Of a DNA stretch of 64,000 nucleotides, positions 1 to 64,000 are shown one piece after another. The stretch spans positions 1,839,036 through 1,903,035 of the forward strand of contig NZ_CP009516.1 of assembly GCF_000970285.1 (NCBI RefSeq), read 5' to 3'. The position numbers and the translations under genes are program-made. A model generated the notes under the pieces. The model worked only from the letters and a program-made list of their open reading frames with translations, had not been told where the DNA came from and did no database searches. Source of the stretch: Methanosarcina horonobensis HB-1 = JCM 15518 (lineage in GTDB: Archaea; Halobacteriota; Methanosarcinia; Methanosarcinales; Methanosarcinaceae). The number at the start of each line of letters is the position of its first letter. Position 1 is the stretch's first letter.

Positions 1-312
1 GAAAGTATTCACGTGGGTCCAAGCGACTATATTCCCTGGCAAAAGGACAACAAGGTTTGCTTCCTGAGGATGGAAGGAAAACTCTTCGGGGATGTGCCCA
101 TGAACCTCGAACTTAGGCTGTCGGTAGAAGACTCACCTAACTCTGCAGGTGTTGTAATCGATGCCATTCGATGCTGCAAACTGGCACTTGACAGGGGTAA
201 AGGAGGAATTCTTTATCAGCCGTCTGCGTATTTTATGAAACACCCTCCAAAGCAGTATCCGGATGACGAAGCATACCGCATGATTGAAGAGTTTATTGCA
301 GAAAATCGGTAA
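1..312 (+). CDS. myo-inositol-1-phosphate synthase, C-terminal fragment (gene begins outside window)
   Basis: The frame is open from base 1 and ends with TAA at 310-312, giving about 103 residues of a C-terminus. The residues [18 protein letters not shown], followed by an [17 protein letters not shown]-type segment, are the conserved C-terminal part of archaeal and bacterial inositol-3-phosphate synthase. That enzyme is NAD-dependent and cyclises glucose-6-phosphate to inositol-1-phosphate for archaeal inositol phospholipids. The N-terminal NAD-binding part is off the window, so activity cannot be judged. The family call rests on recognition of these conserved blocks. Confidence 0.8.
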
Positions 313-375
313 ATGAAAAAGAAAAAAGTAGGGTTCGAAGCTAAAATCAGAGGCTCTATTCATTATCCTGGCTGT

Positions 376-657
376 TTATTTGGACAGCTCCTCTGCCTCT
401 TTCCCTCCTGCTTCAAGCTCCTGTTTTTGCTGGGTATCGAACCGGAGTAAAAGCGCCTGAAACTCCCCAATATGTGTTTTTTCTTCTTTTGCCACATCCA
501 TCAAGACATCTCTTATGTTCTCGTTTTCAGTAAGGGCAGCCATCTGTTCGTAAAGGTTTATAGCATCAAGCTCGGCAATAATTCCGGCTCTGAGAATTTC
601 CTTATCCAGGTCTTCTTCAGCTACGTTCTTAAGATTTATCGGAATTTTAGATAACAA
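376..657 (-). CDS. small ferritin-like (EncFtn-type) protein
   Basis: Ninety-three residues, almost entirely two predicted helices. Glu29 with Tyr36 in the first helix (AELDAINLYEQM) and the Glu59-x-x-His62 pair in the second (AKEEKTHIGEF) match the half-ferroxidase pattern of encapsulated ferritins, which build the di-iron site by dimerisation. A general rubrerythrin/ferritin-like protein is the alternative. The start is TTG at 655-657, supported by a strong GGGGGTGA ribosome site four bases upstream on the minus strand; no ATG is available. No encapsulin shell gene is visible in the window, and the C-terminus (KQELEAGGKEAEELSK) is charged without an obvious encapsulin-targeting tail. It stands alone, tail-to-tail with the inositol synthase gene. 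Confidence 0.7.
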   Translation of the reverse strand: MLSKIPINLKNVAEEDLDKEILRAGIIAELDAINLYEQMAALTENENIRDVLMDVAKEEKTHIGEFQALLLRFDTQQKQELEAGGKEAEELSK

Positions 658-828
658 TTATTCACCCCCTGTTTATCGTATATGAAGATATAATCATAAA
701 TATTTTTACCAAATACGGGAAATTCTTTAATTATTCTGGCTCCTTTAACATGTTTTTAAAATGCCGGTTTTTAATACGTTTATTTTTAAGATATCAGTCT
801 TTACATGCCGATTTTTAGATATTTTTAT

Positions 829-1980
829 TCAGCTGTAACTGATCCTGTAGATCGCATTATTACTATCATCTGACACAAGCAAAGCTCCGTCAGGCATTAC
901 AAGGACGTCCACAGGTCTCCCCCAGTCTGCAAATCCCTGGAGCCAGCCGTAGGCAAAGGGTTCATAACTTACAGGAGTTCCGTTCTCCAGCCTGACAAGT
1001 GTAACCCGGTAACCTATAGGGATTTTCCTGTTCCATGAGCCGTGCTCGGCAATGAAGATCTGGTTCCTGTATTCTTCTGGGAACATTGTACCTGTGTAAA
1101 AGGTCATCCCAAGGGCAGCCACATGAGGGCCCAGTTCAACCTCAGGCGGTGTGAATTCGGAACAGTTCCGCAGTTCTCCGAATTCCGGGTCAGGGATATC
1201 CTCTCCATGACAGTAGGGAAAACCGAAGTTCATCCCCGGTTCAGGTGCCCTGTTCAGTTCATCCGGAGGCAAATCGTCCCCAAGCCAGTCCCTGCCATTG
1301 TCAGTAAACCATAGCTCTTCGGTTTCAGGATGCCAGGCAAAACCAACTGTGTTCCTTATTCCTCTTGCGAAAATCTCGAGCTGGCTCCCGTCAGGCTCCA
1401 TTTGCATAATGGTTCCGTAGCGCTCATCTTCAGGATTACAAATATTACACGGCATTCCCACAGGCACGTACAGTTTTCCATCGGGGCCGAACTTGATATA
1501 CTTCCATCCGTGCGAACGGTCGGAAGGGAAATTATCGTTGACCACGACCGGTTCCGGCGGATTTTCAAGCCTTGCTTCAATATCGTCGTAGCGGATCACC
1601 CTTGAAATCTCGGCTACATACAGGGAACCGTTCCTGAATGCCACCCCATTAGGCATATTCAAGCCTTCGGCAAGCACAATTACATCATCAGCTTTATTGT
1701 CTCTATCCTTGTCAAGTACAGCATAGACTCTTCCCTCACCCCGGCTTCCGACAAAAAGCGTCCCATTTGGACTGAGAGCCATAGATCTTGCACCTTCAAC
1801 ATTTTCGGCATAATAATCAATAGAAAAACCCGGCGGAAGCTCGATACAGGCAAGACCTGTCCCGTTTTCCCCACAGTCATCAATGGGTACGGTCCTCAGG
1901 ACGACATAAGCTGAAAAAATAAGAACAGCAAGAGCAAAAAAGCCAAGTATTATCCTTGTTCCTTTCATTTCTCCCTCCAA
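829..1980 (-). CDS. membrane-anchored sorbosone/glucose dehydrogenase-like six-blade propeller protein
   Basis: 383 residues (378 if the second Met is used). One hydrophobic segment near residues 10-27 looks like a signal anchor, so the rest should lie outside the membrane. Repeated blocks (MALSPNGTLFVGSRGEGRVY, FGPDGKLYVPVG, ELWFTDNGRDWLGDD, FIAEHGSWNR) are the hallmark of the L-sorbosone dehydrogenase / soluble glucose dehydrogenase fold, which in bacteria uses PQQ. A CNICNP pair of cysteines follows the third block. Methanogens are not known to make PQQ, so substrate and cofactor are open. The thioredoxin-fold gene just upstream on the same strand (18 bases away) suggests co-transcription and an extracytoplasmic redox role; that is inference. 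Confidence 0.7.
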   Translation of the reverse strand: MEGEMKGTRIILGFFALAVLIFSAYVVLRTVPIDDCGENGTGLACIELPPGFSIDYYAENVEGARSMALSPNGTLFVGSRGEGRVYAVLDKDRDNKADDVIVLAEGLNMPNGVAFRNGSLYVAEISRVIRYDDIEARLENPPEPVVVNDNFPSDRSHGWKYIKFGPDGKLYVPVGMPCNICNPEDERYGTIMQMEPDGSQLEIFARGIRNTVGFAWHPETEELWFTDNGRDWLGDDLPPDELNRAPEPGMNFGFPYCHGEDIPDPEFGELRNCSEFTPPEVELGPHVAALGMTFYTGTMFPEEYRNQIFIAEHGSWNRKIPIGYRVTLVRLENGTPVSYEPFAYGWLQGFADWGRPVDVLVMPDGALLVSDDSNNAIYRISYS

Positions 1981-1998
1981 TTCATTTCTCCCTTCATT

Positions 1999-2529
1999 TC
2001 ACTTGAAACTTCTGTTGTTTGAGAGTACTGGTTTGAGAGTCATTGCAGCTTTGAGAAGTTCTTTTTCGGTTTCAGGGCTGGAGTGACCCTGCCCTTTCCA
2101 GCGGATAATACCTTCCTGATCGAGTAAAAAAATGTAGGCAAGGTTAGTATTTTCCATTCCGAGGGTTTTCTGGTAACCTGAATAATCGCCATAGAAAGTG
2201 ACAACCCTACCGTGTTTTTCTGCAGGTATTCCTCCTCTCATTCCGGAATCAATCATCCCGGAGAAAATTTTCCAGCCCGCATTTATCATAGGAACTTCGT
2301 AAACTGCAAACCTGCCGTCTTTTCCAAACTCCTGCTCAAAAGGCTGAACCCAGGAATTGATCATACTCTGTGTACTTCTCATAAAAGCAATACAGACGAG
2401 CACTACCTTTCCTTTCACCTCTTCCGGAAGAGTTAAAACCCTGCCTGAGAGCGATTTTGATTTGATTTCAGGAAAAGGCTGTCCGATTATCCCTGTTTCT
2501 GCTTTCGAACTGCCATGCTCTGCTTTGAT
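1999..2529 (-). CDS. thioredoxin-fold (ATP10/peroxiredoxin-like) protein with no AUG start
   Basis: The conventional reading begins at GTG 2416-2418 (139 residues), but the same frame continues upstream and encodes IGQPFPEIKSKSLSGRVLTL, the typical N-terminal strand region of thioredoxin/AhpC-fold proteins, so that start would cut into the domain. The frame stays open to the TAA at 2581-2583 without any ATG, GTG or TTG. A purine-rich GTGGGGGGA ribosome-like site sits five bases before an in-frame ATC at 2527-2529, which I use as a tentative start. The Cys pair of a classical thioredoxin is missing (VCIAFMRSTQSM), as in ATP10-like proteins. A LAYIFLLDQEGIIRWKGQG block is well conserved for the fold. 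The gene probably pairs with the downstream propeller gene. Confidence 0.6.
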   Translation of the reverse strand: MKAEHGSSKAETGIIGQPFPEIKSKSLSGRVLTLPEEVKGKVVLVCIAFMRSTQSMINSWVQPFEQEFGKDGRFAVYEVPMINAGWKIFSGMIDSGMRGGIPAEKHGRVVTFYGDYSGYQKTLGMENTNLAYIFLLDQEGIIRWKGQGHSSPETEKELLKAAMTLKPVLSNNRSFK

Positions 2530-2580
2530 GAAATCCCCCCACTTTAAGCTAAAATGAAGATTTAAATCAGCATCAAGGAT

Positions 2581-2921
2581 TTAGATTACTACCCACGTAT
2601 AATATTTGCTGTTTTATAGAAATGCCTTTGCAGGAAATTTCTTACAACAACTCTCTTTGCCCGTATAACGAAACCTGGAGCATGCGAATATTTACATCAA
2701 GGGGGTCTATCATATTATCTGTATTATTCGGAATACTGGGGTATGTATTCATTTACATCAGGGGGGCGGCAAGCTGCAGCATTCTATCTAGTAGAGGATC
2801 TGTAGCATGGATTAGAAAAGATCTGTAGCATGGATCTAGCCAAGAATCAACTGCCATTACTTATTATCCGACTATAACTGCCCTTCTCACACCCGCCGGA
2901 TTTTATTACGGGGATGAGTTA
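2581..2921. other. intergenic, short duplications, no confident gene
   Basis: This stretch separates the minus-strand redox pair from the membrane protein gene. It contains two near-identical 15-base runs (gatctgtagcatgga) around 2798-2834 and two TTACATCA-G-run segments near 2692 and 2753. A 68-codon open frame at 2622-2828 includes a hydrophobic stretch (SIILSVLFGILGYVFIYI) but has no ribosome site and an improbable remainder; I do not call it. Confidence 0.5.
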
Positions 2922-3560
2922 ATGAAAATAAATATCGCTCTGGCTTTGACATCAGCTGTCTTTCTGATGGCCTGGATTACAGGCTTTGTATCTGTCATAT
3001 TCAGCTCCATGTCCGTAACAACACCGGATCCTGTAATGTCCGATTTACTGGCATCCGGCTTACTTTTCATCGCCATCATCGAGTTGCTGAGCATTATCTC
3101 TTTTTCCGGTTCCATGCTTTTTCTGCTGAAAGCCAGAAAAATACTGTCCCGATGGTATCTGGCAGTTCCTATGTGTATTTTCCTGTCTTTGTTAGTTATA
3201 ACTAATTTTCTCGTCTATTTTAACGGAAAACCGTTTCTTAGCGAGCCCATAAGTACGGCAGAAACTCTATGGATTGCATTACTGGCTTTACTGTCTCCCT
3301 GCTCTGTATTGTTTTTCTTATCCTCATATGGACAGGACAGTTCAACGAAAGTGTACATTGTGGTTTCATCTGCAGCGAGTCTTTTTTCGATATTCTTTCT
3401 TTTTCTCACACTCATAGAGATTTCCAGATGGGCAAGTATTGAAGCAGTAGTACTGCCTCTGATTTTTTACTGGACTATCCTGATGCCGGCTATAGGAGTG
3501 TGCTTTTTATCGAATGCTACAATGTACAGGGAAAACGATAATTCAGAGGAAGAACCCTGA
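2922..3560 (+). CDS. polytopic membrane protein of unknown function
   Basis: 212 residues. About six hydrophobic segments can be seen (residues ~3-28, 42-65, 80-100, 112-130, 140-165, 172-192), with short charged loops and a charged C-terminal tail (MYRENDNSEEEP). A GGGGATG site lies just upstream of ATG 2922. No catalytic or transport motif is recognisable, and I do not know the family. It is flanked by genes on unrelated themes, so context gives no help. Confidence 0.6.
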   Translation: MKINIALALTSAVFLMAWITGFVSVIFSSMSVTTPDPVMSDLLASGLLFIAIIELLSIISFSGSMLFLLKARKILSRWYLAVPMCIFLSLLVITNFLVYFNGKPFLSEPISTAETLWIALLALLSPCSVLFFLSSYGQDSSTKVYIVVSSAASLFSIFFLFLTLIEISRWASIEAVVLPLIFYWTILMPAIGVCFLSNATMYRENDNSEEEP

Positions 3561-3698
3561 ATGGAGCCTTCATAGAGTCTTCCTGGAAGGATTAGATACG
3601 CCTACAGTCCAGGATAAGAATAAGACTTTATGAGCTGGAAAGATTCATTTTCAGATCCCTGAATTAATACTTTCACCCGACTTCCTCAAGCCTTTTTT

Positions 3699-4829
3699 AT
3701 GTGTTTTATCCTATCTTGCTTGATGCTTGCCCCCTATCCTAAAAAGAACACCTCTGAAAGGCGAATTATCTTCCATGCAGATATGGACAGCTTTTTTGCA
3801 TCCGTCGAGATCAGGGAGAAGCCGGAACTGAAAGGGTTGCCTTTAATTGTGGGCTCTGATCCCCAAGAAGGTTCAGGAAGAGGAGTTGTAAGTACCTGTT
3901 CATACGAGGCAAGAAAATATGGAGTCCACTCGGCAATGCCGATTTCGCAGGCTTACAGGCTCTGTCCTCATGCCGTATTTTTGCCTGTGAACATGAAGCT
4001 CTATGCAGGAGTTTCGGCAGGTGTAATGGAGCTTTTGCGGGGGTTTGCAGATAAGTTCCAGCAGGTGAGTGTGGATGAAGCCTATCTTATACCAGGGCCT
4101 GAGATCAGGAATTTTGAAGAAGCTGCCCTCTATGCTCTCAGGATCAAGGATGAGGTAAAGAGGCAGCAGAGAATCACCTGCTCCGTGGGGGTTGGACCGA
4201 ACAAGCTTGTATCAAAAATTGCTTCAGGCTTTCAGAAACCTGACGGGCTCACTGTTGTCAGGCCTGAAGATGTTCGGGAATTTCTCTTTCCGCTTCCGGT
4301 CTCTAAAATTCCCGGAGTAGGAGAAAAGACAGAGGAAATCCTTAACGAAATGGGGATACACAGGGTAGAAGAGCTTGCAAACTGTGATATCCAGTTACTT
4401 TCGGAAAGGTTTGGAAAAATGGGGTTCAGGCTGAAACAGCTGGCAAATGGGCTCGACTTTGAAGAGGTCGTAGAAAAAGAAAGCATAAAATCAATAAGCA
4501 GACATGGAACTTTTGCAGAAGATACAAGTGACCCTGTGAAGATCTCCGGGTCTCTGGATCTCCTTATAGAAAGTGTACACAGCTCTCTCCTGAAGCACAG
4601 TTTCCTTTTTAAAACCATAACCCTTACAGTCCGGTTTGAGGATTTTTCCACCTATACCCGATCAAAGACTCTTCCTATCTGGACTTCGGACATCTTTGTA
4701 ATCAAAAGGACAGCGATGCAGCTTTTATCGGAATTCATAGGCAGGCGAAAGTTCAGGCTTGTAGGCGTAGAGGTTACGAAACTCAGGGAAAGAGATGAAA
4801 GGCAGACTTTGATTACGGATTTTCCTTAA
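3699..4829 (+). CDS. dinB: DNA polymerase IV (Y-family translesion polymerase)
   Basis: 376 residues, the usual size for DinB. The palm motif FHADMDSFFASVE, the finger motif with SYEARKYGVHSAMP, and the catalytic SVDEAYL pair of acidic residues are all present, followed by a helix-hairpin-helix (SKIPGVGEKTEEIL) and a little-finger domain at residues ~240-355. It inserts nucleotides opposite damaged template bases. The start is uncertain: ATG 3699, TTG 3720 and ATG 3723 are all in frame, none has a clear ribosome site, and homology begins only at about residue 22 (RRIIFHADMD). The C-terminus (RQTLITDFP) lacks an obvious PCNA-binding box. Confidence 0.92.
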   Translation: MCFILSCLMLAPYPKKNTSERRIIFHADMDSFFASVEIREKPELKGLPLIVGSDPQEGSGRGVVSTCSYEARKYGVHSAMPISQAYRLCPHAVFLPVNMKLYAGVSAGVMELLRGFADKFQQVSVDEAYLIPGPEIRNFEEAALYALRIKDEVKRQQRITCSVGVGPNKLVSKIASGFQKPDGLTVVRPEDVREFLFPLPVSKIPGVGEKTEEILNEMGIHRVEELANCDIQLLSERFGKMGFRLKQLANGLDFEEVVEKESIKSISRHGTFAEDTSDPVKISGSLDLLIESVHSSLLKHSFLFKTITLTVRFEDFSTYTRSKTLPIWTSDIFVIKRTAMQLLSEFIGRRKFRLVGVEVTKLRERDERQTLITDFP

Positions 4830-4882
4830 GAAGGAACTATTATGCTTATATAATTTTATAATAAAAGACCAGATTGTATCTG

Positions 4883-5926
4883 ATGGAAAGGCAGGTTAGA
4901 CCGGCACTGGCTCTTCTTCTCATCATCGTCCTCAGTATGGTTATTATTTATGCAGTTCTTCCTTACATAAACTATTTTTTTGGAAGTTTTATTCTCTTTG
5001 TTATTTTCAAGCCTCTTTACTATTTTTTTCTGAAAAAAACCCGATTTAACAGGCAGATCTCGGCATTTTTGGTAATGATAATTTCCATATTTCTTATACT
5101 GATCCCCCTCTATTTTCTTTTGAGCATGGTCATCACCGAAATCCAGCTAATCTTAACGGATCAGGAAGCTATTATGGCCTCTATCCAGTCCGGAAGCCAG
5201 ATCTTTAGCAGTATTCTCTCAAGGTTTGATATCTCTGACGGTACCTTTCAGGCAAACCTGGAAGAGAGAACAATGTACCTGTTCTTGGAAGCCATAAATT
5301 ATCTGAGCGTGCTTATCCTGGGTTCTATTCAAAACATAAGTAGGCCTGTCATTGGTTTTCTTCTAATGTACTTTCTTTTCTATTATCTTTTAACAGGAGA
5401 GGATTCGGATTTTATGCACAGCGTCTTTGTGGCAATCCCTTTCAATACAAAGAACACGATTATCCTCCGGAATGAGTTCAGGAACATTGTCCGCACAACT
5501 CTTATTGCCAGCGGTGCGATTGCTATTATCGAAGGCGGGATCCTGATCATCTCCTTTATTATTTTTGGAATACAGGGAGCTTTCCTCTGGGGAACCATTG
5601 CGGCAGTCCTGTCTTTCCTGCCCGTAGTCGGAACGCCTTTGATATGGGTCCCTGCAACAATCATTCAGGTGCTCCAGCAGGATTATACTGCAGCAGTAGG
5701 CATCTTTGTGACAGGTATTTTCCTGAATATAACCGACAATAGCTTTCTCAGGCCCGTTATCCAGAAAAAAGTAGGAGAAATCCATCCTTTTCAGTCTCTG
5801 CTCGGGATCGTTATAGGAGTCTCACTCTTCGGACTTGTAGGAATTATTATCGGTCCCCTTCTCCTGGCTTACTTTTACCTCATGGTAAAGATGTTTTCGG
5901 AAGAATATCTTCCGGAAAAAGATTGA
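4883..5926 (+). CDS. AI-2E/PerM family transporter
   Basis: About 347 residues from ATG 4883; a TTG at 4874 would add three residues. Eight hydrophobic segments alternate with an extended amphipathic region (residues ~60-150), as in the UPF0118/PerM family. The C-terminal block PVVGTPLIWVPATI, then DNSFLRPVIQKKVGEIHP and LVGIIIGPLLLAYF, is the conserved family signature. Members export small signals or act as Na+/H+ antiporters, so the substrate cannot be assigned. It follows dinB by about 50 bases but shows no functional link to it. Confidence 0.82.
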   Translation: MERQVRPALALLLIIVLSMVIIYAVLPYINYFFGSFILFVIFKPLYYFFLKKTRFNRQISAFLVMIISIFLILIPLYFLLSMVITEIQLILTDQEAIMASIQSGSQIFSSILSRFDISDGTFQANLEERTMYLFLEAINYLSVLILGSIQNISRPVIGFLLMYFLFYYLLTGEDSDFMHSVFVAIPFNTKNTIILRNEFRNIVRTTLIASGAIAIIEGGILIISFIIFGIQGAFLWGTIAAVLSFLPVVGTPLIWVPATIIQVLQQDYTAAVGIFVTGIFLNITDNSFLRPVIQKKVGEIHPFQSLLGIVIGVSLFGLVGIIIGPLLLAYFYLMVKMFSEEYLPEKD

Positions 5927-6024
5927 GCCCCAGGTACAGGAAGCGAGGGGAAATTTGTAGTCCTCGGAGCCTTCAAGGAAACAAACACCTGTTAGCATGT
6001 GTAACAAGACCTGCGTTCATGCTT

Positions 6025-8220
6025 TCAAAGTCTCTTTTGTTCCCGATCGTGACCTATAAGGGGAATCATACAGATAAATTCGCTGCCTATCCCGGGCTGG
6101 CTGAAGACGTGGATTTCCCCGTCCATTAGTTTCACCATCTGGTCCACAAGGGCAAGCCCGAGTCCAGTACCTTCATGTTTTCTGGTGGAGAAAGAGTCCA
6201 CCTGCACAAACGGATGGAAAATTCTCATAAGATCCTCTTCGGTAATTCCAATTCCCGTGTCCTTAACGGAGAGCTGGAGCATGTCTTCAGTTTTTCTTGC
6301 ACTCACCCTGACCCGGCCGCTTTCCTCTGTGAACTTGATCGCATTACTTACCAGGTTATAGAGAATTTGTACAAATTTCCCCTCATCAGAATAGATGGTT
6401 GTAATTCCCTCTTCTATTTCGAACTCTACCTTTATTTTCTTCTTTGAAAAAACCGGGAAAAGAATGTTTCTGACTTCGTCAAATTTTTCCTTAACGGAGA
6501 ATTCCATGCATTTGAACTCCATTTTCCCTGCTTCGATTTTCGAGAGGTCTAGAATCTCGTTTATTAACCTGAGGAGATGTTTTCCGCTGGTAGAAATGTT
6601 GTCTATGAACTTCCTCTGCTTTTCATTGAGGGGGCCAAAACTCTCCTCTCTCAGGAGGTCTGCAAAACCGATTACGGAATTGAGGGGAGTCCGGAGTTCG
6701 TGACTCATGTTCGATAGGAACTCACTCTTGCTTCGGTTTGCATTTTCGGCCAGGATTTTTGCCTGGAGCATTTTTTCTTCGGACTTCTTGACTTCCGTAA
6801 TGTCCAGTATCGACTCTACGGCTCCGATAAGCTTTCCTTCTTTGTCCCTCACCGAACCTATAGTTACGGACCAGGTCTCCCCTGCCCAGCTGTCTTTATC
6901 TCTTACATTGATCTCAAAGGACTGGTTTTTTCCGTTTTTCAGGGCTTTTCTAACAAATGGGGCCAGAAGAGAGCTTTTATCGCCCCAGAGCTCGTGGTGT
7001 GTCTGGCCTGTAATCGCCTCAGCATTCTCTCCGAAATATTCGCCTACTTTGCTGTTTGTCCAGACAATCCTTAGATCGGAGTCAAGGTAAATGAGCACTT
7101 CCCTCAGGGAGTTCAGAAGGGCATGCTTTTCACCTTCCCTGTGCATAACCTCTTTCTGGGAAAACTCCAAGTCCTGAAGCATGCTGTTTATTCCCTTGGA
7201 AAGCCGGATAAACTCGTCTCCTCCCTTGATTTCAAGCCTTTTTGAAAGGTTGTTTTCTTTCCTTATGTCAGTAACGAAGCTTTCAATTTCTGTGAGGTTG
7301 GAGATTATGAGACGTTTGAGCAGATAATTTGTTGCAATTGCCACGATTATGCACGCTAGGCAGAAGATGATAATGAAGAAAATCAGGTTGCGCTTTCCCT
7401 GGGCATAAAGGGTCCTTGGGGAATTTACCTTTATCAGGATTCCGGGCTCTTCTTCAAAGTCTTTTATAATGACATAGCCTGCAATCCATTTTTCGTCTAT
7501 TATCTCTATGCTGTGCTGTTCGTATACCTCAATGTCCGGGTCCTGAAAAAGAAGCCTGTCTTCAAAGTAAGAAGTGGACCCGGGTTCAAAATCCCTGATA
7601 TCTCCCAGAGTGATCCGGATTCCCGGAATGCTCGTAATCTTATTCAAAAGGGCATTATCGACATACCTGCCCATAATAAGGGTTCCCATAACCGGCCCGG
7701 AGTCCTTACTCGTAAGTATGGGCCTGGAACTGACAATAAGGGGGCCGTTTTCTGTCCGGACCAGCCCGTTTTTCTGATCTCCTGGATGTCGGGCAAGCAG
7801 GCTCTTGTCTTCGTTGACCATCTTCAGGAGCTCAGAGGGCATTTGAAGCGGTTCTCCTGTTTCCGGGTCTATGGCTTTTTCATAAACAATTTCTTCTGAA
7901 TTACTTACATAGAGCACAAGATTGATCCCGGCTTCGGAAAAGATCTCATCCGTAAGATAGGAATTTATATATGCCGGGTTTCCGCTTTCCATAAACTCGA
8001 AGGTTTTATCCCAGGAAGCCCATTCGTGGTTAAGAGAAGATATTCTTGAAATTTCACTCGCGAAGCTGCTTTCTACGAGCTCAAGCTTTTCATTGATATC
8101 CTGCTCTTCAAGGTCCAGGTAGCCTGACAGCAGGATAGTCCTGGAGGCGGCTCCGGAAATAGCAATGAGGAAGGCAAAGATAAGGCAAATTATGATTAAG
8201 GTTTTGTCACTAACATTCAT
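6025..8220 (-). CDS. membrane sensor histidine kinase: TM-CHASE4-TM-HAMP-PAS-HisKA-HATPase
   Basis: 731 residues. A transmembrane segment at ~8-28 and another at ~279-300 bracket an extracellular domain with CHASE4-type features (NHEWASWDKTFEFMESGNPA near 64-83). HAMP follows at ~300-355, PAS at ~368-480, then the dimerisation helix with the phospho-acceptor His507 (SNMSHELRTPLNSVIGF), N-box around 622-630 (NLVSNAIKF), G1 DTGIG at ~654 and G2 GTGLGL at ~685. All catalytic boxes look intact. No response regulator is adjacent; the single-domain regulator at 28.96 kb is a possible but unproven partner. It ends about 100 bases from the convergent AI-2E gene. Confidence 0.92.
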   Translation of the reverse strand: MNVSDKTLIIICLIFAFLIAISGAASRTILLSGYLDLEEQDINEKLELVESSFASEISRISSLNHEWASWDKTFEFMESGNPAYINSYLTDEIFSEAGINLVLYVSNSEEIVYEKAIDPETGEPLQMPSELLKMVNEDKSLLARHPGDQKNGLVRTENGPLIVSSRPILTSKDSGPVMGTLIMGRYVDNALLNKITSIPGIRITLGDIRDFEPGSTSYFEDRLLFQDPDIEVYEQHSIEIIDEKWIAGYVIIKDFEEEPGILIKVNSPRTLYAQGKRNLIFFIIIFCLACIIVAIATNYLLKRLIISNLTEIESFVTDIRKENNLSKRLEIKGGDEFIRLSKGINSMLQDLEFSQKEVMHREGEKHALLNSLREVLIYLDSDLRIVWTNSKVGEYFGENAEAITGQTHHELWGDKSSLLAPFVRKALKNGKNQSFEINVRDKDSWAGETWSVTIGSVRDKEGKLIGAVESILDITEVKKSEEKMLQAKILAENANRSKSEFLSNMSHELRTPLNSVIGFADLLREESFGPLNEKQRKFIDNISTSGKHLLRLINEILDLSKIEAGKMEFKCMEFSVKEKFDEVRNILFPVFSKKKIKVEFEIEEGITTIYSDEGKFVQILYNLVSNAIKFTEESGRVRVSARKTEDMLQLSVKDTGIGITEEDLMRIFHPFVQVDSFSTRKHEGTGLGLALVDQMVKLMDGEIHVFSQPGIGSEFICMIPLIGHDREQKRL

Positions 8221-8357
8221 ACTTACAGCTCAAAAATTCTCGCATGCAACTTAAAAATTCAAAGCTGATTTTTCCCTAAGGAAAAGCTGTCCGCCCTAAG
8301 GACAGCTCTTGATTCATAAAAATGGTTTTTCAGAAAATAACGCTTGAAACTCACCTC

Positions 8358-9374
8358 TCAGCTGATTTCCGTGATCGCGAAGTATCCGCATTCCTTGAAA
8401 AAAATAACGGCATCTGGAGACCTGGCAAAATCGATAAATCCCTGCTCTAAAGGGTCGGGTTTACCTTTGGTAAGATAGTTCAGGGGTCTGGTGAGGGTAG
8501 AATTTTCGGATGGAAACGGCTTTGCAGTTCCCGCAAGAGCAGCCCTTATGTTGCTAGCTTTTATCTCTGCACTCCCATAAGACTCTATTCCGGCAATGGA
8601 AACCTTCTGGCTTCTTTCCGCAAAACCGAAATCAACAAAAGCAATGGAATTAGATGTATTTTCAACGGCTGCAAGTACGCCTTTATTTCCCAGCCTGCCT
8701 TCAGCCCCGCAGTCGTCCAGGTTCTTCCCAAGTCCGAGGTAGCTGGCAAAGATTTCTTCGGTGCCGCTTTCATCTGATCTCTGGAAAACCTGAAAACTGC
8801 TGCCTGCCTGGTTTACGCGGATTTCCCCGCTTTTTTCGTCGAGAACAAGATTCACTTTGCCGTCGGAATCGTTAAAGACCTTGATGAGCTCATTTTTGTC
8901 AGTAAAATTACCCTCTATCCCGTTCAGAATCACTATAACAGCACTCCAGCCTATTATGTGAGTCTGGAGGTCGGGATATTTCAGAAGTTCTTCATCCGTT
9001 ACGGTTCTTGAAGTCGAGCCTATATTTACTATTCCCATGCCAGCTGAAGATATCCCTGCACCTGAACCTCCTCCGGCTACGGTCACCATGCAGTTTTCGT
9101 GGGTCTCCATGAAAGCTTCAGCCAGGAGATCCGATATCTGTTTTACCGTGGTACTGCCCGAAATTGTAAGTTCGGAAAGGGAGGAAAGGTCGGTATCTGG
9201 AGCTTCCGTAAAATCGGTTTCCTCAACTGGCTGAAAGACGAATAAAGAATCTTCAATCATCCCAATGGCTGCAAATGCCGCAATAACCACAATCAGAAGA
9301 GCTATTATAGCTACAGAAAAAGATCCTGCTTTCAGGTGGACAGGACGCCTTCCGGGAGAGCTATTGGGGTTCAT
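8358..9374 (-). CDS. PstS-like periplasmic phosphate-binding protein, membrane tethered
   Basis: 338 residues from ATG 9372-9374, chosen because GGAG lies eight bases upstream; an upstream Met would add ten residues. An N-terminal hydrophobic anchor (VAIIALLIVVIAAFAAIGM) is followed by the phosphate-binding signature ISGSTTVKQISDLLAEAF, a glycine-rich GGGSGAGISSAGMG loop, STSRTVTDEEL and the SDESGTEEIFASYLG anion-binding segment. No pstC, pstA or pstB is next to it, so it may serve a transporter encoded elsewhere or act as a sensor. It is divergent from the UPF0282 gene and codirectional with the kinase gene downstream. Confidence 0.85.
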   Translation of the reverse strand: MNPNSSPGRRPVHLKAGSFSVAIIALLIVVIAAFAAIGMIEDSLFVFQPVEETDFTEAPDTDLSSLSELTISGSTTVKQISDLLAEAFMETHENCMVTVAGGGSGAGISSAGMGIVNIGSTSRTVTDEELLKYPDLQTHIIGWSAVIVILNGIEGNFTDKNELIKVFNDSDGKVNLVLDEKSGEIRVNQAGSSFQVFQRSDESGTEEIFASYLGLGKNLDDCGAEGRLGNKGVLAAVENTSNSIAFVDFGFAERSQKVSIAGIESYGSAEIKASNIRAALAGTAKPFPSENSTLTRPLNYLTKGKPDPLEQGFIDFARSPDAVIFFKECGYFAITEIS

Positions 9375-9747
9375 ACTTTTACTCCGTTCTATAAAGAATC
9401 TCAAAGAAAACGGGTTTCATTTTTTCTTGGAAATCAATTTTTTTAGCTTTAAAGAGAGATTCTTTTTAATAATTTTCATAAATACAATTGTGAGCATAAT
9501 TCCGTTTACATATCTGATTAGAGTTTTTTCGCACAGATATATAGAGCGGTTCTCGTACATATTAGAGACATTTTTGTATGTATTATGCTACTCTATCTAT
9601 ATTGTTTTAGAGACTTCTTCCTATATAACTTTAACACAAGCAGTATATATTTATTTATTAAGTAAAGATCATATTATACATAACTTAACAGGTTTTTGTT
9701 TCAAAATCCAGAAAAACAATTTCTAGTCTGAACACTAATAAGAACTC
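9375..9747. other. AT-rich divergent promoter region
   Basis: Very AT-rich stretch between the divergent PstS-like gene and the UPF0282 gene. Several TATATA-type sequences are present (around 9537, 9594, 9645), any of which could serve as TATA boxes. No RNA gene, dyad or coding frame could be supported. Confidence 0.4.
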
Positions 9748-10659
9748 ATGGAAATTGATATACTGGGGTGCGAGTCCTTTGGAGCGAGGTCTCTTGCCTG
9801 CGCTGTAAAAACCGGAGAGAAAAAAATTCTGATCGATCCGGGAGTTGCCCTTGCTCGCCTGCGTTACGGTTTGCTTCCGCATCCTTTAGAGGTTGCAGCC
9901 GCTCTCAGGATCAGGAAGAAAATTCTTGCTGAATTTAAAGGCACAACAGACATAGTAATCAGCCACTACCATGGGGACCACATGCCCATGAAAGCCGAAG
10001 ACCCTTATCAATTGCCAGTAGAAGCTCTTCCTCCTCTGAAGGGGGTCAGGTTCTGGTGCAAAGGTCCGGGAAGAATTTCAGGATTATCCGCACGCAGGAG
10101 AGAAGAGTTTTCTCGTTTTTTGGGGTATTCTCTTCCTGCTTCCGAAGGCATTAGTTCAAACGGCATAAGTTTTTCGGCTCCTGTTCCGCATGGGACGAGA
10201 GATAAAGGGTTTGGCACGGTAATGATGTCTCGGATCTCTGAAGGAGATGAGGTATTTGTCCACAGTTCTGACATCCAGCTTCTGGACAGGGAAGCTGTTC
10301 TGGAGATACTTGCCTGGAAGCCTACAGTCGTTTTTGCTTCAGGGCCCCCGCTCTATCTCTCCCACCATGTTCCCGAAGCTTCAAAAGATGCTTTCGAAAA
10401 TGCTCTTCTCCTTGCCGAAAATGTTGATACCCTTATCCTGGACCATCACCTCCTCAGGTCTCTTGAAGGCTACAGGTGGTTAAAGGAGCTTGCAGGAAAG
10501 GTTGAAAATACAGTCCTGTGCGCTGCAGAATACATGAAGAAAAAGCCGGAACTGCTTGAGGCGCAGAGAAAAATTCTGTATGAAAAACTGCCTGTTCCCC
10601 CAGGCTGGCACGAAGCTTATGCAAAGGGTGAAATCGGGCTCGATGAGTATCTTCTATAG
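9748..10659 (+). CDS. UPF0282 family metallo-beta-lactamase-fold hydrolase
   Basis: 303 residues. The zinc motif SHYHGDHMP (HxHxDH) at ~72-80 is intact, and the protein opens with MEIDILGCESFGARSLACAV, the start typical of archaeal UPF0282 proteins. Later metal ligands appear in VHSSDIQLLD and LILDHHLLRS. The family is archaeal and its physiological substrate is not established; the fold suggests hydrolysis of a nucleic acid or ester. Monocistronic, with no clear ribosome site before ATG 9748, consistent with a leaderless or short-leader transcript. Confidence 0.85.
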   Translation: MEIDILGCESFGARSLACAVKTGEKKILIDPGVALARLRYGLLPHPLEVAAALRIRKKILAEFKGTTDIVISHYHGDHMPMKAEDPYQLPVEALPPLKGVRFWCKGPGRISGLSARRREEFSRFLGYSLPASEGISSNGISFSAPVPHGTRDKGFGTVMMSRISEGDEVFVHSSDIQLLDREAVLEILAWKPTVVFASGPPLYLSHHVPEASKDAFENALLLAENVDTLILDHHLLRSLEGYRWLKELAGKVENTVLCAAEYMKKKPELLEAQRKILYEKLPVPPGWHEAYAKGEIGLDEYLL

Positions 10660-10766
10660 GCTCTGTAAATGTCACTTATAAACTTATAAACTTTGAAAAA
10701 AATATTTTATAATCCTGTAAACCTCTTATAGAGCTATAAGAAACTTCTTGGGTTTTTAAAGTCTTT

Positions 10767-11576
10767 TTACGGGGTATTTATGTAAATGTCAATGTTTTCA
10801 ATCTGCTCCGAGTTCTGTTCGTAATAGTCATAGAGTTCTTTGCCCCATGAAAGAGCACCGGGCTCAAAACATATCACAAACTTTCGGTCAAAGATGCCCT
10901 CTTTTGGAAAAAGAGCTATTCCCATGAAATTGTCTGCCGCCACAATGGTAGGATTCTTTTCACAGTCTTTGCAGACCATAAGTCTGGTGTTTTCCATTTC
11001 AAGAAACTGCCTGGTTTGTTCTCTGTACTCTTCTTCAACCCACCTTTTAAGGATTGACTCGGGAAGGATTAGAGATACCGATGTACCCTTCTGTGCAAGT
11101 CCGAGATAAAAGGAAGGAAAAAGAGGATGGAAGTAAGAAATGAGAGTCTCGAACCTTTTAGATTTTTCAGCATTTTTTACGTATTCAGGAATCATTTCAA
11201 ACATATGTTCTATCTGAGGCTCGACTGTCATGCAGTGTCCAAGTTCCCCTATGCGGCGAAGAAGAAAGGGCGGAATTTTACTTACATCTCTGTCAGCCCA
11301 GTAATCTACGTTTTCTTCAAGTACGGAAAGAGTATCCAGCAGAGGTTTCATTTTTTCGGCTATAATTTTTCCTATCTCACTGAGCCTGTAGACATCCTTA
11401 TCCTGGACTACAAGGTGTTTTTCCTTTAGCATTTTTATCTGAGGCTGGACTGAGGTTGCACTTGCTTTAAGTGTTTTTTTAATTGTATTGATGTCTCTTG
11501 GTCCCTCAAGCAAAAGAAGAAGTGTATTCTTTCTTTTTTCGGACAGGAAAATCAGGTCAAGTAGAGAGTCTTCCAT
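10767..11576 (-). CDS. winged-helix transcriptional regulator with FilR1 (DUF1724) domain
   Basis: 269 residues from ATG 11574-11576, where AGGTG stands six bases upstream; an upstream in-frame GTG is less likely. Residues ~1-80 form an ArsR-like winged helix (TIKKTLKASATSVQPQIKML as recognition region) and ~120-269 the FilR1 domain. The Methanosarcina Msr proteins that control methanol and methylsulfide methyltransferase operons belong to this family. Given mtbC-mtbB 2.5 kb away, control of dimethylamine genes is plausible, but no binding data can be read from sequence. Two Cys residues (MVCKDCEKNP) lie in the effector domain. Confidence 0.82.
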   Translation of the reverse strand: MEDSLLDLIFLSEKRKNTLLLLLEGPRDINTIKKTLKASATSVQPQIKMLKEKHLVVQDKDVYRLSEIGKIIAEKMKPLLDTLSVLEENVDYWADRDVSKIPPFLLRRIGELGHCMTVEPQIEHMFEMIPEYVKNAEKSKRFETLISYFHPLFPSFYLGLAQKGTSVSLILPESILKRWVEEEYREQTRQFLEMENTRLMVCKDCEKNPTIVAADNFMGIALFPKEGIFDRKFVICFEPGALSWGKELYDYYEQNSEQIENIDIYINTP

Positions 11577-12236
11577 GTTATGCACCTGAACTGGAAACAG
11601 CCTTTTCTGGCTGTACTTTTACATTGCGTTTTAACTGAAAATATCAACTTAAAGTCTGATCATCAGGTCTCTAGCCAGTTATGAGATCAGGTATTGTAGA
11701 TTTATGGTATTGCAGATAGCATTGTAGATCTATTATAATATTACAGATCTATTATAGTACCGTTATTGTATCCTAAACTTATTATTACCAAAGCCTGTTG
11801 TACTGAGTGTATACGAGTACAGTACTGAGTGTATACGAGTACAGTACTGAGTGTATACGAGTACAAAGTATACACTCGAATATTTTATAATACCTTTATT
11901 ATTTATAACTATATTTTTCTTCTATCTTATACATATCGTTCGTTTAAGTAGCTTTTTTTCTTACAATTTGTCTTTGTTCTGATATGCTTTTCAGGTAGCA
12001 AGAGGATTCTCTCCGATAAAAAGATTTGTTTATAAAAAACAAAAGAATTCAAAAGTTAAAAGTTAAAAAAGGATCTATTTTTGAAGATTGGAAAAAGCCT
12101 ATCCTTTGATCCGGATCAAATTTCCTGTCCTGGTGAAAAAGTGAGTACTGGAACTGCAGCAGGTCTACATAGCTATATTTTAAAATGAATCGCATAGCTA
12201 TATTTTAAAATAGATCCTGCAGGGTATAGTTGTTTT
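11577..12236. promoter_or_regulatory. long regulatory intergenic region with several repeat types
   Basis: This 660-base region separates two minus-strand genes. It holds three perfect copies of a 20-base sequence at 11801-11864 (separate entry), two copies of CATAGCTATATTTTAAAAT 25 bases apart at 12168-12186 and 12193-12211, and a series of TATTGTAGAT/TATTGCAGAT words near 11690-11750. No open frame of value was found. The 12.17-12.21 kb repeats sit just downstream of the PAS gene's 3' end and contain TATA-like cores, so an unseen short transcript is possible. Confidence 0.55.
11801..11878. repeat. three direct 20-bp repeats plus an inverted half-copy (operator-like)
   Basis: TACTGAGTGTATACGAGTAC occurs exactly at 11801-11820, 11823-11842 and 11845-11864, each separated by AG (22-base period, about two helical turns). 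Each unit is centred on the palindrome GTATAC. At 11868-11878 the run GTATACACTCG repeats the core in inverted orientation. Helically phased identical sites are typical of cooperative protein binding. They lie about 225-290 bases upstream of the FilR1 regulator start. Confidence 0.7.
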
Positions 12237-13109
12237 TCAGGTTCTGAGCTTTCCGGTTATATCCTCGACAATGCCCTGGAAATTGGTTACCTGCCCTTCA
12301 GGGTTTCGCTGAATAAAGGTTTTTTCTTCCACCCACCTAACCTCTCCGGTCTGTGTCAGGATGCGGTACTGGCGGTTGAATTCTTTTCCGCCTTCTTCGC
12401 AGTTTTCCTCAAGTTCGAGTTCCACAAGAAGAAGGTCTTCAGGATGAATGATCTTTCCATAGAGAACTCTTCCAGAAATGAAATCTTCCGGAGCATACCC
12501 GAACTGCCGGACACTTTCTGATACATAAAGTGTAGGCCAGTATTTTTCTGCTTTCCAGAGAAAAACTACCATAGAACTGTTGTTAATCACTGTCTCAAGT
12601 GCTCTCTGCCGCTCAAGCAAGGCTTTTTGCTTTTCCATGAGGGCTTTCTGGCTCTCAAGGGCATCGCGCAGTGCTCTTTCATTTTTTATCTCGGAAGTAA
12701 CATCCCTGACTATACCCTGGAAATTAACCACGTTTCCTCTCTCATCGCGCTGAATAAAGGTCTTTTCTTCTACCCAGCGGATCTCTCCCTTACCTGTAAT
12801 GACCCTGTATCTATTGACAAAATCATCTTTTCCGATTTCGCAGCACCTGGTGAGTTCTTTTCTTACCCTGTCTATATCTTCCGAATGAACGATATTCGCA
12901 TACATTATCCTGCCTGTAAGGAAGTCCTCTGCACTGTACCCAAGCTGGGTTACGTTTTCGGAGACATATTTTGCAGGCCAGTCCTCTTCCGTTGTCCAGA
13001 GAAAAGCCATTACAGGGCTGTTATTTATCACGGTCTCCAGAATTCGCTGTCTTTCGAGTGCTTCATCAAGAATCATTTCGTCGCTTTCAGCTACCTGATT
13101 GAATCCCAT
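12237..13109 (-). CDS. tandem PAS-domain protein without a kinase or output domain
   Basis: 290 residues made of two PAS/PAC modules (~20-145 and ~165-287) that are close copies of each other: SENVTQLGYSAEDFLTGR and SESVRQFGYAPEDFISGR, then GEIRWVEEKTFIQRDERG and GEVRWVEEKTFIQRNPEG. The modules are joined by a heptad-like helix (ALMEKQKALLERQRALE). The protein stops right after the second PAC (IVEDITGKLRT), where a histidine kinase would normally continue. It also resembles the single PAS of the large kinase at 18.2 kb, so it may be a detached sensory paralogue. GGAGG lies about 13 bases upstream of the start. Confidence 0.85.
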   Translation of the reverse strand: MGFNQVAESDEMILDEALERQRILETVINNSPVMAFLWTTEEDWPAKYVSENVTQLGYSAEDFLTGRIMYANIVHSEDIDRVRKELTRCCEIGKDDFVNRYRVITGKGEIRWVEEKTFIQRDERGNVVNFQGIVRDVTSEIKNERALRDALESQKALMEKQKALLERQRALETVINNSSMVVFLWKAEKYWPTLYVSESVRQFGYAPEDFISGRVLYGKIIHPEDLLLVELELEENCEEGGKEFNRQYRILTQTGEVRWVEEKTFIQRNPEGQVTNFQGIVEDITGKLRT

Positions 13110-13250
13110 AGTATCCCTTATCCTCCAGAGCCTTTTAAGATTTCAGAAAACTTATGGCGAAGGTGAAAATGTATTTATAAAATCCTCAAGCAATATACAA
13201 TATATTTTGACGTCTTATAAATTAATTCTTTTTTTTACAGGGGGAATTTT

Positions 13251-13673
13251 CTGGACTCTGAGATTTCAGCAAAAGAGATTGAAAATACCGAAGCGGCAGA
13301 AGCAGAAGAATTCTCAGGGGATAAATGCGATATTATCCGGAGAGCCAGAGAAGAATACGGAAGGTATTTTGGGATCTGCAGTTCATACCATCACCTGAAA
13401 GCCTGTCTCTGCAAGCATTGTTCTGCTTATCCGGGAGGTACGGGGATGTTTTGTGCTCGAGGAGGTGTGATCGTGGGAGAGGGGAGAAAAGAAGACTGCC
13501 TCTGTGAAAGATGTGAGCTTTTTAAAAAGTTCCGGCTTGAAGGCGACTATTTCTGTCAGCTTAAAGAAGAAAAGGATATTTCTGAAAGAAGCCCGGTTCC
13601 TCAGAATATCTGTACAGACTTTCAGACAAGTGCCGGGAAAATAAGGGTCTGTGTACTGGATAAGCAGAAATAA
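13251..13673 (+). CDS. cysteine-rich DUF2769-type protein, apparent CTG start
   Basis: The clearest coding frame runs from 13251 to TAA 13671-13673 (140 residues). Cysteines come in CLCKHCSAYPGG, MFCARGG, CLCERCELFKKF and GDYFCQ, the arrangement of archaeal DUF2769 proteins, possibly metal or Fe-S binding. Only the last 75 residues follow an ATG (13446), which would remove the first Cys pair. The frame contains no ATG, GTG or TTG before that, but AGGGGGA at 13239-13245 stands five bases before CTG 13251-13253, giving LDSEISAKEIENTEA as N-terminus. It lies between the PAS gene and mtbC. Function unknown. Confidence 0.65.
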   Translation: MDSEISAKEIENTEAAEAEEFSGDKCDIIRRAREEYGRYFGICSSYHHLKACLCKHCSAYPGGTGMFCARGGVIVGEGRKEDCLCERCELFKKFRLEGDYFCQLKEEKDISERSPVPQNICTDFQTSAGKIRVCVLDKQK

Positions 13674-14137
13674 AGGAACATGCCTCCGGGAAATAAACAG
13701 GCAAAGATTCATTAAAGGCAAGCTTTTAAAAAATATTTTAAAGAACACTTTTTAAAGGAGAGTTTTCAAAGAGTGGATCTTTAAAAGGTCGAGTTGCTTT
13801 TCAATTTCTAAACACTTTTCCCTGTTTTATCCTTTGTTTTTACTCCTGCTTCATCATTTTCACTCCTGTTTCTTTTTTTCGTCCCTGTTTTTATTGATAT
13901 TAAATATTTTAACGAGATTGAAAAAACTCGTCCTTTGATCCCTGACTGGAGAGCCTGTCCTTTTCCTTTTAGCCTTTACAATGCATCATGAGAGTTTCAA
14001 TTCCATACAATTAAGAAAAAACACCACAGGCTGGGCTATATAATTTTACATGTATAATATGTATAATCAGAAATCAGGCTTCAGTAGCGATATTTCGAAT
14101 GCTGAGGAGAAAGTTTGACAAAGATCGGAGGTTAAAA
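13674..14137 (+). promoter_or_regulatory. promoter and leader of mtbCB
   Basis: 464 bases without a gene. The most convincing promoter element is TATATAATTT at about 14037-14046; initiation some 25 bases downstream would give a leader of about 70 bases. The ribosome site GGAGGT (14127-14132) stands five bases before ATG 14138. Upstream the DNA is pyrimidine-rich on the plus strand (13795-13900), with no further dyad I can support. Confidence 0.6.
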
Positions 14138-14788
14138 ATGGCAACCAGAGAAGAACTTACCCAGGAGCTTTCGGACGCGGTAATCTCCTGTAAAAAAGAT
14201 GCGGTACTCGCTGCAGTTGAAAAAGCAAAGCAGGTTATGGAACCTGCAGAAATAATCGAAAAAGGGCTTGCTGCCGGCATGAACCAGGTAGGAATTCTTT
14301 TTGAGAGAGGGAAACTTTTTCTGCCTCATGTAATGATGGCTGCCGATGCCATGACAGCAGGAGTCAAAGTCCTTGAAGCTGATCTCCCTGCCGGGAGCGA
14401 AACCAAGAAGCTCGGAGTAATTGTAAATGGAACCGTCGAGGGAGATGTGCACGACATAGGCAAGTCAATTGTATCTACAATGCTCCAGTCTGCCGGTTTT
14501 GAAGTCCACGATATAGGTAGGGACGTCCCTATAAAAGATTTTGTTAAAAAAGCAAAAGAAGTCAATGCGAACATGATAGGGCTTTCTGCACTTATGACCA
14601 CCACGCTTCCGGGGCAGAGAGAGGTTATCGAACTTCTCAAAGAAGAAGGGCTGCGCAACCGTATCAAGGTCATGGTGGGTGGTGCCCCTGCAACCCAGGC
14701 ATGGGCTGACAAAATAGGCGCGGACTGTTATGCAGAAAACGCAAGTGAAGCTGTTGCAAAAGCAAAAGAACTGCTGGTAGGGAAGTGA
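14138..14788 (+). CDS. mtbC: dimethylamine corrinoid protein
   Basis: 216 residues. Residues ~1-88 form the helical cap of corrinoid methyltransferase shuttle proteins and ~90-216 the Rossmann B12-binding domain. The base-off cobalamin motif DxHxxG is present as D103-V-H105-D-I-G108, followed by IGLSALMTTT and the GGAPATQAWADKIGAD tail. MtbC carries the methyl group from dimethylamine (placed on its cobalt by MtbB) to the CoM methyltransferase MtbA. An upstream in-frame ATG (14099) is rejected because GGAGGT precedes ATG 14138. mtbB starts six bases after the stop, so the two form an operon. Confidence 0.95.
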   Translation: MATREELTQELSDAVISCKKDAVLAAVEKAKQVMEPAEIIEKGLAAGMNQVGILFERGKLFLPHVMMAADAMTAGVKVLEADLPAGSETKKLGVIVNGTVEGDVHDIGKSIVSTMLQSAGFEVHDIGRDVPIKDFVKKAKEVNANMIGLSALMTTTLPGQREVIELLKEEGLRNRIKVMVGGAPATQAWADKIGADCYAENASEAVAKAKELLVGK

Positions 14789-14794
14789 AAAGAA

Positions 14795-16198
14795 ATGGCA
14801 ACCGAATATGCTTTGAGAATGGGGGACGGCAAACGCGTCTTCCTTACAAAAGAAAAAATCATAGAAGAACTGGGTGCCGGAACTGCAAACGCTGCAGATC
14901 TGGGAGAAATTCCTGATCTTACTGCTGATGAAATTGATAAGCTTGCAGAAATTCTCATGATGCCCGGAAAAGCCGTAAGCGTTGAACACGGCATGGAAGT
15001 GCCGGTTACTCATGATATAGGCACTATCCGGCTTGACGGTGACCAGGGGAACAGCGGCGTAGGGATTCCTTCAAGCCGGCTTGTCGGCTGCATGATGCAC
15101 GAAAGAGCCTTTGGTGCAGACACAATGGAACTCGGGCACATCGACTACAGTTTCAAGCCGGTAAAGCCCGTAGTTTCAAACGAGTGCCAGGCAATGGAAG
15201 TCTGCCAGCAGAATATGATCATCCCTCTCTTTTATGGCGCAATGCCGAACATGGGACTTTATTATACTCCTGACGGACCTTTCGAAAACCCCGGAGACCT
15301 GATGAAGGCTTTCAAAATCCAGGAAGCCTGGGATTCCATGGAGCACGCAGCCGAACACCTTACAAGGGATACGGTCTGGATCATGCAGAAGCTTTTTGCC
15401 TCAGGCGCAGACGGCGTTAACTTCGATACGACTGCCGCTGCAGGAGACGGAGACTTCTATGGGACTCTTCACGCGATAGAAGCTCTCAGAAAAGAATTCC
15501 CTGACATGTATATTGAAGCAGGAATGGCAGGCGAGATGGTGCTCGGGATGCATGGGAACCTGCAGTATGACGGAGTCACTCTTGCCGGACTCTGGCCTCA
15601 CCAGCAGGCTCCGCTTGTAGCAAAAGCAGGAGCAAATGTCTTCGGGCCTGTTGTCAACACAAACACGAGCAAGACTTCTCCCTGGAACCTTGCACGTGCA
15701 GTGACGTTCATAAAAGAAGCCGTAAAGGTTTCTCCCCTTCCCTGCCATGTTGATATGGGAATGGGTGTTGGCGGAATCCCCATGCTTGAGACTCCTCCGA
15801 TTGATGCCGTTACAAGGGCGAGCAAGGCAATGGTCGAGGTTGCCGGAGTAGACGGTATATAGATCGGGGTCGGCGACCCGCTGGGTATGCCGATTTCTCA
15901 CATAATGGCTTCCGGTATGACAGGAATGAGAGCAGCAGGCGACCTTGTTGCAAGGATGCAGTTCTCAAAGAATATGCGCATTGGAGAAGCAAAGAAGTAC
16001 GTAGCAAAGAAACTAAATGTCGAAACTAGGGACCTTGCAGATGAGCATGTTATGCGTGAACTCCGTGAAGAACTCGATATTGGTGTAATCACCTCAGTTC
16101 CGGGTGCAGCCAAAGGCATTGCCGCAAAAATGAACATCGAGAAGCTTCTCGATATAAAGATTAATTCCTGCGAACTCTTCAGGAAACAGACCCGATAA
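14795..16198 (+). CDS. mtbB: dimethylamine methyltransferase containing pyrrolysine (UAG read through)
   Basis: Reading through the TAG at 15860-15862 gives 467 residues, the known MtbB length; stopping there would give 355 and remove the last quarter of the barrel. The codon follows AGVDGI and precedes [18 protein letters not shown], so pyrrolysine is residue 356. In this family the Pyl side chain activates the methylamine for transfer to the Co(I) corrinoid of MtbC. Sequence after the UAG stays fully coding, with normal codon use, to TAA 16196-16198. The pylTSBCD genes needed for insertion are not in this window. Co-transcribed with mtbC. Confidence 0.96.
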
Positions 16199-16525
16199 GG
16201 AGACTGGAGACTGAAGGGTAACATAGACTGAATAGTAAACAAATTTGCACAAAAAATTGCCATAAAATAATTGCCATAAAATAAGAAGAGAATCATGAGC
16301 CTTGACTTCCCTTGAATTCTTCAGGAAGCAGGGGGAGATTTTTCCCGGAGTTGCTACAGGCAGAGTGAACTGATGCAGAATGGAGCGGTCTCCCTTCGTG
16401 GCTCCTGAATATCTTTCGAATCTCTTCCCATTTCTTCTGCTTGCACATTCTGCAGGCATATTTATGCTGCAGGAGCTGTGCGAATCTTCAGGCTCTGCCA
16501 ACATATAATCAATGGAGTGTGTGAA
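16199..16525. other. intergenic between mtbB and permease
   Basis: The stretch begins with a 14-base tandem duplication (TTGCCATAAAATAA near 16257-16283). A GAATTCTTCAGGAAGCA segment around 16314 resembles the 3' end of mtbB (GAACTCTTCAGGAAACA), possibly a relic duplication. A GC-rich imperfect hairpin with arms GGAGC/GCTCC surrounds GGTCTCCCTTCGT near 16383-16408. The permease ribosome site GGAGTG follows at about 16514. Confidence 0.45.
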
Positions 16526-17971
16526 ATGAGTGACGAAAAAAGTGAATCAGGAGGGCTTCAGCGGACAATTGACTGGAAACAGGGGCTTGCAATTGCCCTT
16601 GGTGTTCCTGTGCTGATCCTTCCGTCTATCGGCTACTTTGCAAGCTATGTCTGGGCTTTTGCGATCATTGTGTGGGCACTTTCTGTCTTCCAGGGTTTCA
16701 TGCAGAATTTTGCTTACGGGGAGCTTGCAACAATGTTTCCCAGGGCTTCCGGATTGCCAGGGTATGCACAGAGCGTTTTCGGGGCAAAGGACGGAAATAA
16801 ACGGTATGACAGGAGCAAACTGCTTGGAGGATTCAGTGCCTGGAGTTACTGGTTTGCCTGGAACCCGGTGCTTGCTATCTTTTCTATCCTTATAGGAAGC
16901 TATCTCAAGGGGCTTATCCCTGCATTTGCCGGAGTTCCTGACCTGGCTCTTTATCTTGCATCCGGAGCAATCGTGTTTTTGTTCCTGATCCTTGTGAACT
17001 ACCGCGGGCTTTCAGGAGGAGCAACGCTCGGATATATCCTTGCAGTGCTTTCGCTCGCCCCGCTTATAATTATCTCTCTTGCACCATTTGCAACCGGGCA
17101 CTTTGAGCTGAGTAATATCACAGGTGCCTGGCTTCCGACTGACTGGAGCTGGGATATAGAGCACATCCTTATTCTGTTCGGGCTTATGGCAATGGCTCAA
17201 TGGAGTGCCTGTGCCTGGGAAACCGCAGCTATCTACGGGCCTGAGTATAAACAGCCGAAATCGGATGTGCCCAAAGCCCTCTTCATCTGCGGGGCAATCT
17301 GCCTTGTGACATTCATCCTTGTTCAGGCAGCCGCTACCGGAACCCTGGGTGTAGAAGGGATCCTTGCCGAGCCGTTCTCGCCAATGCTTCCTGTGGCTCA
17401 GATGACCCTGGGTTCTATTGGAGGATCTCTTACCATCCTCATGCTGATCGCGGCAATGATTCTTATCATCCAGACTGCTTTCCTGGGAGCCTCAAGGGCT
17501 ATGTATTCCATGGCTGAAGAAGGAAATCTACCAAAATTCTTTGGAAAGATGAACCCGCACGGAACTCCGGTCAATGCAATGATTGTCATTGCACTCTTCA
17601 ACATGGGTTTTATCTTCCTGGGAACACCTGCAGCTATCCTGGCAGCTTCTGCTATAGGGTATGTCTGTGCCAACGGGATTAGCCTTTTCGCATATGTAAA
17701 AGCAAAATTCGATCCCCGTTTCTCAACGCTTGAAAGACCCTTCAAAGCACCTGGGGGCTGGCAGTATGTTGCCGCCTTCTTCGGGTTCTTTAACTTGCCT
17801 CTGTGTCTCATTGGAATTATTTATCTTAATAGCCTTGAGGTAGGCTGGACTTCCACAATAGTCGGTTTCGTGGTGCTTGCCCTTTACATCCCACTCTGGT
17901 TCCATTCTCAAAACGAGAATCCGACAAGGGCGGAAAAAGAAATACCGGTGTTGGGAGAAACAGTAACATAA
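16526..17971 (+). CDS. APC-superfamily permease, probably for dimethylamine
   Basis: 481 residues from ATG 16526, which has GGAGTG about six bases upstream; the longer GTG reading is rejected. About twelve hydrophobic segments, starting with WKQGLAIALGVPVLILPSIG, match the amino acid/polyamine/organocation fold. Family features include YFASYVWAFAI, ASRAMYSMAEEGNLPKFF and a PFKAPGGWQ segment before the last helices. Permeases of this type sit beside mtb and mtm genes in Methanosarcina and are inferred to import methylamines. It is on the same strand as mtbCB but 327 bases away, so it may have its own promoter. Confidence 0.85.
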   Translation: MSDEKSESGGLQRTIDWKQGLAIALGVPVLILPSIGYFASYVWAFAIIVWALSVFQGFMQNFAYGELATMFPRASGLPGYAQSVFGAKDGNKRYDRSKLLGGFSAWSYWFAWNPVLAIFSILIGSYLKGLIPAFAGVPDLALYLASGAIVFLFLILVNYRGLSGGATLGYILAVLSLAPLIIISLAPFATGHFELSNITGAWLPTDWSWDIEHILILFGLMAMAQWSACAWETAAIYGPEYKQPKSDVPKALFICGAICLVTFILVQAAATGTLGVEGILAEPFSPMLPVAQMTLGSIGGSLTILMLIAAMILIIQTAFLGASRAMYSMAEEGNLPKFFGKMNPHGTPVNAMIVIALFNMGFIFLGTPAAILAASAIGYVCANGISLFAYVKAKFDPRFSTLERPFKAPGGWQYVAAFFGFFNLPLCLIGIIYLNSLEVGWTSTIVGFVVLALYIPLWFHSQNENPTRAEKEIPVLGETVT

Positions 17972-18226
17972 GCTTAAACCGGGGTGCAGGAACTTCTCCT
18001 GCACTTTTTCCTTTTGTTTTATCTTATCTTTATGTTTCCTGAAGATGCTTACGTTTTCTGGAGACGTTTTTTAGGAGTTTTTAAATATTTTAAGTGCCCA
18101 TAAAAATTTAACTATTAAATGCCCAATTGTGCCTGTTTTTTTAAGAGTATAATGGCGCGGAAAAGAAGTTCTTTTTTCCCTTTTTCGGCAGTTAAAAACG
18201 AGAGGAAATACCAGTGAGGATTAAAA

Positions 18227-20734
18227 ATGCTTAGAGATACCCCATTAAGAACAAAGATGATTGTTTACACCGTGCTTGGGGTTTTTCTAATACTTACGGC
18301 TTCTACAGCTGTGATTATTTCCACGGTCACGACTCAGGAAGAAAAACTGGCATATCAGCAGTCAGTTGAGATGGCCTCCAATTATGCAAACCAGTTCGAT
18401 GCGGATATGAAAGCCAACCTTGCCATTGCAAGGACGATCTCCACAACCATGGAAAGTTACGAATCCGCAGACCGGGATGAAGCCCTTCTTATTCTGGAAA
18501 ATGTGCTCCGAGAGAATCCTCATCTCCTGGGGACTTATGTGGCTTTTGAGCCTGATGCATTTGACGGTAAAGATATCGAGTATGTAAATGCGCCTGCTCA
18601 TGATGAAACCGGCAGGTTTGTTCCTTACTGGAATAAAATGAACGGAACTGCTTCAGTTGCACCTCTGCTTCATTATGATACCTCTGACTACTATCAGCTT
18701 CCAAAGGCTACGAGAGAGGACTTGCTTACCGAACCCTACTTTTATGAAGGGGTTTTCATGGTGAGTTATGTTTCCCCGATCATCAAAGATGGAGAATTTG
18801 TAGGGATTGGAGGGGTAGACGTTTCCCTGGACTATGTGGATGAGGTAGTAAGCGAAGTCAGGACTTTTGATACCGGGTATGCTTTTATGGTGAGCAACAC
18901 CGGTGTTCTTCTCTCACATCCTACTCATAAGGACTGGATCGGAAAAAAGAACCTTTCTGGTTTTGGAGGGGAAGAACTCGGAAAAGCCTCTCTTGATATT
19001 AAAAACGGAGTCAGCGGACACCTTGAAACAACGGATCCTACCACAGGAAAAACTGTTATTCTTTTTTACGAACCCGTTGAAACCGGGGATTTTTCTTTCG
19101 TGCTGGTCGTCCCTAAAGAAGAAATGCTTGCCGGAGTAACTGATTTGAGGGACAGGCTTCTTATTATCTCTGCGATCTCAATCCTGTTCATGGCTGCCCT
19201 TGCTTATATGATTGCAAGATCCGTAACAAAGCCGATTAACAGAATTGTGAAAGATTTTAAAAGCATTGCCGAAGACGCGGTTAAAGGAGAGCTCGGGGTA
19301 AGGGCTGACACGAATGTGGAAATTGATTTTCGTGAGATTCCTAAAGGTCTGAATGAGATTCTTAATGCTGTGGTTATCCCTATCCGGGAAACCATGAGGG
19401 TAACCAATGCCCTTGCAAAAGGGGAGTTAAAAGAGAGGGTTAAGGTAGATGTGCAGGGAGAGTTCAGGGAGCTTGAGGATACACTTGATAAGTTTTCAGA
19501 GACTATTAACATGATTATCGACGATTCGAATGCTGTCCTGATCGCCTTTCAGCATAATAATTTCAAGAGACCCATCCGGGTACAGGGTCAGGGAGATTTT
19601 AAGCTCCTTACCGATGGAATTGAAGAAACTCGCCTTGTGCTCGACAGGGTTACAACTCAGAGAAGAGAGGCAGAAAGAGCCCTTATTGAATATGCAAGGA
19701 AGCTTGAGAACTCAAACAAGCTAAAAGAAGAGCTTGAGCGCATAATTAACAGCAGCCCTGTTATTGTCTTTTTGTGGAAGTATGAAGAAGGATGGCCAAT
19801 AGAGTTTGTCTCGGAAAACGTTACAAGACTCGGGTATGAGGTAGAGGACTTTACTTCAAGAGGAATGCTTTACGGAGATATAGTCTATCCTGAAGACCTG
19901 GAAAAAGTAGAGTTCGAACTTGCAAGGAATGTGGAGTCCGGGTCTGAGGATTACAGTTCGGAGTATCGGATCCTTACAAGGTCAGGAGAGGTCCGCTGGG
20001 TTGATGAAAGGACTTTTATCCAGAGGGATGAAAAAGGCGGAGTCCATTTGCGGGGAATCATCCTTGACATAACCGAGCACAAAAAAGCCGAAGAAGCCCT
20101 TTTGCAGATGGAAGAGATCCGTAAAAAAGAGATTCACCACAGGATCAAAAACAACCTTCAGGTAATCTCAACCCTGCTCTATCTTGAGTCCGGAAATTTC
20201 AATGATGAAAAGGTAATCGAGGCTTTCAGGGACAGCCAGCACAGGGTCAAGTCCATGGCTCTGGTTCACGAAAAGCTCTACCAGTCCGAAGACATGATAA
20301 GTGTGGACTTTGCAGATTATATTCAGAACCTTGCAAATTACCTTTTCGGGGCTTATTCCGTAGGTGATAGAAACATCAGCCTGAAACTTGATGTTGATAA
20401 TGTCTTCCTTGGTATGGATACGGCTGTCCCTCTGGGCATTATTATCAACGAACTCGTTTCAAATGCCCTTAAGCATGCCTTTTCAGAAAGGGAAAGCGGA
20501 GAAATTTGCATCTGCCTCAAAAAGGAAGAGAATGGAAATTGTTTCTCTCTCATTGTCAGGGATAATGGTAGAGGCTTCCCTGAAGAAATCGATTTCAGAG
20601 AAACCGACTCCCTGGGCTTGCAGCTTGTGATTACCCTTGTGGATCAGATTGAGGGAAGCGTCGAGCTCGGTACGGATGAGGGGACTGAGTTCAGGATAAG
20701 ATTCAGGGAATTGAGATACAGGCAGAAGATATGA
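18227..20734 (+). CDS. transmembrane sensor kinase: dCache-HAMP-PAS-HisKA_2-HATPase
   Basis: 835 residues. Transmembrane helices at ~11-33 and ~308-330 enclose a double-Cache ligand-binding region (GRFVPYWNKM near 129-138, GIGGVDVSLDYVDE near 193-206). A long HAMP/linker follows, then PAS at ~505-620 and a HisKA_2 phospho-acceptor region with His637/638 (EIHHRIKNNLQVISTLLYLE). The ATPase has INELVSNALKHAF (N-box), DNGRGFPEE and a shortened end (LGLQLV). Its position just after the dimethylamine genes suggests it may sense a methylated amine or other growth substrate; that is inference. No receiver-domain partner is adjacent. Confidence 0.9.
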   Translation: MLRDTPLRTKMIVYTVLGVFLILTASTAVIISTVTTQEEKLAYQQSVEMASNYANQFDADMKANLAIARTISTTMESYESADRDEALLILENVLRENPHLLGTYVAFEPDAFDGKDIEYVNAPAHDETGRFVPYWNKMNGTASVAPLLHYDTSDYYQLPKATREDLLTEPYFYEGVFMVSYVSPIIKDGEFVGIGGVDVSLDYVDEVVSEVRTFDTGYAFMVSNTGVLLSHPTHKDWIGKKNLSGFGGEELGKASLDIKNGVSGHLETTDPTTGKTVILFYEPVETGDFSFVLVVPKEEMLAGVTDLRDRLLIISAISILFMAALAYMIARSVTKPINRIVKDFKSIAEDAVKGELGVRADTNVEIDFREIPKGLNEILNAVVIPIRETMRVTNALAKGELKERVKVDVQGEFRELEDTLDKFSETINMIIDDSNAVLIAFQHNNFKRPIRVQGQGDFKLLTDGIEETRLVLDRVTTQRREAERALIEYARKLENSNKLKEELERIINSSPVIVFLWKYEEGWPIEFVSENVTRLGYEVEDFTSRGMLYGDIVYPEDLEKVEFELARNVESGSEDYSSEYRILTRSGEVRWVDERTFIQRDEKGGVHLRGIILDITEHKKAEEALLQMEEIRKKEIHHRIKNNLQVISTLLYLESGNFNDEKVIEAFRDSQHRVKSMALVHEKLYQSEDMISVDFADYIQNLANYLFGAYSVGDRNISLKLDVDNVFLGMDTAVPLGIIINELVSNALKHAFSERESGEICICLKKEENGNCFSLIVRDNGRGFPEEIDFRETDSLGLQLVITLVDQIEGSVELGTDEGTEFRIRFRELRYRQKI

Positions 20735-20864
20735 GTGTTGCTATTATAGTCATCTCTACAATTAACTGCACTTTCGAACGTTATTTAAGGTTATTGTTCT
20801 TGTTTATATGTGTAAATATTTCCTGGCGTGACTATAAATGAAAAAAACAAAGACGGAGGAATAA

Positions 20865-22046
20865 ATGATAAATAAAGAAAAACTGTTTACAATAGCCTTT
20901 GCTTTTGTGTTCTTAATTTCCTTTACATCTGCAGAGTCGGCGGCTTCTACACAGCGCGTAGATTGTCAACTTACCCTCACGGAAACTCCAATTGTCATAA
21001 ATGAATCATATCAGATAAACCCTTCCATCTATGGTGACAGGATAGTGTGGCAGGATAATCGCAATGGAAACTTCGATATCTACATGTACAACCTTTCCAC
21101 TTCCAAGGAAACTCAGATCACCACCAATGAATCGTATAATAGCGATCCTGATATCTATAATGATAAGATAGTGTGGCATGATGACCGCAATGGAAACTTC
21201 GATATCTACATGTACAACCTATCCACCTCAAAGGAAATCCAGATAACTACCAATAAATCCGACCAGGCTTACCCTGCTATCTACGAGGACAAAATCGTGT
21301 GGCAGGATCGTCGCAATGGAGATGAAAAATGGGATATCTACATGTACGATCTATCCACTTCCAAGGAAGTCCAGATAACTACCAATAAATCAGATCAGGC
21401 AGACCCTGCTATCTACGGGGACAAAATAGTGTGGATGGATAGTCGCTCTGGGTTCGATATCTACATGTACAATATTTCCACTTCCACTGAAACTAAGATT
21501 ACTACCAATGAATCATATCAGGAAGATCCTGCTATTTACGGGGACAGGATAGTGTGGCGAAATATATTCCCGGAAAATGGAGACACGGATATTTACATGT
21601 ACGATCTTTCCACTTTTACGGAAACTAAGATCACAAACGATGGAGCAGTACAGAGCAGACCTGCTATCTATGGAGACAGGATCGTGTGGGAGGACTTCCG
21701 CAATCCTTCTGAAGGCAACAGTACCTTTTATATCCCGATCAAACCCGATATCTACATGTACGACCTCTCCACTTCCAGGGAAACCCAGATCACCACCAAT
21801 GCACAGCAGGAAATGCCTGTTATCTACGGGGACAGGATTGTGTGGACAGATTATCGCAAAGGTGAACAAAACCCCGATATATACATGTGCACTATTTCAG
21901 GGGAGGGATCGGAAGCCGGAGTCTCAAGGGAGGGATCGGAAGCCGGACAGGAAAATGAACAGAATGAAAGCCTGAGAACGCCTGGTTTTGAAGTGATTTT
22001 CGGCGTGGCCGGCGTGCTTGCAGTATTTCTGTATAAAAAAAAGTAA
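20865..22046 (+). CDS. surface-anchored seven-blade TolB-like propeller protein with PGF-CTERM tail
   Basis: 393 residues. A signal peptide (~7-27) is followed by seven repeats of about 42 residues, each with IVWxDxRNGxxDIYMYNLST then ETQITTN and PAIYGDR, forming a closed propeller (~40-355). Blades 5 and 6 carry short insertions. A low-complexity linker (GEGSEAGVSREGSEAGQENE) precedes PGFEVIFGVAGVLAVFLYKKK, the PGF-CTERM signal read by archaeosortase for cell-surface anchoring. Function is probably adhesion or envelope structure. GGAGG is placed correctly before ATG 20865. Repeats are similar at DNA level too, implying recent blade duplication. Confidence 0.85.
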   Translation: MINKEKLFTIAFAFVFLISFTSAESAASTQRVDCQLTLTETPIVINESYQINPSIYGDRIVWQDNRNGNFDIYMYNLSTSKETQITTNESYNSDPDIYNDKIVWHDDRNGNFDIYMYNLSTSKEIQITTNKSDQAYPAIYEDKIVWQDRRNGDEKWDIYMYDLSTSKEVQITTNKSDQADPAIYGDKIVWMDSRSGFDIYMYNISTSTETKITTNESYQEDPAIYGDRIVWRNIFPENGDTDIYMYDLSTFTETKITNDGAVQSRPAIYGDRIVWEDFRNPSEGNSTFYIPIKPDIYMYDLSTSRETQITTNAQQEMPVIYGDRIVWTDYRKGEQNPDIYMCTISGEGSEAGVSREGSEAGQENEQNESLRTPGFEVIFGVAGVLAVFLYKKK

Positions 22047-22252
22047 AAAGCCATAAACGAAAATAAAAAACTTGAGTCGTGGGGCGAGTCAATGATCAAA
22101 TCTGAAAAAACGAGCACATCCCTTGTGTTTGGGAAAAATGTAGAGAGATTCTTTGCTTATGGTTATCAATAACTCACCCTCACGACCCAGCGGCTAATCT
22201 GGCAGAAACTGCTCTCAAAATAAGCAGATTGTTGAAGTTATATCAGGATGAA

Positions 22253-22356
22253 GGAAGTAAAATTAAAAGGAAGTAAAATTAAAAGGAAGTAAAATTAAAA
22301 GGAAGTAAAATTAAAAGGAAGTAAAATTAAAAGGAAGTAAAATTAAAAGGAAGTTA
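22253..22356. repeat. 16-bp tandem repeat, six full copies plus a partial
   Basis: The unit GGAAGTAAAATTAAAA starts at 22253, 22269, 22285, 22301, 22317 and 22333, with a partial seventh (GGAAGTTA) at 22349. Copies are identical, so expansion or homogenisation is recent. The array ends exactly where the decayed transposase frame loses homology. Not CRISPR-like: there are no spacers. Confidence 0.9.
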
Positions 22357-23364
22357 CAGGTATCAGTGTATCCTGTTCCTGATAATACACTATACTTACC
22401 TGTTTTCTTGACATAATGTCCAGCATCTGGATCGGAAAGGTTTCCGGTCTCTTTATTCTTTAAACCACTGCAATTACACTCAAAAAATCTTCGATCCCAA
22501 ACCCAAATTTTATCGCCAATAAGGTTAAGATTTCTACATTCTTGTATCAGTAGTCCTCCATATCTGCCCAGATAAGGATAAATCATTTTAGGTTTCGCCG
22601 ATACGATGAAAGAGTAATCTTTCCTCTGCTTTTGATTTTTAATTCCTGCCTTAAAGCTTGATTCTGGTTGTAATCTCTGATAAATGATTCAAGATTAGAG
22701 TATCCAAGTTTGCATCTTATACTTCTAACTTGAAAATGTTATTGAAAGACAATTCTTCAAGTTGAGAGGTATATCCCATTGAAACCTGAAGGCTATTGAA
22801 ATAAGAATCAAGCGAAGGATTTAATTCAAAAATGTTCCTCAAATATCCTCTAAATTTTTTAAGATTTTGAAAAGCGAGTATTTGATTCCAGGGAAGGACA
22901 TTTTCCATATAGTCCTTACTATTCACAATTAAAGGTTTAACCCTGTAAGGGATATTGATTTTCCGTTTAAGGACAGTTATCATGGCTTCAAAGAAATCTG
23001 AAAGTACTCTTTGAGATGTAGATATGACACAACGTCTACTGTTTTCCGCTTTTTTCTTATTCTTTTTTTCACTCTTCAGGAACATGATTTTAAATTTTGA
23101 ATTTTTAGACAGAAAATGATCCTTGAAAATGGCTGAGCATATTGATTTTTCAAAAAAGTTTCCTATAAAATTTGTAAGCGTTGACTGGTTAACGTGAATA
23201 GTAAGAATTCTTGAATCATCCTTTTTGTCTTTGAATTTCCTTCCAAATATCTTTTCATATTTTTTCTTGCCTTCAACACTCTTTAAGCTTACAATTATTG
23301 TTTTTGTAATCTCTAAAAAGTCACTCAATTGAAGCAAAAAAATACTTATACCCCTTACCAACAA
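22350..23364 (-). pseudogene. decayed transposase (DDE type), frameshifted and truncated
   Basis: Three pieces on the minus strand read as one protein: a 215-residue N-part ending FNNIFKLEV (22717-23364), then in another frame GYSNLESFIRDYNQNQALRQ and more (about 22590-22705), then in a third frame MIYPYLGRYGGLLIQECRNL and WVWDRRFFECNCSGLKN (22360-22586). The last piece has the look of a transposase catalytic domain (VWDRRFFE, GHYVKKTGKYSVLSGTGYTD). At least two frameshifts and loss of the 3' end make it non-functional. I cannot name the IS family with confidence. The 3' break coincides with the 16-bp tandem repeat. Confidence 0.7.
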
Positions 23365-23738
23365 TTTTTATCATGGATTATACCTTTTTAAGGTTTATTT
23401 TTGGATTGGTAACTTAAAATAGACTTAATTAGGTATAATCCTTATTATTTACTTTGAAATTAGATTTTTAAGATAAATAAGTAATATTTTTACGAAATAA
23501 TCTCTTTTAATTTTTCTTTGGAAAAAAGAAGTAATTCAAAGGTAAATGGTAAAACCTCAAATGTTTGTAGTTTTTAATACTGCTTTGAAGAAGTTAAATA
23601 AGTAATCCTGAAACTTAGTTATTTTTTGAAGTAAAATTCTTACTCTGTCAAGTCTCTGGAGGCGAAAGAATTTTTCCAGCTACTGTTTAATATATAAATG
23701 CCCATCCCCCGTTAACTTGACAGAACTTCAAATGCTTT

Positions 23739-25006
23739 GGCAGTGTACCGAAAGTTCTGTAAAATATGATTGACTCTATATCCTTTTCCTTTCACCACAA
23801 AAAAAACAGGATGCAGAGTCAATGGTTAATGTCGTCTCATTTATAAAAGATTATCTTTTCGATCAGGAAGATGGAATTCGCCAGTTAATTACCTGGTTTT
23901 TAAACCTTGTAATGGAGGAGGAAGCCCTCCTCCAATCTGGTGCAAAACGTCATGAGAGGACTGATTCTCGCAAAGCTAGTAGAAACGGTTACAAACCCCG
24001 TACTCTCCTGACCAAGTATGGAGAACTTGAATTATTAAAACCTCAGTTCCGTGAGTTTCCCTTTGAAACAGAGGTTTTTGAGAAGTATTCAAGAGTTGAA
24101 AAGGCCATTTTAGCTGCCGTGAGTGAATCTTATCTCCAAGGTGTTTCCACCCGAAGGGTGGATAAGATCATGACTGCTTTAGGAGTAGAGGGAATCTCAG
24201 CCTCTTCTGTTTCCAGGATTACTAAAGAACTTGATCAAAAGGTTGAAGAGTTCTTATCAAAGCCAATAGAACACGAAATTCCTTATCTGTTTATCGATGC
24301 GACTTATCTCAAAGTGAGAGATGGACTTCACTATGAAAATAAAGCTCTTTTCATAGTTGCCGGAGTCAGGGACGACGGTTATCGTGAGATTCTTGGAGCA
24401 AGATTAGCAGACAGTGAAGACTCTCTATTCTGGCAAGATCTATTCGAAGACCTTAAAGTAAGAGGGTTAAGAGGTGTCAAGTTAATTGTTTCTGATGGTC
24501 ATAAAGGAATACAAAAAGCAGTTAGAGAGTCCTTTGTTGGATCAAGCTGGCAAATGTGTCATGTCCATCTGATAAGACAAGCCCTAAAAAAGGTTCCAAA
24601 AAAGAAGCAAAAAGAAGTAGCAGATAAAATAAAAGAAGCATTGGTAGACCGTCAGAAGTTACAGGAATTGATTAGAGAACTGGATAAAATGGGATATAAA
24701 AGCGCAGCTGATACACTTGAAAGTTTCCAGTATGATGTAATGAATTATATGCAGTTCCCGGAAAATCATTGGAGAAGAATAAGGACAACAAATATCATGG
24801 AGAGAACTAACAAGGAGATAAAAAGAAGAACTAAGGTAGTAGGGGCATTCCCGAGTCAGGAATCAGTATTGAGACTACAAGTCTCAATACTGATTGATAT
24901 TAATGAAGAGTGGATTACAGGAAATAAGTATTTAATAATGGAACAGTAATCAAAAAAGAAGAGGAAAAAGGTATAGAGAATTTTACAGAAATTCAGGCAC
25001 ACTGCC
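23739..25006 (+). mobile_element. IS256-family insertion sequence with terminal inverted repeats
   Basis: The ends are GGCAGTGTACCGAAAGTTCT (23739 onward) and, inverted, GGCAGTGTGCCTGAATTTCT (ending 25006), continuing to a shared GTAAAAT for about 27 bases with few mismatches. Length 1268 bp with one intact transposase gene. The flanks (AATGCTTT left, TGAGATCC right) are not the 8-9 bp direct duplication expected for this family, so either the copy is old or a rearrangement used the element. Confidence 0.88.
23822..24949 (+). CDS. IS256-family (Mutator-type) transposase
   Basis: 375 residues, intact. The DDE core is recognisable: first Asp in YLFIDATYLKVRDG (~residue 160), second Asp in VKLIVSDGHKGIQKAV, and the C-terminal Glu in RTTNIMERTNKEIKRRTKVV. 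QMCHVHLIRQAL contains the CxxH motif characteristic of this family. The N-terminal part (EEEALLQSGAKRHERTDSRKASRNGY) is the usual DNA-binding zone. It should be active if expressed. Confidence 0.93.
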   Translation: MVNVVSFIKDYLFDQEDGIRQLITWFLNLVMEEEALLQSGAKRHERTDSRKASRNGYKPRTLLTKYGELELLKPQFREFPFETEVFEKYSRVEKAILAAVSESYLQGVSTRRVDKIMTALGVEGISASSVSRITKELDQKVEEFLSKPIEHEIPYLFIDATYLKVRDGLHYENKALFIVAGVRDDGYREILGARLADSEDSLFWQDLFEDLKVRGLRGVKLIVSDGHKGIQKAVRESFVGSSWQMCHVHLIRQALKKVPKKKQKEVADKIKEALVDRQKLQELIRELDKMGYKSAADTLESFQYDVMNYMQFPENHWRRIRTTNIMERTNKEIKRRTKVVGAFPSQESVLRLQVSILIDINEEWITGNKYLIMEQ

Positions 25007-25069
25007 TGAGATCCGAGCAAAAAAGATAAAAATAGGATTTAAATAAATTTTTATTATCTCAAAAAGAAT

Positions 25070-25486
25070 TCAGTCAAAAAATTGACTTTGATCCGGGAAA
25101 GAGAAGTGTCCCTGTACTATGAGCCATTTGTCACCGCGTTTCTCAAAGACCTTTGTGACCCTTGACGGAAATTTCATCATTTTCCCATCAATTTTTGCCT
25201 TGAAAACGGCATCTATGGATGCCCAGGCTACATTGCCGGCTGCTGAAATAGAAGTCCAGTCGTACTCAAGGGCAGGTTCCTCGATTTGAGACCAATCACG
25301 CTCAAACTGAGCCTTAATTGCTTCCGGACCTATACATTTCTCTTCTGCACCAGTGCCATACATAACGACATCGACATCAGGGGCAATAAGAGACATTGCG
25401 CTTTTCAGGTCGCGTTTTGCATAACTCTCTGCAAATTTATCCAGAACAGCTTTAACTGCTTTTTCTGTAACACTGTCTGCTTTCAT
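25070..25486 (-). CDS. SnoaL-like / DUF4440 ketosteroid-isomerase-fold protein
   Basis: 138 residues from ATG 25484-25486, which has GGAAG seven bases upstream; the longer reading adds 34 unlikely residues. The pattern (VLDKFAESYAKRDLKSAMSL, LIAPDVDVVMYGTGAEEKC, then a strand-rich C-half with VAWASIDAVFKAKIDGK and WLIVQGHFSFP) is the NTF2-like fold seen in SnoaL and calcium/calmodulin-dependent association domains. The substrate is unknown. It stands alone between the IS256 element and a nuclease remnant. Confidence 0.75.
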   Translation of the reverse strand: MKADSVTEKAVKAVLDKFAESYAKRDLKSAMSLIAPDVDVVMYGTGAEEKCIGPEAIKAQFERDWSQIEEPALEYDWTSISAAGNVAWASIDAVFKAKIDGKMMKFPSRVTKVFEKRGDKWLIVQGHFSFPDQSQFFD

Positions 25487-25698
25487 TATATCTTCCTTAA
25501 AATTATTAGTTGATGAAGAATAACAGTGAAAAGATTTAAATGTTATTCTTTGGTAAGTTTTTGGATCTATTTTTATAATAAATTTCAAGACATAGGATCT
25601 TTTTCGGATCTAAAAGCAGTGAAAAAAGGCTCTTCTGCGTTAATTAGAAAGTATCATCATTCTCATATTGCAAATGAATTTTTATATATCTTTGTTGA

Positions 25699-25989
25699 AA
25701 GACAAATGAAATTTTTTGTGTTGAATGCAAATATCGATCTTACCTAACAAACGGATACTTTAGTTGGTCATACCCCGAACAGCTGAACAGATACTTTTCT
25801 TATGCTCAAGAAAGAAAAATTCCTTTTTATGTGGTATTGGGCTTTGGGGGAAGTCCGAATTTTCCTTCAGATGTATTTTGCGTACCACTTGAGGAAGCTA
25901 AAGAACCACAAATTCACATAAGTAAGCTCCACAAATATCACCATAGTCCAGCGCAGGCTCTTATCTGGGAAAATGGAACTTTGAAATGA
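25699..25989 (+). pseudogene. remnant of a PD-(D/E)XK nuclease-like protein
   Basis: A 96-codon frame with no start, opening after a TGA and ending TGA 25987-25989. It reads EIFCVECKYRSYLTNG, then WSYPEQLNRYFSYAQERKIP, FYVVLGFGGSPNFPSDVF and a C-terminal IWENGTLK. The VECKYR segment has the E-x-K half of a PD-(D/E)XK active site, followed by the conserved Gln/Tyr helix and a hydrophobic strand. The neighbouring frame just upstream (KGSSALIRKYHHSHIANEFL) may be other decayed pieces. I infer the C-terminal half of a restriction-endonuclease-like protein whose N-terminus was lost. Confidence 0.55.
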
Positions 25990-26387
25990 CTTTTTTCAGG
26001 AAATCTTCACTAAAAGCAATATGTTTACTTGTTTATTAATCAGTAAAAAGAGCCATTAATTACTTTACTCTTATATACAGAGATACCTTTATACATTCTA
26101 CCGCACCTTTTACATTCAGTTTCTTATCGATATTACCAATAACTGCCAGCGCAGCACCTAAAAAAGCTAAGAAAGGAACCAAGCGCAGAAAGAGGGTTAA
26201 AAAGAAGAGAAAAAAATAGCGAGCCGATGGACTTAAAAGTAAAAGGAGAGCAAAGGAGCTAGACTTGAAGGAAAAGTTAAGAAAAGCAAAGCCAAAGGAA
26301 AGCTGAAGGGAAATTAAAGAATCTTGATGGAAAATTAGAGAGATTTAAAAAGGATTAAGGCGCTTCCTGCTTAGATCGGGTGAAAAC
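25990..26387. other. intergenic before gatE
   Basis: Nothing convincingly coding. A plus-strand frame ends in a very basic tail (AAPKKAKKGTKRRKRVKKK) at about 26152-26220, and its complement is a hydrophobic run; neither has a start codon. From 26220 to 26360 the plus strand is purine-rich and repetitive. GGGTGA at about 26378 serves gatE. Confidence 0.4.
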
Positions 26388-28289
26388 ATGGAAAAATACG
26401 ATTACAGTGAACTTGGGCTGAAAGCCGGGCTTGAAATTCACCAGCAGTTGGATTCGAAGGAGAAGCTTTTCTGCAGGTGTCCGACTCTGATAAGGGATAT
26501 CGTAGACTCGGATTGTGAATTTTTCAGATATCTAAGGGCTACGGAAAGTGAGATGGGAGAGAAAGACAGGGCTGCGGTGGAGCAGACCAAAATTAGAAGG
26601 AAGTATATCTACAAAGCTTATGATACAACATGCCTTGTCGAAAATGATGAAGAGCCTCCAAGGGAACTCAATAAGGAAGCCCTGGATATTTCCCTCGGGG
26701 TTGCCAAGCTTTTTAAAATGAAACCTGTCGACCAGATGCATGTAATGAGAAAGATCGTTGTGGACGGGTCAAATACAAGCGGCTTTCAGAGAACTGCATT
26801 TCTTGCAAGCGACGGGTACATTGAGACTTCGGAAGGGCGTTGCGGGATTGACAGTCTCTGTGTGGAGGAAGAAGCTGCCCAGAAAATAGAAGAAATAGGG
26901 GATTCAATCGTTTATTCTCTTGACAGGTTAGGAATCCCGCTTGTTGAAATTGCAACCGCGCCTGATATCAAATCCCCCAGGCATGCCCGTGAAGTTGCGG
27001 AATATATAGGAATGATCCTCAGGTCTACAGGGAAGGTTAAGAGAGGTCTTGGAACGATCAGGCAGGATGTCAATATCTCAATTGCCAGAGGTGCAAGAGT
27101 TGAAATCAAAGGAGTGCAGGCCCTCGACCTCATAGAAGATATTGTCCGCAGGGAAGTTGAACGGCAGTTGAACTTGCTCTTCATCAGACAGGAACTTCTT
27201 GAAAGAAATGCCTTCGTTTGCGAAGAAATCTATGACGTAACAGGGCTTTTCATGGATACCAAGTCCAAAGTCCTGCAGAAAGGCGTAAAAAAAGGTGTGA
27301 TCCTTGCTGCCCTCCTCAGGAAATTTAACGGGCTCGTAGGCAAAGAAGTCCAGCCAGGAAGAAGGCTCGGGACTGAGTTTTCGGACAGAGCAAAAACTGC
27401 AGGTGTTGGAGGGATTTTCCACACAGACGAACTTCCGAATTACGGGATAACTGAGAAGGAAGTCCAGGCTGTCAGGGACGCTATCGGTGCAGGTCCTAGA
27501 GATGCCGTTATCATGGTTGCAGATGAACCAGAAAAAGCCAGGCTTGCAATTGAAGCGGTAATTAACAGGGCAAAAGAAGCCATTGAGGGAATCCCTGAAG
27601 AAACCCGAAAAGCTCTTCCTGACGGAAACACTGCTTATATGCGCCCCCTCCCGGGTGCAGCAAGGATGTACCCAGAAACCGATGTTCCCCAGATAGAAAT
27701 CTCACAGAAATACTTTGATTCTATAGAGACTCCGGAGCTACTTACGGAAAGGGCAAAGCGGTTTGCTGCCCAGAGCGGCCTGAATAAAGAGCTTGCTGAA
27801 AAGATAGCTTATTCGAAGTATCTTCCTCTTTTCGAGACTTTGCTGGAAACCTACAGTAAGGATGCAAACATTAACTCAACCCTTATTGCGAGAACCCTTG
27901 TAGGAATCGTACCTGAGATAAGGAGAAACGGGGTTGAAACGGACAAACTTACAGACGAACACTTCAGAGGACTTTTTGCAGCCATATCAAATCAGGAAAT
28001 TGCAAAAGAAGCTATCCAGGATCTTTTAACTGCTCTTGCAAAAGAGCCTGAATTGACAGTTCAACAGGCAATTTCCAAGCTCGGACTGAGTGCTTTCGAT
28101 CCTGAAGAAGTTGAAAACTTCATTAAAAAGATGGTCAGGGAAAAAGGAGATTTCATCAAAGATAAAGGGCCTGCTGCCCTCGGTCCTCTCATGGGTATTG
28201 TCATGAAAGAGTATAGAGGAACAGTTGACGGAAAAATCCTGAGCCATATGCTGAAAAAAGAGATAGATAACTTTATCAATCAGGGGTAA
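26388..28289 (+). CDS. gatE: Glu-tRNA(Gln) amidotransferase subunit E
   Basis: 633 residues, the family length. The start [20 protein letters not shown] and the CRCPTLIRD metal-ligand region are diagnostic of archaeal GatE, which with GatD converts Glu-tRNA(Gln) to Gln-tRNA(Gln). An AspRS-like insertion specific to GatE lies around residues 240-430 ([20 protein letters not shown], then [14 protein letters not shown]), and the C-terminal GatB/YqeY-like helical tail reads to the end ([18 protein letters not shown]). gatD is not adjacent in this window. ATG 26388 follows GGGTGA. Confidence 0.96.
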
Positions 28290-28303
28290 TCCCTGATTTT
28301 TTT
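28279..28303 (+). terminator. intrinsic-type terminator overlapping the gatE stop codon
   Basis: ATCAGGG (28279-28285) pairs perfectly with CCCTGAT (28291-28297) across a five-base loop, and is followed at once by six to seven T residues. The stem includes the last two gatE codons and the loop holds the UAA. A T-rich tract continues downstream and would favour archaeal termination. Confidence 0.75.
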
Positions 28304-28961
28304 GTAGTTTTCTTTTCTATTTGTTACGTTTCCTGTAAATTCTTTTCATTCTATAACTTTTCCAGTTATTTTTTTAATCTCTACTTTCTTAATCTCTACT
28401 TTCTTAATCTCTACTATTTCACTTAATTTCCTTTCCTTTTCCTTTAATCCCTGGTTCTTTCTACTTCTTGATTCAAGTTTTTCAGTTAATTTTTTCTTGT
28501 TTTTTCGTTCCTACTTTTTCTATTTTAATTTTTTCTCACTTCTTCTAATTTTTTTCAAGACAAGGAAATTCTCTTTGCTGAAAGGCAATAAAACAGTTAT
28601 AAAAACCTGGCAGCTTATAGAAAAAGCTATTTTCGTAAGTTAACTTTTTATATTAACTGAAAGATCTTCTTACTTATCACATAAAAATTCAGTTGACAAG
28701 TATGCTCTAACGGTACTTCAAAACCATACAATATCAGAAGACTTAATTCCTGTCTTCCGGGGTTGAGCTTGCAAAAGGGGGATATGAGTATGATACTATA
28801 CCTTAGCTCGGCATATTTCAGTTTCTCTTAGAAATACTAAAAACGCAACTGAACTACAAAGTCTCTTACTATAGCAGAGGAGCCGAAAGTTCCCAGTTAG
28901 AGTTCCCGGTTACACTATGTAACCATAACCTTATTAATATAATCTTACGGAGAAAACCCCC
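28304..28961. promoter_or_regulatory. T-rich spacer and promoter of the response regulator gene
   Basis: After gatE the plus strand is extremely T-rich to about 28560, including three copies of a 15-base unit (TTCTTAATCTCTACT) at 28371-28415. Closer to the next gene are a 12-base direct repeat (AGTTCCCAGTTA / AGTTCCCGGTTA) near 28888-28912 and a 17-base dyad GGTTACA-CTA-TGTAACC at 28908-28924, just before a TTATTAATATAAT stretch and the GGAG ribosome site. The dyad is a good candidate operator. Confidence 0.6.
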
Positions 28962-29345
28962 ATGAAAGTATTGCTTGTAGACGACGATCCGGTATTTCTG
29001 GAGCTATCAAAGACATTCTTAGAAGTGTTCCACGACATAAACTCCGATACAGTGGAATCTGCAGGACAGGCTCTCGAGAAGTTAGACGAACTTTCTTATG
29101 ACGTTGTGGTCTCGGATTATGACATGCCTTACATGGATGGCATTTCATTTTTGAGAACTATCCGTGATAAGAGAATCGATATCCCTTTTATCCTGTTTAC
29201 GGGATTAGGTAAAGAAGAAGTCATGAGCCGGGCAATTGAAAACGGTGTGGATTCTTTTGTTCAAAAAAGAGGAGATCCTAAAGCCCAGTACTCCGAGCTT
29301 TCACAGCAGATCTCTCGGATCGTTAATAATAAATCAGGTTATTGA
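28962..29345 (+). CDS. single-domain response regulator (CheY-like receiver)
   Basis: 127 residues, one receiver domain and nothing else. The acidic pocket is LLVDDDP (Asp7-9), the phosphorylation site is Asp52 in VVSDYDMPYMDG, the conserved Thr is in ILFTGLG, and Lys is in SFVQKRG. The C-terminal helix (YSELSQQISRIVNN) resembles receivers found in hybrid methanogen kinases. No kinase is adjacent; either sensor kinase in this window could supply phosphate, which is untested. A strong dyad lies upstream. Confidence 0.93.
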   Translation: MKVLLVDDDPVFLELSKTFLEVFHDINSDTVESAGQALEKLDELSYDVVVSDYDMPYMDGISFLRTIRDKRIDIPFILFTGLGKEEVMSRAIENGVDSFVQKRGDPKAQYSELSQQISRIVNNKSGY

Positions 29346-29584
29346 GATTACAAACTAGACAAGTTAATAACTTAAATCAGTCACCTTTAATATCACTCTC
29401 TTAATTAACAATTTTTTAATTATTTTCACATATAATCAAATTTTATTTTTAATTTCTTGTATTATTAATATAAATTTTTAATATAAGTAACAGTAGAAAA
29501 GCCTGAAATTATTTACGTCCAGCCAAAACTGTTTTCTGGATATCTTTATGTGGTATTATACACATTGTTCTTAGAGGGGTCTTT
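29346..29584. other. AT-rich spacer with promoter of aldehyde dehydrogenase gene
   Basis: Very AT-rich; TATTAATATAAATTTTTAATATAAG at about 29461-29485 could act as promoter core. AGAGGGG at about 29572 is the ribosome site for the GTG start at 29585. No other feature seen. Confidence 0.4.
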
Positions 29585-31063
29585 GTGGTTCAGGAGTATA
29601 AGTTACTGATAGGTGGGGAGTCGAGAGACTCGTCAACCGGAAAAACTTTTGATGATATCAATCCGGCTACTCTTGAAAATCTTGCCACGGTACAGGTAGC
29701 AGGAGCCGAGGATGTGGACAGGGCAGTTGAGGCTGCAGAGAAAGGGTTCAGAGTCTGGAGCGACATTCCGGCTCCGAGAAGGGCTGATGTCCTCTTCAGG
29801 GCGGCTCGCATTCTGCAGGAGAGAAAAGAAGAGCTTGCCGTACTCATGACTGAAGAGATGGGGAAAGTTCTGCCTGAGGCCAGAGGAGATGTACAGGAAG
29901 CAATAGATATTACAACTTATGCCGCAGGGGAAGGCAGAAGGATGTTTGGGGAGACCACAACTTCCGAACTCAAAGATAAGTTCTGTATGACCGTACTCAG
30001 GCCAATAGGGGTTGTTGGCATGATAACACCCTGGAACTTTCCTATTGCAATTCCCAGCTGGAAGATAATGCCAGCTCTTATAGCAGGGAATGCGATCGTG
30101 TTCAAGCCTGCAAGTGACACCCCCATGCTTGCGATAAAACTCGTGGAAATCCTTATGGAAGCAGGCCTGCCTCCCGGAGTTGTAAGTATTGTGCCCGGAC
30201 CTGGAGGAAGCGTTGGAAAATCCATAGTCCAGCATCCCCGAATAAGAGCAATTTCCTTTACAGGAAGCCTTGATACCGGGAAATGGATCATGGAAGAGTG
30301 CGCAAAAACCATGAAAAGGGTCTCTCTGGAACTGGGAGGTAAAAATCCGGTAATTGTTATGGACGATGCCGACCTTGAGCTTGCTCTTGAAGGTGTACTG
30401 TGGGGAGCTTTCGGGACAACAGGCCAGCGCTGCACAGCTACTAGCAGGCTTATTCTTCACGAAAAAGTAAAGGACGAATTCATAGCAAGGCTGCTTGCAA
30501 AAACAAAATCTCTACGGATAGGGAACGGGCTTCTTCCTGAAACGGATGTAGGGCCTGTCATCAATAAATCCCAGCTTGAAAAAATAGAAAAGTATGTCAG
30601 GATAGGGAAAGAAGAAGGTGCAACTCTCCTGCTCGGAGGAAGCAGGGTAGATCCCGGGCTTCCTGGTTATTTTTTCGAACCTACCATCTTCACGGATGTC
30701 ATGCCTGAGATGAAAATTGCACAGGAAGAAATCTTCGGTCCTGTGCTCAGCATAATTACGGTTTCGGGGCTTGATGAAGCAATAGAGGTTGCCAACAATA
30801 CAAAATACGGGCTCTCATCGGCAATTTATACTGAAAATGTTGGAACTGCTTTCAGGGCAGTTGAAAAATTAGAAGCAGGAGTCACATATGTCAATGCCCC
30901 TACAATAGGTGCAGAAGTCCATCTTCCTTTCGGGGGCATAAAAGGGACCGGAAACGGTTTCAGGGAAGCTGGAACAGAGGCAATTAAAGAATTCACCGAA
31001 GTAAAAGCCGTGTATATAGATTATAGCGGCAGGCTGCAAAGAGCCCAGATAGATACGGTATAA
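29585..31063 (+). CDS. NAD(P)-dependent aldehyde dehydrogenase, succinate-semialdehyde type
   Basis: 492 residues. Catalytic Cys283 sits in GQRCTATSRL, the general base Glu249 in SLELGGKNP, and the oxyanion Asn151 in TPWNFPIAIP. Cofactor-binding FTGSLDTG and GPVINKSQLEKIEKY are also present. The overall pattern fits succinate-semialdehyde/lactaldehyde dehydrogenases and related aldehyde oxidisers. The class III aminotransferase gene 95 bases downstream suggests a transaminase-dehydrogenase pair that would take an omega-amino acid such as 4-aminobutyrate to the dicarboxylate. Start is GTG with AGAGGGG seven bases upstream. Confidence 0.88.
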   Translation: MVQEYKLLIGGESRDSSTGKTFDDINPATLENLATVQVAGAEDVDRAVEAAEKGFRVWSDIPAPRRADVLFRAARILQERKEELAVLMTEEMGKVLPEARGDVQEAIDITTYAAGEGRRMFGETTTSELKDKFCMTVLRPIGVVGMITPWNFPIAIPSWKIMPALIAGNAIVFKPASDTPMLAIKLVEILMEAGLPPGVVSIVPGPGGSVGKSIVQHPRIRAISFTGSLDTGKWIMEECAKTMKRVSLELGGKNPVIVMDDADLELALEGVLWGAFGTTGQRCTATSRLILHEKVKDEFIARLLAKTKSLRIGNGLLPETDVGPVINKSQLEKIEKYVRIGKEEGATLLLGGSRVDPGLPGYFFEPTIFTDVMPEMKIAQEEIFGPVLSIITVSGLDEAIEVANNTKYGLSSAIYTENVGTAFRAVEKLEAGVTYVNAPTIGAEVHLPFGGIKGTGNGFREAGTEAIKEFTEVKAVYIDYSGRLQRAQIDTV

Positions 31064-31158
31064 AGTTTGGGAAGAGGGAAGGCATTCTGGATTATAGTGA
31101 ACCGATAAAATTTGAAAAACGGGATAACTATGACAAAACGGGAAGAAAAGAGGACACA

Positions 31159-32496
31159 ATGAGGAAACTGGAAACAGAAATTGACTTTTTCGAACAGGAA
31201 GTAGGGCTGCTTGATGTTGTTGGCCCAAAAGCCAGGGAGATAATTGGCCAGGACTGCAATATGGTATCTTCATGCGTATCCCGCCCCTATCCTCTGGTTG
31301 TTGACAGAGCAAAAGGCTCAGTAGTCAAGGACATAGACGGAAAAGAGTACATCGATTTCGTTGCAGGGATTGCTGTTATGAATGCAGGCTATTCAAACCC
31401 TGAGGTTAAAGCCGCTATCTCTGCCCAGCTGGATAAAATGGTCCACTGCGGATACGGGGACTTTTTCGCCGAACCCCCTCTGAAACTTGCAAAAAAACTC
31501 CGGGAACTTTCGGGCTATTCAAAAGTTTTTTACTGCAACAGCGGGACCGAAGCTGTGGAAGCTGCAATGAAACTTGCTTCATGGAAGACAAAGCGCCAGA
31601 ACTTTATTGCTTTCTATAACGCTTTTCACGGCCGGACCCTTGGCGCTCTTTCTCTGACATGTTCCAAAATCCGGCAAAAGGAGCATTTCCCTGTCATCCG
31701 TACAGTGCATACTGACTATGCCTACTGTTATCGCTGTCCCATGAAACTTGAATATCCCTCCTGCGGGGTCGAATGTGCAAAGCAGATAGAAAACCTGATT
31801 TTCAGGAGAGAATTAAGTCCGGAAGATACTGCTGCAGTCTTTATTGAACCGATCCAGGGAGAAGGAGGCTATATAGTCCCGCCTCCGGAGTTCCATAAAG
31901 AGGTAAGGAAAATTTGCACGGATAATGACGTCCTCCTTGCAGCCGATGAAGTCCAGACAGGCTGTTTCCGGACAGGCCCCTTCCTTGCCATGGAAAATTT
32001 TGAGGTAAGGGCTGACATTACCTGCCTTGCAAAAGCCCTTGGCGCAGGCCTCCCTATTGGTGCAATGCTTGCAGACAGCGCCCTTATGGACTGGCCTCCC
32101 GGAGTTCACTCAAACACCTTCGGAGGAAATCTCCTTTCATCAGCTGCAGCCCTTGCTTCCCTTGAATTCCTTGAAAAGGAAAATATGGAAAACCATGTCA
32201 GGGAGATGGGAGCTCATATCCGGCAGCGTCTCAGGGAGCTTCAGGAAAATTTCCCCTGCATAGGAGATGTCCGCGGTATTGGCCTCATGACAGGTGCGGA
32301 AATCGTGAAATCGGATAAATCCATAGATCCTGCCCGAAGGGACAGGATAATCAGGGAAGCCTTTAAAGAAGGAATCCTGCTCCTCCCCTGCGGAGACTCC
32401 GTAATCCGCTTCTCTCCGCCCCTCGTTATGACCGATGAAGAAGCCGATCTCGGGCTCGATAAATTCGAAAAAGCATTGAAAAGGGCGGCAAGATAA
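31159..32496 (+). CDS. class III PLP aminotransferase (4-aminobutyrate type) or related racemase
   Basis: 445 residues. PLP is expected on Lys292 (CLAKALGAGLPIGAM), with Asp263 in LLAADEVQTG, the phosphate loop NSGTEAVEAAMKLA near 127-140, and FHGRTLGALSLT. A four-cysteine insert, CYRCPMKLEYPSCGVEC (~190-206), matches the archaeal subgroup that contains both 4-aminobutyrate aminotransferases and broad-specificity amino-acid racemases, so the reaction is not settled. Pairing with the upstream aldehyde dehydrogenase favours transamination. GAGG precedes ATG 31159. Confidence 0.85.
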   Translation: MRKLETEIDFFEQEVGLLDVVGPKAREIIGQDCNMVSSCVSRPYPLVVDRAKGSVVKDIDGKEYIDFVAGIAVMNAGYSNPEVKAAISAQLDKMVHCGYGDFFAEPPLKLAKKLRELSGYSKVFYCNSGTEAVEAAMKLASWKTKRQNFIAFYNAFHGRTLGALSLTCSKIRQKEHFPVIRTVHTDYAYCYRCPMKLEYPSCGVECAKQIENLIFRRELSPEDTAAVFIEPIQGEGGYIVPPPEFHKEVRKICTDNDVLLAADEVQTGCFRTGPFLAMENFEVRADITCLAKALGAGLPIGAMLADSALMDWPPGVHSNTFGGNLLSSAAALASLEFLEKENMENHVREMGAHIRQRLRELQENFPCIGDVRGIGLMTGAEIVKSDKSIDPARRDRIIREAFKEGILLLPCGDSVIRFSPPLVMTDEEADLGLDKFEKALKRAAR

Positions 32497-32615
32497 AGAC
32501 GGTGAAACAAGGGCGGTAAGGTAAAAAAAGAAAAAGCTTAAGATTTTTCGAAAAAATCCCGTAACTCCCTTGAAGAAAGCCCGATAAGCCAGTCAGAGAG
32601 AAAAAAATGATAAAC

Positions 32616-33480
32616 TCATAGATAGGTTATGGAGGGAGTCTTACAATATCCAAAAAGCCTCTCTCCCCACTTAACAGCCATCGGGTCAGAACTGAACAAA
32701 CCTGTACTGATGTCGTACTCAATGCCACTTTTTTTGTGCAGGCTCAAAGCTAGGCGTTTATCCGTAACAATGAGCCCAACTTTAATATCTTCGTTCATAA
32801 GCATTAATTTAAAATTCTTATAATTTTTCAGTGCGGCTAGTTTTTCTATGTAAGGTGATTGCTTCAATTTTTCTGCAATATGAATGGAAACTATAAGCTC
32901 AACAGTGATTCCTTCTTTCACCCTTTCAGAGATAGAATCAGCATATCCTTCGGTTACCACGGACGATATACCGTATATATGATCTGCTTCTTTAATCATT
33001 TTTAACTGGTTATTGTAGACATTAAGGACTTTAACACCTCTATCTTTGAGGATTTCAGACTCATAAGACATCCGATTTCTTTTAGCAAGGGATCGGGAAT
33101 TCTCTCAATATAATGCGTAGACCAGAAATATCTGAATTTATTGATTGTACCGATTGTTACAAAAGAGTCGGCTATTCCTGAAGCCACAATTTTTCCTGCT
33201 GGTGTCAGGAAATACTCACGTCCTTTTGTTTCTATCAGACGATCTGCTTCGAGTCTCCTGAGCTTCGGAATTATTGCCTGAGACGTGCTTCCGGTATTTT
33301 CACGCAGCTGGGAAAGTTTTCTGCTGTCCCCATTTAAGATAGAAGTATCTCTGTTAGAAGTCTTGACCTGTATATTGCCTGAACATCATCTTCCATTTCT
33401 TTATATAATTCGAAATGATTCATTCCTGTTGCCGCATCTACGGATTTTTTTCTTACTTTCTTATTAAATTGTTTTAACAC
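32616..33480 (-). pseudogene. frameshifted winged-helix FilR1-domain regulator
   Basis: Three frames on the minus strand join into one regulator. First, MNHFELYKEMEDDVQAIYRS (Met at 33421-33423) to LTEILLS. After loss of one base near 33340, NGDSRKLSQLRENTGSTSQA and RRLEADRLIETKGREYFLTP through FRYFWSTHYIERIPDPLL. After a second shift near 33065, SYESEILKDRGVKVLNVYNN to the end at 32616. This is the same architecture as the intact regulator at 10.8 kb. The IS5-type element abuts its 5' side directly, and upstream promoter sequence appears to be gone. It should be inactive. Confidence 0.75.
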
Positions 33481-33481
33481 A

Positions 33482-34339
33482 GAGCCTATCCCAAAAGTAA
33501 TATTATGCTGAAATTATAAATATAGTTATATGTCATTCCATGAAATCGATGACGTTCTATGGGAATCAATAGAGCCTTATCTTCCTCCTCAGAAACCACA
33601 TACAGGAAGACCACGTGCAAATATGAGGAAGTTAATGAATGGTATTTTGTACGTTGTTATGACAGGTTGTACATGGAAAGATGTTCCTCGCCGCTATGGT
33701 TCTAAATCAACCGTTCATAGATTCCACCTCTACCTCTGTGAACATGGAATTTATCAGGAAATCTTTAATGAACTTTTAAACAAAGGTTATGATTTGAAGA
33801 AAATAGATCTCTCTCATTGTTTTACTGATACAAAGGATATTCCGACTAAAAAAGGGGGAATATCGGCTACGACGGTCATAAAAAAGTAAAAGGAATAAAA
33901 TTAAGCGTTTTAGTAGACTTACAGGGTCTACCTCTCTCTATAATTGTTGTTCCCGCAAATGAGAATGATTCAACACTTTATATACCTACACTTAAAAATT
34001 TCAAGATAAAAAGACCTGTAGGAAGGCCTGTTAACAGGCCTTCAAAAGTAACAGCTGATGGAATGTATGATACAGCTAAAATTAGAAAATATAACAGAAA
34101 AAGAGGAATAAAGTCCAATATACCAGTAAATAAAAGAAATAGGAAGAAAAAGAAGATAGGAAGACCAATAAAGGTAGATCAGAAAGAATACAAAATGAAA
34201 AGTATAGTAGAAAGGTTCTTTAGCTGGATAGAGTCATGTAAGAAAGTATTTCCAAGATATGAAATAAAAGAGGAATCATATCTAGGAGTCGTAATGGTAG
34301 CAGCAGTAATTAGATTAAATGAAGTTTTGGGATAGGCTC
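33482..34339 (+). mobile_element. IS5-family insertion sequence (858 bp)
   Basis: Perfect 15-base terminal inverted repeats GAGCCTATCCCAAAA lie at 33482-33496 and, inverted, at 34325-34339. The element encodes a two-frame transposase. Flanking bases (TTAACACA and AGGGACAA) show no target duplication, and each side carries a different broken gene, which fits an IS-mediated deletion. Confidence 0.9.
33530..34335 (+). CDS. IS5-family transposase, two overlapping frames joined by -1 frameshift
   Basis: The first frame (33530-33889, 119 residues: FHEIDDVLWESIEPYLPPQK, GCTWKDVPRRYGSKSTVHRF) is the N-terminal IS5 domain. The catalytic frame continues with NIGYDGHKKVKGIKLSVLVD, ADGMYDTAKIRKYNRKRGIK and SIVERFFSWIESCKK to 34335. 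The change of frame is -1 and falls on A6G5 at about 33846-33856 (ACT AAA AAA GGG GGA), a classical slippery run. The joined product would have the DDE residues, so the element may be functional by programmed frameshifting; a simple indel cannot be excluded. Confidence 0.8.
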
Positions 34340-34768
34340 AGGGACAAATAAGAAAATCGATCCGAGAGAGCTAGCAGCACCTCCTTGCATGATATCATTT
34401 TCGTCAGCTATTAATCTGATTATATCTTTCCAGAATTTGTTCTTGTCAGGAATTTGTGAGAAGATTGAAATTATTGTATATGCAGCACCCCATCTGACAC
34501 TAACGTCTTTGTCTGTAACAAGTCTATGAAGATCTTCTAAAGCTTTATTTTTATCTGGAATACTCGGAAAGCACGAGCTAATGAAAACAGTTGAGCTCCA
34601 CCTGACATCGGGATCGATATCAAAAGTTAAACTATGAACTTCATCCCAGGCTTTTTCCTTGTCCGAAATCAAGTGAAAAGTATTGATTAGATGTTTCAAC
34701 GATTCTATACGTTCTTCAGGATCGCCACTAAACATTTTACTATGGATGTCCTCCTGATTAACCAACAA
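34310..34768 (-). pseudogene. HEAT-repeat protein truncated by the IS5 element
   Basis: About 143 residues of genuine protein: three HEAT-type repeats of about 40 residues (DPDVRWSSTVFISSCFPSIP, DKDVSVRWGAAYTIISIFSQ, ENDIMQGGAASSLGSIFLFV), each with PDKxKxxxD(L/I)xRL. The last nine residues (EPIPKLHLI) come from the inverted repeat of the IS, so the original C-terminus is lost. On the other side of the IS lies an unrelated regulator, not the missing part, indicating a deletion. HEAT proteins of this type mediate protein contacts; the partner is unknown. Confidence 0.75.
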
Positions 34769-35105
34769 TTTACACCAGAAGTTCCTAAACTCTAAAACTT
34801 AAAAAACTTGCTATATTTTTTCTTCATTTCCGTTCTTTTTAAGTTAAGTAGTGAGTTTATTAGAATTTTTAAATTTATCACTTCAATTTTCATGCATTCG
34901 TTATGGAAAGGCCGGTCTCCTTCGTCGACCGGTGAGAGTCCAGGGTATAAAATGTGGGAATCTTAAAAACGTTATCTTATTATAAGAAAAATCAGAAAGG
35001 CTTGCTTCCAAGCAAACAATAACAAAATAGAAAAAAACGGTTTAGAATATTAAATTGAAAAAGAGTAGTCTATTCCTCTAAAAGGAACAGACAAAACTCA
35101 CAATT
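34769..35105. other. intergenic with a GC-rich hairpin
   Basis: Contains CCGGTCTCCTTCGTCGACCGG at about 34914-34934, whose outer six bases pair perfectly, in otherwise AT-rich DNA. A similar GGTCTCC-TTCGT core occurs near 16.39 and 44.94 kb. No gene seen. Confidence 0.45.
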
Positions 35106-36290
35106 TTATTTTTCCATTACTTTCCTGTACATCCTCGCCTGGAACCCATGATACTTCGCAAACCCTTCTGCATCCTTCTGATCAATAGTCTGGCTGTCAA
35201 ACGAAACGAGATCCTCAGAATAAAGTGCATTTGGCGAGCTGCGGGCAAGGATAGTAAGTGCGCCTTTGTAGAGCTTCACTTTCACTGTACCTGTAACCCT
35301 TTCCTGGGACTTGTCGATAAAGGCGTTGAGGTCGGCAAACAGGGGGTCGTCCACAAGGCCTGCGTATGCCATTTCGGACCACTGCTCTTCAACGATCTTC
35401 TTGAACTTCAGTTCCCCGCGGGTCAGGACGAGTTTCTCGAGGTCGGCGTGGGCTGCGAGGAGTACGGTTGCAGCCGGGTGCTCGTAGTTCTCACGGGCTT
35501 TTAAGCCGAGCACGCGGTCTTCGATCATATCTGTCCTGCCGACGCCGTTCTCGCCTGCAATTTCGTTCATCTTCTTGACAAGGGCATAGCCGCCGAGCTT
35601 TTCGCCGTCAATGGCTACAGGGACTCCGGCTTCAAAGGCGATGTCAATGATCCTGGGCTCGTTCGGGGCTTCTTCCGGGGACTTTGTCCACTCGTAGATC
35701 TCTTCCGGCGGGACAAAAGAGGGGTCTTCAAGCCTTCCGCCTTCGATGCTGCGGCTCCAGATGTTTTCGTCAACGCTCCAGGGCTTGGACTTTGTAGCTT
35801 CGACAGGGATTCCGTGCTCTTTTGCGTAATTGATTTCCCATTCGCGGGTCAGGTTCATCTCACGCATAGGGGCGATAACGTCCATATCGGTCTGGCGAAA
35901 AACGGCTTCGAAACGGAGCTGGTCGTTGCCTTTCCCGGTACAGCCGTGGGCAAGGGCTACTGCGCCTTCTTTTTTGGCGGCTTCGACTACTTTTTTAGCG
36001 ATCAGGGGGCGAGCTACGGATGTGCCCATGACGTAGCCTTCGTAGTTACCGTTGGCTTTTATCAGGGGGAAGATGTAGTCTTTTACGAACTCTTCCTTTG
36101 CATCGATCGTGTAGTGTTTGTTGCTGATCTTCTGGGCTTTTGCATCAGCTTTCTTAATCTCTTCTTCGGGCTGGCCGACGTCCACCGAGATTGTAATTAC
36201 TTCGTCGTAGCCGTACTTTTCCTTGAGGATGGGGATGCACACTGAGGTGTCAAGCCCGCCGGAATATGCAAGTGCAACTTTCTTTACCAT
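35106..36290 (-). CDS. argG: argininosuccinate synthase
   Basis: 394 residues from ATG 36288-36290, preceded by AGGGG; a longer reading adds a repetitive nonsense leader. The ATP-pyrophosphatase P-loop [15 protein letters not shown] opens the protein. Later family blocks are [42 protein letters not shown] and [18 protein letters not shown]. It joins citrulline and aspartate using ATP in arginine synthesis. carB-carA lie next in the same orientation and supply carbamoyl phosphate, so the arginine and pyrimidine genes are grouped, though 408 bases separate them. Confidence 0.97.
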
Positions 36291-36698
36291 GCTTTTACTA
36301 CCCCTTGTAACGGATTTATTAGTCAAATGAGAGTGATACATGAAATAAATATCTATAAAGTAAATAGAAAGCACAATCTGAAGTAAGTATTTTTGAAGTA
36401 AGTATTTTTGAAGTAAGTATTGTTTGAGGTAAGTATTATTTGAAGTGAGCATTTTTGAAGTAAGTATTTAAGGATAGCAGAGAAGCCATCCTTTTGAGTT
36501 CAGGAATTCCGGGCAAAATGCGGTTAGAGTTTTTGCTCAGATTCCTGCTCAGAGCTTTTGCCCGGAGTTTTCCGGTTCAGATAGGTTTCTGGTTCAGATT
36601 TTAGCTTGGAATTCGGGTTCAGAGTTATGGTTCAAAATTGGTTCAAAACTCTGATTCGGGTTCCTGTCAGGAATTCAGGTTTAGAGTTTCTCTAAAAC
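36291..36698 (-). promoter_or_regulatory. argG leader with 15-bp tandem repeats
   Basis: Six imperfect copies of GAAGTAAGTATTTTT run from 36380 to about 36470 (starts 36380, 36395, 36410, 36426, 36442, 36457) about 90-180 bases upstream of argG. Between them and carB are many GGTTCA/GATTC words at 36540-36660 in partly inverted arrangement. No coding frame. The repeats could be leader structure or simple slippage. Confidence 0.55.
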
Positions 36699-39600
36699 TC
36701 AGTCCTGTTTTGAGTTTACTTCGGAATACTCACTTTTACCTGTCTTTACCAGATCGATCTTGCTTTCCTGCTCCATCTCTTTGTGGTACTCGTTGATGGA
36801 TTTGATTGTAAGGTCCTGTCCTTTCTTCATGGTCTCAATAGCATCAGCCGCTGCAACTGCTGCCTGGATCGTGGTGATGTAGGGGACCTTGAAGTCGACA
36901 GCTGCACGCCTTATCCTGTAGCCGTCCCTGCGTGACATCTTGCTTGTGGGAGTGTTAATAATGAGGTCGACTTCGTCCCTGCGCATCATATCGATAACGT
37001 TCGGGCTTCCGTCGTGCACCTTCTTAACCGTGTCCATGAAGATACCGTGCTGTGCAAGGTAGTTCACGGTTCCCTTTGTACCCATGAGTTCAAGGCCTGC
37101 TGCCTGCAATTTCCTGGCGGCTTCCACAAGTTCGGGCTTGTCAACATTCCTGATTGACAGGAAGACCTTGCCTGTAAGGGGCAGGAGGTTGTCAGCTGCA
37201 AGTTCTGCCTTATAGTATGCCCTTCCGAAGTCGTAATCAACACCCATGACCTCTCCCGTACTCTTCATTTCGGGTCCGAGGACAGGGTCTGCTCCGGGAA
37301 GCTTGTCAAAGGGCAGGAGGACTTCTTTGATCGAAACATGTTTTGGCTTTGGCTCGTCCGTATAGCCAAGCTCCTTTAAGCTGTGCCCTGCAATCACTTT
37401 GGCTGCGATCTTTGCAAGAGGGAGGCCGACAGCTTTTGAGACGAAAGGAATTGTCCTGCTTGAACGCGGGTTTGCTTCGAGCACAAAGACCTTTCCGCCT
37501 TTTTCTGCCATCTGGATGTTAATCAGCCCTTTGACCCTCAGGCCGAGTGCAATCTTACGGGTATAGTCCCTTACCTGGTCAAGAACTTCAGGGGAGAGCG
37601 ACTGAGGCGGAATTACACAGGCTGAGTCTCCTGAGTGGACGCCGGCTTCTTCAATGTGCTCCATGATTGCACCGATAAGCACATCTTTCCGGTCGCAGAC
37701 CGCATCCACATCGATTTCGCAGGCTCCTTCAAGGAAGTCGTCAATAAGGATTGGGTGTTCGGGAGAAACCCTTACTGCCTCTTTCATGTAGCGTTCGAGG
37801 TCAATTTCATCATAAACAATTTCCATTGCCCTGCCGCCGAGTACATAGGAAGGGCGCACAAGTACAGGGAACCCGATTCTCTGTGCAACCTCAATTGCTT
37901 CCTGCTGTGAAGTTGCATACCCTCCTTCAGGCTGGGGGACGCCGAGTTTCTGCATAAGGAGGTAGAACTTTTCCCTATCTTCTGCAAGATCCATGTCTTC
38001 GGGATCAGTGCCCATAATCACGGTATCAAGGTCTGTCCTGCGCTTTAACTCCTTTTTCAGGGGAAGTGCAAGGTTGACCGAGGTCTGCCCTCCGAACTGC
38101 ACAAGAACACCATCAGGCCTCTCACGTTCGATTACGTTCATCACGTACTCCATTGTGAGGGGTTCAAAAAAGAGCTTGTCCGATGTGTCAAAGTCAGTTG
38201 ACACGGTTTCAGGGTTATTGTTAATGATATGTGTCTCTATGCCCTCTTCCCTGAGTGCGGTTACTGCATGGACGGTACAGTAGTCGAACTCAATACCCTG
38301 CCCTATCCTGATAGGCCCTGCACCGAGGATGAGGATTTTCTTCCTGTCTGTAGAGTTTGTCTCGCAGGTATCTTCGTAAGTAGAATAGTAATAAGGAGTT
38401 GCTGCCTGGAACTCGGCTGCACAGGTGTCCACCATCTTGAAGGTGGCAAGAATTCCTGCTTCGTGCCTGAGGTCACTTATCTGCTCCCTTGTTTTACCGG
38501 TCAGTTCTGCAATGCGGCTGTCAGGGAAGCCCATCCTCTTTATTTCACGCAGGAACTCAGGGGTCAGTTCTTCTGTCCTGATGCGCTTTTCCATCTCAAC
38601 GATCTTCTTTATCTTTGAGATGAAGAAGGGGTTGATGCTTGTGAGTTCGGAAATTTCCTTTACAGACATCCCCCTCTCAAGCGCATGGAAGATAACAAAA
38701 AGGCGTTCGCTTGTGGGGGTCTTGAGAAGTGTTTTAATCTCGGGTTCGTCCCAGCGTTTTATCCCTAGCTGGTTATCGATATCGAGAGACTTAAAAGCCT
38801 TCAGGAGAGACTCTTCAATTGTCCTGCCTATTGCCATGATTTCTCCCGTGCTTTTCATGGCTGTGGTCAGGGTTTTGTCTGCAGTGGTAAACTTGTCAAA
38901 AGGCCACCTGGGGATCTTTGTAATCACGTAGTCAAGAGCTGGTTCAAAAGAGGCAGGTGTGCTCTTGGTAACATTATTTATAATTTCGTCAAGGGTCATC
39001 CCGATTGCAATCTTTGCAGTTACGCGGGCTATCGGGTAACCTGTTGCTTTGGATGCAAGGGCTGAAGACCTGGAAACCCTCGGGTTTACCTCAACAATGC
39101 GGTAGTCGCCTTCTTTTAAGGCGTACTGGATGTTACACCCACCCTCTATCTTGAGGGCGCGAATGATCTTAATAGAGGCGCTCCTGAGCATCTGGTGCTC
39201 TGCGTCTGAAAGGGTCTGAGATGGGGCAACGACTGCCGATTCTCCTGTGTGCACGCCCATAGGGTCTATGTTTTCCATGTTACAGATCACAATGCAGGTG
39301 TCATTTGCATCCCTCATGACCTCGTACTCAACCTCTGCCCACCCGAGTACGCTTTCTTCTATGAGTACCTGGTTGATGCGACTGCGCCTGAGCCCGCGTT
39401 CCGTGATCTCAAGGAGTTCTTCTTTTGTGCGGGCAATTCCTCCGCCAGCCCCACCAAGGGTGTAAGCCGGACGGATAATAAGGGGGAGGCCGAGTTCTCC
39501 AACAACCTCTTCGGCTTCTTTTAAGGAATGGACTGCCCTGCTCAAAGGCACCTTTTCCCCTATCCTGAGCATGGTTTCCTTGAAGAGTTCCCTATCTTCC

Positions 39601-39977
39601 GTATTTTTGATGGCTTCAACAGGGGTTCCAAGGATCTGGACACCGTATTTTTCAAAAACGCCCATTTCTGCAAGTTCGCTGGTAATGTTAAGACCTGTCT
39701 GGCCTCCAATGCCTGCAATTATCCCGTCAGGACGTTCTTTTTCAATGATTTTTTCAATAATCCTTGCATCGAGGGGCTCGATATAGACCGAATCAGCCAT
39801 TTCTGGGTCGGTCATAATGGTTGCAGGGTTTGAGTTTACAAGCACAACCTGCACACCTTCTTCTTTTAAGGACCTGCATGCCTGGCTTCCTGAGAAGTCA
39901 AACTCGGCAGCCTGTCCGATTGTGATCGGTCCCGAACCTATAAGCAAAACCTTTTTTATGTCTTCACGTTTCGGCAT
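36699..39977 (-). CDS. carB: carbamoyl-phosphate synthase, large subunit
   Basis: 1092 residues with the expected internal duplication: the first half opens IKKVLLIGSGPITIGQAAEF, the second DRKKILILGAGPIRIGQGIE. Each half has an ATP-grasp domain (LGGAGGGIARTKEEL; VLGGRAMEIVYDEIDLERYM). The C-terminal MGS-type allosteric domain runs from about 940 (KVFLSIRNVDKPELVEAARK) to the end. The protein makes carbamoyl phosphate from ammonia delivered by CarA. Its ATG overlaps the carA stop by one base (TGATG), showing translational coupling. The tail after residue ~1070 is Ser/Lys-rich. Confidence 0.97.
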   Translation of the reverse strand: MPKREDIKKVLLIGSGPITIGQAAEFDFSGSQACRSLKEEGVQVVLVNSNPATIMTDPEMADSVYIEPLDARIIEKIIEKERPDGIIAGIGGQTGLNITSELAEMGVFEKYGVQILGTPVEAIKNTEDRELFKETMLRIGEKVPLSRAVHSLKEAEEVVGELGLPLIIRPAYTLGGAGGGIARTKEELLEITERGLRRSRINQVLIEESVLGWAEVEYEVMRDANDTCIVICNMENIDPMGVHTGESAVVAPSQTLSDAEHQMLRSASIKIIRALKIEGGCNIQYALKEGDYRIVEVNPRVSRSSALASKATGYPIARVTAKIAIGMTLDEIINNVTKSTPASFEPALDYVITKIPRWPFDKFTTADKTLTTAMKSTGEIMAIGRTIEESLLKAFKSLDIDNQLGIKRWDEPEIKTLLKTPTSERLFVIFHALERGMSVKEISELTSINPFFISKIKKIVEMEKRIRTEELTPEFLREIKRMGFPDSRIAELTGKTREQISDLRHEAGILATFKMVDTCAAEFQAATPYYYSTYEDTCETNSTDRKKILILGAGPIRIGQGIEFDYCTVHAVTALREEGIETHIINNNPETVSTDFDTSDKLFFEPLTMEYVMNVIERERPDGVLVQFGGQTSVNLALPLKKELKRRTDLDTVIMGTDPEDMDLAEDREKFYLLMQKLGVPQPEGGYATSQQEAIEVAQRIGFPVLVRPSYVLGGRAMEIVYDEIDLERYMKEAVRVSPEHPILIDDFLEGACEIDVDAVCDRKDVLIGAIMEHIEEAGVHSGDSACVIPPQSLSPEVLDQVRDYTRKIALGLRVKGLINIQMAEKGGKVFVLEANPRSSRTIPFVSKAVGLPLAKIAAKVIAGHSLKELGYTDEPKPKHVSIKEVLLPFDKLPGADPVLGPEMKSTGEVMGVDYDFGRAYYKAELAADNLLPLTGKVFLSIRNVDKPELVEAARKLQAAGLELMGTKGTVNYLAQHGIFMDTVKKVHDGSPNVIDMMRRDEVDLIINTPTSKMSRRDGYRIRRAAVDFKVPYITTIQAAVAAADAIETMKKGQDLTIKSINEYHKEMEQESKIDLVKTGKSEYSEVNSKQD

Positions 39978-41083
39978 CAGAGATCCCCTCCGAGGACCTT
40001 TACGACCTTGCCGAAGAACGTTTCCTCGGTATCAAGAGGACCTGCCTGGGCTTCAGGGTGGAACTGCACGCTGAAGATATCAAGGTCTTTGTGGGAAACT
40101 CCTTCAACTGTCCTGTCGTTTGCGTTCAGGTACTTCACATAGAGCCCTGTTCCTTCAAGGGAATCCGCATCGACAGCATATCCGTGGTTCTGGGAGCTTA
40201 TGAAAATCCTGTTTTCAATAAGGTCCTTTACAGGCTGGTTTCCTCCCCTGTGCCCGAATTTAAGTTTGTAAGTCCTTGCTCCCATTGCAAGGGAAATAAT
40301 CTGGTGCCCAAAGCAGATTCCTGCAACCGGAATCGTGCCTGCAAAAGCCTTTACCGCATTAATTGCATCAATTGCCTTTTCCGGGTCTCCTGGACCGTTT
40401 GAGATAAAGAGCATGTCAGGCTCGTAGCCTGCAATTTCTTTTGGTTTTGTGGTTGCAGGGACCAGGGTAAGGTCAATTCCCCTTTTATGCAGGTTGTTTA
40501 TGATGTTCCTCTTTATGCCGAGGTCAACCACAACTGCATGTTTGGGTTTGTCGCTTCCCTTCCAGGCGCCCTCCGCTCCGGGTATGAAGCGGGGTTCTTT
40601 GCAGGTTACGCGTGCAATAAGTTCCTCGTCCGTTACCTGCGGAAAATTCCTTGCCACATCAACGGCTTCTTCCCCGTCGTCACTGCCAGTGATCAGAGCC
40701 GCACGCATGGTCCCGCGCTCCCTTGCCCCAATCGTGAGCATACGGGTGTCCACGCCTTCGATTCCTGGTTTTCCTTCATCCTCTAAAAATCTGTGGATAG
40801 AACGGGTGGATTTGTAGTGATAGGGTTTTTTGCAGGCTTCCCTGACAACAAGCCCTTCAGCATGGATGTTGTCGGACTGGAACCTCTCTCCGCTGACACC
40901 GTAGTTCCCTATCAAAGGGTTAGTAAACATCAAAATCTGGCCCTTATAGGAAGGGTCAGTCAGAGCCTCCTCATATCCTGTGAATTGAGTGGTAAAAACA
41001 AGTTCGCCGCAAGCTGTGCCTTCGGCACCAAAACCGGTGCCCTTAATAACTGTTCCGTCTTCTAATCCTAGTACTGCTTTCAT
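39977..41083 (-). CDS. carA: carbamoyl-phosphate synthase, small (glutamine amidotransferase) subunit
   Basis: 368 residues if started at MKAVLGLEDGTVIKGTGFGA (ATG 41081-41083, with AGGT nearby); an upstream ATG at 41116 would add 11. The class I glutaminase triad is present: Cys in VAGICFGHQIISLAMG, His and Glu in VQFHPEAQAGPLD. The N-terminal CarA domain includes DPSYKGQILMFTNPLIGNYG. It hydrolyses glutamine and channels ammonia to CarB, with which it forms an operon (one-base overlap). Confidence 0.96.
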   Translation of the reverse strand: MKAVLGLEDGTVIKGTGFGAEGTACGELVFTTQFTGYEEALTDPSYKGQILMFTNPLIGNYGVSGERFQSDNIHAEGLVVREACKKPYHYKSTRSIHRFLEDEGKPGIEGVDTRMLTIGARERGTMRAALITGSDDGEEAVDVARNFPQVTDEELIARVTCKEPRFIPGAEGAWKGSDKPKHAVVVDLGIKRNIINNLHKRGIDLTLVPATTKPKEIAGYEPDMLFISNGPGDPEKAIDAINAVKAFAGTIPVAGICFGHQIISLAMGARTYKLKFGHRGGNQPVKDLIENRIFISSQNHGYAVDADSLEGTGLYVKYLNANDRTVEGVSHKDLDIFSVQFHPEAQAGPLDTEETFFGKVVKVLGGDL

Positions 41084-41306
41084 CATCTGAACCTGCGAGT
41101 AAATGTCATAAGACATGTATAAGTGTTGCGATGACTATCCTGATTCTCAGGGTTTTTGCTATTTTTTCAGTCTTTTAATATATAAATTTATCAATTAAAT
41201 CATTCCTTCAGGCAGAGCTACTCTTCAAACTGTACAGAAAATGCTATCCCTATAAATCCGGCTCTCAGTTTAATACTGGTTTCAATACATAAACCCGGGT
41301 ATTTAT

Positions 41307-41695
41307 ATGGGTAAAAATTTAAAACTTGAAGTACGGAACATTACCAAAGTATTTGGAAAGAATCACCAGGGAGTTGCAGGAGAAATCCTGATAGACGGAC
41401 AAAATATCACACACGTGAGTGAGGAAGAGCTGCGAGCACTCGCAGGGTAAAGCTCGGGATGGTGTTCCAGAACTTTGCTCCTCTACCCACAGGACCGTAC
41501 TCAACAACATGGCATACGGGCTTGAAATCCAGGAAATTCCCGAAGAAAAGCCAAATCTTTACGGCATCCTTACCCGCTTCCAGTGGACCCATGACAACAT
41601 CCAGGCTGTCATGATGGACATTGAAAACGGCATGACCCCCCAAAGAGGCCACAGCAAAGTGGGTCGAAAACAACCCGGAAAAAGTCAACAATTGA
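41307..41695 (+). pseudogene. collapsed glycine-betaine-type ABC transporter operon (ATPase start fused to binding-protein end)
   Basis: The 5' part reads MGKNLKLEVRNITKVFGKN, then jumps to GEILIDGQNITHVSEEELRA, skipping the Walker A region. After a stop, another frame gives KLGMVFQNFA and LNNMAYGLEIQEIPEEK, all typical of ProV/OpuAA ATPases. Within about 60 bases the homology changes to the C-terminus of a betaine-binding protein: DNIQAVMMDIENGMTP, then WVENNPEKVNN and stop. The rest of the ATPase, the permease and most of the binding protein are missing. Osmolyte uptake is therefore not encoded here any more. Confidence 0.75.
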
Positions 41696-41710
41696 TTGCA
41701 AAATAAAGTC

Positions 41711-42151
41711 TTAATTGGTCCAGAAAAGCTGCCAGGAAATTAAGGCAATGAGAAAATGACTGATGTAGATCAGAGGAATTTTTATTTTCCCAAAGACAAT
41801 CCAGGGATAATAGTTTACGAAGGTGGGATTCCATTCGGACAGGCTGACAACAGGGTTTACCACAAACCATGCGAAGTCCTCAATGATCAACCCGCTGAAA
41901 TAAGCACTTACGAGTATCCCGAATAGCCTGGAGTCCCAGCCCACAATAGCAAGCGGGAGCATCAGAAGCAGAGGCCACATTATGAAGAAAAGGAAGAAAT
42001 GATATGCTGTAAGGGATACATTTTTGCAGAAAGTTATCTTCCAGCCGAGTTTACCCCTGTTCCCGGCTTCCCTGCCCTCCACATACGCTTCCCAGAACGC
42101 ATTTGCGATCATTGCAGCCCATATGACTGCAAAAACAAGATAAACGTTCAC
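41711..42151 (-). CDS. small polytopic membrane protein, unknown family
   Basis: 146 residues, GTG start, four hydrophobic segments (~3-18, 45-68, 75-95, 122-143). Trp and Tyr are abundant (IIEDFAWFVVNPVVSLSEWN, FVNYYPWIVFGKI). A polar N-terminal loop (EGREAGNRGKLGWKITFCKN) lies between helices 1 and 2. No motif that I recognise. It is convergent with the collapsed ABC operon, so it may once have been functionally unrelated to it. Confidence 0.6.
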   Translation of the reverse strand: MNVYLVFAVIWAAMIANAFWEAYVEGREAGNRGKLGWKITFCKNVSLTAYHFFLFFIMWPLLLMLPLAIVGWDSRLFGILVSAYFSGLIIEDFAWFVVNPVVSLSEWNPTFVNYYPWIVFGKIKIPLIYISHFLIALISWQLFWTN

Positions 42152-42374
42152 AAACAGAAATATTTAGTTCATTATATTTAATTCGTCCTCCCATAGAGAA
42201 AAATAAATTGTTGAGAAGAAAGGACCGCGATGCCCGAAAAACAAATTGAAAAAAGGTTTTCGGGAGTAACTGGAGAAGGTAATTATTTGTCATGGCGGTA
42301 AAACTGATTTATCATAAGTGTAGTAAAAGTAGTAGCCGGCAAAAATAAAGCAAAAGCACTAAGGGATCATTTTC

Positions 42375-43409
42375 ATGGAAAAACCTAATTTCAGGACAGA
42401 ACTACTCAAAACCCTCGAAGGCAAAACCCCTGCTCGGATACCTGCTGGCACTTTCACAACCGCACCCGTACTCGAGCTTATGGACTTGAGCGGGGCAGCA
42501 AGACCCGAAGCTGACAGCCAGCCTGAGAAAATGGCAGTACTGGCGTTTTCTCAGTACGTCAATGCTTCTTTTGAAACCCTCAGGTATCCTTTTGATATGG
42601 TAGTGCTCGCAGAAGCCCTTGGTTGTACTGTCGATCCAGGCACGAAGGTGAAACTCCCTGCTGTGCTTAGGGGTTCCATTGAAATCTCCCCCTCAGTCCC
42701 GGAACTGCCTGAAGACTTCCTTGAGAGGGGCAGGATACCCGCTGTCCTGCAAGCTACGGAAATCCTCCGGGAAAAAGCCGGCTCGCACCTCCCACTCATT
42801 GCAGGGATGGAAGGTCCTGCAGACCTTGCAGCCTCCCTTTGCGGAATCACCCGTTTCCTGAAATGGACAATCAAAAGACCGCATATCGTAAGCAGACTTA
42901 TTGACCTCTGCACCGATGCCTGCATAATGTATGCCAGGGAGTGCCTGAAAAGAGGAGCCGATGTGGTCGTTTTTGCAGATGCCGTTTCTTCCCCTGATAT
43001 GATTTCTCCCGATACGTTCAGGTCCCTTGTAAAACCAGGTCTTGAACGAGTCCCGAAAGCCCTTTCAGGCGGCAAAAGTGTACTTCACATCTGCGGGGCT
43101 GCTGATAGTATTATATATGACATTGCAGCATGCGAGTTTGACGGACTCAGCCTTGAAGAAGGAACAAAAGACCTGAAAACCGCCGCTAGGATTGCTCACG
43201 AATCAGGTGTTACGTTAATCGGCAATATCTCAACTTCTGAAACCCTCTTCAGAGGCAGGCCGGAAGATGTAAAAAAAGAAGCTTTCATTTGTCTGGAAAG
43301 TGGTATTGACGTTCTTGCCCCTGGCTGCGGGCTTGCGCCTGAAACTCCTCTTCGAAACCTGAAGGCTCTGGTGGAAGCAAGGAATGAGTTTTGCGGGAGA
43401 AAACAATGA
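42375..43409 (+). CDS. MtaA/MtbA/CmuA-family methylcobamide:CoM methyltransferase
   Basis: 344 residues with the uroporphyrinogen-decarboxylase TIM-barrel fold. Zinc ligands for thiol activation are visible: VLHICGAADS (His-x-Cys) and LAPGCGLAPETP (Cys) near the end. It starts TELLKTLEGKTPARIPAGTF in the way of MtaA/MtbA. Such enzymes pass the corrinoid-bound methyl group to coenzyme M. It stands alone, far from mtbCB, so whether it serves methylamines, methanol or methylated sulfur compounds cannot be decided; phylogenetic placement against MtaA, MtbA and MtsA would settle it. Confidence 0.82.
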   Translation: MEKPNFRTELLKTLEGKTPARIPAGTFTTAPVLELMDLSGAARPEADSQPEKMAVLAFSQYVNASFETLRYPFDMVVLAEALGCTVDPGTKVKLPAVLRGSIEISPSVPELPEDFLERGRIPAVLQATEILREKAGSHLPLIAGMEGPADLAASLCGITRFLKWTIKRPHIVSRLIDLCTDACIMYARECLKRGADVVVFADAVSSPDMISPDTFRSLVKPGLERVPKALSGGKSVLHICGAADSIIYDIAACEFDGLSLEEGTKDLKTAARIAHESGVTLIGNISTSETLFRGRPEDVKKEAFICLESGIDVLAPGCGLAPETPLRNLKALVEARNEFCGRKQ

Positions 43410-43660
43410 ATTCGGTTACTTGAATATCTTTTTTAGCCATCCTGATCAGTTATCCAGATCAGTTATCTAGACATATTTCAGTCTTCCGAACTTCTTTTGT
43501 TCTCGAACATTATAGTAACATTAGTATATTATAAAACAACATTTCTTTATCAGAATAGTTTTTCCAGATTTGAAGTAAACAACTTCAGAATAAGAGTTAT
43601 GGCACTTTGTACTCTGAAAACGCAAGTTTTGATTATTCTTATTGGATATGGGGCAAAAAA

Positions 43661-44506
43661 ATGGCAAAAATGACAAACGCACTCAAAGACCTTGACAGAC
43701 TGGCAGGGGAAAGCTACAGCAAAGCCAGGATTTTTTTCCAGACAGGCAAATATGATGAGGCTCTTATCGCCTACGGAAAAGCTGAAGAAGCCTGGAAAAA
43801 AATAGCAGAGCTGCTTTTTGAAAAAGGGAAAGAAAAACGTGGAAAAGAGTTCCTTGAAAAGTCTCAGGAAGCCCGGTCCTGCACAGGAATGGCTCTATTT
43901 AAGCTTGGAAAATATACAGAAGCTCTGAAGATTGTTGATGCAGTTCTTGAGTTTAAGCCTGACAGTTCCACCGAATGGTCCAACAGAGGTTTTGTTCTCT
44001 CTGCTCTAGACAGGAATGAAGATGCTCTCGAAGCCTACGAAAAAGCTCTCTCCCTCGACCCCGAGTCCCCTAAAATCCTGACAAGCAAAGGAATAGTTTA
44101 TTTCAGGATGGGGATTCCGGAAAAAGCCCTGGAAACTTTTGATAAAGCTCTTGCAGCCGAGCCAAAACAGGCTTCTGACTGGGCATGCAAACTCCCAAGG
44201 TTCAGCTTCTTTTCCCGAAACAAAGCTCCCGTCATGAAGCCTGATAACGCTGAAACCTGGTACTGGAAAGGCAACATTTTTCTGGAACTTGGGGAAAAAG
44301 AAAAGGCTCTTGAAGCCTATAAAACGGCTCTTGAAAGCGATCCTGAACATCTGGACTCTCTTCTTTTCGGCGGCGATCTTCTCTGTGAGTTTTCAGAATA
44401 TAAAGAGGCTTTCAAATGCTATGTGCGGGCTCTTAACCTCAGCCCTGGAAACGAAGCTGCAAAGCAGGGAAAAGAGTTCTGTGAGACAAAAATTAACGAG
44501 CAGTAA
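43661..44506 (+). CDS. tetratricopeptide-repeat protein
   Basis: 281 residues from ATG 43661 (upstream in-frame TTG gives an unlikely 18-residue extension). At least five TPR units are visible: ARIFFQTGKYDEALIAYGKA, MALFKLGKYTEALKIVDAV, VLSALDRNEDALEAYEKALS, VYFRMGIPEKALETFDKAL and IFLELGEKEKALEAYKTAL, plus a last YKEAFKCYVRALNLSPGN. No membrane segment or enzymatic domain; likely a scaffold. The run of repeats is interrupted by a basic patch (KLPRFSFFSRNKAPVMKP). Confidence 0.88.
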   Translation: MAKMTNALKDLDRLAGESYSKARIFFQTGKYDEALIAYGKAEEAWKKIAELLFEKGKEKRGKEFLEKSQEARSCTGMALFKLGKYTEALKIVDAVLEFKPDSSTEWSNRGFVLSALDRNEDALEAYEKALSLDPESPKILTSKGIVYFRMGIPEKALETFDKALAAEPKQASDWACKLPRFSFFSRNKAPVMKPDNAETWYWKGNIFLELGEKEKALEAYKTALESDPEHLDSLLFGGDLLCEFSEYKEAFKCYVRALNLSPGNEAAKQGKEFCETKINEQ

Positions 44507-45085
44507 TGAGTAAATTGCTTTTTTGACAGATCTCCAAGACATTCTGAAACGGATATCCAGATTAAATTTTTCACATTTCTCTTCTGCACCTCTAGGGCTG
44601 GAACCGGGCACCAGTAGTGAAAGAAAGTAGCACATGATCAGTACACCCTCAAATGATGTCAACTACTATGGAAAAAATACACCCGGCTGAAAAATACTTT
44701 CTTTAATCTGCGAACTGTTTTTTAATCCAAAAATATTATAAAAGTCTCTGCCAGTTTGTCTGGGATCTATTCACAAAACAAGAACGAGAAAACCGAAGAA
44801 GTTCGAAAATTAGCAAAATAATCAAAGAGACATGAAAAAAAGTATTTTCATTGTATGTTTTTTCCTATATTGTTCGGATCTTATTCTTATTTTTAGCTTT
44901 TTTTCCCTTATTTTTTTCTTTTTTGTCTGCAGGGCCGCTCTCCTTCGTCCATCTATTTTATAGTTTTTTTAAGTTAGTCCTCTTGAGTGAAACGGAGCGT
45001 AGCGAAAAGGACCTCGGGCGAGGCGCAAATCGGGAAGTACGGTTTAACAGGCCAGGAAGTACCCTCGTATAATTGATATACCATC
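44507..45085. other. intergenic with a GC-rich element
   Basis: Mostly AT-rich and T-rich (44840-44930). Within it are GGCCGCTCTCCTTCGTCC at about 44932 and, at 44986-45065, a GC-rich block with CCTCGGGCGAGG (small perfect hairpin) and two GGAAGTAC words. Base composition of the latter differs sharply from its surroundings. No frame with a ribosome site. Confidence 0.4.
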
Positions 45086-45103
45086 GTGACAATCCTTAAA
45101 GCT

Positions 45104-45598
45104 ATGAATAGCAGCAAATCCGAAGATTCCGTTTTAGCTTCGCATTCTTCTGACCGGGCAGCTCGTGAAAACTGTGAAAAGCCACCTGCCAGGCAGCTAA
45201 CTCCTACTTATGAATCAGCCGTTTTTTCAAGCCCTGCCCTTGACCAGTTCAGGGGACTTTTACCTGACTTCAATAACCGCTTATCTCCTGAGCGAGATCT
45301 GGGGCTTTCTTCTCTTTGGCCTTCCCGACTGAGCCCGGAATCCCTTCCGAGACTTGTTTCGGACTCTGATCTTGGACTTGCATCCGGTGCCCTTTCCAGC
45401 CCTCTTACAGGGCTCAAAACCGAAAAGCCTGAAATGCCTGCCGGAACCGGGCTTGAAATTAAGCCTGACCTTCCAGGAAGGATTCTTGCAGGAGATAAAA
45501 TAGGCTCGCTCACACCTGGCGGTGATCTTTCTATTGGGCTTGTTAAGAGCAGGTTAATCAATCTCAGGCCAGCTGAGGATGAAACAAAGGAGAAATGA
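45104..45598 (+). CDS. hypothetical, Ser/Pro/Leu-rich probably disordered protein
   Basis: 164 residues from ATG 45104 (GTG 45086 is an alternative); no good ribosome site for either. The sequence has regular SP(A/E)-type motifs (SSPALDQFRGLLPDFNNRL, SRLSPESLPRLVSDSDLGLA, GLEIKPDLPGRILAGDKIG) and almost no aromatic residues. A 117-codon frame also exists on the opposite strand, but the plus frame has the more normal codon use. No family recognised; it could also be non-coding. Confidence 0.45.
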   Translation: MNSSKSEDSVLASHSSDRAARENCEKPPARQLTPTYESAVFSSPALDQFRGLLPDFNNRLSPERDLGLSSLWPSRLSPESLPRLVSDSDLGLASGALSSPLTGLKTEKPEMPAGTGLEIKPDLPGRILAGDKIGSLTPGGDLSIGLVKSRLINLRPAEDETKEK

Positions 45599-45997
45599 AG
45601 GGCAGGAAGTAAGAAAAACAGTTTTTTTAATTATTAACCAGAGCAGTTAACCGGACAGTGAAACTGCTCTTACTTATCTCTTTTCTTGAAACTTGCCAGG
45701 AGGGTTTTACTGCTCAACCCGGGTCTATGGACCGAATAAAAAAAGTAGTCATTTTTTATTGGTTACGGAAAATGGAAAAGTTATTAAAATTAACTAAACA
45801 AAACCTGCAATGAATCCGAAAGTATTTATTCTTTAGTTGAAGTATAAGATGACAATTATTAAATCTAAACAAGTTTACTTGAGTTATATTCGTAAGACCA
45901 AAATCTCACTGCTGATTTTGGCAAAATTGTTGCTTAAAACCGCCACTTACACTTGAATTATATAAAAACTCCTGTTCAAGCAGAAGGTATGGTAAAA
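45599..45997. other. intergenic before cobQ
   Basis: AT-rich stretch with a possible hairpin GAGCAGTT...AACTGCTC (GAGCAGTTAACCGGACAGTGAAACTGCTC, arms at about 45641 and 45662) downstream of the hypothetical gene. The cobQ ribosome site AGAAGGT lies at about 45980. Nothing else supported. Confidence 0.4.
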
Positions 45998-47461
45998 ATG
46001 GAGAAGAAAAGCCTCTTGATCCTGGGAACCGCCTCTCATGTTGGGAAAAGTTCAGTCGTGACTGCCATATGCAGGATCCTGTCCAGAAGCTACAGGGTTG
46101 CTCCTTTTAAGGCCCAGAACATGAGCCTGAACTCATGGATCACAAAGGACGGAAAGGAAATAGGAATTGCACAGGCAATCCAGGCAAAAGCCGCAGGTAC
46201 AGAACCTACTGCAGATATGAATCCTGTCCTCCTGAAGCCAAAAGGGGATTGTGTTTCCCAGGTAATCCTGCTGGGTGAACCCTATGCTGACAAGAGCGCA
46301 GGCCAGTATTACGATTCCATTGAAGAGATGCATGCAGTCCTTAAAGGAGCTCTGGAAAGGCTCTGGAAAGAACACGACATTATCGTTATGGAAGGAGCCG
46401 GAGGGGCTGCAGAGATCAACCTCTATGAAAGGGATATTGTAAATGTAGGTACTGCCAGACTCACTCAGGCCCCGATAATTCTTGTAGGCGATATTGAAAG
46501 GGGAGGCGTGTTTGCAAGCCTTTACGGCACGGTTGCCCTTCTGCCTGAAGATGTGAGAAAAAACGTCAAAGGATTCATAATCAACAAGTTCAGGGGTGAC
46601 ATCGAAATCCTGAGACCTGGACTCAAGCAGCTTGAAGAAAAAACCGGGATACCTGTACTTGGAGTCCTTCCTCATTTCAAGCTCCGCATTCCCTCAGAGG
46701 ACTCGGTATCACTCGGGGATAAAGAAGGAGAGGGCTCAAAAGCGGAAAAAGAAATCGAAATTGCAGTAATCCGCCTTCCCAGAATCTCAAACTTCACGGA
46801 TTTCGAACCCCTTGAGGGACTCGTGAAAGTCCGGTACGTAGACATTGACGAGGATCTCGGAAGCCCTGATGCGATCATGATTCCCGGCACGAAGAACACG
46901 GTAAATGACCTTCTCGACCTCAGGGCAAGCAGGATGGATAAAAAAATCCAGGCATTCAAAGGAAAAATCCCTATCTTCGGGATCTGCGGCGGCTATCAGA
47001 TGCTTGGCAGGACTATTTTTGACTCCGGAGTGGAGAATGGAGTCGAAGCTGAGTTTGAGGGTCTCGGGCTTCTGGATATAGGGACAAGGTTCGGAGATTA
47101 TAAAAAGAGGACGGTTCAGGTAACAAAGAAAGTTAAAGGACACGGTCCTATCCTGAAACCCATAGACGGTGAAGAGATAAAAGGTTATGAGATCCACATG
47201 GGAGTTACTGATTCAAACCGCACCGTTTTCGGAGACGATGGAGCCATTGATGAGAACGGCCTCGTAATTGGCACGTACCTTCATGGGCTCTTTGATAACA
47301 GGAATGTAAGAAATGCCCTTGTTCAGTATCTCTATGAGAAGAAGGGGTTAGAATACATGCCTGAAGAGATCATAAGTGAAAATGATGCCTATGAAGAACT
47401 CGCAAATGTGGTTGAGCAAAATATCGATATTGAAAAGCTCTACGAGATTGCAGGAGTCTGA
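45998..47461 (+). CDS. cobQ: cobyric acid synthase
   Basis: 487 residues from ATG 45998, the start that leaves proper spacing to AGAAGGT; two upstream Met codons are in frame. The dethiobiotin-synthase-like N-domain has P-loop GTASHVGKSSVV and PFKAQNMSLNSW. The C-terminal glutaminase has Cys in IFGICGGYQMLG and His in IGTYLHGLFDN. It amidates four carboxylates of adenosylcobyrinic acid diamide, using glutamine and ATP, to make cobamide cofactors, which the corrinoid proteins such as MtbC require. No other cob/cbi gene is adjacent. Confidence 0.95.
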   Translation: MEKKSLLILGTASHVGKSSVVTAICRILSRSYRVAPFKAQNMSLNSWITKDGKEIGIAQAIQAKAAGTEPTADMNPVLLKPKGDCVSQVILLGEPYADKSAGQYYDSIEEMHAVLKGALERLWKEHDIIVMEGAGGAAEINLYERDIVNVGTARLTQAPIILVGDIERGGVFASLYGTVALLPEDVRKNVKGFIINKFRGDIEILRPGLKQLEEKTGIPVLGVLPHFKLRIPSEDSVSLGDKEGEGSKAEKEIEIAVIRLPRISNFTDFEPLEGLVKVRYVDIDEDLGSPDAIMIPGTKNTVNDLLDLRASRMDKKIQAFKGKIPIFGICGGYQMLGRTIFDSGVENGVEAEFEGLGLLDIGTRFGDYKKRTVQVTKKVKGHGPILKPIDGEEIKGYEIHMGVTDSNRTVFGDDGAIDENGLVIGTYLHGLFDNRNVRNALVQYLYEKKGLEYMPEEIISENDAYEELANVVEQNIDIEKLYEIAGV

Positions 47462-47488
47462 GTAAATACCAGGCCGAAAATCAAATTG

Positions 47489-47540
47489 CGGGCGGCCACC
47501 CCACCCTAAAGGATGGGGTATGCTTCGGGCCGCCCGCCCG
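47489..47540. repeat. nested GC-rich hairpin, IS200/605-type end sequence inside a palindrome
   Basis: Outer arms GGGCGGCC and GGGCCGCCC surround an inner hairpin ACCCCACCCTAAAGGATGGGGT. The inner part resembles one at 48147-48173 and matches the ends of archaeal IS200/IS605-type elements. It also lies just after cobQ and could terminate transcription. Confidence 0.6.
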
Positions 47541-47553
47541 GTTGTTCTGGTAA

Positions 47554-48016
47554 TTAGAAATCATCAAGTCTTCTTTGCTTGGATCTCATGAACCTATGCA
47601 ATCGAGACTCTTCACTCGGTTTTCCTTGCGATTCTTTAATGTAATGCTTAATTGTATCAGCAGTTACGTTTCCAACGGATCGATAGAACTTTCCACTTGA
47701 CCATAGATTTCCACCCCAATATCGTTTTTTAAGATCAGGATGAAGCTTGAATAAGCTGTAAGAACTACCTCCTTTCAAATACTGAATTACCTCTGACAGA
47801 GAATTACTTGGATGAAATTCAAGAAACAAATGAACATGATCATCTACTACTTCCATTGCATGTATTTTGTAGCCATTTTTAGCACAAATTATACTGAGAA
47901 TCAACTCGCAATCCTTTTTAATTCTCTTATTGTAGAATATATTGTATCGACTTAGGCACCAACACGATGTGGTAAGTAATCTGACCATAGCCATGGCTAA
48001 AACTGCGTAATTCCAA
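47554..48016 (-). pseudogene. tnpA: IS200/IS605-family transposase TnpA, frameshifted near N-terminus
   Basis: The HUH motif (DDHVHLFLEF) and the catalytic Tyr helix (IKHYIKESQGKPSEE) are intact in the 146-residue frame, but its first 15 residues are unnatural. The expected start is in another frame: LELRSFSHGYGQITYHIVLVPK (TTG at 48014-48016), followed by RYNIFYNKRIKKDC in the main frame. A one- or two-base change at about 47952 separates them. Imperfect hairpins at about 48035-48072 (GGCACCA...TGGTGCC) may mark the left end. Confidence 0.7.
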
Positions 48017-48130
48017 CTTATATCACATCCTAGCCAAAGGTGGCTGGCACCACCTCTGGTTATGGTGCCAAAAAAACCTTATTTTACAAAAAAAGTGAGG
48101 ATTTAGATAATTAAAGTGAAAAAACGAAGA

Positions 48131-48186
48131 GGCGAGGGTTCACTTCATCCCCGACCTGAAGGACGGGGTATTCGTGACCCTCTGCG
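48131..48186. repeat. second nested hairpin of IS200/605-end type
   Basis: GAGGGTTCAC and GTGACCCTC form the outer stem; CCCCGACCTGAAGGACGGGG is the inner hairpin, followed by TATTCG. It has the same inner design and orientation as the structure at 47489-47540, but different outer arms, so the inner unit appears to have been placed into two different palindromes. Confidence 0.6.
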
Positions 48187-48194
48187 CTCCATTA

Positions 48195-48537
48195 GTAATA
48201 AAATATTAGAAAAGTGATTATAGACATTAAAACATTTTACATCGACTTATTTTTTGTTTCTAAACAATTTTTGACATAATTAATTTAAAATAAATTACGT
48301 TACTAGTATATTATGGAGTTAGGAAGTCTAAATGGGAAGTGGGAGTAGGTAACTACAACCACCAAAAGAAATACCTGGATGTCGCTGATCTTTCTTCGAA
48401 TCGACTATGTTCGGGGGAGCATGATATTCGAAGAGACTGTATTGGGGGATACAGTAAAAAACAGCGACTCTGGGTTTCTTCTTACGCTACTATTTTATTT
48501 CTGTCGATAATTTTACAGGCTCATTGAGCCTGTCTTC
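48195..48537 (+). ncRNA. diverged repeat R1, copy A (candidate structured transcript)
   Basis: The first ~140 bases match copy B (48736 on) closely, including GAAAAGTGATTATAG, TTATTTTTTGTTT, ACAATTTTTGA and GTATATTATGGAGTTAGGAAG. Further on both contain GAAGAGACTGTAT and an ATACAG partner (hairpin arms at 48437-48442 and 48449-48454). It ends in CAGGCTC-ATT-GAGCCTG (48516-48532), a terminator-like hairpin. The ATG in ATGGAGTTAGGAAG opens only an 11-codon frame here, so a protein is unlikely. Confidence 0.45.
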
Positions 48538-48584
48538 CTCCCACTCAGTTAAATTTCTAGTATGCAAGCCTCTAAACTCAAAGC

Positions 48585-48690
48585 CATCAGACTGCAATGT
48601 CCTTTCTCGTATCTATTCCGGGGCTACTCCCGGAACAGAATAATCCTCATTCCTTTCTTTTTTCCGGAGCTTCGCGTGCTCCGCAGCCCG
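48585..48690. repeat. diverged repeat R2, copy A
   Basis: ATTCCGGGGCTACTCCCGG followed by a CAGAA word, TCATTCCTTTCTTTTTTCCGG and TGCTCCGCA. The same order of words appears at 49660-49757. The region has short GC-rich palindromes (CGGGGCTACTCCCGG) in AT-rich DNA. Confidence 0.55.
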
Positions 48691-48735
48691 TCTGCTGAAA
48701 AAGGGAGTTCTATCTTTTTGTTCGATTCCCGGAGT

Positions 48736-49020
48736 ATAAATAAAATATTGGAAAAGTGATTATAGGCGTTAAATCTTTTTGTATTAAGTTATTTTTTGTT
48801 TAAAAACAATTTTTGATATAATTTATTTAATATAATTTGTTCTTTTAGTATATTATGGAGTTAGGAAGTAAAACTGTGTTTGTTCTCTACTCCAATAAGA
48901 ACTATCTAGGGCACTATCTTCTTCCACCAAGTCGAAGAGACTGTATTAGAAAAAAAGAAAAATACAGCGCTTCTAGGCTTCTTATATTTTTATACTTTTG
49001 TACAAGGGGAGGATTAAACA
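48736..49020 (+). ncRNA. diverged repeat R1, copy B (candidate structured transcript)
   Basis: Aligns with copy A over the promoter-like AT-rich first part and again over GAAGAGACTGTATT...AATACAGCGCTTC, where GAAG/CTTC and CTGTATT/AATACAG form a two-step stem with an A-rich loop (48934-48980). A 63-codon frame from ATG 48855 crosses it, but copy A does not preserve that frame, which argues for RNA rather than protein. A GGGAGG-type site at about 49009 precedes a tiny frame MDKEIKIE. Confidence 0.45.
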
Positions 49021-49200
49021 TGGACAAAGAAATAAAGATAGAATAATACTCAAATGCTTCATGGTCATATATTTGAGATTTGGGAATTTATAACTGAAGA
49101 ACAAAAAAACTTTTTATTATTTTCTGATGTCTTCCAATCTTGAGCATGACAAATAGTTAAGCACTAGTTACTTGTTTATTAAATAAACGGGGGAATAAAT

Positions 49201-49365
49201 ATAGTTGATTTGATAGGACTTGCTGTAGTACTTTTAGTATTAGCGTTAGTTGCGTATATACTGGGTGCACGAGGAATCGCCGGTTTCTCAATGGAAATTG
49301 CAAAGTGGCTCATTATAATTTTTCTGATACTTGCTGTTATATCGTTTTTATATGGACGCTTTTGA
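49201..49365 (+). CDS. DUF1328/UPF0391 small membrane protein with ATA start
   Basis: 54 residues: [38 protein letters not shown] and [15 protein letters not shown]. Two transmembrane helices around a GARGIAG turn are the full signature of the DUF1328 family, usually about 55 residues. The frame has no ATG at its beginning. A GGGGG ribosome site (about 49190-49194) lies six to seven bases before ATA 49201, which aligns with the family's start. TTG 49210 is the only other option, but it is too far from the site. Function unknown; the family is often stress-related. Confidence 0.7.
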
Positions 49366-49847
49366 CAATAAGCAAAAGAAGGTGTTATGTGCAATTAAAT
49401 TCCTCATTCTAAATACCTTTTCTTTTTTATTATTCTTCGGCTAATTCTATCATATTACATTTTTCTATACTCCCTGTTGAAATAGTATGTTTCAATGTAA
49501 GATACCTCGCCCACCTGAGATATGCACTCAGGCGAGTTTAACCCTCTAACCACCTCTTTTTTTGTAATCATTTGCAGCCCTTCTGAGCAATTCTCCTTCT
49601 ATCCCATACAACCCTGCTCAAAGTCCTGACCTCTCAGCCAGCCCACTACAAAGTGCCATCACAGTTCTAATCCCGGCATAATTATCCGGGGCTTTCACCT
49701 GGAGCAGAACATCCTGCATTCATTCCTTTCTTTTTTCCGGGTGCTCCGCAAAATCCCGGTACGGCTGTAAAATCAAAACCGGATGACTGCGTGCATGGTA
49801 GAAAAATCGGGAAAAGGCTTTTAGCTGATGCGCGATGATGTCCAATT
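49366..49847. repeat. intergenic with hairpin and repeat R2 copy B
   Basis: A hairpin CTCGC...GCGAG with inner CTGAG/CTCAG spans 49506-49536 and may terminate the DUF1328 transcript. From 49660 to 49757 lies the second copy of R2 (ATCCGGGGCT, CAGAACATCCTGCATTCAT, TTTTTTCCGG, TGCTCCGCA). No gene supported. Confidence 0.5.
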
Positions 49848-50257
49848 ATGCACAATTACGATGATTACCTTGACCCATATACCCACGAATCATATGGCAT
49901 CCAGCCTGAACAGCCTGCCAGTAACAGCCCACAGAAAAAAGCCGGAATGGGCAAAACAGCGGTAAGCCTCATTCGCGTAGCGGTCATTATGATTATAGGC
50001 GTGACCATCTTTGCAGCTGTACCCGATACAACATCCAGCATGGCTGCCGGTGGAGTCACAATTCATATCACAGAAAATCCCCTTGACGGTGACATTATAA
50101 CGCTGGAGGATGATGTTTTTGAGTTCGATTTCGGGGATGGTGTTGCAAACGGTCATATCCCGGTACAGATTGCAGGCACTGCGCAGGGCATAGCTAACAA
50201 TCTCAAATATGTATTAGTAGAACAGGATATCCCGCTAAATAAGAGTCCTCTGGAGTC
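49848..50257 (+). pseudogene. virus- or archaellin-like structural protein fragment
   Basis: The frame runs on to 50483, but only the first ~136 residues look natural. Residues ~38-58 are a hydrophobic segment (TAVSLIRVAVIMIIGVTIFA), followed by ITENPLDGDIITLEDDVFEF and GHIPVQIAGTAQGIANNLKY. The latter is the pattern of a beta-sandwich domain common in tailed-virus baseplate or fibre proteins. Beyond about 50250 the frame is only the complement of a minus-strand gene, so the original C-terminus was replaced. Origin from an integrated virus is inference. Confidence 0.5.
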
Positions 50258-50488
50258 TCAGTCTCCCGATTCTTTCAACATCCGCAACAGTTCTTCTTCC
50301 TCTTCGATTATCTTTCTAAAAAATTGTTTCCGCTCTTCGGTCACAGGAGCGCTTATTTCTTCCATACTCCGAGAATTAGGGAACATCGGCTTGTATACCA
50401 TTTTGCAACCACCTACAGGCTCTATTGACAATCCGGCTATAATCCCTTCGTCCATCCAATACGGCTCTCCAGACAGCCTGTAACTCAC
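50258..50488 (-). CDS. hypothetical 76-residue protein, possibly of proviral origin
   Basis: GTG start with AAGGA immediately before it. The sequence is compact and acidic: SYRLSGEPYWMDEGIIAGLS, KMVYKPMFPNSRSMEEISAP, and a Glu-rich helix (RKQFFRKIIEEEEELLRMLK). It is head-on with the virus-like fragment. No family recognised. The clear amphipathic C-terminal helix makes this the more credible strand. Confidence 0.5.
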   Translation of the reverse strand: MSYRLSGEPYWMDEGIIAGLSIEPVGGCKMVYKPMFPNSRSMEEISAPVTEERKQFFRKIIEEEEELLRMLKESGD

Positions 50489-50580
50489 TCCTTGGTTCTA
50501 TTTTTGGGTGCTTCGCAGCAAATTACATAGATACTTTCTAAACTTATTGAGTTCTGCGAGAAAACGCAGGAATGTGAAAA

Positions 50581-51099
50581 ATGGTAGAAAAAATAAACCC
50601 TGAAAAGGTACTTGCAGTTCTAACAGAAAACCCTAAGAGTCAGTCAGAAATAGCACGGGAATTGAACTGCTACCGGGGAACACCTCGCAGACATCTTCAG
50701 CGGTTGGAAGCATTCGACGCAGCCCGATTGACAGATAATGGATGTGTACGAACCGGTACGGCATATGTAGCGCAACAACTCGCAACAGGTGCTCCGCAGG
50801 ATATGTCCGATGAGGATATCATCGCTAATGCTTTGAAGCATTGCGAGTGGCTTGATTCCGGTGAAAGCCTGCTTGACAGCGTGCAATGGGCGATTGCCGA
50901 GCACGGTAGCAGCCTATGTTATCACATTGACAACATGATCACGTGCCTTGATGACGAAGACGAAAAAAGCGTACATGTTTTGTGGTGGGCTACAAAGAGC
51001 TGCGAGAGTCTGCGGAGCATGCTGACCTGCACCTCAAAGCGATCAAGTACCTTCGAGCGTACAAAAAAGCGTTGGAACTGAAAAAAGGCGGTGAGTAAT
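50581..51099 (+). pseudogene. helix-turn-helix protein with frameshift in the C-terminal part
   Basis: The N-terminus is a winged helix (KVLAVLTENPKSQSEIAREL, then RRHLQRLEAFDAARLTDNGC). At GACGAAAAAAGC (~50955) the coding signal passes to the -1 frame, which continues with TCFVVGYKELRESAEHADLH and LKAIKYLRAYKKALELKKGG to TAA 51097-51099. Staying in the first frame gives an improbable Ser/Thr/Arg tail ending at 51081. Either an A was lost from an A-run or -1 slippage occurs on A6G. Probably the regulator of a resident virus or plasmid. Confidence 0.55.
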
Positions 51100-51225
51100 A
51101 TGCAGATCATGAAGTTTCTGAACGAAGAACCTGTTGAGCTGTATGACTCCATCGAAGACCTACTTGCGGAGCACCCTGCATCCAAGCCTGTATTTCAATC
51201 CTCACCCGTAAGGGTGACTTGGTAA
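51100..51225 (+). CDS. short hypothetical protein, probably truncated
   Basis: 41 codons: MQIMKFLNEEPVELYDSIED, LLAEHPASKPVFQSS and VRVTW. It begins directly after the stop of the frameshifted HTH gene, within its natural operon distance. The last residues are read from a hairpin (TCACCC-GTAA-GGGTGA), so the original 3' end was probably replaced by other DNA. No family recognised. Confidence 0.4.
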   Translation: MQIMKFLNEEPVELYDSIEDLLAEHPASKPVFQSSPVRVTW

Positions 51226-51437
51226 TGAAGCTTACTCGCATTCCCATATCTATTCTCAGGTTATAAGAGAGTTCTGCCTTAGTAGCATATCCTGTTATTT
51301 TTACTTTGTCGCTTCATAACATTTGCTACTTCCGATAAACTTCCGTATAATCTGTATATAAATTCCTATAAGCTCACGATGGCAGACGATGCTGGATTTA
51401 GAAAAGTATATATAAAGCTCAGGATAGAGCCAAATTC

Positions 51438-51728
51438 ATGGCGATAATATACATTGGGCAGAAACTCGGAAGTATTGACAGAATCCGGAAACATGTAGAC
51501 ATGCGCGTACCGCGTAGCGCCGGATGCGTCACATTTCTCAGGGACGGTTTGGTCGTGGAAGTGGTCAATACCAGCAGTATGCGTGAGACTGTGTATGAGC
51601 GGGTTTGCGGCTGGCGAAATGTGCATATCCATGCTCGGCTGGACTATGCGGATCAGGTGGAGATCTGCGAGGGTACTGTCGAAGGTGATGTACAGTATCC
51701 GAAAAATGAGACATATTGTGCGTATTGA
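51438..51728 (+). CDS. hypothetical 96-residue protein of accessory region
   Basis: Opens MAIIYIGQKLGSIDRIRKHV and ends EGDVQYPKNETYCAY. It looks like a small mixed alpha/beta protein (SAGCVTFLRDGLVVEVVNTS, VCGWRNVHIHARLDYADQVE). Codon use is slightly richer in G+C than the nearby chromosome, as for the HTH gene before it, which suggests shared foreign origin. No recognised motif. Confidence 0.45.
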   Translation: MAIIYIGQKLGSIDRIRKHVDMRVPRSAGCVTFLRDGLVVEVVNTSSMRETVYERVCGWRNVHIHARLDYADQVEICEGTVEGDVQYPKNETYCAY

Positions 51729-51797
51729 TGCCCAAACTTGGGTCTTACTCTTTTTATCACATTAAGGTGTAGCCGATACCGATTTGTACATATCCCG

Positions 51798-52028
51798 TCA
51801 GCAAGAATGAAAACCAATTAGTGTTGGCTTTGCGCGAGTTATTGCTCGGTTACATGGAAGAATAACAACAATTACACTGAGCAGGATAGTAAGAATAAGA
51901 ATTTCATCAAAAAGTTTCCCAGCAGGTGTATCTGCTTCAAATATTATCGTATATAACGTGTTTCTCCAATCATTATCAGGTGGTCTATTTTGCGGGTTAT
52001 CTTTAACTGAACCAGGCATTGTTAACAT
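51798..52028 (-). pseudogene. N-terminal remnant of a voltage-gated-type ion channel
   Basis: DWRNTLYTIIFEADTPAGKL followed by FDEILILTILLSVIVVIL is the N-terminal cytoplasmic segment and S1 helix of prokaryotic Kv-type ion-transport proteins. After residue ~58 the sequence (PCNRAITRAKPTLIGFHSC) no longer fits, and the remaining helices, pore and voltage sensor are absent. The gene is thus broken within S1. Confidence 0.6.
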
Positions 52029-52454
52029 CCATCATGCATAAGAGTTTAATACGAAATCCAAGTTTCCGCAGATGTGGTCGTGGTACAGAATCTTTGAAAG
52101 CAGTTACATCAACCTATGTTTCAAAGAGTAATTAATATTTTTCTTGCAGAATCTAATATCACGGGTATTTAATATCATCACTAGCGCAGTAGCTAATACA
52201 ATAACTAAAATTATAGTTTAATAATTTAAGTTTTTGACCTGTTCTCCAGTGTGGAATAGTTCGAGTTTTTCTTTACTTCTTCTGCTTTCGTTTTCATGAA
52301 GATTCTTCTATCAGCATAGCCCTTACAGGAAAAGTTGCCAGGATGAAACATGTCTATAAATATAAAGAAAGTGATATGTATCCTGTACTTATATAAAATC
52401 TCAATATATCTGGTTTCTGTGAGGATTTTCAGCTTTGTTTGAAGAGATGTTCTT
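52029..52454. other. AT-rich intergenic, no gene seen
   Basis: Holds no convincing frame; a minus-strand open stretch (52226-52489) is without ribosome site and has an unlikely composition. Promoter for the following operon is expected here (e.g. TATAAATATAAAG at about 52354-52366). Confidence 0.4.
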
Positions 52455-52676
52455 ATGAATAGTAGCACAGCACTGAAAAATCTTGGCATAGGACTGGCAG
52501 TAACCGGCTTTGTCTTGCTGCTAGGATATGGACTCTATAACTTTTTCGCTGTAGAGTCCGACCTGGTACTTAAAGTATCTATTGGAGCAATTGTAGCAGG
52601 TATACTACTGGTATTATTGACATTGATAAAAGAAAAGATGAGTGTTGAGGACAAGGGAACTGAAAGAAGATACTAG
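52455..52676 (+). CDS. small two-helix membrane protein
   Basis: 73 residues with two hydrophobic helices (LGIGLAVTGFVLLLGYGLYN and LVLKVSIGAIVAGILLVLLT) and a charged tail (IKEKMSVEDKGTERRY). It precedes the YbjQ-family gene by eight bases, and that gene's GGTGAG ribosome site overlaps the end, so the two are co-transcribed. It may anchor the YbjQ-like protein at the membrane; that is inference. Confidence 0.7.
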   Translation: MNSSTALKNLGIGLAVTGFVLLLGYGLYNFFAVESDLVLKVSIGAIVAGILLVLLTLIKEKMSVEDKGTERRY

Positions 52677-52684
52677 GTGAGAGT

Positions 52685-53008
52685 ATGATAATCGCAACCA
52701 CGGATACAATAGCAGGAAAAGAGATTATACACACCCTTGGAATGGCTCGCGGCAGTACCATTCAGGCCAAGCATATTGGTAAGGATATTATGTCAGGTTT
52801 GCGCAGCGTCGTAGGGGGAGAACTGACAGAATACTCGGAGATGCTTGAAGAGGCACGGGAGAAAGCAATCAACCGCATGGTTGAGGATGCAGAAAAAATG
52901 GGAGCTGATGCCGTGATAAATGTCAGGTTCATGACTTCCATGGTAATGGCAGGGGCAGCCGAGATACTTGCATACGGAACAGCTGTTAATATAAGGGACA
53001 AGGAATAA
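52685..53008 (+). CDS. YbjQ/UPF0145 family protein
   Basis: 107 residues with the full family pattern: MIIATTDTIAGKEIIHTLGM, a VVGGELTEYSEMLEEAREKA helix, MGADAVINVRFMTSMVMAGA and AYGTAVNI. Members form ring-shaped pentamers; proposed metal binding is not proven. ATG 52685 follows GGTGAG. Partner of the preceding membrane protein. Confidence 0.88.
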   Translation: MIIATTDTIAGKEIIHTLGMARGSTIQAKHIGKDIMSGLRSVVGGELTEYSEMLEEAREKAINRMVEDAEKMGADAVINVRFMTSMVMAGAAEILAYGTAVNIRDKE

Positions 53009-53203
53009 TCAAAGAATAAGGAATAATTAAAGAATAGTGATTGAGCCAGGGAGTCTCACTGCTTTGCAGTTAACGATATCTTGACCTGTTTATCTCTTTC
53101 AATTTTACAATATCGTGGCGGTTTATCTGCTGCTCTGGTTTATATATTGTTTTTACTTCCTGCTCGTCTTTTGAGAAAGTTAAAAGGAGAAAGTTAGTTT
53201 TTG

Positions 53204-53242
53204 CAGGGCCCTGCTTTGTGACAGGCAGAGCCCTGACTTTTT
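53204..53242 (+). terminator. terminator-like hairpin after the YbjQ operon
   Basis: CAGGGC (53204-53209) pairs with GCCCTG (53230-53235), the stem continuing through TGC/GCA after a two-base bulge, and T5 follows. It points in the plus direction between the convergent YbjQ and glutamine synthetase genes. Confidence 0.65.
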
Positions 53243-53282
53243 CATGAAAAAAGGAATCCGGTTTGTTTGAAATCTTTAGATA

Positions 53283-54803
53283 TCAGCAAACGTGTATGTA
53301 TTTGTCCACAAGTTTCCTGATCTCTTCGTTCTTACCGTAGAGCCTCTCACTGAGCTGATTGTCGTCAAGGCCTTCAAGGTATTTTACGGTGTCATTGATC
53401 ATACCATCTGTGAAGACATCATACTGAGTGAAGACGTCCCTGTACTTCTTCAGGGCTTGAGCGGACTCATAGCAGGAAGCAGGCAGGTGTTCAAGCTGAG
53501 CGAGCCTGTCCTTGTGCTCTTCCTTGAAAATGTTGACATCAATGTAGAGCTTCTTTGCAAGGTCAAGAGCGTTGTCCATTTCAAAGCCGTGGCGGATACC
53601 TACAGCAAATGCTGCAAGAAGGAGGTAAAGGTCAGCTGAGGGGTCTGCTGCACGGAATTCAAAGGTTGACTTGTAGCTGTGGCTCCTGAATTCTTCATTG
53701 TAGGTCGGGTTGGCTATTGCAATCATCTTGCTGGACTCTTCAGAGAACCATCCGAGTGGCACACGAATGAGTGCGGAGCGGTTCCTGTCTCCCCAGCAGA
53801 TGTTGGTAGGAGCTTCCTGGTGAGGAACAAGGCGCAGGTAGGATGTTGGGATCCTGTTTCCAAAGGCAGTAATTCCTCCTGCAACGTCAAGAAGACCGGC
53901 CATTGCACGCTTTGCAGTGTCGCTGACGTCGCCGTTCTCCACCATAACACTCTTTCCATCCTTCAGGAGCTTCATGTGGACGTGCAGTCCGCTGCCTGCT
54001 TTTCCTACAGTGATCTTCGGGGCAAAGCTGACAACTACGCCGTACTGGTCGGCAAGCATCCTGAGCATCCATTTTGCAATAATCAGACGGTCTGCACTGT
54101 TCTCAAGTGTGTCGGTCTCGAACTCAATCTCGTTCTGCTCGTAGTAGTACTTGTCATCTGTGAAGTTTCCGACTTCGGAGTGCCCGTACTTAATTTTTCC
54201 TCCAGCTTCGGAGATGTACATCATTGCTTCTTTCCTTAACTGGTCGAATTTGGTGAAAGGATTGGACTCGTGGTACCCTCTCTGGTCAACAGCCGGGAAA
54301 CCCATGTTGACTTCATCTTTGTTGGCAATAATGTAGTATTCGAGTTCGCCCATTGCCTGAAGTTCGTAGCCTGTCTTCTCGGTCAGGACCTGAGAAGCCT
54401 TTTTCATGACAGTCTCGGAAGAGCTTTTGAGTGGGCTTCCGTCCTTGTCAAAGTAAGAACAGAGAATGTCAAGCGTTGGGATTTCTTCAAAAGGATTTAC
54501 AAAGGCAGTCCTGTATTTGGGGAGGACGTAGAGGTCGCTTGTATCTGCCTCGATGTAGGAGAAAAGACTTGATCCATCTACTCTTTCGCCAGCGGAAAGT
54601 ACGTTGTCAAGGTGTTCTTCGTCTCTGATCACGAAGGTAAGGGCTTTAAGCCTTCCATCTCCGCCAACATAGCGGAAGTTGAGCATCTTAATCCCGTTTT
54701 CCTTGATGAACTTTATAATGTCTTCTTTGGTGAATTCATTTGCTGGTTTATTGAGATACTGTACCAGTTTATTTGGATTCAGTTCTATAGATGATGTTTT
54801 CAT
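53283..54803 (-). CDS. glutamine synthetase family protein
   Basis: 506 residues. Catalytic motifs can be followed: DGSSLFSYIEADTSDLYVLP, MGELEYYI (metal Glu), GHSEVGNFTDDKYYYEQNEI (metal Glu), KAGSGLHVHMKL (metal His), RIPTSYLRLVPHQEAPTNIC and the STFEFRAADPSADLYL segment (substrate Arg). It is longer than the usual 440-470-residue archaeal GlnA and its N-terminal domain differs (IKMLNFRYVGGDGRLKALTF), so it may be a second, GlnA2-like enzyme or act on another amine. AAGGGAT precedes ATG 54801-54803. No nitrogen-regulatory gene is adjacent. Confidence 0.85.
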   Translation of the reverse strand: MKTSSIELNPNKLVQYLNKPANEFTKEDIIKFIKENGIKMLNFRYVGGDGRLKALTFVIRDEEHLDNVLSAGERVDGSSLFSYIEADTSDLYVLPKYRTAFVNPFEEIPTLDILCSYFDKDGSPLKSSSETVMKKASQVLTEKTGYELQAMGELEYYIIANKDEVNMGFPAVDQRGYHESNPFTKFDQLRKEAMMYISEAGGKIKYGHSEVGNFTDDKYYYEQNEIEFETDTLENSADRLIIAKWMLRMLADQYGVVVSFAPKITVGKAGSGLHVHMKLLKDGKSVMVENGDVSDTAKRAMAGLLDVAGGITAFGNRIPTSYLRLVPHQEAPTNICWGDRNRSALIRVPLGWFSEESSKMIAIANPTYNEEFRSHSYKSTFEFRAADPSADLYLLLAAFAVGIRHGFEMDNALDLAKKLYIDVNIFKEEHKDRLAQLEHLPASCYESAQALKKYRDVFTQYDVFTDGMINDTVKYLEGLDDNQLSERLYGKNEEIRKLVDKYIHVC

Positions 54804-55240
54804 AAATATCCCTTCTTTATGGTTGTATATTCGAGTATCAAAGCCTCAATTCAATACTGAATATTTTCAGGCTCTCATGTTCCCACATTAGTCGTAAATT
54901 TGTGAATTACAGCCTGCTAGGAAGAAGATAACTTACTGCTGTCTATATAAGCTTTTCTTTTCTTCCTATGTTTAGGAGGAGCGATATTCAAAAAAAAGAT
55001 ACCAGTAGACGGTATGCTCTCATTATCCGTACACATATTTTTTTAGAAACTGACCTGATACATATACCTGATACATATCTTGGACGAGCACAGCTAATAC
55101 ATATATCGGAAGAATACATATAGACTCATTATAAAAGCTGTCGGGTGAGAGTGAGAATCAGGGTTTTCAATTTCCTGTTTTGCTTCATCTCTACCGACAT
55201 TTTGCTTCATTTCTATCGACATTTGAAAGGGGATAAAGAT
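54804..55240. promoter_or_regulatory. divergent promoter region of glutamine synthetase family gene and fprA
   Basis: 437 bases between divergent genes. Repeated (T/A)GATACATAT and AATACATATA words occur between 55055 and 55125, possibly operator or TATA-type sites. The fprA ribosome site AAAGGGGAT is at about 55225. No further feature seen. Confidence 0.45.
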
Positions 55241-56422
55241 ATGGAAAATTATAATATTCCAGAAATAGCCCGGAAAGTATTCTGGGTTGGGGCAAAGGAC
55301 TGGAATCGCAGGATGTTTGATGCTTTGATTCCTCTACCCCAGGGAACAAGCTATAACGCTTACCTTGTGGAAGGAGAAGAGAAAACAGCCCTCATCGATA
55401 CCGTGAATCCCGGCTTTGAAGAGGAATTTGAACAAAAGATAAACCTTGTTTCCGACCTGAGAAAGCTGGACTACCTGATCATGAACCATGCCGAACCTGA
55501 CCATGCCAGCGCTATCCGTTATATTATGGACAGGGCACCGAATTCTGTGCTTATCACGACTGAGAGAGGGGTGAAACTGGCAAGTCTCTATCATGAGCTG
55601 CCGGAAGGCCGGGTAAAAGTTGTTGCCGAAGGAGATAGCCTTGATCTGGGAGGAAAAACTCTCCGCTTTATAGAAGCGCCCTGGCTGCACTGGCCAGAAA
55701 CTATGTTCACATACCTGCCAGAAGAAAAAGTCCTTTTTCCATGCGACTTTTTTGGAGCTCATACTGCCCAGGGAGTTTATGACGAGGACCTGGAAGACCT
55801 TATTCCCCTGGCAAAACGCTACTATGGAGAAATCATGATGCCTTTCGGGAAAATGGGTGCAAAAGCTCTTGAAAAAATAAAGGATCTTGATATTGAGATT
55901 ATTGCTCCAAGCCACGGGCCTATTTATAAAAACCCGAAGCGGATACTTGAGCCCTATGCAAAATGGACTGCGGGAGAAACCGAAAATAAAGCCCTTATTG
56001 TTTATGTGAGCATGTGGGGTTCTACAAAGGAAATGGTCAATACAATTGCAGAGACTCTGCTAAAAGAAGGCGTCGACGTTAGAGTATATGACCTTGCAGT
56101 CTCAGACATAGGGGATATTGCCAGAGAGCTCGTTGATTCACGAGCCATTATCCTTGGGGCTCCGACAGTTCTTGCAGGCATGCATCCACTTGCCCTGTAT
56201 GGCACCTACCTGGTAAAAGCGCTCAAGCCTCCGGCAAAGTATGGAGTTGTGCTCGGGTCATTTGGCTGGGGAGGGGGCGCATTGAGGCAGGCAGGAGATA
56301 TCCTGACTCCTTCGAATATGGAGGTTGTAGGGACTCTTCAGGTTAAAGGCAAGGCAAAGGACGAAGATTTAAAGAAAATTGAAGAGATTGGCAGACAACT
56401 TGCCCAAAAAATGAAGACATAA
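55241..56422 (+). CDS. fprA: flavodiiron protein, F420H2 oxidase
   Basis: 393 residues from ATG 55241 (GGGGAT six bases upstream); an upstream GTG is rejected. The N-terminal metallo-lactamase-like diiron domain has H83-x-E85-x-D87-H88 in MNHAEPDHASA, His in WLHWPETM, Asp in FPCDFFGAH and His in APSHGPIY. The flavodoxin domain begins at about 253 (ALIVYVSMWGSTKEM) with FMN loops VLAGMHPLALYGT and SFGWGGGALRQAG. In methanogens this enzyme reduces O2 to water with reduced F420, protecting the oxygen-sensitive pathway. No rubredoxin is fused or adjacent. Confidence 0.94.
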   Translation: MENYNIPEIARKVFWVGAKDWNRRMFDALIPLPQGTSYNAYLVEGEEKTALIDTVNPGFEEEFEQKINLVSDLRKLDYLIMNHAEPDHASAIRYIMDRAPNSVLITTERGVKLASLYHELPEGRVKVVAEGDSLDLGGKTLRFIEAPWLHWPETMFTYLPEEKVLFPCDFFGAHTAQGVYDEDLEDLIPLAKRYYGEIMMPFGKMGAKALEKIKDLDIEIIAPSHGPIYKNPKRILEPYAKWTAGETENKALIVYVSMWGSTKEMVNTIAETLLKEGVDVRVYDLAVSDIGDIARELVDSRAIILGAPTVLAGMHPLALYGTYLVKALKPPAKYGVVLGSFGWGGGALRQAGDILTPSNMEVVGTLQVKGKAKDEDLKKIEEIGRQLAQKMKT

Positions 56423-56584
56423 TTCCTGTGTAAACTCGAGCCTGTACCATGGTTTGTGCCTGGCTTGTGTCTGAGCCTGTGCATAAACCATTGTATTTTT
56501 TATAAACCTTACTTCGTAAAATATATATTGAAAATCGTTTTTGAATATCGGGTTTGTTGAATCGTACTCGGATTTGTTGAGTTA

Positions 56585-57426
56585 TCAGCCATGCCGGGCA
56601 AGTTCTTCACTTAATTTTTTAAACAGCAGTTCCAAGCCTTCGTAAACAGTGACTCCTAAAACTGTCCCCCATAAGGCATAAGGTTTTCAATCCCTGACCA
56701 CCCCTGCATAACTGCAGGTAAACTGACACTTAAAAAAGCCATCAGTTGAGCTGTTTGAACCCTTAAGGGGTTTAAAGTAATTCCTGTCAGGTCTCCTTTT
56801 GACTTTACTTTTCGGGATTTAAAAACCCTGGGGATAAAGAGGAGAGCAGCAGTAAGTACAAAAAATAACAGCCCTGTGCCCTGAAACTTATTTTTTCTCC
56901 TTCGCTTCCTGAGAAAGAGATAAACTGAGCTGAGAGTAATAAAAGTATAAACAAGACTCAAAAGTATAAAACAAGACTCCTGCAAAAGCTAGCTGGCTGC
57001 GCTTTGGTTCGGGAGGAATGCATCCAGAACAAAAGCCAGAAAGGCCAGGATAGAATAAATCCAGCCTCCGTGAAACAGAAGCCAGCCTGAAAGCAGGAGT
57101 ATGGCAAAAGAATCCAGAGTTCTGGCGGGCAGTCCTGTGCTTCTGTTTACGATACGGAGAAGCATGAGCTCAAGAAGAAGGGTGAGCAGGAGAGGAGATG
57201 GGAAAAATATAAACCCTATGCCGCTAAAAAAAGCCGCAACAAAGGCCGAAAGTTCATTGTCAGGATCTATTTCCCTTGCAAAAGCCCAGGCAAGAAACAC
57301 CGAAGCTCCTGCCATCAACCCCGCATAAGAAGCCGGAAAGATACCTCTTCCTGAAACAAGCTGGAAACCCATCGTCCCAGAAAGGAATAGCAGGGTAATT
57401 ACTACAATTATCCGGTTTGAATCCAC
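56585..57426 (-). pseudogene. membrane protein gene broken by three small indels
   Basis: The minus strand encodes a polytopic protein that can be traced through several frames. GTG 57426 to about FLP (RIIVVITLLFLSGTMGFQLV ... ILAFLAFVLDAFLP), then in another frame EPKRSQLAFAGVLF, then after an extra T LSLVYTFITLSSVYLFLRKR to GWSGIENLMP, and after a missing base near 56670 WGTVLGVTVYEGLELLFKKL to TGA 56585. Read naively it splits into two adjacent frames of 145 and 109 codons separated by an amber codon. The pattern with RVQTAQLMAFLSV near the end suggests a conserved archaeal membrane family of unknown role. A 19/20-base duplication at 56941-56979 lies within it. Confidence 0.6.
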
Positions 57427-57723
57427 AAATCATTCAGGAATGCTGTTTCCTGCAGGATACGGCATTTGAAGTTCAGATCGTTGGTGGGGGAAATTATTTG
57501 GCGAAGTATTTTATAATAATTTTATAATAACTAGACATGGGAAAAATATTGTGTGAGAAATTTATGATACAAATCTAATCGTAGTTTTCTAATTATAGCT
57601 AACCATAATATTCTAGTTATAACCTTTCAATTACTTTCAATTACAGCCTTTTCAGGCTACAGAAGGTTTTTTTATTAAGGTTATTTTATTTTCCTGGCAT
57701 CAGTTGAGGGCAGATGGTATACT
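57427..57723. other. intergenic with promoter of permease gene
   Basis: AT-rich; TTTATAATAATTTTATAATAA at about 57510-57530 could be promoter core on either strand, and short AATTATAGC/CTAGTTATAACC repeats follow. No gene seen. Confidence 0.4.
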
Positions 57724-59010
57724 ATGGAAAAGAGACCCGAACTAAAAAGAGAACTGAGTTTGGTAGAGATTACATTAACCGGAATTGGTAGTATTCTCGG
57801 AGCCGGTATTTACGTACTTTTGGGAACGGCTGCGGGGCTTGCAGGCAATCTTGTCTGGTTTTCTTTTTTGTTTGCAGGGATTACTGCCGCATTTTCCGCT
57901 TTCAGTTATATGGAACTCTCTTCTATGTATCCGCGGGCAGGGGCAGAGTATGAGTTTGTAAAAAGGGCTTTTGGAGAGCGTGTGGGGCTATTTGTGGGTC
58001 TGCTTGTTGTTTACTTTGTGATAATAACCAGTTCTGCAGTTGCCATTGGCTTTGGAAGGTATTTCAGCAACCTTTTCGGAGGGGAGAGTCTGATAGTAGC
58101 AGTGGGCCTGTTTATTGTCCTGAGCCTCATCATGGTTTACGGGGTCAAAGAATCGGCACGGGTTGCTATTCTCATTACCCTGATCGAATTTTCCGGACTT
58201 CTTATAGTCATGTATGTGGGACTTCCTTACCTTGGAACGGTAAATTATCTTGAGGCTCCGGACCTTGCAGGAGTTTTTGAGGCTTCTGCCCTTATTATTT
58301 TTGCATTTCTCGGCTTTGAAGATATAGTAAGGCTTTCCCAGGAGACAAAAGATGCAGAGAAAGCAACTCCCAGAGCTCTGCTCATTGCCATATCCGTTAC
58401 TGTTTTCCTCTACATCTGCGTGGCTATATCTGCTGTTAGTGTACTTGATTTTCAGGCTCTTGGAGTTTCTGAGGTCCCGCTTGCTGATGTTGTAGCTGTT
58501 GCATTCGGAAACGATGCTTTTATTCTCATGTCCTGGATTGCCATGTTTTCCACAATGAACACCGTACTCGTAGTCATGCTCGGAGGGTCGCGGATTGTCT
58601 ACGGGATGGCGGATTCAGGTTCGCTTCCCAAGTTCCTCTCGCGCGTACACCCTCGTTTCCAGACTCCCTGGACTGCAATTTTCGGAATTGCACTGGTTTC
58701 AAGCATTTTTGTCCTGATAGGCGACATAATAGTGGTAGCCAACATTGCTAACTTCATGATTTTTCTCGTCTTTTTTATGGTCAATATCTCCTTGATAAAG
58801 CTCCGTTATACCGATCCCGGAAGAAAACGCCCTTTCAAAATCCCTTTAAGCATAGGAAGTTTGCCACTGTTCCCTTCTCTTGGAGCATTATCCGCTGTTT
58901 TTCTTCTTTCCCAGATCAGCCTGGAGGTCATGGCTTATGGTTTTTTCCTTATAGCAATAGGATTAGTTATAGTGCTGCTCAGAACCAGAAAAAAGCCCTC
59001 GAGAGTTTGA
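57724..59010 (+). CDS. APC-family amino acid permease
   Basis: 428 residues with about twelve membrane segments. It starts ELSLVEITLTGIGSILGAGI, the G-I-G-x-I-x-G-x-G-I signature of helix 1 in APC transporters, followed by SAFSYMELSSMYPRAGAEYE (helix 2-3 loop) and GFEDIVRLSQETKDAEKATP. The C-terminal loop KPFKIPL-like (GRKRPFKIPLSIG) is also characteristic. Substrate is probably an amino acid; which one is unknown. The decarboxylase downstream is 646 bases away and not clearly linked. Confidence 0.88.
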   Translation: MEKRPELKRELSLVEITLTGIGSILGAGIYVLLGTAAGLAGNLVWFSFLFAGITAAFSAFSYMELSSMYPRAGAEYEFVKRAFGERVGLFVGLLVVYFVIITSSAVAIGFGRYFSNLFGGESLIVAVGLFIVLSLIMVYGVKESARVAILITLIEFSGLLIVMYVGLPYLGTVNYLEAPDLAGVFEASALIIFAFLGFEDIVRLSQETKDAEKATPRALLIAISVTVFLYICVAISAVSVLDFQALGVSEVPLADVVAVAFGNDAFILMSWIAMFSTMNTVLVVMLGGSRIVYGMADSGSLPKFLSRVHPRFQTPWTAIFGIALVSSIFVLIGDIIVVANIANFMIFLVFFMVNISLIKLRYTDPGRKRPFKIPLSIGSLPLFPSLGALSAVFLLSQISLEVMAYGFFLIAIGLVIVLLRTRKKPSRV

Positions 59011-59656
59011 AGAGTTAATTCTTCTGGAAAGTTTGATTCCCACTTTATTTTCTTGCGGTTAATTCTGCATATTGATCAAAAATGATTGTAAAGTTAGCCA
59101 GAACCTGAGCAAATAAGCAAAATTTTAAATGTGCATTTATCTGCCTTTTTTGCCTTATACAGCTTCAATATCACCCAAATTAATGTTTATTCCTTCAAAA
59201 TCGGTTTTCCTGTTATTTTCTTTCGTAAAGCCCTTTTTTCGAGTTTAAACCGCACCTATATTTTTTAAGGACAGATCAGCGTTTCTGGAAAGGTTTATAG
59301 TAATATATTGACTTTAAATGCTTTTAATGGAATAAAAAAGCATATATGTAGTTTTAATTAAGGAAAAAAGCATAATTAGACTTTTTTTCAAAATATGACG
59401 ATTTATATTGAATATTTTTGGATTTTAGCTATTTTTGAGTCTTGATATTCAACAAGAATTAGTTTTATATACCTAAAACCCTATTTGATTCGTTTTATTT
59501 CAGGGATTATCTATATTATTGATTACAAATTCCCTAACTAAAATAAATCCATAATGTACTAAAAATTTATAAACAGAACTGCCTAACTATAAACCGTAAC
59601 TATTGTTAGTTTTGGTTATAAATTCAGGTAAAATCAGGTTAAAAAAGGGAGTAGAT
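59011..59656. other. long AT-rich intergenic region
   Basis: No gene or clear dyad found. Several TATA-like runs near 59280-59360 and 59580. GGGAG at 59648-59652 serves the next gene. Confidence 0.4.
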
Positions 59657-60829
59657 ATGAGAAAAGAGCCTTATGAGTTCCCGCTTGAAGACTACCTCTC
59701 AAGAGAGGAGTTTAACAGAATTAAAAAATTCTCACGGGATAAAGAAACACCGTTTTTGATCGTTGATCTTCAGAAGATAGAACGAAGCTACGACGAACTG
59801 GTAGAGCACATGCCTTTTGCAAAAATTCACTATGCTGTTAAGGCCAATCCCATGGATAAGGTAGTGCTTGCCCTGAAGAAAAAAGGTTCCAATTTTGACG
59901 TGGCAACTATCTACGAGCTTGACCAGTTGCTAAGACTCGGAGTGGAACCTGAGAGGATAAGTTACGGAAATACAATCAAAAAAGAAAAAGATATAGCTTA
60001 TGCATATGAAAACGGAGTAAGGCTCTTTGTTACTGATTCTGAAAGTGATTTGAAGAAATTGGCAAGAAAAGCTCCAGGTTCCAGAGTCTTTTTCAGGATT
60101 CTTACAGAAAGTGACGGCGCGGACTGGCCGCTTTCCAGAAAATTCGGCTCCCATCCTGACCTGATATACAAACTGATTTTAAAAGCCGAAAAGCTAGGGC
60201 TTGAACCTTACGGCCTTTCTTTCCACGTCGGTTCCCAGCAAAGGGATATCGGACAGTGGGACAATGCAATCTCCAAGTGCAAATACCTTTTTGAAGCAGT
60301 GGCCGAAAAAGGGATTCAGCTGAAAATGATTAACCTCGGTGGAGGCTTTCCTGCAAAATATCAGGCTCAGGCTCATGATCTTGAGACTTATGCTCGAGAA
60401 ATCCGCCGCTTTTTACATGACGACTTCGGAGAAGAGCTTCCTGAAATCCTTATCGAGCCCGGGCGGTCTCTGGTCGCCGATGCTGGCATAATCGTAAGTG
60501 AAGTCGTTATGATCTCCAAAAAGGCCAGGTTCAACCAGTACAAATGGGTCTATCTCGACATAGGAAAATTCGGCGGCCTTATCGAAACTCTTGACGAATG
60601 CATTAAATATCCGATCTTCTGTGACAAAAAAGGCTGTGCTGAAGAGGTTATACTCGCAGGTCCGACCTGCGACAGCATGGATATCCTTTACGAGCATCAT
60701 AAGTATTCTTTTCCCCACACGATGAGAGAAGGCAACCGCGTATATATATTCACAACCGGAGCCTATACTCAAAGTTATAGTTCCATTTGTTTTAACGGCT
60801 TTCCACCTCTCAAGTCCTATATTATCTAA
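59657..60829 (+). CDS. PLP-dependent ornithine/lysine decarboxylase (fold III, eukaryotic ODC type)
   Basis: 390 residues from ATG 59657 (GGGAG five bases upstream). PLP-binding Lys is in KIHYAVKANP; LSFHVGSQQRD, NLGGGFPAKYQ and EPGRSLVADAG form the phosphate and substrate sites. The C-terminal GPTCDSMDILYEH supplies the active-site Cys from the neighbouring subunit, and CFNGFPPLKS closes the protein, as in ornithine decarboxylases. It most likely makes putrescine or cadaverine; specificity between ornithine, lysine and arginine cannot be read from these motifs. Confidence 0.88.
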   Translation: MRKEPYEFPLEDYLSREEFNRIKKFSRDKETPFLIVDLQKIERSYDELVEHMPFAKIHYAVKANPMDKVVLALKKKGSNFDVATIYELDQLLRLGVEPERISYGNTIKKEKDIAYAYENGVRLFVTDSESDLKKLARKAPGSRVFFRILTESDGADWPLSRKFGSHPDLIYKLILKAEKLGLEPYGLSFHVGSQQRDIGQWDNAISKCKYLFEAVAEKGIQLKMINLGGGFPAKYQAQAHDLETYAREIRRFLHDDFGEELPEILIEPGRSLVADAGIIVSEVVMISKKARFNQYKWVYLDIGKFGGLIETLDECIKYPIFCDKKGCAEEVILAGPTCDSMDILYEHHKYSFPHTMREGNRVYIFTTGAYTQSYSSICFNGFPPLKSYII

Positions 60830-61190
60830 AGGGCATTTGCCCTTTCTATTTTTTTCCATTTTTCTGATTTTAGAACAGTCTGTACTTTTACTTCATCGCT
60901 TGTGAGGGCACATGCTCTTCTTTTAATCCCTTCTCACTTCTCTCAAGAGCAATAATTACAAAGTTCCTGACCCTCAAAACCCTATCGTTAGCGATGCAAC
61001 TAAAACAGGATAATAGTAAAAGCACTCTTTTTTATTCTCTTTTTCTTCCTTGTAGCTATCTTCAGGTCTCTTTTTTGTTTCAGATAGTTTTCTCATATTT
61101 AGGTTGAAATTTTCAATGTTATTAAAAATTTCAATAAAACAAAATAATATAGTCAATTAGAAAATTAAAATTAAAGAATGTTTTTTGGGT

Positions 61191-61206
61191 CGATTATGAT
61201 ATATAT
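61191..61206 (+). promoter_or_regulatory. TATA-box region of small RNA copy 1
   Basis: CGATTATGATATATAT is identical to the sequence at 61925-61940, the same distance from the second RNA copy, while the bases between it and the RNA differ. Selective conservation marks it as the promoter core. Confidence 0.7.
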
Positions 61207-61223
61207 TACCGAGCTCTTATAAA

Positions 61224-61322
61224 AGAAGTAGATTGAGGGTAATAGGGTTTCCTCTCAATCTAAGGGTTGGATCGCAGGTAGGGACCTCGAGAATAGGGAC
61301 TCGAACCCTACCATCTACTTCT
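61224..61322 (+). ncRNA. structured small RNA, copy 1 (unnamed family)
   Basis: About 99 nt. The 5' AGAAGTAGAT (61224-61233) pairs perfectly with the 3' ATCTACTTCT (61313-61322). Inside are hairpin P2, TAGATTGAG/CTCAATCTA (61229-61237, 61254-61262), and hairpin P3, GGTAGGG/CCCTACC (61277-61283, 61306-61312) with inner TCGAG/CTCGA. Both hairpin loops contain AATAGGG. P1 and P2 share bases, so they may be alternative folds. No open frame is conserved with copy 2. TATA box 18-33 bases upstream. Family not recognised. Confidence 0.72.
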
Positions 61323-61906
61323 AAACTAACAGTTGGGTTTTAAATTCAATTTCGAATTATATTTCTTAAATATAGCTACTTCCAAATTAATTTTGAGGAA
61401 GACTTGCTCTTTTTTATAATGTCTTTATTTTAAATAAACCTTATGACCGTTCCTTAATTCCTAAATTCCTGAATTTATTATTTATGTGCTCGCAATTTAT
61501 AAGTGACAAATGTATGCATATTTTTATCAGGTTTTTAAACTGCCTTTAATTATGCTTACTATGTCCATTATATCTATTTGCTTGAGAAATTAACTCCCTT
61601 TTTTGTTTGATGAAGGCAGAAATTTCCACACTCAAATAGTTAACTATTTTGTAGAGATAAAATATACTGATAGTCAAATAGAACACAATATCCTTAAAAT
61701 AAATAACATACTGATAAAAAAGAATATCGCGTTAAGTTAAAAAAGAATGCTGTATTAAGCAAAGCACATAATTAAAACTAAAGTTAAGCATGAAATTTTA
61801 GAGAAAAACATGTGTTTATTACTGAAGGGGAAATCTTTGCTTGCTTTGTAAGATATTAAAAATTTACTTATGATTAAAATTTTTAATAAACCCAAAAAAA
61901 TATGCA
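61323..61906. other. AT-rich spacer between the two small RNAs
   Basis: About 580 bases of AT-rich DNA with no gene found on either strand. A CTCAAATAGTTAACTATTTTG palindromic word occurs near 61633, and an unrelated ATAGTCAAATAG word near 61671. Confidence 0.4.
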
Positions 61907-61924
61907 ATCACTATTTTTTTAGAT

Positions 61925-61940
61925 CGATTATGATATATAT
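61925..61940 (+). promoter_or_regulatory. TATA-box region of small RNA copy 2
   Basis: Identical 16-base CGATTATGATATATAT to that upstream of copy 1; initiation about 25 bases from its centre would fall at the first paired base of the RNA. Confidence 0.7.
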
Positions 61941-61959
61941 GTCCACATGATTATAAAAT

Positions 61960-62057
61960 GAATGTAGATTGAGAGTAATAGGGTTTCCTCTCAATCTAGG
62001 GTTGGATCGCAGGTAGGGATCCCGAGAATAGGGACTCGGCCCCTACCATCTGTTTCT
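61960..62057 (+). ncRNA. structured small RNA, copy 2
   Basis: Same architecture as copy 1: closing stem GTAGAT (61964-61969) with ATCTGT (62048-62053), where a U-A pair of copy 1 has become U-G. P2 is TAGATTGAG/CTCAATCTA; P3 is GGTAGGG/CCCTACC with inner CCGAG/CTCGG, in which the U-A pair of copy 1 is C-G, a compensatory double change. AATAGGG is retained in both loops (61977-61983, 62027-62033). GGGTTGGATCGCA between P2 and P3 is also identical. Confidence 0.72.
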
Positions 62058-62602
62058 GAGTCAAATTGCCATCTTTTTAACAGCGGGTTATAGTGGCTAA
62101 TATATTCGCCTACTCCACAATTCTTCTTTAATTATTTTTTAAAGATTTCCCTACATTTTAAGAATATCTGTAAGAGTGAACAAGCCTATACTGTCCCTAT
62201 TTTTATCGGATTAGTAATATAATAAAAATAGTTTTTAAAATATGGAAGAGAAATAGTATGAAAGAATGTGCTGGACACTAAAAACGTTCGGTAACCGCTC
62301 TGAATATTGATACTTGCTCAGTATAACAAGCGATATAGATATTGTGAACGCAACTGGTATAACATCTCTTATCCTCTCTGATATTCATTTACTTTTATAC
62401 CAGTTTTCTGGATTAAAGAAAAAAACTTATGATTAGACTCGCCAGGATAACTCTTGCCTGGGAGACGATATTACATCCGCATAATTGCTCGAGCCTAATC
62501 ATTTTCCTTTAACTTATTTCCTTTAACTTATTTCCTTTAGACTTATTTCCTTTTATTTCCTAAAGGCCCACACATCTGTTATTTAATGCATCTTTTTGCT
62601 AA
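62058..62602. other. intergenic downstream of small RNA 2
   Basis: CATCTTTTTAACAGCGGG just after the RNA includes a T-run that could end transcription. A threefold TTTCCTTTAACTTA-like repeat lies at 62500-62550, near the end of the peroxidase gene. No gene found. Confidence 0.4.
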
Positions 62603-63703
62603 TCATTCGTCATCTAGCGTTAGCAAGAAAGCTACAATTGCTTTTTCTTCGGTCTCGTTAAGCTCGAGGTCTCCAAGTTCGCCTGTATTAACGTTTGCTG
62701 CAACTTCGGGAGCAGGCCATCCCTCTGATTCTATATCCCTTGTATTATAGAAGTGTACAAGATCTTCGAGATTGGTGAAGTAGCCATTGTGTGTATAAGG
62801 GGCTGTCTTTCCAATGTTCCGGAGAGTAGGGACTTTCATTTTTCCCTCTTCCTTTTCCGGCTCAACTATTTCAGCGCGGCCGCTGCCTCCCAATCCGAGG
62901 TCTATGTATGCACTCTTCAGAGGATTAAACGCTTTTGGCAGGCCATAAAATGGGTTATCCGAATTTTTGGGTACTCCCAGGTTATCATAAGTGAAGTCTG
63001 TAAATACCGGTTTACTTCCACTACTTGGATGGCAGTTTGAACATAGGGCTTTTCCATCAAACAACTCGAGCCCCAGTTGCTCTTCTTCTGATAAGGTGTA
63101 CTCACCTGCAAGGAATTTATCATATCTTGAAGTGAACCTGTTCACTTCTGCAGAACTCTCATAAGCTGCTATCGCTTCAGCTGTATAATCATAAGCTCTG
63201 TCAACATTATCCAGGGTGTCCGGGCCATAGACTTCTTTAAAAAGATTTGCATAGTCCGAAATCCGGATACTCTGGACTACGGTTACTTTATTCGGATTAT
63301 GCATTTCCAGAGGGTTCAGAAATGGGCCTTTTGCCTGCTCGACCAAATTGTCTGCTCTGCCATCCCAGAACTGACCTCCGTGATAGATTATCTGGTCATC
63401 ATAGGTATAGCTAAATTCAGGACTATATGATGCATATGCAACGCTTGGCGAGTTGCGGTTTCCAAACATCTTTGGCAGCACACCCTGAGAAACGGGGAGG
63501 TTTTGATGAGGTTCGGCAAAACCAGAATCAGGATTGTGGCAACTTGCACAGGACTGCCCTTTAGGTGTTGACAGGTTTTCATCAAAATACAGGAACTTTC
63601 CGAGTTCCTCTTTCTGGCTCAGCTGAACTTCTTCTGCTAAGGCAGTTGCAGCTAATGCAGTTAAAAATGAGACTAAAATTAGTGTTGTCATCCCGATACG
63701 CAT
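62603..63703 (-). CDS. di-haem cytochrome c peroxidase (MauG/CcpA family)
   Basis: 366 residues. A signal peptide (LILVSFLTALAATALA) targets it outside the membrane. Two haem c sites, C52-A-S-C55-H56 and C221-S-N-C224-H225, are spaced as in bacterial di-haem peroxidases. FWDGRADNLVEQAKGPFLNP and VPTLRNIGKTAPYTHNGYFT are the strongest family blocks. It would reduce H2O2 with electrons from the membrane cytochromes. This is uncommon among methanogens but fits a Methanosarcina, which has cytochromes. No cytochrome maturation genes are in the window. AGGAT precedes ATG 63701-63703. Confidence 0.92.
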   Translation of the reverse strand: MRIGMTTLILVSFLTALAATALAEEVQLSQKEELGKFLYFDENLSTPKGQSCASCHNPDSGFAEPHQNLPVSQGVLPKMFGNRNSPSVAYASYSPEFSYTYDDQIIYHGGQFWDGRADNLVEQAKGPFLNPLEMHNPNKVTVVQSIRISDYANLFKEVYGPDTLDNVDRAYDYTAEAIAAYESSAEVNRFTSRYDKFLAGEYTLSEEEQLGLELFDGKALCSNCHPSSGSKPVFTDFTYDNLGVPKNSDNPFYGLPKAFNPLKSAYIDLGLGGSGRAEIVEPEKEEGKMKVPTLRNIGKTAPYTHNGYFTNLEDLVHFYNTRDIESEGWPAPEVAANVNTGELGDLELNETEEKAIVAFLLTLDDE

Positions 63704-64000
63704 TATCCTAATCAGTATAAATCCCCCTAATTAGTATAAATTTTCCTTTTATTTTCTTAAAAATTCTTCAAAGAATACGCTGAAAATGAGGATTTACGCT
63801 CTAAAATTAAATCCCGAGTTCCGTAAAGTTATACCTGGACCTGCCGGGGCTACTTAACTTTGCTCACCGGCCCAGACTCGTGATAACGTTACACCTGCAA
63901 TTAAAGAGATATCGACAATCTTCAAGCTCCTTCTTTCCCCAAGACAGATCTTGTAGAAATATGAATCCACAAGAAATCTGTACTAAATAACGTATTTTTA
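63704..64000. other. upstream region of peroxidase gene, window end
   Basis: Contains a short duplicated CTAATTAGTATAAAT / CTAATCAGTATAAAT pair near 63707-63737, probably part of the peroxidase promoter on the minus strand. Beyond 63800 nothing could be identified before the window ends. Confidence 0.4.

Follow-up and report, generated by a model that had tools for sequence, protein, structure and literature searches.

Pyrrolysine decoding of the in-frame UAG of Methanosarcina horonobensis mtbB and the sequence context of this codon

The gene mtbB of Methanosarcina horonobensis HB-1 = JCM 15518 carries a single in-frame UAG that is almost certainly decoded as pyrrolysine. Pyrrolysine at the mtbB amber codon is textbook biology, ordinary for the genus and already known. 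The part beyond the known phenomenon, and the less expected one, is the evidence for a rule on the preceding codon (AUA) and for a hairpin downstream in mtbB. Codon choice among related genes suggests that something near the mtbB UAG is under selection. It is proposed here that a local signal accompanies the pyrrolysine UAGs of mtbB and mtmB. Composed of AUA where isoleucine precedes the UAG and, in mtbB, of a hairpin 6 nucleotides downstream, it would bias the outcome from termination towards pyrrolysine. Decoding would then be programmed and not plain suppression, a reading to which a probability of about 0.45 is given.

The analysis started from a stretch of 64,000 nucleotides (the window), corresponding to bases 1839036-1903035 of the single-contig genome of 5,018,607 bases. 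Its features of interest are collected in Table 1.

Table 1. Features of the mtbB region, in window coordinates.
Feature	Position	Strand	Details and evidence
mtbC, dimethylamine corrinoid protein, MtbB partner	14138..14788	+	NF041607, 381.2 bits (cut-off 350)
mtbB, dimethylamine--corrinoid protein Co-methyltransferase	14795..16198	+	467 residues, one in-frame TAG; TIGR02368, PF09505, translation
Ile355 codon ATA directly before the UAG	15857..15859	+	codon counts, tree
In-frame UAG, residue 356 of mtbB	15860..15862	+	translation, family conservation, pyl genes in the genome
Match to Rfam RF02509 PYLIS_2	15860..15959	+	113.9 bits (gathering 36)
Core hairpin	15869..15894	+	5' arm 15869-15878; 3' arm 15884-15886 and 15888-15894; predicted fold
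Amino-acid-permease family transporter	16478..17971	+	PF13520, 153.6 bits; downstream of mtbB

The mtbB gene and its neighbourhood

Under the standard code the open reading frame 14795-15862 stops at the TAG. When this triplet is taken as a residue the frame extends to the TAA at 16196-16198 and has 467 amino acids, with residue 356 as its sole amber. The full reading scores 1070.9 bits to the NCBIfam model TIGR02368 (cut-off 369.1; model positions 1-466 of 466) and 887.4 bits to the Pfam model PF09505 (positions 1-463 of 463). Searched alone, the tail that follows the TAG (15863-16198) matches profile positions 355-463 of PF09505 with 204.8 bits, which identifies it as homologous coding sequence and not as a chance open frame. 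An earlier sequence-only reading of this DNA had proposed the same gene limits, TAG position and residue number, all of which retranslation returned, and had described the tail as MtbB-family sequence giving the correct total length, as the end-to-end matches to both models confirm. Its count of 112 residues past the TAG holds once pyrrolysine is included; 111 follow the codon. A standard-code annotation would cut MtbB at 355 residues, and the reading is thus useful for annotation. Among the 75 mtbB loci of named records, in which the genome itself or very near genomes may be absent, the closest is that of Methanosarcina sp. 2.H.T.1A.6 (95%).

The upstream gene mtbC ends 6 nucleotides before mtbB. 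Its open reading frame has a first ATG at 14099, position 1 of the NF041607 model falls on ORF residue 24, and translation likely starts at 14138, after GGAGGT. The permease encoded downstream stays under the cut-off of the NCBIfam TMAO permease model (239.4 versus 690) and is possibly a methylamine permease, a substrate that we infer. A similar permease, recognised by eye in the translations, lies beside another mtbB copy (L090:3782-5350). Near mtbCB the window also codes for a PAS-domain protein (12237-13109, minus strand), a histidine kinase with Cache, HAMP, PAS and HisKA_2 domains (18227-20734, plus strand) and a FilR1-like regulator (10767-11585, minus strand), which are candidates for control of the cluster. 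A Mutator-family transposase gene is found at 23822-24949 (plus strand; PF00872, 358 bits). Plasmid and phage records gave no match.

Pyrrolysine machinery and conservation of the amber codon

The sequence-only reading had attributed a pyl system to the organism, and its genes are present in the genome. The cluster at G000:C1:4853461-4858241 comprises tRNA-Pyl (anticodon CTA), followed by pylS, pylB, pylC and pylD, whose products score 735.5 bits (PylS; cut-off 550), 577.8 bits (PylB; 348.2), 579.4 bits (PylC; 248.3) and 398.4 bits (PylD; 150.05). The amber-bearing methyltransferase genes of this genome are three mtbB (the present one counted), two mtmB and one mttB, with one TAG each. Two genes of release factor aRF1 give whole-model matches of 616.7 and 571.8 bits, at G000:C1:4976716-4977933 (minus strand) and 2990477-2991694 (plus strand). 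Two aRF1 each are reported for M. acetivorans and M. mazei, one of the two being inactive in M. acetivorans (PMC2933860).

Conservation of the codon was followed in 78 mtbB loci, 75 from a scan of named records and 3 from the own genome. TAG occupies residue 356 in all 76 loci that reach it; L073 and L075 end before this position. It is kept even at 61-66% identity. Seven loci in this range come from outside Methanosarcinaceae: four are titled Methanomassiliicoccaceae, one Euryarchaeota only and two Methanomicula or Methanoplasma, which we take to be Methanomassiliicoccales. Two further distant loci, L070 and L071, hold a divergent MtbB paralogue inside Methanosarcinaceae. The decoding of this UAG as pyrrolysine, put forward in the sequence-only reading, is therefore supported by the presence of the pyl genes, the conserved TAG and the homologous tail. 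Mass spectrometry has confirmed pyrrolysine in MtmB, MtbB and MttB, and the amber codon is described as conserved across four genomes in the genes for methylamine methyltransferases, apart from one mttB (PMC2933860).

The divergent paralogue (L070:2651-4720 and L071:4341-8819) is about 61% identical, retains the TAG with ATA before it and is accompanied by an MtbC-like protein of its own. After it in L071 come a single-amber MttB-family gene and a second corrinoid protein, and in L070 it lies near a BCCT transporter; it possibly serves a different methylated-amine substrate. Full-length MtmB-family genes that have no in-frame stop were also encountered (G005:C1:1469862-1471208, G002:C1:212368-213717, G048:C1:629393-630742 and others), in same-family genomes that bear amber-containing copies as well.

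The AlphaFold model of MtbB has a TIM-barrel-like fold in which residue 356 belongs to strand 354-357, the final strand ahead of the C-terminal helices. On this model a product ending at residue 355 would miss the last part of the barrel. The model is middling, with a mean pLDDT of 78.0 for the best of five and of 52.5 to 62.1 for the others; segments 361-367 and 369-374 are below 50, and only the barrel and strand 354-357 are used here. MtmB and MttB do not appear among the 50 Foldseek matches listed, which consist of generic TIM barrels and methyltransferases (betaine-homocysteine methyltransferase and MetH, for example). No solved structure matched the MtbB sequence at E 0.001. Alignment A2 joins the window protein to 25 of the 75 mtbB loci.

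The codon before the UAG

Isoleucine precedes the UAG in 72 of the 76 mtbB loci and is coded by ATA in every one of them; the other four have valine (GTA in three, GTT in one). A tree was built, without this region, from 66 of the 76 TAG-bearing loci, leaving out nine at <=70% identity and L085, which has fewer than 200 codons. The Ile355 codon shows no change on this tree, compared to 5 to 20 changes in the other 16 conserved isoleucine columns. The mtmB, mttB and pylB sets come from searches of 60 genomes and comprise the approximately 30 loci with the best scores, one per genome, weaker matches (amber-free ones included) being left out. In the 31 mtmB loci ATA is used in 21 of the 21 cases with isoleucine before the UAG, and the other ten have valine (GTT in nine, GTC in one). 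The mttB position is mixed, with serine or threonine codons.

ATA is the least used isoleucine codon in 31 ORFs of the window (25%) and codes for isoleucine before other TA-starting codons in just 3 of 35 cases. The tetranucleotides CTAG and TTAG are depleted in the window (observed/expected 0.48 and 0.70), which may contribute to the choice of AUA. These depletions do not easily explain why ATT is absent before the TAG in the 72 isoleucine loci. As a sole cause, avoidance of CTAG was judged probably insufficient: the depletion is about twofold, and it leaves open ATT, which is not used.

Synonymous constraint and the downstream hairpin

The choice among synonymous codons was compared across genes for each alignment column. 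The test for excess codon identity covered 59 of the 67 near-full-length mtbB genes, eight at <=70% identity to the query being left out. Codons -1 to +13 come first among all 15-codon windows of mtbB in these 59 genes, and when columns with the same residue were resampled 20,000 times, no draw was as high for codons +1 to +15, +1 to +33 or -1 to +17. The constraint on codons -10 to -1 taken together is not significant (p 0.079). On the 66-gene tree, codons -1 to +13 have an observed/expected ratio of synonymous changes of 0.38, the lowest of 404 codon windows. Constraint at codons +1 to +15 is weak in mtmB (p 0.027, rank 33 of 444 codon windows); in mttB none was detected there (p 0.64) or at the codon before the UAG, and the idea that mttB adds a third example of constraint at codons +1 to +15 was rejected. 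The most constrained codon windows of mttB (L151-L180) begin 15 to 26 codons past the TAG, in the region of codons +15 to +40. Neither the AUA rule nor a test of mtbB for synonymous constraint is reported in the titles and abstract openings listed in searches of the open literature, which mostly leaves out subscription papers and preprints; the rule may be in print elsewhere.

The core hairpin is predicted to begin 6 nucleotides past the UAG codon; with the U of UAG as nucleotide 1, nucleotides 10-19 of its helix pair with 25-27 and 29-35. The 76 loci yield 72 distinct segments, 63 of which form alignment A1. Pairing is kept in 99.4% of the 630 cells of these 63 sequences, seven of the ten core pairs being invariant and hence saying nothing on pairing. 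Among the core pairs, only that between nucleotides 12 and 33 (Val359 and Pro366) joins two third codon positions. It is C-G in 50 sequences, U-A in 12 and C.A in one, and it is the most strongly linked of the 561 third-position pairs in the region. On the tree it underwent three separate joint changes and one break (L057), counts with which a sign test (p 0.25) cannot reach 0.05. Some lineages with the changed pair were seen by eye to use more A/T-ending codons, and a shared drift to such codons possibly confounds the paired change.

Compared with random synonymous recodings, the mtbB stretch folds more stably: z averages -2.07 over 66 genes and lies below -1 in 58 of them. The z value is also negative, from -1.11 to -4.17, in the seven loci from outside Methanosarcinaceae, which differ in sequence there. 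It is -1.86 for the mtbB of the window, -2.48 for the divergent paralogue of L070 and +1.56 for that of L071, which has no such fold. When stability was compared by position in 8 of the 66 genes, the stretch starting at the TAG ranked second of 151, behind the one that starts four codons earlier. For mtmB the mean z is -1.65 in 31 genes and the position ranks third of 111 (8 of the 31 genes); for mttB the values are -1.45 in 30 genes and rank 9 of 121 (8 of the 30 genes). A stable fold is by itself no distinguishing mark of mtbB, since mtmB and mttB also fold better than their recodings. A consensus structure unlike that of mtmB was proposed for mtbB, and none for mttB, in PMC3639795. The constraint results for mtbB and mttB agree with what that paper reports; the folding result for mttB does so less.

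Other amber-ending genes

The sequence-only reading warned that other amber-ending genes of the genome may be longer. Within the window this applies to one further case and has little consequence. The 32 ORFs of at least 200 amino acids include two that end in TAG, mtbB and 9748-10659, and reading past the TAG of the latter adds just 2 codons before a TAA. General amber readthrough in the window was rejected on these figures. The gene of Thg1, which bears an amber codon in M. acetivorans (PMC2933860), was also considered as a second case and discarded: its matched stretch contains no stop here, and the gene has a 263-amino-acid open frame.

Elsewhere in the genome, pylB ends in a TAG one base before pylC (L088:7307-7313, or G000:C1:4856307-4856313). 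In the 30 best-scoring pylB loci, one per genome with the own genome included, the gene ends in TAG in 20, in TGA in nine and is unreadable at this point in one. As judged by eye, the 20 loci with TAG have ATG (16), TTG (2) or CTG (2) at the start position of pylC, the own genome having CTG. The pylB TAG of M. mazei, M. acetivorans and M. burtonii is treated as a stop in PMC2933860. Its readthrough could couple the supply of pyrrolysine to translation of pylC.

A proposed local signal for pyrrolysine decoding

UAG 356 is most probably read by tRNA-Pyl(CUA), which PylS charges with the pyrrolysine that PylBCD supply. The charged tRNA most likely competes with the release factor at this codon, and the 111 residues beyond it complete the enzyme. 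In the mechanism proposed, the AUA codon would be in the ribosomal P site while the UAG is in the A site, and the hairpin, starting 6 nucleotides downstream of the UAG, would stand near the ribosome entry. Both mRNA features might shift this competition in favour of decoding. The novel element of the proposal would be the AUA-reading tRNA-Ile that occupies the P site.

The TAG could instead be a true stop, mtbB being a pseudogene or making the 355-residue protein only. Apart from the end of the frame under the standard code, the data speak against it. Homology of the tail and presence of the TAG in all covering loci led to its rejection, the genome holds tRNA-Pyl and pylSBCD, and the truncated protein would, on the structural model, lose the end of its barrel; this explanation is extremely improbable. 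A rival to the local signal, and not to decoding itself, is plain amber suppression wherever a UAG stands, the constraint then arising from codon usage, CTAG avoidance, a DNA site or another mRNA feature; its chance is substantial if somewhat short of even. This is the view in print, where reviews state that pyrrolysine does not require an mRNA motif (PMC9499178, PMC8211752), and it fits the depletion of CTAG and TTAG in the window and the lack of constraint at codons +1 to +15 of mttB. It accounts less well for isoleucine never being ATT before the UAG when a twofold depletion of CTAG leaves this codon open, or for the scarcity of ATA before other TA-starting codons. In addition, mttB tolerates ACC and TCC before its TAG (10 of 30), and the top-ranked third-position pair of mtbB belongs to the hairpin.

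The hairpin might also limit re-initiation at an internal start codon, or control other events after termination, without promoting decoding. An in-frame ATG (15887-15889) does lie within its 3' arm and opens a 103-amino-acid ORF, but the AUA is outside the hairpin and is left unexplained; this explanation is unlikely. A point against the local signal is that replacement of the mtmB PYLIS lowered the full-length product but did not abolish it. The same review describes an element of mtmB and mttB as lacking in mtbB (PMC2933860).

It has long been asked whether the mRNA marks its pyrrolysine codons, and the present comparison adds evidence by pointing to mtbB and to one codon, the AUA before the UAG. 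If the proposal is true, amber suppression with PylRS pairs might give higher yields in a context of AUA and hairpin.

Comparison with known systems

The MtbB proteins of Methanosarcina barkeri and relatives (mtbB1-3) share with the present one the family, the in-frame amber and the pyl genes in the genome. No difference of substance between them was found, and the mtbB of the window is another copy in another Methanosarcina genome. The SECIS element of bacterial selenocysteine genes is bound by SelB. It is likewise a hairpin downstream of a recoded stop codon (PMC9499178); for pyrrolysine, PMC2933860 states that no SelB-like factor has been identified. PYLIS_1 of mtmB (RF01982) is also a predicted structure after a pyrrolysine UAG, with AUA before the UAG in the 21 loci that have isoleucine there. 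It shows weaker synonymous constraint than mtbB, whose structure is reported to be unlike it (PMC3639795). The Rfam family PYLIS_2 (RF02509) agrees in place and main hairpin with the mtbB of the window. The Rfam model starts at the UAG and has the AUA outside, whereas here the paired change and the synonymous constraint were tested on 63 to 66 genes.

Follow-up and report, generated by a model that had tools for sequence, protein, structure and literature searches.

Two Copies of a Small Structured RNA in the Window

The window analyzed here is a 64,000-nucleotide stretch of Methanosarcina horonobensis DNA. Toward its 3′ end lie two copies of a small structured RNA (Table 1), part of a cluster situated between genes for a LysA-like decarboxylase, a cytochrome c peroxidase-like protein (a name read from heme motifs in the ORF), and a 2-oxoacid oxidoreductase. 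An earlier note on this DNA had located both copies correctly, and they align with each other over ~100 nt. Its observations that the distal promoter boxes are identical, that AATAGGG occupies both hairpin loops of each copy, and that hairpin P3 carries a compensatory change from U-A to C-G between the copies are all borne out by the sequence. Two further details require adjustment. The P2 stems are not identical, because one reads GAGGG and the other GAGAG, but the difference preserves pairing (G-U versus A-U). In addition, the copy starts are separated by 736 nt rather than 740. The description of the RNAs as twins has to be abandoned, given that the genome carries 10 copies and that a third lies just beyond the end of the window, which contains two members of a cluster of three.

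Table 1. Features of the RNA copies in and next to the window. Positions are those of the window unless a contig is named; bit scores are from covariance models (CM) R1 and R2.
Feature	Coordinates	Strand	Remarks
Promoter box, copy 1, TCGATTATGATATATAT	61190-61206	+	BRE/TATA-like; conserved in all subfamilies
A+T-rich proximal element, copy 1, TTATAAAA	61217-61224	+	~-12 to -5 of predicted start; putative role
sRNA copy 1, ~100 nt	61227-61326	+	R1, 119.3 bits; R2, 100.9 bits
Hairpin P2, copy 1	61229-61262	+	Covariation
P2 loop segment, copy 1, AATAGGGTTTCCT	61241-61253	+	AATAGGG at 61241-61247; complement of codons 6-10 in disaggregatase-type mRNAs
Linker, copy 1, GGGTTGGATC	61264-61273	+	Complements GATCCAACCC immediately 5′ of target Shine-Dalgarno
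Hairpin P3, copy 1	61277-61312	+	Covariation; loop AATAGGGA at 61292-61299 (AATAGGG at 61292-61298)
Tail, copy 1, ATCTACTTCT	61313-61322	+	Weak pairing with linker possible (P4)
Promoter box, copy 2, TCGATTATGATATATAT	61924-61940	+	Pattern count and upstream alignment
A+T-rich proximal element, copy 2, TTATAAAA	61951-61958	+	Upstream alignment
sRNA copy 2, ~99 nt	61963-62061	+	R1, 110 bits; R2, 99.6 bits
Hairpin P2, copy 2	61965-61998	+	Covariation; loop segment AATAGGGTTTCCT at 61977-61989 (AATAGGG at 61977-61983)
Linker, copy 2, GGGTTGGATC	61999-62008	+	Target-complementary
Hairpin P3, copy 2	62012-62047	+	Covariation; loop AATAGGG at 62027-62033
Third family copy	G000:C1:1903277-1903373 (L112:3278-3374)		242 nt past the window 3′ end; far side of cytochrome c peroxidase-like gene
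PYLIS_2	15860-15959	+	Pyrrolysine insertion element of mtbB; 113.9 bits

Members of the family were also examined for characteristics of other types of genetic element. A small-protein gene was not found, as neither ATG nor GTG occurs inside copy 1, and indels of 1 and 2 bases among the copies break frame conservation. The RNAs also do not behave as riboswitches or other cis-acting leaders, since their neighbors vary from locus to locus and often point away. These neighbors are mutually unrelated, and their functions were dropped as a clue to the role of the RNA.

The Family Is Found in Methanosarcina and Two Sister Genera

BLAST of G000, the genome from which the window comes (5,018,607 bp in one contig), identified seven further copies, and searches with a covariance model yield the total of 10. 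Model R1, which was built on an alignment of 50 distinct Methanosarcina units (A3), detects the family in 27 of 31 Methanosarcina genomes. When this model was applied within the class, the matches outside Methanosarcina came from two sister genera of the same family, designated g17 and g22. A broader cross-genus model, R2, was made from 37 sequences and is positive in 36 of 112 family-level genomes, comprising 30 of the 31 Methanosarcina genomes, four of g17, and two of g22. A covariance search of 197 genomes drawn from the phylum revealed no further genus with the family, and exact-pattern matches in named genomes are all from Methanosarcina. The number of copies per genome ranges from 1 to 13, with seven in the M. 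mazei-like genome G007. The earlier note had staked its reading on the existence of further copies with preserved pairing, and the covariance search recovered such copies with P2 and P3 intact.

Three subfamilies can be distinguished. The main Methanosarcina type carries AATAGGG in both loops, and this loop sequence is confined to it. The other two, types A and B, occur as a pair at a locus conserved between Methanosarcina and g17 (L111:5425-6038, L117, L121, L125, L141, L180, L185, L189, and L194), with ribose-1,5-bisphosphate isomerase/FilR1-like genes on one side and FmdE/TrmO/CobN on the other. Common to all subfamilies is the single-stranded linker GGGUUGRAUC, the deepest conserved feature of the family and one that is absent from the earlier note. 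The P3 loop of type A, AUCAGAGGUGGCAAA, is nearly invariant and contains GAGGUG, which could pair with the anti-Shine-Dalgarno sequence.

Two Hairpins Are Supported by Covariation

The two copies in the window have folding z-scores of -2.7 (copy 1) and -2.6 (copy 2). Among the 50 units of alignment A3, hairpins P2 and P3 show compensatory changes, and 98-100% of their cells are paired; one P2 pair, for instance, is A-U in 25 units and G-C in 24. The structure as a whole pairs in 98.1% of A3 cells, compared to at most 55% in slid controls. When the cross-genus alignment of 37 sequences is considered, changes on both sides are present in 8 of 18 pairs, and the covariation score is above those of all 500 shuffles and all slid controls. 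Taken together, the folding z-scores, the compensatory changes, and the covariation score demonstrate that the structure is not due to chance.

The closing stem P1 described previously does not share this conservation, as the numbers of units able to form its outer pairs are just 18, 29, and 37 of 50. The proposal that P1 and P2 form a two-state switch is unsupported for the same reason. A weak pairing between the linker and the tail (P4) would fit 96% of cells, but these are mostly in invariant columns and P4 is therefore only putative. The fold predicted for copy 2 has some of the linker bases paired to the tail.

A Nearly Private Promoter Precedes Solitary Copies

Nearly all solitary copies are preceded by the promoter TCGnTTATGnTATATA, which is almost exclusive to the family. 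Alignment of the upstream regions of 48 copies representing all subfamilies reveals T-rich conserved bases followed by TCG-N-TTATG-N-TATATA. The pattern TCGNTTATGNTATATA, with at most one mismatch, occurs at seven sites in the 5.02 Mb of G000, six of which are located before family members (the reversed control has five). No recognizable family RNA lies behind the seventh site (G000:C1:363419-363434, minus strand). Most solitary copies are also preceded by the A+T-rich proximal element, and the promoter is missing before downstream units of tandem arrays. We considered whether the promoter might mark a wider regulon and rejected this idea because its pattern retrieves hardly anything besides family members.

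In copy 1, the center of GATATATAT is positioned 27 nt upstream of nucleotide 61229, the first base of P2. This is the usual archaeal spacing between the center of a TATA-like element and the transcription start, and it places the predicted start at the foot of P2. Family members have their own promoter, are intergenic, and have different flanking genes at different loci, as is characteristic of stand-alone base-pairing sRNAs. The promoter thus supports the stand-alone transcription that we infer for these RNAs.

Linker and P2 Loop Are Complementary to the Start Regions of mRNAs

The earlier note had suggested a search for leaders containing CCCTATT, and this search led to real candidate target mRNAs. 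Genome-wide, complements of the P2 loop are only modestly raised in number (67 versus 39 in the control, with ~10 of the 67 being self-matches). However, the search drew attention to two leaders with GGAAACCCTATTCC in which the Shine-Dalgarno sequence is directly preceded by an exact linker complement, GATCCAACCC or ATCCAACCC, and codons 6-10 contain GGAACCCTATTCC. Because these leaders were picked by their loop complement, the linker complement is an unselected site. This unselected 9-mer beside the Shine-Dalgarno sequence of leaders chosen by the loop is the fairest single observation in the analysis.

The linker complement ATCCAACCC occurs 29, 31, and 12 times in three genomes, versus 6, 6, and 5 times for the reversed pattern; once self-matches are subtracted (~8, 6, and 5), some 21, 25, and 7 sites are left. 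Targets were sought by pattern search alone, and one ATCCAACCC site (L243, in genome G014) was left out of the reading. Besides scattered intragenic sites, one group recurs in all three species. Its members have the arrangement ATCCAACCC-AAAGGTGATACG-ATG-CTAAAAAGACAGCTAGGAACCCTATTCC and encode secreted proteins starting with MLKRQLGTLFLA.

Among 12 target modules, which are paralogous and therefore represent few independent events, ATCCAACCC (9-10 bp) is present in eight and AACCCTATT in 11, three of the latter being extended to the 13-bp AGGAAACCCTATT. Most targets were selected by the linker 9-mer, and for these only the loop site is independent. The corresponding segments of the sRNA are GGGUUGGAU(C) in the linker and AAUAGGGUU(UCCU) in the P2 loop, which would form 9-10 bp and 9-13 bp, respectively, at sites flanking the Shine-Dalgarno sequence and the start codon. 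The order of the sites is collinear and fits a single sRNA, with the P2 loop matching the downstream site and the linker matching the upstream site. Both segments reside outside the covariation-supported P2 and P3 stems, and no other part of the RNA is as well conserved. They match disaggregatase-type start regions in the manner expected for the seeds of a base-pairing sRNA.

For nine of the 12 modules, the block score is reached by no more than 5 of 2,000 dinucleotide shuffles of the sRNA, and the other three are not clearly better than shuffles (26, 112, and 979 of 2,000). When the duplex energies of linker and loop are combined, all eight start regions tested exceed all 302 background start regions. 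For one target, the optimal joint fold obtained by cofolding contains the 10-bp linker duplex. Cofolding does not allow the loop contact to form, and on its own it distinguishes targets from background only in part.

In g17 the linker is kept and the P2 loop is different, such that the loop complement would read GGAAACCCTTT where the main type has GGAAACCCTATT. Divergent type A copies have GGGGUUGAAUC, with no exact match to the disaggregatase-type targets.

Candidate Targets Encode Secreted Beta-Helix Proteins

The proteins encoded by the candidate target genes carry the right-handed beta-helix domain PF13229. Two targets, of 563 aa in G000 and 584 aa in G014, additionally contain the disaggregatase repeat PF06848, and both are followed downstream by further PF08480/PF06848 genes. 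The remaining targets are beta-helix proteins of 298-322 aa without PF06848. The single exact target in the M. mazei-like genome is one of these (298 aa), and its tie to disaggregation is consequently one of homology only. Disaggregatase acts outside the cell on methanochondroitin, the material that glues Methanosarcina packets together; by degrading it, the enzyme converts M. mazei aggregates to single cells (PMC12369344).

Each target mRNA has between one and three start-region modules in tandem, the upstream ones constituting short leader ORFs. In the leaders at L280, L281, L282, and L283, the tandem modules have ORFs of 26-45 aa, and the inverted repeat TTTGAGTTTACTCAAA is often found before each. 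At L281, the stop codon of a leader ORF lies inside the next Shine-Dalgarno sequence.

Relationship to Known RNAs

The earlier note recognized no described family, and Rfam 15 likewise has no match on either RNA: a cmscan of the window returned only PYLIS_2, and a permissive scan of positions 60850-62600 gave only weak chance matches elsewhere. A search of literature text for the RNA sequence strings produced one match, which was irrelevant. The family is apparently undescribed, and some of its members may be numbered candidates in the original M. mazei RNA-seq study. We regard it as a probable archaeal variant of the sibling base-pairing sRNAs, distinguished by two seeds that flank the start codon and by repeated target modules.

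The closest bacterial parallels are Qrr of Vibrio, LhrC of Listeria, and Yfr2 of cyanobacteria, which exist as near-identical copies with their own promoters and direct conserved single-stranded seeds against related mRNAs. The family described herein differs from these in being archaeal and unrelated in sequence, in having two spaced seeds around the start codon, and in its tandem units per transcript and repeated target modules.

Several Methanosarcina sRNAs also merit comparison. Like the present family, sRNA154 is intergenic, has two stem-loops, and acts on several mRNAs, some via the ribosome-binding site (PMC5867862, PMC11456600). However, sRNA154 is ~130 nt long and is encoded once, between MM3337 and MM3338, with an NrpR operator in its promoter; a single deletion suffices to eliminate its Northern signal (PMC3177094), whereas the family has identical loops in at least five places. 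No GGTA-N6-TACC sequence (the NrpR operator) is present upstream of the copies, of which there are 10 here and seven in G007. Because copy number and promoter differ, we exclude identity with sRNA154. The sRNA154 primer pattern had no match in G007, and the sRNA154 locus was not located there. The sRNA162/sRNA171 pair of M. mazei is similar in that a single-stranded linker between stem-loops masks a ribosome-binding site, but these RNAs are longer (to at least nucleotide 191, hence >190 nt) and have three stem-loops with a 39-nt linker that is their most variable part (PMC3510493). In contrast, the family members are ~100 nt and have two hairpins, and their linker of ~14 nt is the most conserved part, which excludes this identity as well.

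Two other candidate identities were rejected. A C/D box sRNA is not indicated, given that neither unit has RUGAUGA or an Rfam match. Mimicry of the 16S rRNA 3′ tail was considered because GGUUGGAUCA equals the bacterial 16S tail, but it was dismissed because the 16S rRNA of this genome reads GGCUGGAUCACCUCC and because the words in common do not exceed in length those obtained with shuffles.

Proposed Repression of Translation by Antisense Pairing

On the basis of these sequence features, we consider it reasonably probable that the RNAs are multicopy sibling antisense sRNAs that act in trans by pairing with mRNAs for secreted beta-helix and disaggregatase-related proteins, with repression of translation initiation as the likely outcome. 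The proposal of the earlier note, a structured regulatory RNA whose loops present binding sites, therefore survives in part: the RNA is structured and has mRNA complements, but the switch and the view of the RNAs as twins fall away.

According to this proposal, each sRNA would be transcribed from its own dedicated promoter and would fold into hairpin P2, the conserved linker, and hairpin P3. Pairing with target mRNAs in vivo would employ the linker GGGUUGGAUC together with the P2 loop AAUAGGGUUUCCU, with the P3 loop GAAUAGGG as an alternative. The linker would clamp the bases just 5′ of the Shine-Dalgarno sequence and the loop would clamp codons 6-10, such that the ribosome-binding site and start codon would be trapped between them. 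Binding of the 30S subunit would be occluded, and the predicted sign of regulation is repression of translation initiation. With regard to aggregation, repression would be expected to hold methanochondroitin-digesting enzymes down, and packets would persist until sRNA levels fall. The mechanism is made plausible by two precedents from Methanosarcina, in which ribosome-binding sites are masked by sRNA162 (PMC3510493) and by sRNA41 (via PMC5867862).

The main rival explanation is that the RNAs bind or sequester a protein, as do CsrB/RsmZ or 6S RNAs. The loops and linker would then be protein sites, tandem units would add valency, and the match to leaders would be coincidental or have another cause. 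The resemblance to CsrB/RsmZ is evident from the repeated hairpins, the invariant purine-rich loops, and the presence of several copies. Stems differ among paralogues whereas loops and linker hardly change, both loops display GGG in most subfamilies, tandem pairs of units follow one promoter in several genomes, and there are as many as 13 copies per genome, all of which would suit a protein ligand. However, sequestration gives no reason to expect the start codon to be flanked, in three species, by a collinear pair of complementary blocks. The conserved segments here have mRNA complements, which sets them apart from CsrB/RsmZ. Moreover, the P3 loop varies by subfamily (AAUAGGGA, GGACGGGA, or AGAGGUGGC), which would be odd for a fixed twin protein site. 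CsrA is not expected in archaea. We judge this explanation to be unlikely.

Another possibility is that the RNAs are base-pairing sRNAs that activate or stabilize their targets, or that have other main targets, with the disaggregatase leaders being a minor part of a wider regulon. sRNA154 of M. mazei does stabilize mRNAs via two loops (PMC5867862), and there is a surplus of ATCCAACCC sites beyond the disaggregatase group, including one 28 nt before a 126-aa gene (L248, L268). Nevertheless, the sites adjoin the Shine-Dalgarno sequence and occupy codons 6-10, positions at which a duplex should keep the 30S subunit from binding, and the pattern search of three genomes found no other target group with both sites correctly placed. 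This alternative seems quite improbable to us.

It is very unlikely that the RNAs are small nonautonomous mobile elements (MITE-like) whose hairpins reflect transposition rather than function: although there are many dispersed copies, some with terminal complementarity, that carry the promoter along, and one copy adjoins an IS605-type orfB gene (L106), two loci are common to Methanosarcina and g17 by gene order, the ends do not form consistent inverted repeats (P1 outer pairs are present in only 18-37 of 50 units), no relatives were found in viral contigs, plasmids, or phages, and the compensatory changes together with the invariant loops indicate selection on the RNA.

Possible Implications for Control of Multicellularity

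If translational repression by sibling sRNAs is correct, a more speculative extension can be entertained. It is possible, and we suggest this only tentatively, that a dedicated archaeal sRNA regulon sets the switch between multicellular and single-cell states. As many as 13 siblings, some of them tandem units sharing one near-private promoter, would act against leaders with one to three modules that serve as extra sites, decoys, or coupled uORFs, yielding a multivalent and dose-sensitive threshold for dispersal. The leader modules invoked here are mini-ORFs encoding signal-peptide-like leaders.

Methanosarcina ranks among the main methane producers and has a multicellular stage, which is true of few archaea. 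Targets are known for only a small number of archaeal sRNAs, and no archaeal sRNA in the literature searched belongs to a family of multicopy siblings that share a promoter. Disaggregatase is known to end the multicellular stage, but a 2025 review mentions no sRNA and says little on its regulation (PMC12369344). If our proposal is true, control of archaeal multicellularity would be directly testable with the existing genetics of M. acetivorans and M. mazei, and the sRNAs would provide a means of influencing clumping, both in digesters and during genetic work.

The 126-aa gene mentioned above, whose product begins with MSIV, represents a second candidate target type, with ATCCAACCC located 28 nt before the ATG in two species (G007:2241088 for L248 and G000:2766627 for L268).
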